From the IMG/VR virus record IMGVR_UViG_3300044699_000121, positions 1 to 35,484 of that record: DNA of 35,484 bases. One strand, written 5' to 3'. Shown here one piece after another: positions 1 to 35,484 of this stretch (positions are counted from its first letter, which is position 1; each line of letters begins with the position of its first letter). The notes beneath the pieces were generated by a model. That model worked only from the letters and a program-made list of their open reading frames with translations, ran no database searches and was not told the origin of the DNA. Source of the stretch: a virus. Made by a program: the position numbers and the translations under genes.

Positions 1-890
1 CGGCAACTCGATCGGTCGCATCAATGACCTCGACGAGGGCGGCGGCAACGGGGAAATCCAGCTGACCGTGCGCGGGGATGCGTTCAATTTCGCCCCGGCA
101 TGATCGTGCAGGCCGCGGACGGCACCGGCAACGGCGCCCCCACCAACATCCGATCGGGCCTCGGTACGTGTACTCGGTGACCCCCGACGCCGACGTCACG
201 GGCACGAGCGCGACCGGGGCTCACATGTGGGTGGCCACGAGCTCCGGCAGCACGACTTCGGGGGGGCCTACGGGCTGGGCCGATAACGACTACCTATTCG
301 CTCGACGGCGACGTGCTGGCCGCGACGGATCTCTCCGACAAGACCATTCGCTCGCTGCAGGGCTGGACTCACGCTCACCGCGTCCACCTCGACCTACCTC
401 GGGGTGAGCCGGCAATTGCACGCGGCGCCTCGGGCTTCCGCGTCGCAGCCGCCGACGTCGCGGGCTTGTCGGTGAAAGAGCGCTGCGAGCTGCTCGTGAA
501 CGTGGGCCGCGCCGAGTATGGCGCGAACGAAGTCGACACCCTGGTGATGGGTCCGCGCACGTGGATGCAGCTGTCGCAAGAGGTGCAGGATTTCGGTTGG
601 ACCACGTTCGGCAAGACGATGGAGATCGGTGCAGGCGAGATCGTGATCATCACGGCCAACGGCCTCGTCCGAGTCTTGAACGAGCCGCACTGCAAAGAGG
701 CCGACATCTGGGCTCTGACCATGCCGCTCTTGAAGATCTACAACTACAACGGGTTCCCCGGGCCGCGCGATGACGACGGTCTGAAGATGCTTCGTAACGG
801 CAAAACTACGAAGTGCAGTGGCAGGCGTTCAACAGCTTTACGGTGGGTGGACAGCCGCAGATGCACGGCCGCTGCAGCTCCGGAAACTGA
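1..890 (+). CDS. Major capsid protein, 3' part, frameshifted
   Basis: This is probably the HK97-fold-type major capsid protein, cut by the left edge. Reading the three plus frames in turn gives one protein. An early segment has INDLDEGGGNGEIQLTVRGD. Then come a Gly/Ser/Thr-rich part (about 110-290), a stretch reading SLDGDVLAATDLSDKTIRSL, a segment with TYLGVSRQLHA and VDTLVMGPRTWMQLSQ, and GEIVIITANGLV. The C-terminus is VQWQAFNSFTVGGQ and stops at 890. The pattern 'YLGV..., MGPRTW, core, aromatic tail' is typical of phage coat proteins. At least five indels are needed, for example near 100, 170, 300, 400 and 805. Position before the adaptor and tail genes agrees with a coat protein. The exact family is uncertain. 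Confidence 0.6.
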
Positions 891-897
891 TCTTTCT

Positions 898-946
898 GGG
901 GTCGGGGCGTGGAGGGTCGTTTCCCTTCCCCCCGTGCTCTGACCCC
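898..946 (+). terminator. Stem-loop just after the capsid gene
   Basis: GGGGTC at 898-903 pairs with GACCCC at 941-946, and inner G-rich and C-rich runs can extend the stem. It begins 8 bases after the capsid stop. There is no T tract, so it could equally be an mRNA-stabilising structure that separates abundant capsid message from downstream genes. Confidence 0.25.
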
Positions 947-1003
947 GCCAATTGCACCTGAACCGATCACGAGCCCCCACGAGGGCCCCAGGACAAGGCG
1001 ACG

Positions 1004-1395
1004 ATGCTACCGCACGTTTTCAATAGGCTGTTTGCGCAGTACCGCGATGTCGCATTCATCACGGGCCGCTTCCAATTCACTGCGAGCGGGACGACATGGG
1101 CGCAGGTCACGACCAACCGACAGACGACCTACAATTCCCTCATCGTCTCCCATCGAGGCACGGGCCTCGGCACGATGACGTTTCCCGCCTCGCGCAACGG
1201 CGCGATCTTGGGTGCGCACCTCGAACCGCTCGGCGACCTCATCGCCAACGTTTTTCAGGTGACGTTCAAGTTGCTCACGCCGAGCACGGGCACGGTCGAC
1301 TTTGTCATCAGTGACAACGCCGCGAACGCCCGCCGTCGCCCCTGCGCCAGGACGGGGCGATCCTCGTCGTCAACATGAATGCTCACGCGAGGTAA
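1004..1395 (+). CDS. Small putative virion protein
   Basis: This gene of about 130 residues starts at ATG 1004. It reads in one frame through FITGRFQFTASGTTWAQVTT and VFQVTFKLLTPSTGTVDFVI. One indel near 1330 then moves it to a frame ending DGAILVVNMNAHAR and stopping at 1395. The alternating hydrophobic and polar strands suggest an all-beta protein. Its place directly after the coat gene suggests a head decoration or capsid accessory protein. I do not recognise the family, so the structural role rests on position and composition only. Confidence 0.55.
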
Positions 1396-1426
1396 TTGAG
1401 AAGATGACTGCATTTTGTTGCAACCA

Positions 1427-1937
1427 TGACCCTACGCGTCGTTTAGCATCGGACCGCGGACATAGCGCGCTGACGTCAAGCGTCTGAACGATCCCCTGTA
1501 CGAGGCGCGCGACCGTGGGCTTTGCGGCCCTGAGTTCAGTATCTATAATTCACCCGATTTTGTCCATCGAGGGCACGACCGAACAGCAACAACCGCCGCC
1601 TGCGGCGAGTCCCGTGAATCAGTCTCCCGATGACGGGCGTCTCGTTTCCCGCCTCAACACCGTGCGCGGGACCATCGAGGTGGGAGGTGCTGGCGGCCAT
1701 CGGCTAGGCAACACCGCTATCGCTTGGCGCACGAGCAGCGAGCGGCTCGGCGGCTCAGACCCCGACGCTCAGGGTCCCGAGCTGTACCTCACCACACAAT
1801 AGGCGAATCTTTACGCGCGACCTCGCGAGCGAGCACGCCGGACGGCGGTTGCCGCCGAGTGCCTCGCGCCCGAGTGGTGCGGATGGAGCGCAGCCCTCGG
1901 GGGCGCATTCTCATCCGGAGCCGGGGTGATCACCTGA
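1427..1937 (+). CDS. Unrecognised structural-region gene, multiply frameshifted
   Basis: No single frame is open across this stretch, but pieces in successive frames look coding. They are MTLRVV at 1427, then DVKRLNDPLYEARDRGLCGP and EFSIYNSPDFVHRG, then DDGRLVSRLNTVRGTIEVGG. The end reads LAPEWCGWSAALGGAFSSGA and stops at 1937. Several indels are required and the start is a guess. A hairpin with a T tract follows the stop at once, which supports 1937 as a true gene end. Position puts it in the head/tail gene cluster. Function unknown. Confidence 0.35.
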
Positions 1938-1942
1938 GCTCG

Positions 1943-1967
1943 GCACCAATAGCCGGTGCGGTTTTTT
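1943..1967 (+). terminator. Candidate intrinsic terminator
   Basis: GCACC at 1943-1947 pairs with GGTGC at 1955-1959 across a 7-base loop. TTTTTT at 1962-1967 follows shortly after. It lies 5 bases after the inferred stop at 1937. The stem is short, so termination may be partial. Confidence 0.4.
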
Positions 1968-1989
1968 GACCCGCGCTCGAACCGCGAGC

Positions 1990-2652
1990 GTAGGAGCACG
2001 AGCGTATCGGTCGGCAACAGCCAGCCAGCATTCAGACCATTAAGGTCACCTCGATCACCAAAACGGCTCGAGCACCGCCTCACGGCCCCTTTACGAATCA
2101 ACGGCACGGAGGCCGGCGACCAACCCCCGCCGACGGACGCATTGTCGCTCGAGGCCCGGCTCCCCCACCGGTGCATGCGCCGGTGATTCATTCGACACGG
2201 CCTCGACACCCCCGATGAAGTCTGGATCGGCTGGCGCTACGGTATCCTCGAGCGATCTGGTCACCTGGATCGTGCGGGTCTTCGTGAGTGATCCGATGTC
2301 AGCTGCCGCTGCTAGTAAAGGCCGCCCTGCGAACAAGCCAGCCCTAGATTGCCGTTTTTCACATGGCGCCCGCCCGCAGGGTCCTCCTGCCGAGATGGGC
2401 GCCCCCGAGCGGCCCCCGATCCGAAGGGGCTCGACGATGAGAATTCCGAGGAGAGCGAGCAGTGGCGCTCGACGACTCCATCGAACGAGAGGTTTGCGAC
2501 CGACGAACTCCGCTGCACGCGCCGCGAGGCGTTTCAAAAAGCGGCGATGACGCTCTGCAACCGACAACTGTACATGGACGCCCGAGTGGGCCACCGTACT
2601 CCTCAATGCCTCGCCGGTTCGCGGATGGCCCGGCGGGGTCGTTGCTTTTTGA
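1990..2652 (+). CDS. Unrecognised structural-region gene, multiply frameshifted
   Basis: A second broken gene before the adaptor. Pieces that read as protein are VSVGNSQPAF, IKVTSITKTARA, PDEVWIGWRYGILERSGHLD near 2210-2260, and EQWRSTTPSNERFATDELR near 2455-2510. The last frame reads WTPEWATVLLNASPV and stops at 2652, 24 bases before the next ATG. An AGGAG at 1992 may be its ribosome site, but no clean start codon is visible. The long open frame on the other strand (2091-2807) is Arg/Ala-rich and looks like an antisense shadow. Function unknown. Confidence 0.35.
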
Positions 2653-2675
2653 GCGCTGCGCATAAACTGCTCGCT

Positions 2676-3411
2676 ATGAGCGACAACGACTATCCCCCTC
2701 GGCGATCTGACCCACCGACTCAGTCTACGAGGCCGAGCTCGACTGGCAAGACGGGCCGCGACGGCTCGGCCCACGTGACGGCGCGCCTCTCCTACGCGCT
2801 TCATCAATCGCAGTTACAAGCAACTGCGGAGCCGGGTCACCCACACGGCGACGACTTCTTTCGCTCCCCCGGCACGGCGACGGACGATCCCCGCCCGGCC
2901 CTCGGGCGAAGGACTGGATTCGAGCTGCCGTTCCCCGACCGGGGCGAGCGAGATCCTATCGGTCGACGTGCCGATCGGTGGCGCCCTGGTACGACCTGGC
3001 CAAAGGCACTGGGCGGACCCGGCGCGTGTACCCCGGCGCGCAACCGCCCCAGAGCCCGGGGGAATGGACGGTGCTCAGCATGCCCAGCCCGTCCACCACC
3101 ACGGTCACCCGCGGGAAAGCTCGTCCATTCTGGCCCGCGGATCTCACCGAGGCCGCTAACAAGATCGATGCGCTCCGCACTAGGGTGCCGCTCACGGATG
3201 CAACGCACGTCTTCGTGCTCTTCCCCGATTGGGAGGAGTGGATCCTCACCAAGTGCACCATGGTCATCTCGCAGCGCGACAACCAAAAGCGTGCGATGTT
3301 CCTCGACGCCAGGAGCGCAACCTGCGCGCCGAGGCGGCCATCTTGCAGCACGCCCGCCGGCACGCGCGCGGGGCGACGGTGCCTCGGCGACGGGATGGGT
3401 TGGAGCTCTGA
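2676..3411 (+). CDS. Head-tail adaptor protein (SU10-adaptor-like), frameshifted
   Basis: Reconstructed from several frames, the protein starts MSDNDYP at ATG 2676. It continues with LGDLTHR, VYEAELDWQDGPRRLG, FINRSYKQLRSRVTHTAT, EILSVDVPIGGAWYDLA and EWTVLSMPSPSTTTV. It then gives TDATHVFVLFPDWEEWILTK and QERNLRAEAAILQHARR, stopping at 3411. The order 'N-terminal LGDL, FINRSYxQL, DVPIGG-WYDL, DWEEW, QERNLRAEAAI' is that of phage adaptors that join the portal to the tail. At least five indels interrupt it. It ends three bases before the next start. Confidence 0.55.
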
Positions 3412-3414
3412 ACC

Positions 3415-6400
3415 GTGCCGAAGCGCGTGGTGTCGTTCAGCCTCGCCCAGGGGCGCCGTGACCGGGTCGATCCGAAGCTCGCCCCGTTCGGGGTGCTGGC
3501 CACGGCCAAGAATCTGCGCGTACGCAAGGACGGGCGCCTGGGCTGCCGCTACGGCTATCAGCCGCTCGACATGCGGACGAGCGGCGGCACCCTGGTCGCT
3601 TATGACCTGATCGAATATCAAGGTCGCCTCGTCGCTCTCGGCAGTCACAGCGGCTCGGGCTTCCCCGAGCGGCCCTACGAGTATACGGGCCTCGGCGCGG
3701 GCAATGTCTACTGGCGCTACGAGACCGACAAGCAAGAGCTGACGCCGTTTTGTCGATCTGAAGGATATCACGATCATGAGCCCGCCCTCGGGCGGCGCGG
3801 ATCTTGTGCGATTCGTCGGCGGGCGCGGGCTACGTGCTCACGGTGACCCGTGCGGTCTCGAACGTGGTGACGGCCGTGGTCGTGCGCGGAGAGCGACAAC
3901 CAGCCGATCGTGACCGAGGTCCTGTCGACCACGTTTTCGACGCGCGAATTTCGCTGCTCGTTCGCGGTCGATACGTTCTATGTTTTCAGTCAGAAGGCAG
4001 ACAACGCCCTCGACCTGCTCGCGTTCAAGCCGACCACCAACACGGGTTTCGTCTCGTTCAAGACCAACGTCTCGGCGGCCAACGCCACGACGGCGACCTT
4101 TGACATCGTGCCCGTGGACAATCCACGACGGCGCGAATCGCCGTCGCCCGCGACCGGGGCGCGGGCGTGACGCTTTCGTGCGCTTGTATGATTCGAGCGC
4201 CAACCAGATCGGCAGCGACATCACGATCTCGGGCACGGACACGACCAGTCTCTCGCTCGCGGTCGATTCAGACCGCCAACAAGATCCACGTCGCGATTCG
4301 CGCGGTCGGCGGCGGCGGGACGCTGCGCACGTACAAATTTCGCGGGCACGCTCTTGCTCGGCCCTACCACCTTGACGAGCTCCAACGGCGTCACTGCTGT
4401 CGCATCCCCGCAACGGCAGCCGCAGGCGCGGCGCGCAGGTCGCTACCGCAGCCGCCACCACGGCGGCGACACGGTCATCGAGTATTGGAGCGAGGCCGCG
4501 CACGCGGCGACACGCGAGCACGACGCTATTTGCGGCGCTCATTCGCTCGCGGCTCATCCCCTGGACATCGGCGACGAGCACCAACGCCAGCAACAAATAC
4601 GCCGTGTGTTTTGCCGGCTACGTCTCGCCCGACATCTCCTCGACGGAGCAAGCCTCGAACGCGATCTTTTTTACAGCGAGCGGCTCGGCCAATGCGGCGC
4701 ACATGGTGCTGCGCGATTTTACTCGCGCCGTCGTGCCCTCGACGGGCTCGCTCGGCATCGCCAAAAACTGCGGCCTGCACCTCGACTCGTCCACGGGCCG
4801 GGTCACGGCGTGCGCGATGCGGGACGCGGGCACGGGCTCGGCGATGCCGTCGATTACGACCTTTGCCAAGAACTCCTCGGAACGTCGGCAAACGGCCAAG
4901 TTTGGCGATCTGCTCTACATCGCGGGAGCCCCCATGCAAGTGTATGACGGGCGCTGCCTCACCGAGACCTTTCAAGAGGTGCCTGGATTCTGAGCGTCAC
5001 GCCGAGCACGGCGCGGGGGGCGCTCACGAACGCCGCGCAGTACGATTACGTGCTGCACTGGGAAATGGTGCTCGCCGATGGCTCGTTGTGGCAGAGCGCG
5101 CCGAGCGAGCCGTTCACAGTCACGCTCGGAGCCGCCGACGATACGTGACGCTAGTCACCTCCACGCCGCACCTCTTGACGTGTCTGCTCGCGCCGCAAGG
5201 CTATGGCCCCGATATCACCGAGGTCATCAGTCGCACCGTATGGGATGGCAGCAAGGGCACCGAGTTCCGGCGCACGGCGAGCGATAACGTTACCGGCGTC
5301 GGTAACGACTACGGCGCCGACAGCACGATCGAAGACGACACGAGCGACGCCTCGCTCGCCGACGAGGAGGTTGTCTACACGCAAGCCGACCGCGGGGCAT
5401 TCTCGGGCCCGCTCGAGCACGACGCGCCGCAGCCGGGCAAGTTCATTGCTGCCACCGAGAGCCGCCTGCTGAACGCGGGCAGCCTGCGCCGCAGCGTCTT
5501 TCAGATGAGCAAGGAAGCGTTTCTAGGCGAGCCGTTCACGTTCAGCGAGTTTTCGCCATTCTTCTCGCAGGTCTCGGGGGCCATCCGCGGGGTGGCGTCG
5601 CTCGACGGCGCGCGGCTCATCTTCACGGCCGATGATATCTTCGCGTTCAGCGGCGACGGGCCCGACGATCTCGGCGGCGGCGCCATCGGTCGGGCGCAGG
5701 ACATCCCAACCCCGAGCGGGCTCGAGGACTGGCGCAGCCTGCTCAAGGCGCACGACGGTCTGTATTTCCAGCTCGACGACGAGAAGATCTATCGGTTGCC
5801 GCGCGGAGGCGGCGCGCCCGAGTGGATCGGTATCGACGTGATGGATACGCTCACGAGCTACCCCGTCATCACCGGCGCGGCCAAGTGCCGGCGCGACGAT
5901 TACGATCGTGTTTGCGTGCGAAAATCTCGGCTCATCCGATGGGCGGCTGCTCGTGCGCAGCATGCGCACGGGCATCTGGACTGAGGACACACCGCCGCTC
6001 ACGACCAGCCAGGGCGTCGAGGCGGTGGTCGCCTATGGAGACTCTCTCGCCTACGTCTCGGGGGGAGCGGTGTTTTTGCAGAGCACCGCGAGCTTTGCTG
6101 ACAACACGAGCACCGTCATCCCCACGCAGCTCAAGACACAGCCGATCTATCCCTTCGACCTCGGGGGCTACGGAACGGTGTGGGCCGTGCTGCTCACGGG
6201 CGAGTACCGCAGCGCCGGAACGCTCGCCTTGCGCGTGAGCTATGACGACGGCGCCAACTTCACGACCTACGACAGTTACACGCTTTCGGGGCTCACGGTC
6301 GGGCAGACCATCCAACGCAAATGGGATCTGCAGCAGAGCGACACGACATCGCTCGTCTTCGAGTGGACCTACACCCCGAGCGCCGCGGGGGAGGGCTTCA

Positions 6401-6474
6401 TCGCGCACAATGCGGCGGTGCTCGTCGAGTCGGAAGAGGGCCTGCGTCAGCTGCTCGCGGCGGAGATGGCCTGA
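3415..6474 (+). CDS. Very large tail/nozzle-type structural protein, frameshifted
   Basis: A protein of about 1,019 codons read across several frames. GTG 3415 opens with VVSFSLAQGRRDRVDPK and NLRVRKDGRLGCRYGYQPL. This resembles the start of phage tail proteins with 'SLAQGxDxKxDPK...RKRNGY'. Repeated beta-rich segments follow: STREFRCSFAVDTFYVFSQK, ADNALDLLAFKPTTNTGF, IGSDITISGTDTTSLSLAV and SLLKAHDGLYFQLDDEKIYR. These suggest a propeller-like body. The C-terminal part, 5908-6474, is intact and ends EGLRQLLAAEMA. It directly follows the adaptor, so a tail tube, nozzle or stabilisation role is likely. At least eight indels are present. The 605-codon open frame at 4167-5984 is only partly genuine (its second half, from about 5150). 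Confidence 0.55.
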
Positions 6475-6477
6475 TCC

Positions 6478-7541
6478 ATGCCTTGGCCCATCGCGCAGAC
6501 CGGCGGCGACTCGCACGCGCTCGCAAAGCGGTTCGAGCTGCTCGAGCGGCGCCTGCGGTTGGTCGAGCAACAGGCAGTGCAGCCGGCGACTGTGTCCGGC
6601 GATTTCATCGCGCACGAGGGCGAGACGATCTTTGTCTCCGCGCCCACGGCCGGAGCGGTGGGCCTCTTGCCGACAGCGAAGTCCGCCAACCGGGGAGCCA
6701 CGATCACGCTCGTCTGTCAGACGACCAACCCCGTGACCCTGCGCACGGTGAGCGGCAACATCAACGGCCAGCTCTCGATCACCCGGCAGCGGGTCGGCAC
6801 CTATCAGCTCGTGAGCGATGGCGCCTCGGGGTGGTGGGCCCCCTCGCTCGGCTTGCCCCGCCCGCGCGACGCGGCGATCCAGGACTGGTTTTGCTCGGGC
6901 AACGTCACGAGCGGGCAAATCGGCTCGCTCGGTTGGAACCTGACCGGGGTCGGCACCCCTGCCTGCACGCGCAACGCGACCGGCATGGCCGCGTCCACCA
7001 AGCTCACGCTGACCACCACGGCAGCGGCCAACGATCGCACCACGCTCTGTCTCGCGCAGAACCGAGGCGGGCAACGTGGTCAAGCCGTCGGAGTGCGCCG
7101 TCATCCAGACCGCGCAGAGCTTCAACGCAGTTACGGCGACCAAGCGCCTGTTTTTTGGCCTAGCGACGACCCTGGCCACGGCGCCCGCCTCCGCTGCCAA
7201 TTCGCTCGGGTTCCTCTACGATTCGTCGGTCGGGCCAACTGGCTCACGATCGCGCGCTTCGGCACCACGGGCACGGCAACGGATACGGGGGTTGCAGCGT
7301 CCTCGGCAGACGCGCTCTTGACCATCTGGCAACAGTCGCCGATGACGTTTCGATTTTACATCGGGCAGGTGCTCGTCGGCACGATCGCGGGTACCCTGGC
7401 CGTGTCGGCCTGCCATGAACGCCGGGTTTCGCCTCGAGACCCTGACGACGTCGGCCACGACGCACCGTGTCGGATACTTCGGCATGACGTGCCTCGGCCT
7501 CGGTAGCCCGTACTACGGCGACGAGTTTTTTGAAGGCCTGA
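6478..7541 (+). CDS. Tail fibre-like protein, frameshifted
   Basis: The gene starts at ATG 6478, four bases after the previous stop. Residues 1-40 form a coiled-coil stretch (LAKRFELLERRLRLVEQQ), as in the stalk of a trimeric fibre. Gly/Ser/Thr-rich beta segments follow, such as ANRGATITLVCQTTNPVTLR and GTYQLVSDGASGWWAPSLG. Indels near 7070, 7235 and 7410 move the reading to VIQTAQSFNAVTATKRLFF, then WLTIARFGTTGTATDTGV, then AGFRLETLTTSATTHRVGY. Removing one T from the T6 run at 7526-7531 would end it at 7541 as GDEFLKA. Without that correction it fuses in frame to the amidase. Confidence 0.5.
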
Positions 7542-7576
7542 GCGGGCCCTGCACGCCGGCTTCGCATAAAGAAGCC

Positions 7577-8095
7577 ATGATCCACCCGCCGCGAGCGATT
7601 GCCTACGTGGTCGTGCACACGTGCGGCGCGTACGATTTCAAGAAAAAGCGCGTGGTTCACCAGACGCTCGAACAGGTCCGCACGTATCACATGACGCCCG
7701 AGAGCCAGGGCGGCAAGGGCTGGAATGACATCGGCTATCACCGCTACATCGAGGTCGATGGCCGAAACCGCGCCGGGCGGCACGAGACAGTGCCGGGCGC
7801 GCACGTCCAGCACTTCAACGCGCATACGCTTGGCATCTGCGTCTCGGGCCATGGCAGCTATGAGACCTTCAACGCTGCGCAGATGGGCGCGCTCATCGAG
7901 CAGTGCGTCACGTGGTGCAAGCACCATGACCTCGGTGCCGATCGGGTGATCGGGCACAACGAAACCGACGATTTCGGAGGGCCGCCGGTCTGGAAGGACT
8001 GCCCGGGGAAACTGGTCGATATGGCGCTGATCCGCAGCCTGGTCGGGCGCGAGCTCGGCGCCGGCAAGGTGGGCGAGGGGATGCCGGCCGTCTGA
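7577..8095 (+). CDS. Endolysin: N-acetylmuramoyl-L-alanine amidase
   Basis: A 172-residue amidase of the T7-lysozyme/PGRP (Amidase_2) type. It cuts the bond between MurNAc and L-alanine in peptidoglycan. Expected zinc ligands are present: H14 (VVVHTC), H127 (VIGHNE) and C142 (KDCPG). Y54 (DIGYHRYI) and K140 match the catalytic Tyr and Lys of T7 lysozyme, and HTLGICVSG is the usual core strand. There is no signal peptide or binding domain, so export would need a holin. I chose ATG 7577 because AAAGAAG lies five bases before it. The frame is open upstream to 7415, but that part belongs to the fibre. Confidence 0.85.
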   Translation: MIHPPRAIAYVVVHTCGAYDFKKKRVVHQTLEQVRTYHMTPESQGGKGWNDIGYHRYIEVDGRNRAGRHETVPGAHVQHFNAHTLGICVSGHGSYETFNAAQMGALIEQCVTWCKHHDLGADRVIGHNETDDFGGPPVWKDCPGKLVDMALIRSLVGRELGAGKVGEGMPAV

Positions 8096-8558
8096 TGGCT
8101 TTCGAGCCGCCAGACACGACGCCCTCGCCGCGCCCCTCGGTCAGTGCGCAGATCAAGACCGCGGCGGCCAGCCCGCTCACGCCGATCGTTGCTCTCATCA
8201 CGGCTCTGACCGGCGCGATCGGCGCTTGGCAGGCCTACCAGGAGAGTCAAACACGGCCCGCGCGAGCTACGACGCATTGAAGGCCGCGAGCGAGGCGCAC
8301 ACCGCCGCGATCGAGTCCATCCGCCAGGGCCAGCTCGCCCTGCGCACGTGGGTCGAGGAACTGGCGGCCGCGGCCGCCCGTCGGCAGGCGACGACCGAGA
8401 AAGCCATCACCCGCAAAGTCACCAAGGCGACCGCAGCGCCCATCGCGCCCGCTCCCCCCGAGCCCGCGCCCCAGGCGCCCCCCGCACCCATCGCGCCCGC
8501 CCCGGCGAGCCTGCCGCCGTTCGAGCAGCTCGCCCACCGTAGGAAGTGCCACCCATGA
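8095..8558 (+). CDS. Small one-span membrane protein with coiled coil and Pro-rich tail (lysis candidate)
   Basis: ATG 8095 overlaps the amidase stop (TGATG). About 25 Pro/Ser-rich residues are followed by one hydrophobic segment, PLTPIVALITALTGAIGAW. After an indel near 8255 comes a helical charged region (DALKAASEAHTAAIESIRQG to RKVTKAT) and then repeated Pro/Ala motifs. An N-terminal anchor with an outside helical domain right after an endolysin resembles an inner-membrane spanin, or a holin-like accessory. No known family is recognised. It ends in an ATGA overlap with the next gene, so the three genes are likely translationally coupled. Confidence 0.5.
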
Positions 8559-9022
8559 ATCCCATCTCTTGGATTGTGCGGCTGCTCGGGCGCGTCGTGC
8601 ACTCCGCGACGCGCTCGCCCGAGGTGCTCGACGAGGTCACGCGCCAGGCGCGAGATTTCATGGTCACGCTGCAGGACGAGGCTCCCCCGAGCCCTGCCGA
8701 GCTCGGCGGTCCGGCGACAACAGGAACAGATCGCGCGCGGCGCGCGCCCCTTCCCCCCGTCCTGCCCGCCCTCGCTGCCCCCCTCATCGCCGCCGCCCCC
8801 CGTGACCTACGATGCTCCGCCGCCCACCCCCGGCCGTTGCCGCTCGGCCATCAGGGCTCGGGCCCGCCGCCGCCCTTGAGCCGCCCGCCGCCGCTGCCTG
8901 CCCCCCCGCCGCTGCCTGCCCCAACGTCGCGCCAGCTCACCCCCGCCGAGGTGCGCCGGCAGCAGGTGCGCTCCCCTGCGCGCCCCCCATCGCCGTTCCG
9001 GGTGCCGCCCCGGCGGCGCTAG
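8555..9022 (+). CDS. Pro-rich small protein downstream of the lysis genes
   Basis: ATG 8555 overlaps the previous stop as ATGA. Residues 1-45 (SWIVRLLGRVVHSATRSPEV, then DEVTRQARDFMV) can form an amphipathic helix. The rest is dominated by Pro and Ala and ends at TAG 9022. Another frame gives RRQQEQIARGARPF and VTYDAPPPTP, so one or two indels may lie near 8710-8900. I see no lipobox and so no direct sign of an outer-membrane spanin. The last plus-strand gene of the structural block, it converges on the minus operon and shares CTAG with the stop of the gene opposite. Confidence 0.45.
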   Translation: MNPISWIVRLLGRVVHSATRSPEVLDEVTRQARDFMVTLQDEAPPSPAELGGPATTGTDRARRAPLPPVLPALAAPLIAAAPRDLRCSAAHPRPLPLGHQGSGPPPPLSRPPPLPAPPPLPAPTSRQLTPAEVRRQQVRSPARPPSPFRVPPRRR

Positions 9023-9087
9023 TGCTTGACCCCGAGCCGGGTCTCGAGCTCGGCCACGCGGGCCTCGAGAGCGGCGATGCGCTCCAT
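9019..9087 (-). CDS. Possible 22-residue coiled-coil peptide
   Basis: ATG at 9087 opens a very short frame, MERIAALEARVAELETRLGV plus KH, stopping with TAG in the CTAG shared with the convergent gene. The heptad pattern of Leu/Ala/Val is clear. It could be a separate tiny gene. It could also be the true C-terminus of the coiled-coil protein just upstream, joined by an uncorrected indel. The two cannot be separated from the sequence. Confidence 0.3.
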   Translation of the reverse strand: MERIAALEARVAELETRLGVKH

Positions 9088-9107
9088 ATCCGTGGTGCGC
9101 CCCCGCG

Positions 9108-9405
9108 CTAGTCCATCGGAGATCCGACCGAGCCGGAGTCCATTTGCTCGACCCGCTCCTCGATCCGGGCCACCCGCTCCTCGAGCCCCACGAGGCGCGC
9201 ATCGATGCTCTCGACTCGTGCCGTGAGTTTGACGACGCTCTGCGCGATGACGGACGACGCTTTTTCGACCGCGCCCATGCGTTGGGAGAGATTCGCGAAA
9301 CCCCGCGTCCATGTCCGCCGCGAGGGGAGCCAGCTTGCGGTCAAAGAGGGCATCTAGCTTTTGGTCGAGCAGGGCCGCGAGGGCGGCCATTTCGTCAGCG
9401 GTCAT
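9108..9405 (-). CDS. Small coiled-coil protein, one frameshift
   Basis: ATG at 9405 opens MTADEMAALAALLDQKLDAL. An indel near 9300-9350 shifts the reading to GFANLSQRMGAVEKASSVIA, then LVGLEERVARIEERVEQM, ending at 9108. Nearly the whole protein of about 98 residues is predicted helix with heptad repeats. No membrane segment or catalytic motif is visible. It is the penultimate gene of the long minus operon. A palindrome sits directly against its start codon. Function unknown. Confidence 0.5.
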
Positions 9406-9421
9406 GGGGTATTTGTACCCC
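9406..9421 (-). promoter_or_regulatory. Palindrome abutting a start codon
   Basis: GGGGTA-N4-TACCCC is a perfect six-base inverted repeat whose last base touches the ATG at 9405. No Shine-Dalgarno sequence precedes that ATG, so the hairpin occupies the place a ribosome site would have. It may control initiation or be a small operator. Confidence 0.35.
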
Positions 9422-9512
9422 GTCGGGGCCGGGGTAGGCACGCCGATTCGCGCCCGGTCAGGGCCGTTTTCTGCCCCGATCCGACCGCTCTCGGCCCTCG
9501 CCGGCAGGGGTG

Positions 9513-9635
9513 TCAGTCGCCGTTTTCGCGGATCCGCAGGGCCAGGGCGGCGCATTCGATGCAGAGCCGCTCGATCTCGAGTGGCGGGGCCCGCAGAATG
9601 ATCGCTTGCTCGAGGTCGGAGGCCGTTCGGCTCAA
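9513..9635 (-). CDS. 40-residue protein coupled to the primase-polymerase
   Basis: TTG at 9635 overlaps the stop of the upstream primase-polymerase (TTGA). It encodes SRTASDLEQAIILRAP, then LEIERLCIECAALALRI, ending at TGA 9513. The peptide is helical with two Cys in LCIECA. The overlap and clean reading to a stop support a real small gene, although TTG is an uncommon start. The product is not recognised. Confidence 0.45.
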   Translation of the reverse strand: MSRTASDLEQAIILRAPPLEIERLCIECAALALRIRENGD

Positions 9636-10432
9636 GCTCTTGGATCGGCTGCGCCCGCGGCGCTCGGGCTCGGCGGTTTGCTCGACAACCGGCGCTGCAG
9701 AGCCGCTAGCGTGGTCGGCGAGAGCCCGGGCTCATCGGGTGCGGAGGTGACGACCACGTCCTGCCGCGGCGCTGGGCCCGATTTGCGGGGCGGTGGGCGG
9801 GTCACGGCCGTTTGCTGCCCCGATCCCATCGCGGCAAAGACGGGCAGGCCGCGCTCATGCCGGCGCGCGAGGATTTGCTCGATCACGCTCTCGGGCAAAG
9901 GGGCGGGCTCCCGGAACGGGCCCCACTCGTAGGCGCCGAACGCGCTTCGACTGGGCGCCACGTGCACCTTGCCGCGCGCATACCAGAGATCGACCCCGGA
10001 CTCGTGCACGCTGCCGAGCGCGCGCACCCAGTTCCCTAGCGGGGTGTACGCGGGCACGGTGAAAAAGTAGTGTCCGCCCCTCGGGCTCTTCTGCGTGAGC
10101 GTGTCCGGCAGCCCCGGCAGCCAATAGTGCACGCCCTCGGGCCCATCGACGTCGAGGCAGCAGAGCCAGTCATCGGCGCCCCCCCAGGGCCCGAGCGCGA
10201 GCGCGATGTTGTCGTGTGCGTCGAAGTCGTCCGCGCAGAACTCGTGTCCATCCTTCCAGATGCCATCGATCTCGTATTTCTCGTGCTTGCCCGCGTTACA
10301 GGGTTTGCCCGTGCGCGGGTGAATGCCCCCACAACGGCACCTGAGGTCATCGTGCACGCCGTGACACGGGATGACACGAAAGCCGAGATCGAGATACTGC
10401 CGCGCCGCGTCGCGCACGCCCTCGAATTTCAC
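9632..10432 (-). CDS. Primase-polymerase (Prim-Pol domain)
   Basis: A 266-residue protein with the N-terminal domain of bifunctional DNA primase/polymerases. Residues 10-25 (ARQYLDLGFRVIPCHG) match the family opening. The acidic metal-binding motif is CLDVDG (Asp94 and Asp96). SPRGGHYFF is at 116-124, and VDLWYARGKVHVAPS at 147-161 matches the last conserved strand. CRCGG and CNAGKH near residue 40 may bind zinc. No helicase domain follows, so it would prime DNA alone or pair with a separate helicase, such as the SF2 protein at 27.3 kb. GTG 10432 overlaps the preceding stop as GTGA. Confidence 0.75.
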   Translation of the reverse strand: MKFEGVRDAARQYLDLGFRVIPCHGVHDDLRCRCGGIHPRTGKPCNAGKHEKYEIDGIWKDGHEFCADDFDAHDNIALALGPWGGADDWLCCLDVDGPEGVHYWLPGLPDTLTQKSPRGGHYFFTVPAYTPLGNWVRALGSVHESGVDLWYARGKVHVAPSRSAFGAYEWGPFREPAPLPESVIEQILARRHERGLPVFAAMGSGQQTAVTRPPPRKSGPAPRQDVVVTSAPDEPGLSPTTLAALQRRLSSKPPSPSAAGAADPRA

Positions 10433-10679
10433 CGAGGCCCAGGCTCGACTTTGAGCTCGACGTAGATTTCGCAGAGCGCGAGCGAGAGCCGTTCGAGCGC
10501 GGCATCAGGGCGGGCCAGTCTTCGGCGCGCGGCAAGGTGACTTGCGCGATGAGCCGCTGTGCCTCGACGACCGCGAGCGTGGCTTGCTGCGAGAGATTTT
10601 TTTGCAGCATGGCGCCGGCCAGGTCGGCGGCGGGGCGTTCGTTACGGTGCCAATCCCAAAACCTGCGGAGGGTCTTCAT
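10429..10679 (-). CDS. Small unrecognised protein upstream of the primase
   Basis: ATG 10679 opens MKTLRRFWDWHRNERPAADL, then LVVEAQ-type helices (NLSQQATLAVVEAQRLIAQV). After one indel near 10510 it reads PDAALERLSLALCEIYVELK and stops at 10429, overlapping the GTG of the primase-polymerase. It has about 83 residues and is mostly helical, with no Cys motif or membrane span. Tight coupling on both sides suggests a replication or recombination accessory, which is inference from position only. Confidence 0.5.
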
Positions 10680-10687
10680 GCCCGCGA

Positions 10688-11113
10688 TTATGCGAGCGCC
10701 CGCTCCCGGGAGTTTCGATGCGCCTGCAGCCACTGAAACGCCTCGAGGGCGCTGCCCACCACCACGACGGGATGACGGCGCCAGGCGTGGTGCCAGGCGA
10801 CCTGGGCGGGCGTGAGCTCGCCCCTGCGCCTGCCCGGGCTCGGCGCCTTGCACTCGACGAGCACGAGCTCCCCCCAGGGGCAGCCGACGAGCAAATCCGG
10901 CACGCCCCCCCCTACGGTGGCCAGGATTTGCACGAGATAGCCGGCAGCCCGGAGCGCGGTGACTATCGCGGCTTGGGTGGCGTCGGTCTTGGCTCGGGCT
11001 CGCACGTGCCCGGAGTATGCGAGGCGCGCGCCCGGTCGAGCGCGATACGGATTTTGGATGCCGAGCACTAGAGCGACGGCGACGGCGGACTCGATTGCAG
11101 CGTGCGAGTACAT
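10688..11113 (-). CDS. VRR-NUC family nuclease
   Basis: A 141-residue nuclease of the PD-(D/E)XK fold, VRR-NUC type. The catalytic centre is visible as GGGVPDLLVG (Asp) followed by LVLVECKAP (Glu-X-Lys). The C-terminus, TPAQVAWHHAWRRH then VVVGS, is typical of the family. These enzymes cut branched or flapped DNA and many phages carry them as stand-alone resolvase-like nucleases. ATG 11113 lies in a TAATG overlap with the annealing-protein gene, which supports that start. The longer open frame up to 11458 is antisense-like sequence of the upstream gene. Likely works with its neighbours in recombination or replication intermediate cleavage. Confidence 0.7.
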   Translation of the reverse strand: MYSHAAIESAVAVALVLGIQNPYRARPGARLAYSGHVRARAKTDATQAAIVTALRAAGYLVQILATVGGGVPDLLVGCPWGELVLVECKAPSPGRRRGELTPAQVAWHHAWRRHPVVVVGSALEAFQWLQAHRNSRERALA

Positions 11114-11949
11114 TACTGCGCGCTCCCGGGCAGCTCGATATTGCCGTATTCGGGCGCGGAGGCGACGGGCGCGGGGGTCTTCTGGCCCTTGCCGGGCAGC
11201 TTCACTCGCTGCCCCTCGGGGGTGCCCGCGGGCACGGGGGAAGGCGCGGCAATCTGCGCCGGCTCGCCCGTGGTATCGATCGCGTCGGAGACGTCGCCGT
11301 CGACCGCGCCATAGGTGCCGCCGACGAGGCGCTGATAGATGCGGTAGTACATCTTGCGTTGCGCCTTGCCGAGGATCGCGTCGGCGCCCATGCCACCGTT
11401 GACGCGCACCGGAATGCGCTGATCGGTCACCTGCTCGCCTTCCTTCACGTATTGGCACACGATGCTACCGGGCTCACCGTTCAGGCGCCAGGTCGCGGTG
11501 TACGGCACGAGCGCGCCCCCTTTGTCTTGCGAGAGCGACGGCACGCCGGGCTGCATGACGAGGTGAGAGAGCCCGGGGAACTCCTGAACCACGCGCTCGA
11601 AACCGCCGCGCGTGACGTAGAACGAACCGGAGATGATATTGAACTCGTTGCCCACCACGCGAAAGCCACGAAGCAATGCCTCGATCACACAATCGCGCAC
11701 GACGGGCAGGGGGTACGGCGTTGCCTCGCGGTCGCGGTCGGTCACAAACCCGAGCTTGCTGCCGACTAGTGGCATGATGACGCTCGTCATGAACTGGTCG
11801 CTCAAGGCCTCGCGCAGCGCGCGAATGCCCTGCGCCATGCGCACGGCCTGGAGAATCGTGGGGAGTTTGGCGATACCGCTGACGCCGTAGTCGGCGAGCG
11901 CGGTCTCGATCTTCTGCGAGACGACTTCGATTGCTTCGTTGCTTGCCAT
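11113..11949 (-). CDS. Putative RecT-like single-strand annealing protein
   Basis: A 278-residue protein starting MASNEAIEVVSQKIETALAD at ATG 11949. The central region has RGFRVVGNEFNIISGSFYVT, GGALVPYTATWRLNGEP, and then RIPVRVNGGMGADAILGKAQ plus RKMYYRIYQRL. In phages, 'GNEFNII...' and 'GADAILGKAxRK' occur in a conserved protein resembling RecT/Redbeta annealing proteins. It lies three bases after a Cas4-like exonuclease gene, the classic pairing for phage recombination. The tail from residue 220 is Pro/Gly-rich. The gene is intact. The RecT assignment is by weak resemblance plus context. The frame is open upstream to 12129, but that part belongs to the exonuclease. Confidence 0.5.
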   Translation of the reverse strand: MASNEAIEVVSQKIETALADYGVSGIAKLPTILQAVRMAQGIRALREALSDQFMTSVIMPLVGSKLGFVTDRDREATPYPLPVVRDCVIEALLRGFRVVGNEFNIISGSFYVTRGGFERVVQEFPGLSHLVMQPGVPSLSQDKGGALVPYTATWRLNGEPGSIVCQYVKEGEQVTDQRIPVRVNGGMGADAILGKAQRKMYYRIYQRLVGGTYGAVDGDVSDAIDTTGEPAQIAAPSPVPAGTPEGQRVKLPGKGQKTPAPVASAPEYGNIELPGSAQ

Positions 11950-11950
11950 T

Positions 11951-13068
11951 TTATGCCCTTTTTCTGACGAGTCGCGACTCTTGGGTGGTTTCGACGGCGC
12001 CGGCCTCTTCGAGCGCGGCGCGGAGTTTGCGGATCGTTGCTTGGCCTTGCCCGTGGCTCGCCTTGCTGGCGACGACCTTTTCGGCCTTGGCGGCGCTGAT
12101 GCCGACGACCTGCTCGAAATCGTCGTCATCGAAACCGGCAGCGGTGAGCACGGGGAAGGCTTGGATGACTTTCAAGTGGCGCCGGCTCGTGTGTTTGCAG
12201 TGTGAGACGCTGCGCACTTCCTACGATATCACCTTTTGCCTCGACCAGCTCGCGCATGCGGTCGCGAATGTTGGCCGTCAACTCGTGCACCAAATCGGCC
12301 GACGCTAGTAGCGCGAGCAGTGTGTCCGGCGGGAGCGTCTCGAGCAGGTTCGTATCGGTTGCGTATTCGGTGAGCTCGCCCCCGAGGAACGCGGCCACGT
12401 CGCGCCGGACCAAGGCGTGACGGGCCGGGCACTCGTGCGAGCGCGGGCAGTAGCGGCAGTGCGAGCCCGGGCGGAACGTGCCGTTCCACCGGATGACGTC
12501 CTGTTCGAGCCGGCGCAGGTACGCGGGCAGCTCGGCGCGAGCGAGCGTGTAGTGCTCGTATTCGTTGTCACGGATCCAGATGACCCCGGCCGTGGCCTCG
12601 TCGAGGCTCGGATCGCCGATCAAGGCCAGGGCGCAGTAGCCGAGCAACTGCTCTCGGTGGTCCTGATCGAGGCGCCCCGATTTCCAGTCACCGATATGCA
12701 CGGTGCAAAGACTCCGGCCGAGCACGTCGGCCGTGCCCGTTAGGATTGTGCCATCGGGCAGGGTCACCCCGAGCGGCACCTCGGTGCTCGCGCCCGGGAA
12801 GCTGTTGCGCAGGCCATCGCGCCACATTTTTTGGCGAGGCCGACCAAGGCCCGCAAGTCGTCCGCGCTCACGCCATGCCGGCGAGCCACCTCGGGCACGG
12901 CATCCAGTCGGCCTGGCCCGTGCGCGGCAACGTGCGCAGGCACTCGTGCACCCCCGAGCCGAGCTCTGCCGGCGCGTTGGTGGGGTTGATGGCGAGCTCG
13001 CCCCCCCGGACCGAGCCGCCGCAGAGGAACGCGAGCGGGAGCGCACTGCAGCGCAGGGATAGGCTCAC
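11951..13068 (-). CDS. Cas4/RecB-like PD-(D/E)XK exonuclease, frameshifted
   Basis: A protein of about 372 codons that starts at GTG 13068 (SLSLRCSALPLAFLCGGS). It reads on through VHECLRTLPRTGQADWMP. After an indel near 12838 it reads MWRDGLRNSFPGASTEVPL. Nuclease motifs are clear: ILTGTADVLG supplies the Asp and VHIGDWKSGRL supplies the D-X-K. The cysteine cluster CRYCPRSHEC, with a Cys near the N-terminus, resembles the iron-sulphur site of Cas4-type nucleases. A second indel near 12205 leads to HLKVIQAFPVLTAAGF and the end, RLVRKRA. It probably resects ends for the neighbouring annealing protein. Confidence 0.7.
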
Positions 13069-13434
13069 TCGCCGCCTCGGCCGCTTCGGGCCCGTACCAG
13101 ATCCCATCACAGGCGCCCGGGCTCGGATGCGGTCTTGCAAGCGCTGCATCCCAGCCCGCCTGGACGCCTGAAACTCTGCGCGGATGTGTCCGGCGAGCTG
13201 GCTCGGCCAGTGCTCCACGCCGAGCTCTTCCATGCTGCCGGTTCTGCCCACTCGGCGACGGCGCCTCGGGCGCTCTTGCCGTGCCCGCGCGTCTGGCTGA
13301 TGCCGGCGCCGTCCTCGGTCGGGTCCGTAGCACCGCGAGCGAGTGGCCTCGAACGTGTCGTGGTACACGTGCGAGACGACGCCCGGAGCGCCGCAGTCGA
13401 GGCAGGGCATCGCGGCTTGGATTTCGAACGACAT
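13065..13434 (-). CDS. Small zinc-finger-like protein, frameshifted
   Basis: ATG 13434 opens MSFEIQAAMPCLDCGAPG with a CxxC pair, then SHVYHDTFEATRSRCYG. Indels near 13325 and 13230 lead to EDGAGISQTRGHGKSARG, then HWPSQLAGHIRAEFQASRRA and ACDGIWYGPEAAEAA. The inferred stop overlaps the GTG of the exonuclease gene as GTGA. Three to five Cys and nearby His suggest a metal-binding small protein of about 122 residues. At least three indels are required, so the order of pieces is a reconstruction. Function unknown. Confidence 0.4.
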
Positions 13435-13436
13435 GG

Positions 13437-13717
13437 CGGGGGTTCCTCGGCAGTGGGGGCAGTGGGGTGGAGAGCAGGGTCAGCGCCGGCACGAGTGCGA
13501 CGCGCGCGCGCAGGGTGGCGAGCTGGGCGCGGTAGGATTCGGTGTGGCAGGTGTGCCGCCGGTTTGTTCGAGGTGCAGCTCGCCAGAGCTCGACGAAAGC
13601 GTCGAGGCACGTGCGCGCGTCGCGCCGATCGATGGCGGCGATCAGAATGTCCCGCTGCGCTCGAACGCCTCGCAGGCGCGCTTGACGCGCAGGAGTTTGA
13701 GAGCGCCCGAGCTTCAC
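13437..13717 (-). CDS. Small helical protein, frameshifted, end uncertain
   Basis: GTG 13717 overlaps the stop of the upstream gene (AAGTGA). The reading KLGALKLLRVKRACEAFERS continues, after an indel, with ILIAAIDRRDARTCLDAFVE, then RTNRRHTCHTESYRAQLATL. The C-terminus is not fixed. The frame runs on through the next genes, and an indel in the CG-repeat near 13500 would create a stop. The boundary given is therefore approximate. Basic and helical, no family recognised. Confidence 0.35.
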
Positions 13718-13909
13718 TTGCCCCCCCAGACGGTTTCCGACGGGCCGACGCCCGCGAGGTCGAGGCGAGGACCAGCACGGGCCCGCTCGGGCCGTCCACG
13801 AGCCGCACCTCTTCCACGTCAGAGTCGCACTCGGCGCGGTGATCCAGGTGGTGATCTCGGGGTTGCCCGGGATGAGCTTCAAGAGCTCGAGCAATTGGGT
13901 CTTTTTCAT
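13714..13909 (-). CDS. Small acidic conserved-type protein
   Basis: ATG 13909 opens MKKTQLLELLKLIPGNPEIT. After an indel near 13830 comes SDVEEVRLVDGPSGPVLVL, then a second shift to GVGPSETVWGGK and TGA at 13714. The layout 'short helix, PGNPEIT, valine-rich strand, VDGPxGPVLVL' matches a small protein often seen in phages and bacteria, with no known function. The ATGA overlap with the upstream gene and GTGA overlap with the next fix both ends. About 65 residues. Confidence 0.45.
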
Positions 13910-14493
13910 GGTGTCTCCTTTGAGGCCTCGGCGAGGCCTCGTCGATCTGGCGTTGCAGGGCTCTTGAGCTCAGCGTGCAGCTCGGCGACCGCGCTCTCGG
14001 GTGGTTTGAATGGGCGGCGCAGCTCGGTTTCGATCGCGGCGCGCCGGTCGAGCAGCTCTTGGAAGATCTCGGCGGCGCACTGGGCCTCCAGCTCGCAGAG
14101 GCGGGCATACCGGCTGGCGATGAGCGCTTGGCCGTGCGGGGTGTTGGCCTCGCCGTCCTCGCAGGCCTCTTCGTGGGTCGGCCCGCGCTTGGCTGCGGGC
14201 GTCGAGTAGGGCTTGGAATGGGTCCGCCAGGCGTGGGGTCGAATGCCTCTTTCAGCGTCGCTCGGCCATCGGCCGAGGCCATTAGCCCGACCAGCCCGGC
14301 CACGAACGGGGTCACCGGCTCGACCAAGCTTTCGGGCAGGCGTGATCGCGTTTGTGTCCAGCTTGACGACGTAGCCCGGGCCCTCAAAAGCCGTCGGTGT
14401 CGCGCAACTGCCTTGATCACGGTCCCGGCGACGCGCTTGCCGGCGATCGTCACCAAGCAATCCTGCCCGGCCCTGTAGTGTTTTGTTTGTCAT
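13906..14493 (-). CDS. First gene of the recombination operon, frameshifted
   Basis: ATG 14493 is preceded by a full Shine-Dalgarno, TAAGGAGGT at 14509-14501, with 7-base spacing. The protein combines QDCLVTIAGKRVAGTVIKAV, FEGPGYVVKLDTNAITPAR and FVAGLVGLMASADGRATLKE. It ends with RYARLCELEAQCAAEIFQEL and TPDRRGLAEASKETP. The first part reads like a small beta-barrel and the rest is helical. At least three indels are needed. The strong ribosome site and the palindromic operator upstream mark it as the head of an operon that runs to 9019. Function unknown. Confidence 0.5.
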   Translation of the reverse strand: MTNKTLQGRAGLLGDDRRQARRRDRDQGSCATPTAFEGPGYVVKLDTNAITPARKLGRAGDPVRGRAGRANGLGRWPSDAERGIRPHAWRTHSKPYSTPAAKRGPTHEEACEDGEANTPHGQALIASRYARLCELEAQCAAEIFQELLDRRAAIETELRRPFKPPESAVAELHAELKSPATPDRRGLAEASKETP

Positions 14494-14500
14494 TGGGGTG

Positions 14501-14509
14501 ACCTCCTTA
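14501..14509 (-). promoter_or_regulatory. Strong Shine-Dalgarno site
   Basis: On the minus strand the sequence is TAAGGAGGT, the complement of the 16S rRNA tail, 7 bases before ATG 14493. It is the best ribosome site I see in the window and it decides the start of the operon's first gene. Confidence 0.75.
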
Positions 14510-14510
14510 G

Positions 14511-14542
14511 GTATACAGACTAGCCTAAACTATACTGTATAC
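14511..14542 (-). promoter_or_regulatory. Promoter/operator of the recombination operon
   Basis: An AT-rich island in GC-rich DNA. GTATACAG at 14511-14518 and CTGTATAC at 14535-14542 form a perfect 8-base inverted repeat with a 16-base spacer. Within it, TATACTGTATA at 14531-14541 is itself an 11-base palindrome. Read on the minus strand, TATACAGTATAG is identical to 22931-22942 before the LexA-like gene. TATACA could serve as a -10 box for the operon starting at 14493. No clear -35 is visible. Repressor binding here would block the promoter. Confidence 0.6.
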
Positions 14543-14585
14543 AATCGGGGTCTGACCTCACCCGTCCGGTTTTCGGGCAGGCGTT

Positions 14586-15341
14586 TCAGGGGGGCGCGTT
14601 CAGTAGCCCAGGTGGAGGCAGCTCCCATGCGAGTCGAGCCACTGCCGGAACCTGTCCTTTTCCAATGGCCGCAGTCCGCTCCACCCGATCGGCCACAATC
14701 ATCAGCCATTCGATGCGCTCGGTCTCGGATTGTGCCCATACTTTCGACTTCTGCTCTCACGGTCTGAGTGCACTTCGGAGCGCGTTCTCCGCCGTTGTGC
14801 TTTGGTCATATGTCGGCCGACCGCCCCAGCCTTCCAGGTGCGCCCGCGGCGTGTGCCACGATCCAGATTCCGTCTCGCTTGTGGGGGGCGCCAACGTGGC
14901 GAGCTCCCAGCACATCCCATCGCGCATGATACCCGAGCGCGGCCAGGTCACCGAGCACGACGCCAAGCCTCGAGAGTAGTGAGATCTGGGCTGTTTTCCA
15001 CGAACGCGAAGCGGGTCGTACTTCGCCAATGATGCGAGCAAACTCAGTCCAGAGCCCGGATGCGCTCCCCCGTGATTCCGACGGCGGGTTCCGACGCTAC
15101 TGATGTCCAGACAGGGGAAGCCGCCGCTGATGACATCGACGTGCCCTCGCCAGGGCTTGCCATCAAAGGTGGTGACGTCATCCCAGATGGGGAAGGGCTC
15201 GAGCAACCCGTCCCGTTGCCGGGCGAGCAGCACGCTGCGGCAGTAGGGATTAATCTCGACAGCGCACACGGTGCGCCATCCAAGCAAGCGCCCTCCCAGG
15301 ATGCCGCCGCCCGCTCCTGCAAATAGTGCCAGCTCACGCAT
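14586..15341 (-). CDS. DNA (cytosine-5) methyltransferase, frameshifted
   Basis: ATG 15341 opens MRELALFAGAGGGILGGRLL, motif I for S-adenosylmethionine binding. Pro76-Cys77 in SGGFPCLDISS is the catalytic PC motif. After indels the chain continues with GLWTEFARIIGEVRP, FVENSPDL (the ENV motif), VLGDLAALGYHARWDVLGA and VGAPHKRDGIWIVAHA. A last frame change gives RIEWLMIVADRVERTA and IGKGQVPAVARLAWELPP. This corresponds to motif X, and it stops at 14586. All key blocks are present if about four indels are corrected. The short variable part suggests a small target domain. No paired restriction gene is visible, so it is probably an orphan protecting phage DNA. Confidence 0.75.
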
Positions 15342-15903
15342 GAGCGCCCCCAGGCCGCCGCCGATCCCAGATGACGACCAGACACCCGAACGGGGGTTTT
15401 TGCTCGTGCGGTTGCCGATCTCGGTGCCGTGGTACAGGAACGGGCGCCGCTTCGGCAGATTGCGGGTGGTGAGGATCGAGCCGGGCGGTCACGGTAGGGC
15501 TCGATCAGGTTTTGCCAAAAGGGCTGCTCGGCGCGGTTGTTCGGCAGCAGCATCACGACCGTGGACGCGCTCTCATCCCAGCCTTCTGCACCCAGGGGCG
15601 CACGCCACTAAAAGGCGGGTTGACCCACACGGTGTCGTGCAGCCACGGCGTAGAGAGCCCGTCACTCGGCATCGAAAAGAAGGGCGCCGCCTCGCCCGGG
15701 CGCCGCTCATAGCTGCCCGTCAGCGTGCAGTAGCGATCGCACTTGGTGTTGTGATGGTTCGCTGCCGCGTCGAGCGTGAAACGAAACTCCGCATGCAGCG
15801 GCACCCAGATGCAGGGCGGCGTCTCGCGGTCGTCGATGGCGTCGTCGACGCCGCGCTTTTTGGTGCTGTTCGGGTGGTTGCGAGGGATGAAGCCAGGGTG
15901 CAT
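15334..15903 (-). CDS. Phage N6-adenine DNA methyltransferase (Dam family), frameshifted
   Basis: ATG 15903 leads to ETPPCIWVPLHAEFRFTLDA, then AANHHNTKCDRYCT, and WVNPPFSGVRPWVQKA. NPPF is the catalytic N-P-P-(Y/F) motif of adenine methyltransferases, and the whole layout is that of the phage Dam family (PF05869-like). Indels near 15570 and 15480 lead to VMLLPNNRAEQPFWQNLIEP, RPFLYHGTEIGN and PFGCLVVIWDRRRPGG. The stop at 15334 overlaps the ATG of the cytosine methyltransferase (ATGCGTGA). The two methylases are thus coupled and probably mask phage DNA from host restriction. Confidence 0.75.
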
Positions 15904-16054
15904 CAGCGGATCCTGTTGCTAACGGTGTAGAAAAACCCGGCGCTGAGATTCAGCGCCAAAAACACGCCGAAGGGCCCCAGCCGGCGACCCACCAAACGAA
16001 GGCGATCGATCCGAAGTGAGCGGCGAGCCCGAGCAAGGTGCACAAGGCCTTCAT
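15903..16054 (-). CDS. Small two-span membrane protein
   Basis: ATG 16054 lies in a TAATG overlap with the upstream stop. The protein reads MKALCTLLGLAAHFGSIAFV and WWVAG. After one indel near 15985 it gives GPFGVFLALNLSAGFFYT and SNRIR, ending at 15903 in TGATG with the Dam gene. Two hydrophobic segments with a short turn fit about 50 residues. It could be a holin-like or superinfection-exclusion peptide. Nothing in the sequence decides this. Confidence 0.45.
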
Positions 16055-16281
16055 TAGAAGCCCTCCCGGTCGAGGTCGGCCTCGATCTCGTAGAGACCCT
16101 GCTCGAGCTGTTTCTGCCGCAGCGCGCGCCGCCGTTCCACGAAGACAAACGAGCTGCGCTTGTCGAGCGCCGAGCACTCGGGACAGAAGCGCGTGCGCCG
16201 GTCGCGCGCCGCAAAATGTTTGCCGCACCCCGGATAGGTGGGCGTGCCGTCGCACGGTAGCAGATGCATCGCGTGCGTCAT
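16054..16281 (-). CDS. Small zinc-binding-type protein
   Basis: 75 residues from ATG 16281: MTHAMHLLPCDGTPTYPGCG, then RRTRFCPECSALDKRSS, and a charged helix ending EIEADLDREGF. Cys in LPCDG, PGCG and FCPEC form a likely zinc ribbon. It overlaps its neighbours at both ends (TCATCG upstream, TAATG downstream). Function unknown. Confidence 0.6.
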   Translation of the reverse strand: MTHAMHLLPCDGTPTYPGCGKHFAARDRRTRFCPECSALDKRSSFVFVERRRALRQKQLEQGLYEIEADLDREGF

Positions 16282-16472
16282 CGCGTGGCCCCCCCGCGCT
16301 CGCGCTGCCGCTCGGTCACGGCCAAGCGGCACGGCTCGCAGTGCAGGCTCACGTGCCAGTCGCAGACTTCTTTGCAGCGCCAGCAATGCAGCATGTTGTC
16401 GGCGTCGATGAGGCCCTTGCTCTGGGCCATGGCCAGGGGCATCGCGGTCGAGCACCCGACGATCTCGCGCAC
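16278..16472 (-). CDS. Small CxxC-rich protein
   Basis: 64 residues from ATG 16472. After MREIVGCSTAMPLAMAQSKG comes MLHCWRCKEVCDWHVSLHC and EPCRL. The CWRC, HCEPC spacing fits one treble-clef or ribbon zinc site. It overlaps the next gene by four bases. Function unknown. Confidence 0.55.
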   Translation of the reverse strand: MREIVGCSTAMPLAMAQSKGLIDADNMLHCWRCKEVCDWHVSLHCEPCRLAVTERQRERGGATR

Positions 16473-16484
16473 GGGGGCGGGTCG

Positions 16485-16712
16485 TCATGACGGCGCCCCC
16501 TCGCCCTGTTGCAGCTGGCGCTCGAGGTCGAGCAAATGCTGCTGCGCCTCCCGCCATGCCGTGAACCGCGAGTGATAGCCCCAGCACACGAGCAGGTGCG
16601 TCCCGTAGGCGTGCCCCTCGCAGCTGAACGCCTTGCGTCGCAGCGCTTCGAGCTCGGCGACGCGCGCGCGCATCTGCTCGATCTGCACGGCCAGATGTTC
16701 CGTCATTGCCAT
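16485..16712 (-). CDS. Small helical protein
   Basis: 75 residues from ATG 16712, preceded by GGAGGAA. The N-terminal helix VQIEQMRARVAELEALRRKA is followed by GTHLLVCWGYHSRFTAWREA and a charged helix. The open frame further upstream (to 16871) is antisense to nothing known and overlaps another small gene, so I use the later start. Unknown function. Confidence 0.5.
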   Translation of the reverse strand: MAMTEHLAVQIEQMRARVAELEALRRKAFSCEGHAYGTHLLVCWGYHSRFTAWREAQQHLLDLERQLQQGEGAPS

Positions 16713-16864
16713 GTCTTCCTCCACGGGTTGCACTGCATCGCGAGGCGCGCGACGCGGTAGTACAGGGGCGACTCTGCGGCGCCGTGCGCCTCGAGCCGGG
16801 CCATCAGAAACAGGCAGGCTCGCAAGAGCCACCGGCGCGGGACGTCGAGCGGCCGCGTCGTCAT
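16703..16864 (-). CDS. 53-residue protein
   Basis: ATG 16864 overlaps the stop of the upstream gene (ATGA). The product begins MTTRPLDVPRRWLLRACLFL, continues HGAAESPLYYRVARLAMQ and ends WRKTWQ at 16703, overlapping the next gene's start region. Both ends fit the overlap pattern of this cluster, which is the main support. Basic, helical, not recognised. Confidence 0.5.
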   Translation of the reverse strand: MTTRPLDVPRRWLLRACLFLMARLEAHGAAESPLYYRVARLAMQCNPWRKTWQ

Positions 16865-17115
16865 GGCTCACACTTCCGCAGTGGCCGGAGCATCGCCCCG
16901 ATGGGAGAGCCCTCGAGCACTCGGCGCGAAAAGTCGGTCGAGCGCTTCAGTTGCCAGCTCTGCTGCTCGGCCTCTTCGCGTGCTCGGTCGATGAGCTCGC
17001 GCAATGGGCGGTCGGCCCAGCCCACGGCCTCGTATTCGCTCGGCGTGAGCCGGCGCGGTTGGAGTTCGGTGCGGATGCTTTCGAGCTGCTCGATCAGGTC
17101 TTCATTTGTTTTCAA
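16861..17115 (-). CDS. Small helical hypothetical protein
   Basis: 84 residues from ATG 17115: MKTNEDLIEQLESIRTELQP, then YEAVGWADRPLRELIDRARE, ending LRPLRKCEP. Intact, charged and mostly helical. It begins three bases after the previous stop and ends in an ATGA overlap. No family recognised. Confidence 0.6.
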   Translation of the reverse strand: MKTNEDLIEQLESIRTELQPRRLTPSEYEAVGWADRPLRELIDRAREEAEQQSWQLKRSTDFSRRVLEGSPIGAMLRPLRKCEP

Positions 17116-17118
17116 GGC

Positions 17119-17349
17119 TCATCGTCTCCTCGCGCGAAACTGCGCGCGTGTCTCTGCATCGCTCAATTGAATCGGCGCGCGCGGAACGCGGCCGAAGCCC
17201 ATGGGCACGCCCATCTGCTCGCATGCGACTCGAATCTCGAGCGCCTCGTCGGCCTCGAAAGAGTCGGAGTAAACGCTGCCGTATTCGCGAAACCAGTGCG
17301 ACCAATTGTTGAACCGTCGCTCCGTCTCGCGTCGTGGTCCGCGGCTCAC
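17119..17349 (-). CDS. Small hypothetical protein after the replication gene
   Basis: 76 residues from GTG 17349, which overlaps the stop of the replication protein (GTGA). It contains RRFNNWSHWFREYGSVYSD and an acidic helix, DEALEIRVACEQMGVPMGFG, and ends with a basic tail RAQFRARRR. Intact. Translational coupling to the replication gene suggests an accessory role, by position only. Confidence 0.55.
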   Translation of the reverse strand: MSRGPRRETERRFNNWSHWFREYGSVYSDSFEADEALEIRVACEQMGVPMGFGRVPRAPIQLSDAETRAQFRARRR

Positions 17350-18494
17350 CCGCTGCCCCCTGGCTTGCCTGCCGCGCGTTTGGCTCGCACGAGCAGACTC
17401 ATTTTCTGCCCGAGCAACACCTCGGCTTGCTTGAGCCCGAGGGTATCGATCACGTCGCTCCGATCGATCTCGCGCACGATGGCGTCGAGGTCGAGGCCGT
17501 GGAGTTTGGCAAAAGCCCGGTGCTTCCCCGTTGGCTCTAGGACGGGCCGTGCGGCGCCACCCCTACGAGACCCGCCCGAGCCGCCGCTCGTCGATCCTGC
17601 GCGATGGACGGCTTGGGATTGGGCCGTCTCGTGCCACACCTTCCACGTCGGCAGCTGGCGCAGCACGTAATCATCCCGATCGAAGACGCCGCGCCGCCCC
17701 CCGATGGGCCCGTTGCGCAGGTCTGCGATGCGCTGGTCGACGACCTCGCGCGGCAAGCCCGATCTCCGCTGCTCGGGCGTAGAGCTCGGGCGCGGCTCCC
17801 AGCCGTCGAGCGAGCGATGCACGACGCGCTGCCCGCGCGCTTCGGGGAGCGCTCCCGAAACCTGCCGGGCCAGGGCCTCGCCGAACGCCGCGAGCCCCTC
17901 GTCGGTATCGGCCTTGATGCGCGCCCGGTCGGCGGCGAGCGTCGCCTCGGTCCGGGTGGATCCGCTCTGATCAGGATCTTCTAAAGACTGATCAGGATCA
18001 GAAAGAGAAGAAGAGAGAGAGGGCGATCTCCAAGAATTATCTAGGCTAGATGAGACTAGATTCGGATCTCTAGTTTTAGATGCATCGCGATGACGGTAGT
18101 ACCACTCGCGTTTGGACTCTCGCGCGAGCTCGACTCTCGCGGTCTCGCGGTACGCCGAATAGTTGAGTAACCTCCAGCCACCTTTGGTCTTTTCAATCTT
18201 TCGCCCTTCGTGCTCCTCGGTGCGCGAGTAGCGGTCGGGAGCGAGAAATAGCGCGAGCGCCTCCTCGCACTCTTCGAGAGTGACGACGGCAGCAGCGGCG
18301 AGGCCCGGCACGCTCGCGTGCACGTGGCCCTTGCTGTCCGCCATGAACAGCAGCGCCATCCAGACGCAGCGGATCATGTGTAGGCGCGGGTGGGGTGTCG
18401 TCCATACGCTCGACGTGAGGATGGAGCGATAGACTTTCGTGAACGGAATCCCGGTCAGATCCAAGGCAAACCTCGACTGTGCCCGGCACGTCAT
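17346..18494 (-). CDS. Phage replication initiation protein
   Basis: A 382-residue intact protein. Residues 18-55 (FTKVYRSILTSSVWTTPHPR, then MIRCVWMALLFMADSKG) and the following HVHASVPGLAAAAVVTLEEC, LAPDRYSRTEEHEG and GWRLLNYSAYRE form the winged-helix N-terminal domain of phage replication proteins of the replisome-organiser/O type. The middle (about 140-220) is Ser/Asp-rich and its codons are unusually AT-rich near 17975-18090, with ACTAG-like repeats. The C-terminal part is variable. Such proteins bind origin repeats and load the helicase. The repeat array 0.6 kb upstream may be relevant. Confidence 0.7.
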   Translation of the reverse strand: MTCRAQSRFALDLTGIPFTKVYRSILTSSVWTTPHPRLHMIRCVWMALLFMADSKGHVHASVPGLAAAAVVTLEECEEALALFLAPDRYSRTEEHEGRKIEKTKGGWRLLNYSAYRETARVELARESKREWYYRHRDASKTRDPNLVSSSLDNSWRSPSLSSSLSDPDQSLEDPDQSGSTRTEATLAADRARIKADTDEGLAAFGEALARQVSGALPEARGQRVVHRSLDGWEPRPSSTPEQRRSGLPREVVDQRIADLRNGPIGGRRGVFDRDDYVLRQLPTWKVWHETAQSQAVHRAGSTSGGSGGSRRGGAARPVLEPTGKHRAFAKLHGLDLDAIVREIDRSDVIDTLGLKQAEVLLGQKMSLLVRAKRAAGKPGGSG

Positions 18495-18507
18495 GCGCCG
18501 GGGAAAG

Positions 18508-18524
18508 GCGTATCGGAGATACGC
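18508..18524. promoter_or_regulatory. Hairpin upstream of the replication gene
   Basis: GCGTATC-GGA-GATACGC is a perfect 7-base stem with a 3-base loop, followed on the plus strand by TTTT. It sits in the 39-base gap between the zinc-ribbon gene and the replication gene. On the minus strand it could attenuate transcription or be a protein site. The T tract favours the other strand. Confidence 0.4.
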
Positions 18525-18533
18525 TTTTGACTT

Positions 18534-18785
18534 CTAACGGCCGCGCGTCTTGCGCAGCGGGGAGCTAATCCAGTTGCCGTAGAGGCGCGTGTTGCGCGTC
18601 GGCGGCGATGCGGTCGTCTCCATGCGGTGGCACGCCTCTACGGGGTGCCCGTCGTCGTCCACGCAGGTCATGCACACCCGGTACGGCCTGCCCTTGCCGC
18701 TCATCACATCGAGCAAGACCTCGCCGCCGCAAAGAGGACACATCCACCGATGGATGTAGTTGCGACGGCGGATCGCACGCGGCAT
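18534..18785 (-). CDS. Small zinc-ribbon protein
   Basis: 83 residues from ATG 18785: MPRAIRRRNYIHRWMCPLCG, then EVLLDVMSGKGRPYRVCMTC. Two pairs, CPLC and CMTC, about 25 residues apart, form a standard zinc ribbon. The basic N-terminus suggests nucleic-acid contact. It is intact and lies just upstream of the replication gene, after the hairpin gap. Exact role unknown. Confidence 0.6.
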   Translation of the reverse strand: MPRAIRRRNYIHRWMCPLCGGEVLLDVMSGKGRPYRVCMTCVDDDGHPVEACHRMETTASPPTRNTRLYGNWISSPLRKTRGR

Positions 18786-18788
18786 GGG

Positions 18789-19022
18789 TCACCATTTCTC
18801 GCGCGAGAGCGAGGGAGCGCGCCCACCGTTGAGCAAGAGCTCGAGTGCCAAGATGGTCCTCACCGATTCATTCGATGCCGGCAGGCGGCGAGGCGCAGGG
18901 CTCGCGCCGCAGTCGTCCGCGACGGCCCTGCTCTGCAGCGTGAGCGGCTCTCGCGCGGGCTCGCGCACGCGCACTGGGTCCGTCCTGCCCATCCACCACG
19001 GGCGGCCTCGATAGTTCGCCAT
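18789..19022 (-). CDS. Small hypothetical protein
   Basis: 77 residues from ATG 19022, with GGAGAA about ten bases upstream. It reads MANYRGRPWWMGRTDPVRVR, then LPASNESVRTILALELLLN and ends SLSREKW at 18789. A longer start at 19199 would lie within the repeat array and is unlikely. The product is basic with one helix. Not recognised. Confidence 0.5.
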   Translation of the reverse strand: MANYRGRPWWMGRTDPVRVREPAREPLTLQSRAVADDCGASPAPRRLPASNESVRTILALELLLNGGRAPSLSREKW

Positions 19023-19059
19023 CAATTGAAGTTCTCCGGAAGTGTGATCCATCTGAAAC

Positions 19060-19418
19060 CCCCAGCCCTGCCCAACCGCGCCTTGCCTAACCCCGCCCAG
19101 CCTCGCCCTGGTGTCATCCCCTGCCGAGCCCAGCCTGACCCGGCCGAGCCCTGCCAAGCCGCGCCCTGCCCTGAGTGTCTCCCTGCCTCGCCGCGCCATG
19201 CCAAGCCCAGCCTCGCCTTGGTGTCTCCCTGCCTAGCCATGCCCCGCCCCGCCTGGCCAGGCCCGGCGCAGCCCGGCGCCGCCCCGCCATGCCCCGCCCA
19301 GGTGTCTCCCTGCCTCGCCCCGCCGAGCCAAGCCTAGCCAGGCCCAGGTGTCTCCCTGCCTTAGCCCCGCCACGCCCGGCCCGACCCAGCCTAGCCGCGC
19401 CCAGCCCTGGGGCAGCCT
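19060..19418. repeat. GCC-pentamer array with interspersed GTGTCTCCCT units
   Basis: The only gene-free stretch over 300 bases. The plus strand is a run of NNGCC pentamers, about 60 copies with variable NN, broken by GTGTCTCCCTGCC units near 19174, 19219, 19301 and 19348 and a degenerate one near 19095. The minus strand therefore shows GG every five bases, which allows two-tier G-quadruplexes. Open frames across it are Gly/Ala/Arg-rich artefacts. It lies between two minus-strand phage genes, upstream of the replication protein. Possible origin region, RNA leader structure or host-type repeat. Confidence 0.85.
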
Positions 19419-19992
19419 AGTTGAGCTCGACGGAGAAGCGGCCGAAGCGCGGGCGATAGTCGCCGACGCCGATCGTCGCTCCTGCGATCTTGAGCGCTGA
19501 CACGACGTCGTCACAGCTAATCACGGGCTCGTTCACGTCGAGGCGAACGGCCACGCTCCACCGGTCAAAGCGGGGTCTGGCGCGCATCACCTTGGCGGCC
19601 TGATTGCGCACGCCACGATAGTCGAGAAAGCGCCCGGACTCCCACATGCTCTCGAGCGTGGTGGGGCCATCGTATTCGAGCGGGAAGCTAGAGCAGACGG
19701 GAAAGACGCCGCTCTGCGCTTGTTTGCCGAGCTTGTTCTTTCGCGCGCCCTCTTTGACGGCGGCCAGGATCCAGTCTACCGGCACCACGGGGCGGTCCTC
19801 CTCGCGGTGCATGCCGAGGGTCCACTCGCTCTTTTTGAGCGCCTCGAGATCGGCCTCGGTCTTGCGCCGCTTGGTGGTCAGTTGCTTGTGCACGCGCACG
19901 AGCGGATTCATTGCGTCGACGAGCACCTCGTTGTGTTGCAACAGGGGTGCGATGCCGACGAGGCGGCACTGTAGGGTGGTGAGTAAATTCAT
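19417..19992 (-). CDS. Conserved-type phage protein of unknown function
   Basis: 191 residues from ATG 19992, intact. It opens MNLLTTLQCRLVGIAPLLQH and has VHKQLTTKRRKTEADLEALK, then PVVPVDWILAAVKEGARKNK, LGKQAQSGVFP, and the end VVSALKIAGATIGVGDYRPR, FGRFSVEL. This order, with a 'KRRKT', 'P-P-W-I-AA-K-GA-KNK' core and 'GDYRPRFGRF' end, is shared by a phage protein family I have seen in other genomes without function. It overlaps the upstream gene by four bases. The repeat array begins directly after its stop. Confidence 0.65.
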   Translation of the reverse strand: MNLLTTLQCRLVGIAPLLQHNEVLVDAMNPLVRVHKQLTTKRRKTEADLEALKKSEWTLGMHREEDRPVVPVDWILAAVKEGARKNKLGKQAQSGVFPVCSSFPLEYDGPTTLESMWESGRFLDYRGVRNQAAKVMRARPRFDRWSVAVRLDVNEPVISCDDVVSALKIAGATIGVGDYRPRFGRFSVELN

Positions 19993-20429
19993 TTGCGGAT
20001 GACTTCCTTTGCTTCGGGTAAACGTCGCTCGGTCAAGTTGGTGAGGGCCGCGCCCTGGGCAATGGCGTGACGCTGCAGGACCATCTGCTCGAGGTCGGCG
20101 CGCTTGCGGTCGAGGCTCGACAAACGGCTGGTGTCGATCTCGCTGCCCCGCGTCGCGTGCCGCATGCTCGCTTTGGTCGAGCCCTCGGCAAACCGCACCC
20201 GGCGCCGGAGCGCGTCCATCTCGCCGATGACCGAGAGCATGCCGTCCTGGGCGACGATGCGCCCGGTCAGGCGCGGATCGAGCGTCTCGAGCTTCTCCCG
20301 CAGGCGCCGCAGGTCGGCCTTGCACGGCGGGCGCCCGAAGAGCGCGAGCAGCTCGGGCGGGGTAATCGTCGAGCCCGTGTCGAGGTTGGCCACGCCGGGA
20401 TAGTCCGGGACGAAGCGGGCGACGCTCAC
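19989..20429 (-). CDS. Hypothetical protein downstream of the integrase
   Basis: 146 residues from GTG 20429, overlapping the integrase stop as GTGA and the next gene as ATGA. It reads MSVARFVPDYPGVANLDTGS, then ALFGRPPCKADLRRLREKLE, and ends with a coiled region (SSLDRKRADLEQMVLQRHAI). Intact. No catalytic motif is recognised. After integration this gene would start the prophage's rightward-separated operon, because attP lies just upstream. Confidence 0.6.
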   Translation of the reverse strand: MSVARFVPDYPGVANLDTGSTITPPELLALFGRPPCKADLRRLREKLETLDPRLTGRIVAQDGMLSVIGEMDALRRRVRFAEGSTKASMRHATRGSEIDTSRLSSLDRKRADLEQMVLQRHAIAQGAALTNLTERRLPEAKEVIRK

Positions 20430-22339
20430 CGCGCACTCCGCTTGCGGCGCTCGACGAGGAGCTGGGTGACGTTGGACCCGGTCTCACGGGACCTCGCGAG
20501 CAGCGCCCAGTCACGCGAGACCCGCGCGAGCAGCTCGGGCTCACGCGCGGCCAGTACGAGCTCGACGAGGCGCGCATAATTGGCCTCGGTGAGGGACGAG
20601 ACTGGCAAGGCCTCGGCGTCGTCCTGCTCGCTCGTGTGCGTTCGCGTGCACGAGGCGCGTGACGGGTCCCGTTCGTGCGTCGACAGGGCAATTGTAGCCG
20701 AATTTCTAATTCGCTGGTCCCCCGTTCGAATCGGGGCGGGCGTACCCTCTGAAAGGTCTCGATTCATGCTGGTTTCCTCATTTTCGGTCGAGTCGTCGAA
20801 AACGCCGGTAGCCACCCTGGTAGCCACCCTATTTTGCCCGTCCGGGCCGAGGGGCGAGGGGGTCTCGTGAAGAGCCAACTGAGCACCGGCGACCTCTGCC
20901 GCCTGCGCGATCTCGCCCTCGAGACCGGCGAGACCGACCTCGCCGAGACCCTCGGAAAAATGATCGCCGAGCGGGGCCGAGCCCCGGGCCCGATCGCTCC
21001 CGTCCTCGAGCTGCGGCCGGGCCGCGGGGGGCAGGGCAGCGGCCGCGGGCAGTGATGCCGGCAGGGATGCCGGGGCCTCGAGCCCGAGGGCCACGTCGAG
21101 CCCGAGCGCCACGTCGAGCGGCAGCCAGTCGCGTAGCGCGAGCTTGGCCACCCGAGGCCGGCGGTAGCGGGCGATCATCTGGCTCGTGGTGTGACCGGTC
21201 CGCTCGCGGATCCATTCCTCGCTCCGGCCATTGGCGAGCGCAAAGGTGATGAAGCTCGCGCGGCAGTCGTGGAACTCGACCGGGCGCTGATGCGCGGAGG
21301 TCTCGAAGAGCTGAGCGCGGGCGGTCTTGCCGAGCGCGGTCTCGAGGTGCTTGCGAAAGCGCTTGGCGATCGTGTCGGGGTGCCACTGGGGGAAGATGCA
21401 GGCGCTCTCGGGCACCGTAGCCCCCGGCTCGTCCTCGGCCCGGGCGTGGCGCTCGTCGGCGATGGCTTTCAAGGCGCGCAGGGCCCGCACACACCCCGGG
21501 TCGAGGTCGAAGGCGACGGGCTTGCCCGTCTTGCTATCGGGCACCCAGACCTGACCGTCGATAAAGTCGATGTCTTGCCAGCGCAGGTCGAGGAAGTTTT
21601 GCTTTCGGCAACCGTTGCGGATTGAAAACCCGTAGAAGGCCCGATCGAAGAGGTCTATCTCGGCGCAGGCCAGGAGCTGCGCGTCCTCGCGGGGGTAGAT
21701 GAGCTGAAACTCGCGCGAGCTCTTGACCGTCGGCAGGCAGCCCGCCGACAGGGGGAAGTCCGTGCGCACGCGCAGGTTGATGGCGCGCCGCAGGAGCCAG
21801 CTCATCACCTGGGCCATGGAGCGCCGGGAGGAATCGCTGTCGGCGCTATCGGGAATGGCGGCCATCACGGCCTCGAAGTGGTCGAGCGAAAAGTCCCGCA
21901 TGAGCACGGGCCCGACCACGCTCGCCACGAACTCGATCCGGCGCTGGTCGCCGTCTTGGGTTTTCTGCTTTCGCGCGCGGATCTTGTGCATGCCCCGGAA
22001 GCGCTTGAACAGGCGCCCGCTCGTCCACTCTTCTCCAAACTCGCGGAACGTCATCCCCGCGTAGCCCTTCGGCTTGTCTTCGGCGATGGGCTCGGCGCAC
22101 ACCCTGCGGATCCCATCGGCCACGGCCTCGAAGTCGTCGCCGGCTGCGGCCAGCATCACGAGCGAGGGCTTGGCCTCGACGAGGCGCCCGGTTTTCACGA
22201 GCAAGCGGGCGATGTCGGTCATGGTGCCGAGGCGCGCGCGGAACGTGGGCTCGTCGGGAGCGACCACGGCAAAGCTCGGGCGGTTGCCGTCGCCGATACG
22301 GATTTGAACCAAGTACTTGCCGTCTGCCGTTCGCTTCAT
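20426..22339 (-). CDS. int: Tyrosine integrase with attP inside its 3' end
   Basis: 637 residues from ATG 22339. Arm-binding and core-binding regions fill about 1-200. The catalytic domain has R245 (NGCRKQ), K270 (DSKTGKP), H357 and R360 (FHDCRAS), H383 (RTGHTT) and the nucleophile Y392 (IARYRRP). The active site is therefore complete. After residue 400 comes a Pro/Ala linker with repeats (LDVALGLDVALGL), then RVATRVATGVF. Residues about 532-548 (APIRTGDQRIRNSATIA) are the antisense reading of the tRNA-like attP. Residues 549-637 form a further helical tail (LTEANYARLVELVLAAREPE). The open frame upstream to 22462 is not needed. Confidence 0.9.
   Translation of the reverse strand: MKRTADGKYLVQIRIGDGNRPSFAVVAPDEPTFRARLGTMTDIARLLVKTGRLVEAKPSLVMLAAAGDDFEAVADGIRRVCAEPIAEDKPKGYAGMTFREFGEEWTSGRLFKRFRGMHKIRARKQKTQDGDQRRIEFVASVVGPVLMRDFSLDHFEAVMAAIPDSADSDSSRRSMAQVMSWLLRRAINLRVRTDFPLSAGCLPTVKSSREFQLIYPREDAQLLACAEIDLFDRAFYGFSIRNGCRKQNFLDLRWQDIDFIDGQVWVPDSKTGKPVAFDLDPGCVRALRALKAIADERHARAEDEPGATVPESACIFPQWHPDTIAKRFRKHLETALGKTARAQLFETSAHQRPVEFHDCRASFITFALANGRSEEWIRERTGHTTSQMIARYRRPRVAKLALRDWLPLDVALGLDVALGLEAPASLPASLPAAAALPPAARPQLEDGSDRARGSAPLGDHFSEGLGEVGLAGLEGEIAQAAEVAGAQLALHETPSPLGPDGQNRVATRVATGVFDDSTENEETSMNRDLSEGTPAPIRTGDQRIRNSATIALSTHERDPSRASCTRTHTSEQDDAEALPVSSLTEANYARLVELVLAAREPELLARVSRDWALLARSRETGSNVTQLLVERRKRSAR
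20698..20746 (+). other. Candidate attP: 3' part of a tRNA-Arg(TCT)
   Basis: The plus strand contains the anticodon arm to the 3' end of a tRNA. Loop TTTCTAA gives anticodon TCT (20705-20707), flanked by a 4-base stem. A five-base variable loop (TGGTC) follows, then a perfect T arm CCCCG-TTCGAAT-CGGGG (20720-20736), acceptor strand CGGGCGT, discriminator A and CC. No D arm or 5' acceptor strand precedes it. Phages that integrate into tRNA genes carry exactly such a 3' piece, so this is probably the att core. It lies inside the integrase coding region. Confidence 0.75.
20807..20830. repeat. Tandem 12-base repeat near attP
   Basis: GGTAGCCACCCT occurs twice without a gap, about 60 bases from the att core and inside the integrase gene, where it encodes RVATRVAT. 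Direct repeats at this distance from a core are typical of arm-type integrase sites, so a binding role is possible. Simple coding repetition is the alternative. Confidence 0.4.
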
Positions 22340-22344
22340 GGTCG

Positions 22345-22770
22345 TTATTTTCCTCGGATGCGGCGCAGCTTTTCCGCCGTCGCCTCCGCCACCGTCGCAT
22401 GCCGGCCGGGGGGTGGGGTAGCTGGGCCCCCGTTCCGTGTATCGGGCCTGGCCGTGCCGCACTTGCGCAGGCCGGGCTTGGCGACGCTGGTCATTTCTTC
22501 CCAGAGCGCCTCGCGAGTGAGTAGATAGCGCCGCCCCTTGACAGAAGCCCCCGGCTTGCCTTCTGCCCGCCGCCGCCGGACGGCTTGGCAGTGCTGGCGC
22601 ACCGTCAAGTCGCTGTGATGCTGGTCTAGCCAGCCCGGCTCGGCAGCGCCGTCGCCTTCTGCGGCGCGCCCCGCAATCGCCTCGACGATGGCTGAAAACG
22701 CGCGCGCCAGCTCTACGAGATCACCCGCTGCACCCTTCATGGGCTCCACCCTTTTCTCCGGAACGTCCAT
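22345..22770 (-). CDS. Excisionase-like DNA-binding protein
   Basis: 141 residues from ATG 22770, or 131 from ATG 22740, which has GTGGAG just before it. After a helical stretch (LVELARAFSAIVEAIAGRAA) comes SDLTVRQHCQAVRRRRAEGK, then GASVKGRRYLLTREALWEEM. This resembles the winged helix-turn-helix of excisionase/MerR-like proteins (recognition helix followed by the GR-YLL wing). It lies five bases upstream of the integrase start, the usual place for a recombination directionality factor. The C-terminal part is Pro/Thr-rich. It may also act as a regulator. Confidence 0.5.
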   Translation of the reverse strand: MDVPEKRVEPMKGAAGDLVELARAFSAIVEAIAGRAAEGDGAAEPGWLDQHHSDLTVRQHCQAVRRRRAEGKPGASVKGRRYLLTREALWEEMTSVAKPGLRKCGTARPDTRNGGPATPPPGRHATVAEATAEKLRRIRGK

Positions 22771-22865
22771 GTTCCGATTAGGTGACTTTTTTAGAGAGTC
22801 TGTTCTAAGGTAGCCAGGGCAATCTGCAGCGAGGCACGTCTTTGGTGAGCGAGTGTAACAGCAAC

Positions 22866-22879
22866 GGGGGGGGGGGGGG
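22866..22879 (+). repeat. 14-base G homopolymer in the divergent control region
   Basis: A run of 14 G lies between the divergent excisionase and LexA-like genes, about 40 bases before the operator. Such tracts are prone to slipped-strand length change and to sequencing error, so the true length is uncertain. No coding sequence is affected. Confidence 0.8.
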
Positions 22880-22916
22880 CTGGCAACCCACAGATACAGG
22901 TGCGCCGAATCTGTAC

Positions 22917-22955
22917 TGTGCATCAGGGTCTATACAGTATAGGCTGACGTGCACA
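22917..22955 (+). promoter_or_regulatory. 39-bp interrupted palindrome, operator of the LexA-like gene
   Basis: Centred on base 22936. The inner arms CTATAC-A-GTATAG (22930-22942) are perfect. The outer arms TGTGCA (22917-22922) and TGCACA (22950-22955) are placed exactly symmetrically around the same centre. The last base lies one base before the ATG at 22957. TATACA could be a -10 box, giving a very short leader without a Shine-Dalgarno. Binding here by the product of the gene it precedes would give autoregulation. The segment TATACAGTATAG is repeated at the 14.5-kb promoter. Confidence 0.65.
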
Positions 22956-22956
22956 G

Positions 22957-23346
22957 ATGGCAAAAAAACCGACCCCGAAGCGCCGCAAGACCAAGGCTCT
23001 GCCTCCGCCCGAGAAAAGGAAGGCAGTGACGACCAAGCGGTTGCAAATCAAGTCTGTAAAATCAAAACGACCATACCCGGTTCGCGCGCGCGAGGAGCCG
23101 GCGACGCAGCTGCCGACCGCAACCCAGATGGCAGCGCTCGAGGCGTTTGCGAAACTCTGCGACGAGCTCGGCCGGGACCCGTCGGTACGCGAGCTGTCGG
23201 CGAGGCTCGGGCTGTCGGCGCTCGGGGCGCAGCAGCATCTCGTGCAGCTGACGCTGAAGGGGTGTCTGGAAGAGGAGAAAGAGCTCGTGACGGTGGGGCG
23301 CAAGCTGACGCCGCTCGGCAAGAAGTGGTTGGCCATGCCGCGCTAG
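22957..23346 (+). CDS. LexA-like winged-helix regulator without protease domain
   Basis: 129 residues from ATG 22957. Residues 1-45 are very basic (KKPTPKRRKTKALPPPEKRK). Residues 53-125 match the N-terminal DNA-binding domain of LexA: PTATQMAALEAFAKLCDELG, RDPSVRELSARLGLSALGAQ, then KGCLEEEKEL. There is no S24 peptidase domain, so it cannot self-cleave as LexA does. It is the first gene of the plus operon, divergent from the integrase pair, and begins at the edge of a palindrome. A phage repressor or lysis-lysogeny regulator is likely. Confidence 0.65.
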   Translation: MAKKPTPKRRKTKALPPPEKRKAVTTKRLQIKSVKSKRPYPVRAREEPATQLPTATQMAALEAFAKLCDELGRDPSVRELSARLGLSALGAQQHLVQLTLKGCLEEEKELVTVGRKLTPLGKKWLAMPR

Positions 23347-23618
23347 TTCGCTGCGTCGACGGCCTCGGCGGCACCCGTGCGGAGGTGCAAGAGGTTTACG
23401 ATTGGTTTGAACTCGGCGAGCGCGAGGGCTTCATCACCCATTCCGCACGGGTGGTGGCGTGGATGCGCGGACACGACGCCGTGCGCTATCCTCACCTCTG
23501 CCAGTGTCGAGCCGCTGACCCAGGGTGCATTTATGCCGTCTGCAATCAGACGGGCGTGTGCCTCTACCCCGAGGCGGACGGCTCGCGCTGCTCGCTCATC
23601 ATGCGGGGTGAGCAATGA
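23325..23618 (+). CDS. Cys-rich small protein, start uncertain
   Basis: The clear part is EVQEVYDWFELGEREGFITH, SARVVAWMRGHDAVRYPH, then LCQCRAADPGCIYAVCNQTG and CLYPEADGSRC. Six Cys suggest zinc or disulphide binding. The start is GTG 23325, within the previous gene, or GTG 23385. Neither has a good ribosome site. It overlaps the next gene by four bases. Function unknown. Confidence 0.5.
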   Translation: MVGHAALVRCVDGLGGTRAEVQEVYDWFELGEREGFITHSARVVAWMRGHDAVRYPHLCQCRAADPGCIYAVCNQTGVCLYPEADGSRCSLIMRGEQ

Positions 23619-24046
23619 GCGCGCTAGCGGCCTGCTACGACGGTGCCACGGGACACCGCGCCGAGCTGCGCGCTGCGAGGGCATGGCTCGAACAGGCCGC
23701 CGACGGCGAGAGCGTCGATCTCACGCGCGAGGTGGTGCGCTATGGCGCCCATCTGTATCCGCTGCGCTGCGGCGCCGAGCCGCTGATCAACAGGTTCCGC
23801 ACAGAGTGTTACCAACTCGACGAGCCCGACCTCACGCGCGCAATTGATTGGCGCCCTGACCAGGTGTGCGACGACCTGCAAGGCGCCGTTCTCGGTTGGG
23901 AGCGCTGCGAAGAGGGCCCCCGCCCGCGTGCTGCGGTGCAGGAGATTTTGCGCGGGTGGTGGCCCAACCGGTGCGAGGACTTCCCCGACGAGACCCCCGA
24001 AACGCTCGGCTGGCTCGGCTGCGCGTGCTGGCAGGAGCGGCCATGA
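23615..24046 (+). CDS. Hypothetical protein
   Basis: 143 residues from ATG 23615: MSALAACYDGATGHRAELRA, then REVVRYGAHLYPLRCGAEPL, and RCEDFPDETPETLGWLGCAC near the end. Intact, acidic and helical with scattered Cys. It overlaps both neighbours by four bases. No family recognised. Confidence 0.6.
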   Translation: MSALAACYDGATGHRAELRAARAWLEQAADGESVDLTREVVRYGAHLYPLRCGAEPLINRFRTECYQLDEPDLTRAIDWRPDQVCDDLQGAVLGWERCEEGPRPRAAVQEILRGWWPNRCEDFPDETPETLGWLGCACWQERP

Positions 24047-24411
24047 TCCAGCTCATCGTCAGCGGCTCGCGGGACGCCACCGAGGAGGACGCTAAGGTCA
24101 TTTGGCGCGAGCTCGACCTCATCCACGCAAACGAGCCGGTCGAGCTGCTCATCGAAGGCGGCGCGCGTGGCGTTGACCGTCTCGCGGCGCTTTGGGCACG
24201 CAGCCGCGGTGTGCTGAGCGTGCGAGTCGAGGCGGACTGGTGGCAACACGGCAAAGCCGCGGGCCACATGCGAAACGCCGAGATGCTGAGGCTTTACCCC
24301 GAGGCGCGCGTGCTCGCGTTCCCGAAGGGCGAGAGCCCGGGCACGCGAAACTGCATCGCCCAAGCGCGCAAGCTCGGGCGCGAGCCTCGCGTCGTGGAGC
24401 TGAAGCGATGA
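24043..24411 (+). CDS. SLOG-like Rossmann protein (DUF2493 type)
   Basis: 122 residues from ATG 24043, with AGGAG six bases upstream. The opening MIQLIVSGSRDATEEDAK carries the G-S-R motif, LLIEGGARGVDRLAALWA is the second nucleotide-binding loop, and VEADWWQHGKAAGHMRNAEM, then VLAFPKGESPGTRNCIAQAR complete the family pattern. Proteins of this kind bind a nucleotide-derived ligand in a Rossmann-like pocket. Their role in phages is unknown. It is followed at once by a DUF4326 gene, a frequent partner in phage genomes. Confidence 0.8.
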   Translation: MIQLIVSGSRDATEEDAKVIWRELDLIHANEPVELLIEGGARGVDRLAALWARSRGVLSVRVEADWWQHGKAAGHMRNAEMLRLYPEARVLAFPKGESPGTRNCIAQARKLGREPRVVELKR

Positions 24412-24698
24412 CGCGCGTGGTGAATCTGCGCCGCGAATCGTTCGACGTATATATCGGGCGCGCGGGCAACGGCCAAGATGGCTATTTCGGCAATCCGTTC
24501 CGCATGGAACGCCCTCACGCCGGAGAGCGCAGTCGTGCCGTGGAAAAGTATCGCGAGTGGTTCCTCGAACGAATCGAGCGCGACCCGGAGTTTCGCCGCC
24601 GGGTGCTCGAACTTCGCGACAAGGCGCTCGGGTGCTTCTGTAAGCCGCAGGCGTGCCACGGCGACGTGATTGTCGAGTGGCTGGAGAAACAGCCATGA
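24408..24698 (+). CDS. DUF4326 family protein
   Basis: 96 residues from ATG 24408, overlapping the SLOG gene as ATGA. The features VVNLRRESFDVYIGRAGNG, YFGNPFRMERP, AVEKYREWFLERI, LRDKALGCFCKPQACHGDVI and EWLEKQP follow the family pattern: V-Y-I-G-R, F-G-N-P-F, K-Y, and L-G-C-x-C-x-P-x-x-C-H-G-D. The Cys and His probably bind zinc. Biochemical function is not known. Common next to DUF2493 in phages. Confidence 0.8.
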   Translation: MTRVVNLRRESFDVYIGRAGNGQDGYFGNPFRMERPHAGERSRAVEKYREWFLERIERDPEFRRRVLELRDKALGCFCKPQACHGDVIVEWLEKQP

Positions 24699-24901
24699 GA
24701 GACCCGGCACGCATCGATCGCATTTTGAAGCTGCTCGAGCAGCGCTGGAAAGAGCAGCCCGATCAGCGGCTCGGGCAGCTCGTGACAAACTTCTCGACGT
24801 ACGTAGATGACGCCGGATGGGCTCACGAGATCGACGTCTTCAATCGTGAGGATGACGAGATCGAGGCCTCGCTCGCCCGCGGCTGGGAGCGGCTCAAGTG
24901 A
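24695..24901 (+). CDS. DUF1040-like small protein
   Basis: 68 residues from ATG 24695: MRDPARIDRILKLLEQRWKE, QPDQRLGQLVTNF, then FNREDDEIEASLARGWERL. The 'MRDPxRIxxILxLLxxxWxxxPDxRLGQL' opening and 'DDEIE' end are those of a small phage protein family (DUF1040 or similar) of unknown role. Overlaps on both sides. Confidence 0.6.
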   Translation: MRDPARIDRILKLLEQRWKEQPDQRLGQLVTNFSTYVDDAGWAHEIDVFNREDDEIEASLARGWERLK

Positions 24902-25107
24902 GCTATGCGCGCTGGGGTGAGGACGGCTCCGACGTCTACGTGATCGGGACGCTCATGGGCGAGTGGTGGTGCGTGCAGTGCAAACACGAGGGCGCCATCG
25001 CGCACACCCCCGCCGAGATGATCGTGCACCTTCAGATACACCGGAACCGCGGCGACACGGTGCCTGAGCGCGCCTTTGAACGGCTGCAAGAGGAGAGCGA
25101 GCAATGA
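24898..25107 (+). CDS. Small conserved phage protein
   Basis: 69 residues from GTG 24898: SYARWGEDGSDVYVIGTLMG, WWCVQCKHEGAIAHTPAEMI, then HLQIHRNRGDTVPERAFERL. A CxxC plus His pattern (C-V-Q-C and H-L-Q-I-H) resembles a zinc knuckle. This 'SYARxxxDxSDVYV...MIxHLxxHR' protein is widespread in phages of high-GC hosts. Unknown function. Confidence 0.65.
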   Translation: MSYARWGEDGSDVYVIGTLMGEWWCVQCKHEGAIAHTPAEMIVHLQIHRNRGDTVPERAFERLQEESEQ

Positions 25108-25271
25108 GCAACGCGAAGCGAAGGCATCGGCGCCGCTACCGGCGAGCTCACGACCGCACGGTTGCGCTGCAGATTGCCAAGTGGAAGCGGCAGGGCCTCT
25201 GGGAGATTCAGAACATCTACGGCGACGGCGGGCGACTGCACATCCTGCGCGGCGGATTCGGGGTATTTTGA
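25104..25271 (+). CDS. 55-residue basic peptide
   Basis: ATG 25104 overlaps the previous stop. Opens MSNAKRRHRRRYRRAHDRTV, then LQIAKWKRQGLWEIQNIYGD and ends GGFGVF at TGA 25271. Very basic N-terminus. Its first 39 bases are nearly repeated at the start of the next gene, so the two are related by duplication. Function unknown. Confidence 0.55.
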   Translation: MSNAKRRHRRRYRRAHDRTVALQIAKWKRQGLWEIQNIYGDGGRLHILRGGFGVF

Positions 25272-25769
25272 GCAACGCCAAGCGCAGGCATCGACGGCGG
25301 CGGCGGCTGGCAAGGCCACGTGCGCCAGGTGCTGCTGCGGGCGGTCGAGAAATACCGCGGCACGCACGTCGGCTCACTGTTGGATGATATGTTCGAGGAA
25401 CTCGGCGAGCGTGAAGAGCTGCACGCGCTCATCATTGAAAAGTGGGGGGCACCTGTTTTGACGCTCACCGAGCACATCACGAGCGCGGAACTCGCCGCGC
25501 ACCGGCAGCGAATGGCGCGGCAGCTGCGCATCTGCAGATTCATGACGAGCGCGCAGGGCGTTTGCGGTTTGTGCGCAGGCGTGGCGGCGCTGTTCGGCGC
25601 GTATGGCGTGGCGTGGGCGGGCCTCTGTTGTGTGCTTGCTTGGCACTTGGTTTGGCTCTGCTGGTCGTGGCGAATCGAGCGAGAGCAAGGGCGCGTGATG
25701 CTGGCGCTCTTGGCAGACATTGCCGAGCTGAACCGGCAAACTAACGCGCAACTAGGAAAGGCCGAATGA
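25268..25769 (+). CDS. Two-span membrane protein, one frameshift
   Basis: TTG 25268 overlaps the previous stop (TTGA) and opens SNAKRRHRRRRRLAR, a copy of the neighbour's N-terminus. An indel near 25315 joins it to RQVLLRAVEKYRGTHVGSLL, LDDMFEELGEREELHALI and HITSAELAAHRQRMARQLR. Two hydrophobic segments follow (GVCGLCAGVAALFGAYGVAW and GLCCVLAWHLVWLCWSW). The C-terminus is helical and charged. Without the frameshift correction the protein would start at GTG 25320. An inner-membrane protein of unknown role. Confidence 0.55.
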
Positions 25770-26023
25770 ACGCCCCCCCTGAGACAGACGACGTGATGAC
25801 GCAGTGGATCATCTACTTCAACCCGAGCGATTACCCGGGCAAATACGTCGTGCGCGGCCACGACATCGTGCGCGGCCAGCTCGAGCCCGTAGCGCGCCCA
25901 CATTGCTTCGTATGCGAGTCGCTCGAAGAGGCGCGGGAGCGCTTGCTGCTCGCGTGGCCGGGCCTGGTTTGTCTCGCCCGGCACCCGAGCGATCCCTTGC
26001 CCGTGGTCGAGGTGTGGCTTTGA
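25766..26023 (+). CDS. Small conserved-type phage protein
   Basis: 85 residues from ATG 25766: MNAPPETDDVMTQWIIYFNP, SDYPGKYVVRGHDIVRGQLE, then CFVCESLEEARERLLLAWPG, ending PVVEVWL. A 'WIIYxNPxDYPxKYVVR...EVW' protein is common in phages and has no known function. Overlaps both neighbours by four bases. Intact. Confidence 0.6.
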   Translation: MNAPPETDDVMTQWIIYFNPSDYPGKYVVRGHDIVRGQLEPVARPHCFVCESLEEARERLLLAWPGLVCLARHPSDPLPVVEVWL

Positions 26024-26437
26024 CCGAGCGAAAGCGCGAGATCGAGCGCAAGTTCCGCGAGCGCAAAGACCGGCAAACGGGCCGCGTGTCAGCCTTTACC
26101 GAGCCGGTCTACATCGAAATCGGCGCCCGCATGCGCTGGCTCCGGCAACAGCGCGACTGGGATCTCATCTCCGCTGCGGAGCGGATTGGGATCCACAAGA
26201 GCACGCTCACGGCATGGGAACTCGCCCGGGGGCGCGTGAGCATCGCCGAACTCGTGCGGGTGGCGCATGTTTACGGCGCGCCGCTCGAGATGTTTCTCGC
26301 CGATCTTCGAGTCGAAGACTGCGCAGCCGAGCGAGACGAAACTCGCTTCGCGCAAGCGACAAATCGAGAAGCGCAAAAAGACCGAGGCCGCCAAACGGGC
26401 GCGCGCCTCGGGCAAGTCCAAAAAGAAGAAGAAATAG
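26020..26437 (+). CDS. XRE-family regulator with basic tail
   Basis: TTG 26020 overlaps the previous stop. Residues 1-30 are charged (ERKREIERKFRERKDRQT). Residues 40-105 form a helix-turn-helix of the XRE type: ARMRWLRQQRDWDLISAAER, IGIHKSTLTAWELARGRVSI, AELVRVAHVYGAPLEMFLAD. After an indel near 26310 the chain turns into a Lys/Arg-rich tail ending SGKSKKKKK at TAG 26437. Without correction the frame would fuse to the next gene. A DNA-binding regulator within the early operon, possibly Cro-like. Confidence 0.65.
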
Positions 26438-26451
26438 GGTGGACCCGAGCA

Positions 26452-27231
26452 ATGGCCAACAAGACACGCAAGCAATACCTCGAAGCCGAACGCAAGCTCT
26501 ACGTTCGCCGCTTCTACGAGGCGCGCGAGACGGATCCAAAGCTGACCGCCAGGAGTTTCGCCAACACGATCGGCGTCAACAATACGGTCCTGTCCACCTG
26601 GCTCATTCGCTATTCCCATCTCTACGGGGGCGACTCCCGGTCAAAGTCCCATCTCACGCCCGATAAACGAGAGGCAGTGCTCGAAGTCATGAAAAAGGAA
26701 AAACCCATGAGCGAGATCGCCAAGTCCCGCGGCGTGACCCTGCCCACCCTGCAAGGCTGGGCCATGCGCTACGGCGACCGGATCCGCACCGAGATGGGCA
26801 TCAGCACGCCGAGCGAGCCGAGCGAGAGCGACACGAGCAAGACGATGGTCAGCTCCGGGCAGCCCCCCTCCGCGACGCTCAGCAAGTACGGCAAAAAGAT
26901 GGGCAGGCCCACCAACGCCGAGATGGCGGCGCGCAAAGACGCCTGGCGCGAGCAGGCGGGCCTCGCCAAGGCTCCGGCCGAGCCCGAGGGGCGCGCGTTT
27001 CTCGACCGCAGCGAACGCACGGAGCGGCAGCGCGAGTTCCCGTTCACGGCCGAGCCGGTGCAGCGCGAGGAGCCACGGCCCGAGGCGCGCCCAGAGCCAG
27101 CGCCGTTCCCTGCGCAAAGCGCGGCCGACTTCCAGCGCGAGATTACCGCCCGCGCGCTGCGCGAGCGCGACGCGGTGCTCACGACCTTAGAAATCATGAT
27201 GCGCGAGGGGCGATTGCCCGGGCAGCGCTAA
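26452..27231 (+). CDS. Double helix-turn-helix DNA-binding protein
   Basis: 259 residues from ATG 26452, intact. Two helix-turn-helix units of the kind found at the N-terminus of transposases: ARSFANTIGVNNTVLSTWL (about 35-53) and MSEIAKSRGVTLPTLQGWAM (about 85-104). A Ser/Pro linker, a basic KYGKKMGRPTNAEMAARKD motif, and an acidic-Pro tail end in a helix, RALRERDAVLTTLEIMMREG. No DDE catalytic domain follows, so this is a phage regulator or origin-binding protein, not a transposase. Confidence 0.55.
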   Translation: MANKTRKQYLEAERKLYVRRFYEARETDPKLTARSFANTIGVNNTVLSTWLIRYSHLYGGDSRSKSHLTPDKREAVLEVMKKEKPMSEIAKSRGVTLPTLQGWAMRYGDRIRTEMGISTPSEPSESDTSKTMVSSGQPPSATLSKYGKKMGRPTNAEMAARKDAWREQAGLAKAPAEPEGRAFLDRSERTERQREFPFTAEPVQREEPRPEARPEPAPFPAQSAADFQREITARALRERDAVLTTLEIMMREGRLPGQR

Positions 27232-27254
27232 CCACCCGAAGGGAATCGAAACCA

Positions 27255-28597
27255 ATGGCTGACAGTCAACGCACACCGAGCAAACCGCCACCGAGTAAGC
27301 CCCCGCGAGCAAACCCAAGAGCAGGCGCCCGAAGAGCCAGGGCCCGAAGAGCTCGGCGCAGCTCTCCCTCGTGGCCGGCAGCGGCTACACCTACCCCGTG
27401 CAGCCCGAGGCCTACGGCTTCCAAGTGCGGGCCGCCGACAAGATATGCAAGTTTCTCGCGCAAGGCGCCGACACGTGCCTCGTGAGCCCGACTGGCTCGG
27501 GTAAGACCGTCATCGCCGGGACGGCCTTGCAGCGCATGGTGCAGCACCTAGCCCGAGCGCAGGCCAAGCCGCTGCGCGCGATCAGCATCTCGCACAGCAA
27601 CCCGCTTTGCGACCAGTTGGAAGAGCGCCTGTGTCCGTCGTTCACGGTGCAAGGGCTCTTAGAGGGCCACCTACCCGACTATCAGCCCGACTTGGTCATC
27701 TGGGATGAGTGCCACCATAGCGAGGGCGACCTCTGGAATACGGTGCGCGGGCTCTTCAAAAAGGCCGTGCTGCTCGGCCTCACCCCGACGCCGCAGCGGA
27801 GCGACGGGCGCGCGCTCGGCCTCTTCCAAGAGCTGGTCGTCGCCGCTCATTACTCCGAGCTCATCGACGAGGGCATCATCGTGCCGTGCAAGGTGAGCGG
27901 GCCGCAGGCGGTGCACACGGACAAAAAGCCCGACCCGGTGCAGGCGTACCTGGATGCGGGTGAGGGCAAAAAGGGCCTGTTTTTCCTGCCGAACATCGCC
28001 GCCGCCGAGGACGCCGCCAAGCAACTGCAGCGCCGCAAGGTCTCCGCCGCGGCCTATCACAGTCACTTGGGCAAGACCGTGCGAAAGGACATGTTTCGCG
28101 CGTTTGCGACGGGCGAGCTGCACGTCATCGTCACGTGCTTTGCATTGAGTGAAGGCATCGACGTGCCCGACGCTCATGTCGGCGTGCTCGCTCAGCAGTG
28201 CACGGGGTTGTCGCAGTACCTCAATACCGCCGGGCGCATTCTGCGCAGCGCTCCGGGCAAGCGCTTCGCGCACCTCATCGACTTGACGGGCGCGCGCCTC
28301 CGTCACGGTAACCCGACGATCGACCGTGACTATTCGCTGCATGGGGCGGGCATCTATCGCAAAAACGACGATATCGACTACGGGGGGCGCGAGTACTCCG
28401 GGCGCGAAGAGCTGCCGCAGTACAAGGCCAAGATCGTCGTCTGGGATGACTACAAGTGGCCGACGCAGGACGACAAGCGCCGGCAGCTCTCCTGGCTCAA
28501 GCGGCAAGCGGCCCAAGGCGGCTACACCGAAGAGCACGCCGCCCAGGCGTTCAAGATGCTGTTTGGCAGCAAGGGTAACGCGGAGGCAGCGCAATGA
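27255..28597 (+). CDS. SF2 helicase (DEAD/DEAH-like), one frameshift
   Basis: ATG 27255 with GAAGGG upstream. The basic Pro/Ser/Lys start (MADSQRTPSKPPPSK, then after an indel near 27310 RRPKSQGPKSSAQLSL) leads to YPVQPEAYGFQVRAADK. Helicase motifs follow: I SPTGSGKT, II IWDECHH, III LTPTPQR, V-like FALSEGIDVP, and VI NTAGRILRS. Two RecA-like lobes, about 445 residues, no extra domain. It probably unwinds DNA during replication or recombination. The Prim-Pol protein on the other strand lacks a helicase. The last four bases overlap the next gene. Confidence 0.8.
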
Positions 28598-28956
28598 GCG
28601 GAAAGATACTCAACCCGGAGGCCGTGGGCGACCCCGAGCAAACGCCCATCGTGGAAGTGCCAGACGACCTGGCCGAGATGCTCATCGCCTCTGGCCAGTG
28701 CACGGCGCCGTTTGATGAGCGAGATGAGCTGCGACTCGTGGCGCTCGAAGGGCTACGAAACGAGCGCGAGCTGCGCGAGTGCATTCGCCAAGCGGCCGCG
28801 CTCTCCCATGATTGGCTCGTCACGATGCATCACGTTCCACAGAAAGACCTGGCGACGGCGATCGTTGAGCATCAGCGCAAGCTGCAGGCCTGGCTCGCGT
28901 TGCGCGCGGTGACGTCGGCCATCGCGCTCGAAGCGGCAGACAGGGGGGAGCGGTGA
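28594..28956 (+). CDS. Hypothetical protein after the helicase
   Basis: 120 residues from ATG 28594: MSGKILNPEAVGDPEQTPIV, PDDLAEMLIASGQCTAPFD, a helical middle (LRECIRQAAALSHDWLVTMH), and LATAIVEHQRKLQAWLALRA. Intact, acidic. Overlaps the helicase and the next gene. Not recognised. Confidence 0.55.
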   Translation: MSGKILNPEAVGDPEQTPIVEVPDDLAEMLIASGQCTAPFDERDELRLVALEGLRNERELRECIRQAAALSHDWLVTMHHVPQKDLATAIVEHQRKLQAWLALRAVTSAIALEAADRGER

Positions 28957-29264
28957 CACTCGAGCAGTTTGAAACCGCCTGCGGGAAGACCCTGCTGTTG
29001 CTGAAAAACAACCAGCCGCACGACATCGAAATGAAGCCCCGGCGCGTGGAGGTGGACCCAACGCACCCGGACCACCTAGCGTGGTGCTTGATTCAGGCAG
29101 CGCTGTTCTACTCGGAAGGGCGCCTAGAGAAAGCCAATCGCTGGCTTGGTTTCGTGCAGGGAGCCATCGCCGCTCAGCGAGGCGCTACCCTAGAAGAGCT
29201 CAAGCGCGCCAACATGCCCGAGGACGCCGTGTACGATGCCGAGCGCGTCGGGGGTGAGCCGTGA
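28953..29264 (+). CDS. Hypothetical helical protein
   Basis: 103 residues from GTG 28953: TLEQFETACGKTLLLLKNNQ, then HLAWCLIQAALFYSEGRLEK, ANRWLGFVQGAIAAQRGATL. Tetratricopeptide-like spacing of Ala/Leu/Trp, but only one unit. Intact. Function unknown. Confidence 0.55.
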   Translation: MTLEQFETACGKTLLLLKNNQPHDIEMKPRRVEVDPTHPDHLAWCLIQAALFYSEGRLEKANRWLGFVQGAIAAQRGATLEELKRANMPEDAVYDAERVGGEP

Positions 29265-29276
29265 CCGTCGGGCCCT

Positions 29277-29495
29277 ATGACGACCTGCCCCACGTGGGAG
29301 GAGTTGGTTCAACTGACGAGCTGGGTCGGGCAGGGCTGCCCGAGCGGGCATCGCGACTATGACGGGCGCGTGATGGTGAAGCGTCTGTATGGGCTGTTGC
29401 AGCATTTGCCGCGCTATCTCCCGCATTACGCTTACAGCTCGCCCGAGTGGAGAGCCGAACTCGCGCGCCTCGGTCTGCTGGAGATCAAGCCATGA
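29277..29495 (+). CDS. Small hypothetical protein, start uncertain
   Basis: 72 residues from ATG 29277: MTTCPTWEELVQLTSWVGQG, CPSGHRDYDGRVMVKRLYGL, HAYSSPEWRAELARLGLLEI. GTG 29261 overlaps the previous stop and reads MTVGPYDDLP in another frame, so a single indel may hide the true start. Ends in an overlap with the next ATG. Confidence 0.5.
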   Translation: MTTCPTWEELVQLTSWVGQGCPSGHRDYDGRVMVKRLYGLLQHLPRYLPHYAYSSPEWRAELARLGLLEIKP

Positions 29496-30133
29496 GCGAC
29501 TGGGGGGAACGCTACCCGTGGGCGGAGCTGTGCGCGAGCAGTGCGCCCGAGATGTTTGCGGAGGTTTTCCCGCCCGCGCACGGAGTGGGGCCCGGGCCCG
29601 TGGGAGAGCGAGCCAGACCTCGTGCGCTTCACCACCCAGGCCGGGCCTCGGGGTCTCATCTGGCGCGCTCCCGTCACGGGCAGCTTGTGCGGCTATGTCG
29701 AGGTCAAAGAGGGCCACCCGTTCTTTTGCAAGCACTGGCAACAGCTCGAGGTGCCGATCGAGGCGCACGGCGGGCTCACGTTTTCCGGCACGTTCGACCC
29801 CGAGGCGTCGCGGGCTGCCCTGGGCGAATCACGAGTGACTGGCTCGACTCGTGGTGGATCGGGTTTGACTGCGGGCACTTCGATGATCTCATGCCTGCGC
29901 TCAATGCTGTGCTGCTCGATCTGCGCCACCCGCGGCACTTGGCCCGGTACGCGATCGACGGCCGCGAGATGCCGCCGCCCGTGCCCGAGTGCTTGCTCGG
30001 AGGCCATTACTGGACGATTGACGACGTGCGGGGCGAGGTGGAGGAGCTCGCTGAGCAGCTCGTCGCCGCCGCTAACCCGCACGTGCAGAGCGCGCTCGAC
30101 GCCGTGCGCGCCGATGAAAGGGAGCAATCATGA
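29492..30133 (+). CDS. Hypothetical protein, two frameshifts
   Basis: ATG 29492 opens MSDWGERYPWAELCASSAPE. An indel near 29600 moves to WESEPDLVRFTTQAGPRGLI and GYVEVKEGHPFFCKHWQQLE, then one near 29825 returns to SDWLDSWWIGFDCGHFDDLM. It ends with WTIDDVRGEVEELAEQLVAA. The 'GYVEVKEGHP' and 'WWIGFDCGHFDD' blocks are frequent in phage proteins of unknown role. Both ends overlap neighbours. Cys/His in FDCGHFDD could bind metal. Confidence 0.55.
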   Translation: MSDWGERYPWAELCASSAPEMFAEVFPPAHGVGPGPVGERARPRALHHPGRASGSHLARSRHGQLVRLCRGQRGPPVLLQALATARGADRGARRAHVFRHVRPRGVAGCPGRITSDWLDSWWIGFDCGHFDDLMPALNAVLLDLRHPRHLARYAIDGREMPPPVPECLLGGHYWTIDDVRGEVEELAEQLVAAANPHVQSALDAVRADEREQS

Positions 30134-30450
30134 CCGGTTGGTTTGGCAAGAGTTGGGGAGCGCCCTGCTGCGACCCCGAGACTCACGTTCTGACGCCCGT
30201 TGGCTCGATTTGCTGGCGCTGTGATGAGCGCATCGCGAAAGACGATCAGGGCGTTACGATGCCGTTCGTCCCTGCCGAGGGCAGCGTGGATTTTCTGCAC
30301 GCGCACCTCGACTGCTACCTAAAAACCATCCTGCCGCATGGGCCCGACTGCCCGCACTGCCGAGGAAAAGAGCGAGCGCAGCATCACGAGCGCTGCGCGT
30401 ACCGGGCGCACGGCGACGATTGCAACTGTGTGGCCTTGGAGGACGTATGA
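30130..30450 (+). CDS. Cys/His-rich protein
   Basis: 106 residues from ATG 30130: GAPCCDPETHVLTPVGSICW, RCDERIAKDDQGV, then DCYLKTILPHGPDCPHCRGK and HERCAYRAHGDDCNC. The CWRC pair and later CPHC suggest two zinc sites. Intact, overlaps both neighbours. Function unknown. Confidence 0.6.
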   Translation: MTGWFGKSWGAPCCDPETHVLTPVGSICWRCDERIAKDDQGVTMPFVPAEGSVDFLHAHLDCYLKTILPHGPDCPHCRGKERAQHHERCAYRAHGDDCNCVALEDV

Positions 30451-30851
30451 TCGACGTCGCAGAACTCGAACCGCGCTGCGATCAGTGCCGCAAGCACGTC
30501 GAGCCCGAGGACTTGGAAACGGTGCTCCGCTACTACTGCCGCGACTGCGCCGCCGCCCATGACCTCGACGTGCCGCTCTGCAAGGCGGCGACCGAGAGCA
30601 TTCTCGCCGAGCTCAAGACGCGCGACCCGTTGGCGCTGATGCTGCTGCTCTTCAACATGTCCAAAGAAGAGCACGGGCCTGTAGCACGGGGCACGCAAGC
30701 CTGGCACGTGCGCGGTAAGTCGGTCGAGCTCGGGCCCGCCGCAGCGGAGCCTCACCCGATGGCTGGTAGTGAGGTCAATCAGTATGATGAGCAGCCCGCC
30801 GCGCCAGAGCCGGAGACGCCGGAAACAGGTGTGCGAACGGCTCGGAATTGA
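30447..30851 (+). CDS. Zinc-ribbon hypothetical protein
   Basis: 134 residues from ATG 30447: MIDVAELEPRCDQCRKHVEP, EDLETVLRYYCRDCAAAHDL. CDQC and CRDC about 18 residues apart form a zinc ribbon. The rest is helical with a Pro-rich acidic end. Intact. Its last 68 bases overlap the next gene in another frame. Confidence 0.55.
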   Translation: MIDVAELEPRCDQCRKHVEPEDLETVLRYYCRDCAAAHDLDVPLCKAATESILAELKTRDPLALMLLLFNMSKEEHGPVARGTQAWHVRGKSVELGPAAAEPHPMAGSEVNQYDEQPAAPEPETPETGVRTARN

Positions 30852-31239
30852 CGTGCCAGCATGGGCAGCGGAGACTCGGGAAAAGGTTTCAGCAGCGCAG
30901 CCCGCCGCACCGGAGCCGAGCGGGTTTGAGGCATGGCCTGACGATGCGGTTGCGCTTTGGCAGGATGCGAAGAATGAGTGTAACGCGGCCCATCTGGCGA
31001 AGGAGGCCGCCGAATCCCAGCTCGCGGCCATGCGCCGTGTCGTGGAGGACTACGGCGATGACGTGCCGGAGAAGGCAATCTACTTGATTCGCCTTCAGCT
31101 CGACATGTCCCGCACCCCCGCCCCGAGCCCCGGCGTTGAGCGCTGTGGCTGCGGGTCTCTGATTCGGGGTGGGCTGTGTGTCCGTACGGGTAACAAGCCC
31201 GTCCCGAGCCCCGGCGCTGGGCAGGAGGGCGGCAAGTGA
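30784..31239 (+). CDS. Hypothetical protein with Cys-rich end
   Basis: About 150 residues from ATG 30784 or 30787: SRRRRKQVCERLGIDVPAWA, DDAVALWQDAKNECNAAHLA, EDYGDDVPEKAIYLIRLQLD. The end (GVERCGCGSLIRGGLCVR) is Cys/Gly-rich. The 15-base unit CGAGCCCCGGCGYTG occurs near 31123 and 31205 and flanks this part. Long overlap with the previous gene makes the start uncertain. Unknown function. Confidence 0.45.
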   Translation: MMSSPPRQSRRRRKQVCERLGIDVPAWAAETREKVSAAQPAAPEPSGFEAWPDDAVALWQDAKNECNAAHLAKEAAESQLAAMRRVVEDYGDDVPEKAIYLIRLQLDMSRTPAPSPGVERCGCGSLIRGGLCVRTGNKPVPSPGAGQEGGK

Positions 31240-31421
31240 GCGGGTACATTCAGCGGCAGCGCGAGACGATCGCGAAGCTGGTCGAGCAAGCCGAACAACT
31301 CCGCTCCGACCTCGCCGCCGTCACGGCCGAGCGGGACGCCTGGCGCGCAGCGATGGGACGTTTTGGCCCGCAGTCACCGGCAGAGGTGGCCGTCTTTCGA
31401 GCAGGAGGCTACGCGCGTTGA
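31236..31421 (+). CDS. Small coiled-coil protein
   Basis: 61 residues from GTG 31236: SGYIQRQRETIAKLVEQAEQ, LRSDLAAVTAERDAWRAAMG, then PAEVAVFRAGGYAR. It may be a separate gene, or the N-terminus of the following coiled-coil protein joined by an indel near 31400. Mostly helix. Confidence 0.45.
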   Translation: MSGYIQRQRETIAKLVEQAEQLRSDLAAVTAERDAWRAAMGRFGPQSPAEVAVFRAGGYAR

Positions 31422-32073
31422 TGCTGAGGTTAGCGCGCACGAGATCGCCCTCGCTGTCGCCGCCGTCAAGGCCGAGCTGGAGACGGTTGGAGCCAGCCGC
31501 TTCGATGCGGAGGTGGCACTAGAGCAGGAGAAGCGCGCCCATGCGGAGACACGCCAGACGCTGGAGGCTCGCATCGCGGAACTCGAACGAGAGAACGCTG
31601 AGCTCGTCAACGCGGGCGCGGGCACCTCGGAATTTGCCCGCAGCCAGCCCTCCGACGCCTGCGAGATCGTCAACCTGCGCAGCCAGCTCGAAGGGGCGGA
31701 GATGGACGTCCACGTGCTGCGCATGGAGCGCGACAACGCCGAGAGCGAGGCCGAGGCGCTCAAGGTCCAACGCGACGACTGGCACAAGCTCGCCGACGAG
31801 CGCTCGGCCGAGCTGGTCAGGCTCACCGAAGAGCGCGATCGGCAGATCGCCGATATCACCCGCGAGTGGTCCGCGCACGCGATGACGCGCCAGGAATTGA
31901 AGGCCTCGCGTGCCGCGCACGAACAGGCCATGCGCGAGCGCGACGCGGCGCTGGATCTGACCAAAGAAGCCGCCGCGCAGTTGGAAAATCACGCCTTGGC
32001 GCTCTGCTCTGAAGACTCCCCCGAAGAGGAGGCCGTCAGCCAGGTGATTGCCCTGCTGCGGGGGCAGCCGTGA
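31363..32073 (+). CDS. Long coiled-coil protein
   Basis: 237 codons. The coding part runs from about 31415 (RVDAEVSAHEIALAVAAVKA) with unbroken heptads: ETRQTLEARIAELERENAEL, EGAEMDVHVLRMERDNAESE, LVRLTEERDRQIADITREWS, ending VSQVIALLRGQP. TTG 31363 is a formal start, but a join to the preceding small frame is more natural. No other domain is visible. Scaffold-like or condensing roles are possible, without evidence. Confidence 0.5.
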   Translation: MARSHRQRWPSFEQEATRVDAEVSAHEIALAVAAVKAELETVGASRFDAEVALEQEKRAHAETRQTLEARIAELERENAELVNAGAGTSEFARSQPSDACEIVNLRSQLEGAEMDVHVLRMERDNAESEAEALKVQRDDWHKLADERSAELVRLTEERDRQIADITREWSAHAMTRQELKASRAAHEQAMRERDAALDLTKEAAAQLENHALALCSEDSPEEEAVSQVIALLRGQP

Positions 32074-32448
32074 CCGCGACAGGGCTGGAGGGGAGCGACG
32101 ACCCCAACGTCGAGACCTGGCTCGCCAAGCTCCACGCCGAGCGCAACAAGTTCACGCGCAGCAACGAGCGCGTGATGGCGCGCATGATTCAAAAGCTGAT
32201 CAACTGCGGCGAATACCCCGAAGAGTGGAACGGCAAGCCCATCGACGTGCACGCGCGCGTGCGGGGCTGGGGCGCGTACTGGCACCGCTACGACGAGCCC
32301 CTGCACTGCCCGCACTGTAACGCCGAATCTGCGCGATACGACCTGGGGCCCGCCAGGCAAGCGCGAGATCGGCCGGAGCGACCTGCGCCTCGACCGCATC
32401 GTCGAGTGGCAGTGTCCGGACTGCAAAGGGAGCTGGCCGAGGCCATGA
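32070..32448 (+). CDS. Zinc-ribbon hypothetical protein, one frameshift
   Basis: GTG 32070 opens VETWLAKLHAERNKFTRSNE, then MARMIQKLINCGEYPEEWNG and LHCPHCNA. After an indel near 32325 it reads WGPPGKREIGRSDLRL, then VEWQCPDCKGSWPRP and stops at 32448. CPHC and CPDC, about 40 residues apart, build one zinc ribbon only if the frameshift is corrected. The uncorrected frame runs into the next gene. About 126 residues. Confidence 0.55.
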
Positions 32449-32693
32449 TGTGGAGGGGGATTTACTTCGACGTGGTCGACAAGGTCGCGGGGGGCAAGTG
32501 CTGGGTGTCACAGTACGAAGAGCACTGGAAGGCCACCCAATACGAGCCCGGCGGGCCGTGGTTCGCGCGGGTGAAAGTGACCGACTGCTACCGCTTCACC
32601 GGCCAGGGCAAGACGCCGCAGAAGGCCTTGGATGCGGCCTTAAAGGAAGCGCGCCGGGTGCTCGACTCGCTGCGAACGGGACTGCCGAAGTGA
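32445..32693 (+). CDS. Small hypothetical protein
   Basis: 82 residues from ATG 32445 (ATGA overlap): MMWRGIYFDVVDKVAGGKCW, VSQYEEHWKATQYEPGGPWF, ARVKVTDCYRFTGQGKTPQK, ending LRTGLPK. A compact alpha/beta pattern with 'GKTPQKALDAAL' near the C-terminus. Not recognised. Confidence 0.55.
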   Translation: MMWRGIYFDVVDKVAGGKCWVSQYEEHWKATQYEPGGPWFARVKVTDCYRFTGQGKTPQKALDAALKEARRVLDSLRTGLPK

Positions 32694-32736
32694 GGCAGCT
32701 TTGAGCAATGAACTGAACGCAACAAAAGGGGAAGCC

Positions 32737-33140
32737 ATGATCAAAAAGAAAGCCCACAAGCCCGCCGCCACTCCGACAGCCTTGCCCCTCGCTCGACCGA
32801 CAAGGCAAGGCGCTCGCCCGAGACGTGCTGACAGAAGCCGAGACCGCCGAGATCCTCGCGGGCGCCCCGGCAGGCATCGCGCCGCGGACGGCAGACAACC
32901 CGGCGGGGCTGCTCACGCAAGCCAGGCTCGACGAGCTGCGCCCGATCCCCACCCCCGGCGATCCTGCAGCCTGTCGGCAAGAGAGGCGACAAGGGATTCG
33001 TCTGGGAGCTCGATTCCCTTTGGACCGAGCGGGTCGAGCGCATGGCGGCCATCGCGGGACTGAACGCGCAGAGCTATCTCGATTCGCTCCTGCGCCGCGC
33101 CTGGGTGGGCATGGACCAGCGGCACCGGGGGGGCATTTGA
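32737..33140 (+). CDS. Hypothetical protein, two frameshifts
   Basis: ATG 32737, preceded by GGGGAA, opens MIKKKAHKPAATPTALPL. Frame changes near 32795 and 32965 give LDRQGKALARDVLTEAETAE, ILAGAPAGIAPRTADNPAGL, then GDKGFVWELDSLWTERVERM and LNAQSYLDSLLRRAWVGMDQ. It ends at TGA 33140, overlapping the next TTG. The C-terminal helix pair resembles small phage proteins of unknown role. Confidence 0.5.
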
Positions 33141-33442
33141 GCCGCTCGGCTGCGCCCGTCGTGCAGGTCGTCATCCCTGCCGGCTGGGCTCTGGTCGCGG
33201 CCGACATGGCCGAAAAGTTCGGCGTCGAGCGTTGGCAGTCGCTCATCGCGGAACTGCAGAAAGATACAGATGTCGACCGCATCCGGGCACTGCTCATCGA
33301 CTTTACCACCCGGCCGCACCTCGATCAGAAGATGATCGCCTGCGCGCTCGCGCTCGGGAGCAACCTGGTCGTGCGCCTCGACGAGTGGCTCGACGAGGAC
33401 GACATCGCCATCGTGCCCGGGCCGTCGGGGGTGCTCTCGTGA
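33137..33442 (+). CDS. Hypothetical protein
   Basis: 101 residues from TTG 33137 (TTGA overlap): VVIPAGWALVAADMAEKFGV, ERWQSLIAELQKDTDVDRIR, ALLIDFTTRPHLDQKMIACA, then LVVRLDEWLDEDDIAIVPGP. Acidic, helical, intact. Function unknown. Confidence 0.5.
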   Translation: MSRSAAPVVQVVIPAGWALVAADMAEKFGVERWQSLIAELQKDTDVDRIRALLIDFTTRPHLDQKMIACALALGSNLVVRLDEWLDEDDIAIVPGPSGVLS

Positions 33443-33732
33443 AGGCGCGCCCGGCGGGCGGTTCATTGATGCTCGACGAGGCGATGGAACAACAGGTCGA
33501 GTTGCACGACAAAGAGGCCCTGCTCGCCTACCTACGAGATCGGTTCTACTTCTGGGATGTGACCGAGCAGAACGTCACGATTGCGCCCTACACCGACCGC
33601 GTCGACGAGCGGTGCGGCTGGCATACGCACCTGTGCTGCATCGACGGCAAGGCGGCGCTCTTCACGGACGGGCCCATGGAGGGGGTGCCCCTGCCAGCGG
33701 GCTTCAAGGGCCCGCCCCGCCTCATCTATTGA
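33439..33732 (+). CDS. Hypothetical protein
   Basis: 97 residues from GTG 33439: KARPAGGSLMLDEAMEQQVE, LHDKEALLAYLRDRFYFWDV, then YTDRVDERCGWHTHLCCIDG and AALFTDGPMEGVPL. His/Cys cluster (CGWHTHLCC) may bind metal. Intact. Confidence 0.55.
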   Translation: MKARPAGGSLMLDEAMEQQVELHDKEALLAYLRDRFYFWDVTEQNVTIAPYTDRVDERCGWHTHLCCIDGKAALFTDGPMEGVPLPAGFKGPPRLIY

Positions 33733-33740
33733 GCACTGCC

Positions 33741-33992
33741 ATGAGTGAAACCCCCAAGCGACGAATCGAGCGGTTCCTGCACTGCGCCAATTGCGCGCCG
33801 AAAAAGCCCGCAAATCAGTCGATGTCCGAGTGGGTGCGCATCGACGCGGGGCTCACGGCCGACGGCTTCCAGGTTTGGTGCAAGCGTTGCCGCATGGAGA
33901 TCGTGCATTTTACGCCGGAAGGGCTCGAGTACTTGCTCGAGCAAAAACCGGGCTGCGACTGCTGCCCGGGGGGCAAGCATGTGAGGCAGTGA
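33741..33992 (+). CDS. Small zinc-ribbon protein, last of the plus operon
   Basis: 83 residues from ATG 33741: MSETPKRRIERFLHCANCAP, then GFQVWCKRCRMEIVHFTPEG and LEQKPGCDCCPGGKH. Cys pairs CANC and CKRC form a zinc ribbon, and CDCC adds a second cluster. It ends six bases before the convergent minus-strand stop. Confidence 0.6.
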   Translation: MSETPKRRIERFLHCANCAPKKPANQSMSEWVRIDAGLTADGFQVWCKRCRMEIVHFTPEGLEYLLEQKPGCDCCPGGKHVRQ

Positions 33993-34001
33993 CACCCTCA
34001 C
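33981..34001. terminator. Hairpin between convergent genes
   Basis: GTGAGG at 33981-33986 pairs with CCTCAC at 33996-34001, spanning the stops of the convergent genes. A second small hairpin, ACCCG-TT-CGGGT, lies at 34000-34011. No T tract. A possible bidirectional terminator. Confidence 0.3.
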
Positions 34002-34181
34002 CCGTTCGGGTCCGTGAAATCGAAGTCGAGCTTTCGTCCGCCCGGGCCCGTGCGCTTTTCCTCGAGCAGCGTGGCCTTGACCGTGCCGTCGAGCAGGTCA
34101 GCCATGAATTCCGCGTACAGGTGGGCATCGGTCGGGACCGGGGCCGCGGTGCGGTGCGTAGCGCTTTTTTGCTGCGGCCAT
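33998..34181 (-). CDS. Small basic protein, one frameshift
   Basis: ATG 34181 opens MAAAKKRYAPHRGPGP. After an indel near 34130 it reads VPTDAHLYAEFMADLLDGTV, KATLLEEKRTGPGGRKLDFD and FTDPNG, stopping at 33998. About 61 residues. It follows the LamG-like gene directly. Unknown function. Confidence 0.45.
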
Positions 34182-34182
34182 A

Positions 34183-35013
34183 TCAGGTCGGCGCCTCGAA
34201 GTTCAGCAGCGCGGTTCGTGCTGCCGTGGTGAGAAGGCCTTGGGTCGCGCCGGTCATCTTGCTGCCGAAGATGTAGACATTCGGCCCGATATCCCCGACC
34301 CAGGCGTTGGTGCCGTTGGGCTGCTGCCCGCAGATGGTGGCGGTACCGCCGGTGGGTTGCTGCAGGGCCGTCGCCACGGCAGCGGGGGCCCCGTCATAAT
34401 TCTGGAACGTGAGCGGGGTTCTGCAGCGTGGCGTTTGCGCGAGATCACCAGGCGATCGTCTTCAGCGGCACCCGTGCCGTCGAACTCATACAACATGAAC
34501 ACCCATGTATTCAGCGTCCAACTCGCCGGCTGCGCGCCTCGGGATTGGGTCTGCGTATTGAAGACCTTGAAGTGGTCTGCTCCGCTGAAGACCATCCCGA
34601 TCTCGACTTTGTTGTTAGCCGCGCCGAGCGCCCCGGACCGTCCCGCGGATATTGAACGGGGTGGGGTTGCCCGTGGTCGTGGTGCGCCGGAGCCAGATGC
34701 CGAGGCCCCACGCGGCCGAGCCGTTGATGCCCGCATGGATCGGAATCGTCAGGACGCGCGCGCCATCACACGTCAGGATGGGCATTCCGTTGCCTGCGCT
34801 CGCGGCAATCGTCGGCTTGCGTGCGGCCGTGCTGGTCGTCGCGTGGTTTGACGAGAGCACGTCGGGCAGCGTGAATGGCCCGCCAGCGCCCGCGTCGGTG
34901 GCCAGGGCAACGCGGTACCAGGCAGAGACGGCCGAGACCTGCGTCGGGTAGAACGCGCCGCGCGGTTTCTGCCAGTGCTTCGCCCGCGCGCGCGGGTGGG
35001 TGCGCACGAGCAC
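34183..35013 (-). CDS. LamG/concanavalin-like tail-associated protein, frameshifted
   Basis: GTG 35013 leads to HWQKPRGAFYPTQVSAVSAW, YRVALATDAGAGGPFTLPDV and GNGMPILTCDGARVLTIPIH. Frame changes near 34620 and 34400 give NNKVEIGMVFSGADHFKVFN, SWTLNTWVFMLYEFDGTGAA and the end TGATQGLLTTAARTALLNFE. 'W-T-L-N-T-W-V-F-M-L-Y-E-F-D-G' is the usual signature of a LamG-type beta sandwich, often a carbohydrate-binding part of tail fibres. About 277 codons. Lies on the strand opposite to the left-hand tail genes. Confidence 0.5.
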
Positions 35014-35017
35014 GGGC

Positions 35018-35484
35018 TTAGCTTTCCTCCCAGAAGACTTCGACCCAGAGCCGGATGGTGCCCGTGGCCCCGAGCGCGATCGGAACCTTGATGATAAAGC
35101 CCGAGCCGGGCGTGTAGAGCAGGCCTCTACAGTTCGCGCTGCCTTCGGGGCTCGGCGTCCAGATGAGATCGCAGCCGCCTTCCTGCACGGTCGAGGCCGC
35201 CACGAGCTCGAACCACGAGTCGCTCGCGAACGGGTGCGTTCGGATCGTTGGCGAGCCCGCGTGCGTCAGAGCCGCGGTCGTGGCGATCCGGACGTTGCCG
35301 GTTTGCAAGACGCTCGTCTGTTGAGGCTTGCCGCCAATGTCGGCGCCGAGCCTACGGACGGCGTCGGTGCCTGCAGCTTGGTCCGACAGATCCGTGCCGC
35401 CGGTGTAATCGGCGACCGGGCTACCGAAGACCGAGACCGAGTGCGCCGCGAGCGAGACCTCCTGCGCGGTCGGAAAGCCCGTCA
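35018..35484 (-). CDS. Putative tail-associated protein, partial at the right edge
   Basis: The frame is open from the edge: GFPTAQEVSLAAHSVSVFGS, ADYTGGTDLSDQAAGTDAVR, LGADIGGKPQQTSVLQTGNV, then SDSWFELVAASTVQEGGCDL and FIIKVPIALGATGTIRLWVE, ending VFWEES at 35018. It has a Gly/Ser/Thr-rich, beta-type composition. The last base pair of the window could be part of its start codon ([A/G]TG ACG GGC). The gene lies five bases upstream of the LamG-like gene. Function inferred from position only. Confidence 0.5.
   Translation of the reverse strand, partial: TGFPTAQEVSLAAHSVSVFGSPVADYTGGTDLSDQAAGTDAVRRLGADIGGKPQQTSVLQTGNVRIATTAALTHAGSPTIRTHPFASDSWFELVAASTVQEGGCDLIWTPSPEGSANCRGLLYTPGSGFIIKVPIALGATGTIRLWVEVFWEES

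Follow-up and report, generated by a model that had tools for sequence, protein, structure and literature searches.

Tojo in 1996 and Magrini in 1999 reportedly described the int (intP) gene of Myxococcus phage Mx8 with an internal attP, and the 1999 Mx8 papers are said to have found the prophage form of Int less active. According to a 2018 review (PMC6070905), the attP of Mx8 lies within int and int acquires a new 3' end on integration; this change does not inactivate the enzyme but alters its specificity, and has been termed a molecular switch. In the SSV1 type, integration splits the integrase gene into Int(N) and Int(C), dividing the N-terminal part from the catalytic one, and function is lost (PMC8371274). 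In the integration-dependent immunity of actinophages, attP lies in the repressor gene and ssrA-like tags are part of the system (PMC5559632).

The window studied here is the whole virus record IMGVR_UViG_3300044699_000121, 35,484 bases in length with 66.5% G+C. Its sequence gives good support to the view that this is a temperate phage with an integration module whose attP is embedded in the 3' part of int. The tyrosine integrase gene in its free-phage form (20426..22339, minus strand) is a 637-aa open reading frame starting at ATG. We assign its product (Int) to the tyrosine recombinases/phage integrases from a match of PF00589 (Phage_integrase) to residues 221-395, scoring 49 bits against the curated cut-off of 27.1, and from the R-K-H-R-H-Y set, which is in place as R245, K270, H357, R360, H383 and Y392. 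The catalytic domain thus spans residues ~221-395, including Y392 (21155..21682, minus strand). Our preferred reading, which we judge probable, is that this locus is an attP-in-int module as in Mx8, with a core that would be used for recombination, repeats that Int would bind and a C-terminal tail whose loss would affect Int.

The putative attP core, at 20698..20746 on the plus strand, is the 3' half of a tRNA-Arg(TCT): anticodon arm, variable loop, T arm and 3' acceptor strand. By codon mapping it is antisense to int and codes for Int residues 532-548, with residues 549-637 (89 codons) beyond it; the original prediction had placed the fragment here and opposite Int residues of about these numbers, and both the mapping and Rfam bear out its coordinates and counts. 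The Rfam tRNA model matches 20698-20744 (+) over model positions 26-71 with 24.7 bits (E 0.0015), which falls under the Rfam gathering score of 29 because the 5' half of the tRNA is absent; ARAGORN found no complete tRNA in the window, nor is there a 5' half. The fragment had also been called near-perfect; a small correction is that its outermost anticodon-stem pair is a C-C mismatch, which is the left edge of tRNA identity in the window core. A tRNA 3' half lying in int without its 5' half is the layout of a tDNA-type attP. The active site was correctly predicted to be complete at Y392, ahead of the core: all Int catalytic residues (R245 through Y392) are located upstream, and the core begins 140 residues past Y392.

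We found a sole relative among 2.9 million viral contigs, which were searched with Int, Int alignments, the tail, a catalytic DNA motif, the core pattern and both downstream genes as queries. This relative, IMGVR_UViG_3300025885_000004 (57,192 bases), has a 99-bp direct repeat at its ends, marking the genome as circular, and its putative attP is intact. Colinear protein matches to it cover much of the window, and its Int (666 aa) is 44% identical to that of the window. It too has a tRNA-Arg(TCT) 3' half antisense to its int, at the equivalent place and in the same orientation (Rfam, 34.0 bits, E 6e-6). Separately, the relative carries adjacent tRNA-Trp(CCA) and tRNA-Lys(TTT) genes (L014 18914-19082). 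Both phages thus have the core, a tandem repeat, a conserved tail and an overlap with the next gene in an equal layout, one of them on a circular genome; all statements on conservation of core, repeats and tail refer to n=2 genomes, the window phage and this relative.

The two cores differ at 12 of 47 bases, yet pairing is kept: in five of the 10 tRNA stem pairs both partners have changed. Across both cores 95% of stem cells are paired, compared with 35-55% when the partners are slid; a shuffle control on stem pairing gave 15/500, a weak control with two sequences only. The compensatory changes in half of the stem pairs suggest that the core copies a host tRNA, and the pattern is what would be expected of two phages each matching the tRNA gene of its own host, rather than of selection on the encoded peptide. 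This comparison with the relative lends good support to the predicted arrangement, a putative attP inside int with an 89-residue tail that would be lost on integration.

Between the catalytic domain and the core, Int has a fast-evolving linker (residues 416-531; 20747..21094, minus strand) that is 30% identical to that of the relative (z=3.0 as protein) and predicted to be disordered, with a pLDDT of ~25 from a poor model; the full-length Int model, at pLDDT 48, is too poor for use. The linker sequence holds an exact tandem 12-bp repeat, two copies of GGTAGCCACCCT at 20807..20830 on the plus strand. Read in the sense of Int, it is AGGGTGGCTACC twice, its first base 84 bp before the core; the relative has its own 12-bp tandem repeat, GGGTGGGCGAAT then GGGTGGGCGAGC, likewise starting 84 bp before the core. 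Such a tandem run at period 12 was reached in none of 2000 dinucleotide shuffles of the 200-bp flank of either phage, and the encoded peptides share little (RVATRVAT versus GWANGWAS). Judged by position and pattern, these repeats are probably P' arm-type Int-binding sites. They occur on one side only in both phages, and we found no counterpart across the core. We rejected the notion that the repeats lie in different reading frames in the two phages, which depended on the alignment.

The int gene overlaps its downstream neighbor, a gene of 146 aa (19989..20429, minus strand) whose GTG start lies inside the int stop codon (GTGA) and which integration would part from int. Its product is 75% identical in the relative, where the GTGA overlap is kept. 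The tail had been described as in frame with the overlap of this next gene; this is wrong, because the 146-aa gene, whose GTG shares bases with the int stop in GTGA, is read in another frame. The 146-aa gene is in turn overlapped by a 191-aa gene, phrog_4652 (19417..19992, minus strand), 90% identical in the relative; distant relatives of its product (~36%) occur in 129 phage records, lytic Felixounavirus phages included. Past the 191-aa gene are G+C-rich short tandem repeats (units of 5, 15, 20, 30 and 47 bp; 19061-19301 in the window, L002 8025-8339 in the relative), possibly an origin or regulatory region. Farther off, DNA methyltransferase matches (phrog_111, phrog_363) are spread across overlapping reading frames of different phase at 14757-15903 (minus strand), either several small genes or one broken gene, and the methyltransferase is likewise in pieces in the relative. 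On the other side, directly upstream of int, a small gene (22345..22740, minus strand) has the placement of an excisionase gene, as uoi does in Mx8, and from this position alone we infer an excisionase-like role; it is conserved at 46% in the relative, shows no similarity to Mx8 Uoi and had no family match. Just upstream of the int cassette, at ~22865-22880, is a run of ~14 G, a possible trouble spot for slippage or assembly. Int and the upstream gene are ~45% identical between the phages, against 75% and 90% for the downstream genes, so either the integration module evolves far more quickly or it was exchanged.

Beyond the core, Int falls into two parts of very different conservation. The spacer (residues 549-579; 20603..20695, minus strand) has 19% identity to the relative, and no protein conservation was detected between the two in any frame. 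The following 58 residues (580-637; 20429..20602, minus strand) form a conserved C-terminal tail, 46% identical in the relative and scoring z=11.2 above shuffles in the int frame, the highest score in any other frame, an antisense one, being z=8.0. The G+C content of the tail at the three codon positions is 0.74/0.52/0.88, the GC3 of 0.88 being coding-like. Modelled alone from a two-sequence alignment, the tail is predicted to form three helices (pLDDT 85); fold searches against the PDB and viral models gave no significant match, and no family match was found.

A possible objection is that attP does lie here but that exchange of the tail is a neutral side effect, the reading frame having drifted through attP in a compact cassette, with Int acting equally with or without the tail. 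An int/attP overlap would be natural in such a compact module, and the fast evolution of the linker and spacer suits the idea. So does the nearest annotated Int, that of virus Rctr16k (KX853514; 31% identical over residues 7-389), which is entirely tailless: unlike the window Int it has 401 aa and ends soon after the catalytic tyrosine. This Int also lacks a core, however, and we count the joint absence of core and tail in favor of the attP-in-int explanation. Against neutrality stand the conservation of the tail as protein in the int frame, in Ints only 44% identical overall, and the retention of the GTGA overlap. We therefore regard a neutral by-product as rather unlikely.

Less likely still is that the tail is a separate small protein made from an internal start, either constantly or just in lysogens, and joined to Int through a frame that is open by chance. 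The tail does fold by itself in the model and adjoins the downstream genes, the spacer that sets it off from the core is unconserved in every frame, and candidate starts can be named, TTG at Int residue 578 and GTG in the relative. These starts are unlike in the two phages, however, and neither is an ATG; no promoter-like site was found in 20380-20800; and in both phages the frame stays open from the linker through the core and across the spacer. We consider a separate tail protein improbable, and return to the attP-in-int module.

To look for its integrated form, we scanned genomes with Int and with a strict core pattern, and found no prophage, attL/attR or host tRNA of the window phage. The anticodon-to-acceptor pattern (30-odd fixed bases, no mismatches) had no match in 84,980 genomes, a strict setting under which one deviating base in the host tRNA would be enough for a match to be missed; the genomes scanned encoded no close relative of Int, and among plasmids there were weak Streptomyces matches only. 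As neither a prophage nor a host tRNA was found, we infer attP use and its effect on Int. That the host tRNA was not found could also suit a relic or decoy tRNA fragment with the working attP elsewhere in the phage, but this is very improbable, since a relic would decay whereas the fragment lies at the equal place in both phages with stems kept intact by compensatory changes, and with repeats flanking it at equal offset.

For the attP-in-int module we propose the following course of events. The core would duplicate the 3' half of a tRNA-Arg(TCT) gene of the host, antisense to int, and the tandem 12-bp sequences would serve as arm sites for Int 60-84 bp from the core, inside the coding sequence of the disordered linker. 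In the free circle, full-length Int would recombine attP with the tRNA gene. At one junction, beside the body of int, the host's 5' half and the core would restore a whole tRNA; the catalytic body of int would there become joined to the antisense of the tRNA 5' half, and prophage Int would comprise residues 1 to ~547 followed by a C terminus encoded by the host. Being unchanged to about residue 547, it would retain all of the catalytic residues. The three-helix tail and the two downstream genes would come to lie at the opposite prophage end, separated from the int transcript. Loss of the tail may lower or change Int activity, favoring stable lysogeny until excision restores the gene. Such a switch between free-phage and prophage forms of Int is plausible by analogy with Mx8 and from the conservation of the tail.

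As an illustration rather than data, we modelled hybrid C termini using textbook tRNA 5' halves instead of those of the real host; in most, translation continues with an end resembling ...IRNSPLYPAELRA, and in 8 of 32 a stop codon falls inside the tRNA. A further, more speculative idea, which we rate as possible but doubtful, is that one crossover throws two switches, removing a three-helix module needed for one direction of recombination and also cutting a translationally coupled operon, with the two genes after int silent in the lysogen until excision. For deletion tests, the conserved tail and the putative arm sites, now mapped, are clear targets. For annotation, prophage copies of such integrases will appear shorter, with tRNA-antisense ends.

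SSV1, which the original prediction had cited as an example of an integrase gene overlapping its attP, does not suit this Int as a model. The SSV1-type archaeal suicidal integrases do have an att site within the integrase gene, which integration rearranges, but SSV1 loses its enzyme by splitting whereas the window Int would keep all catalytic residues in one piece, its core lying well past the active site. Integration-dependent immunity is similar in that attP lies in a coding gene and integration changes the C terminus of the protein, acting as a switch, but the window attP would lie in int, and the C-terminal residues of the two Ints, RRKRSAR and RRKAGKQ, are not ssrA-like tags; we do not place the phage in that group.

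The closest match in design is Mx8 (records D86464 and AF396866), where an antisense tRNA 3' part lies inside int at 6445-6469 and is followed by 112 residues; a sizeable coding tail beyond the core, put forward as unusual in the window, is thus nothing new. D86464 gives a recombination-site feature at 2387-2415, within intP. In Mx8, too, an 11-bp sequence is repeated in tandem, at about -76 relative to the core; D86464 marks a 22-bp repeat region there, in addition to five other repeat regions inside intP. Judged alike, Mx8 itself and the window phage both have the core in int past all catalytic residues and a coding tail beyond. In both, the tRNA 3' part is antisense in int with the catalytic part upstream and a long coding tail after it, repeats lie within the coding sequence, and a small gene is found just upstream (uoi, the excisionase, in Mx8). 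They differ in that the window core runs from the anticodon arm to the acceptor end of tRNA-Arg(TCT), whereas the part seen in Mx8 runs from the T arm to the acceptor end; in that the window int overlaps the next gene, whereas Mx8 has a 47-nt gap; and in their tails, which are dissimilar by eye. We detected no homology between the two Ints beyond the superfamily (best BLASTP local match E 0.05, in short pieces), and so propose a likeness of design without claiming common descent. The window Int looks like an apparently independent case of the Mx8-type arrangement, a kind known since 1996, and would be a second integrase that rewrites its own C terminus on acting; this suggests that the arrangement of Mx8 is no mere curiosity but a solution that recurs.
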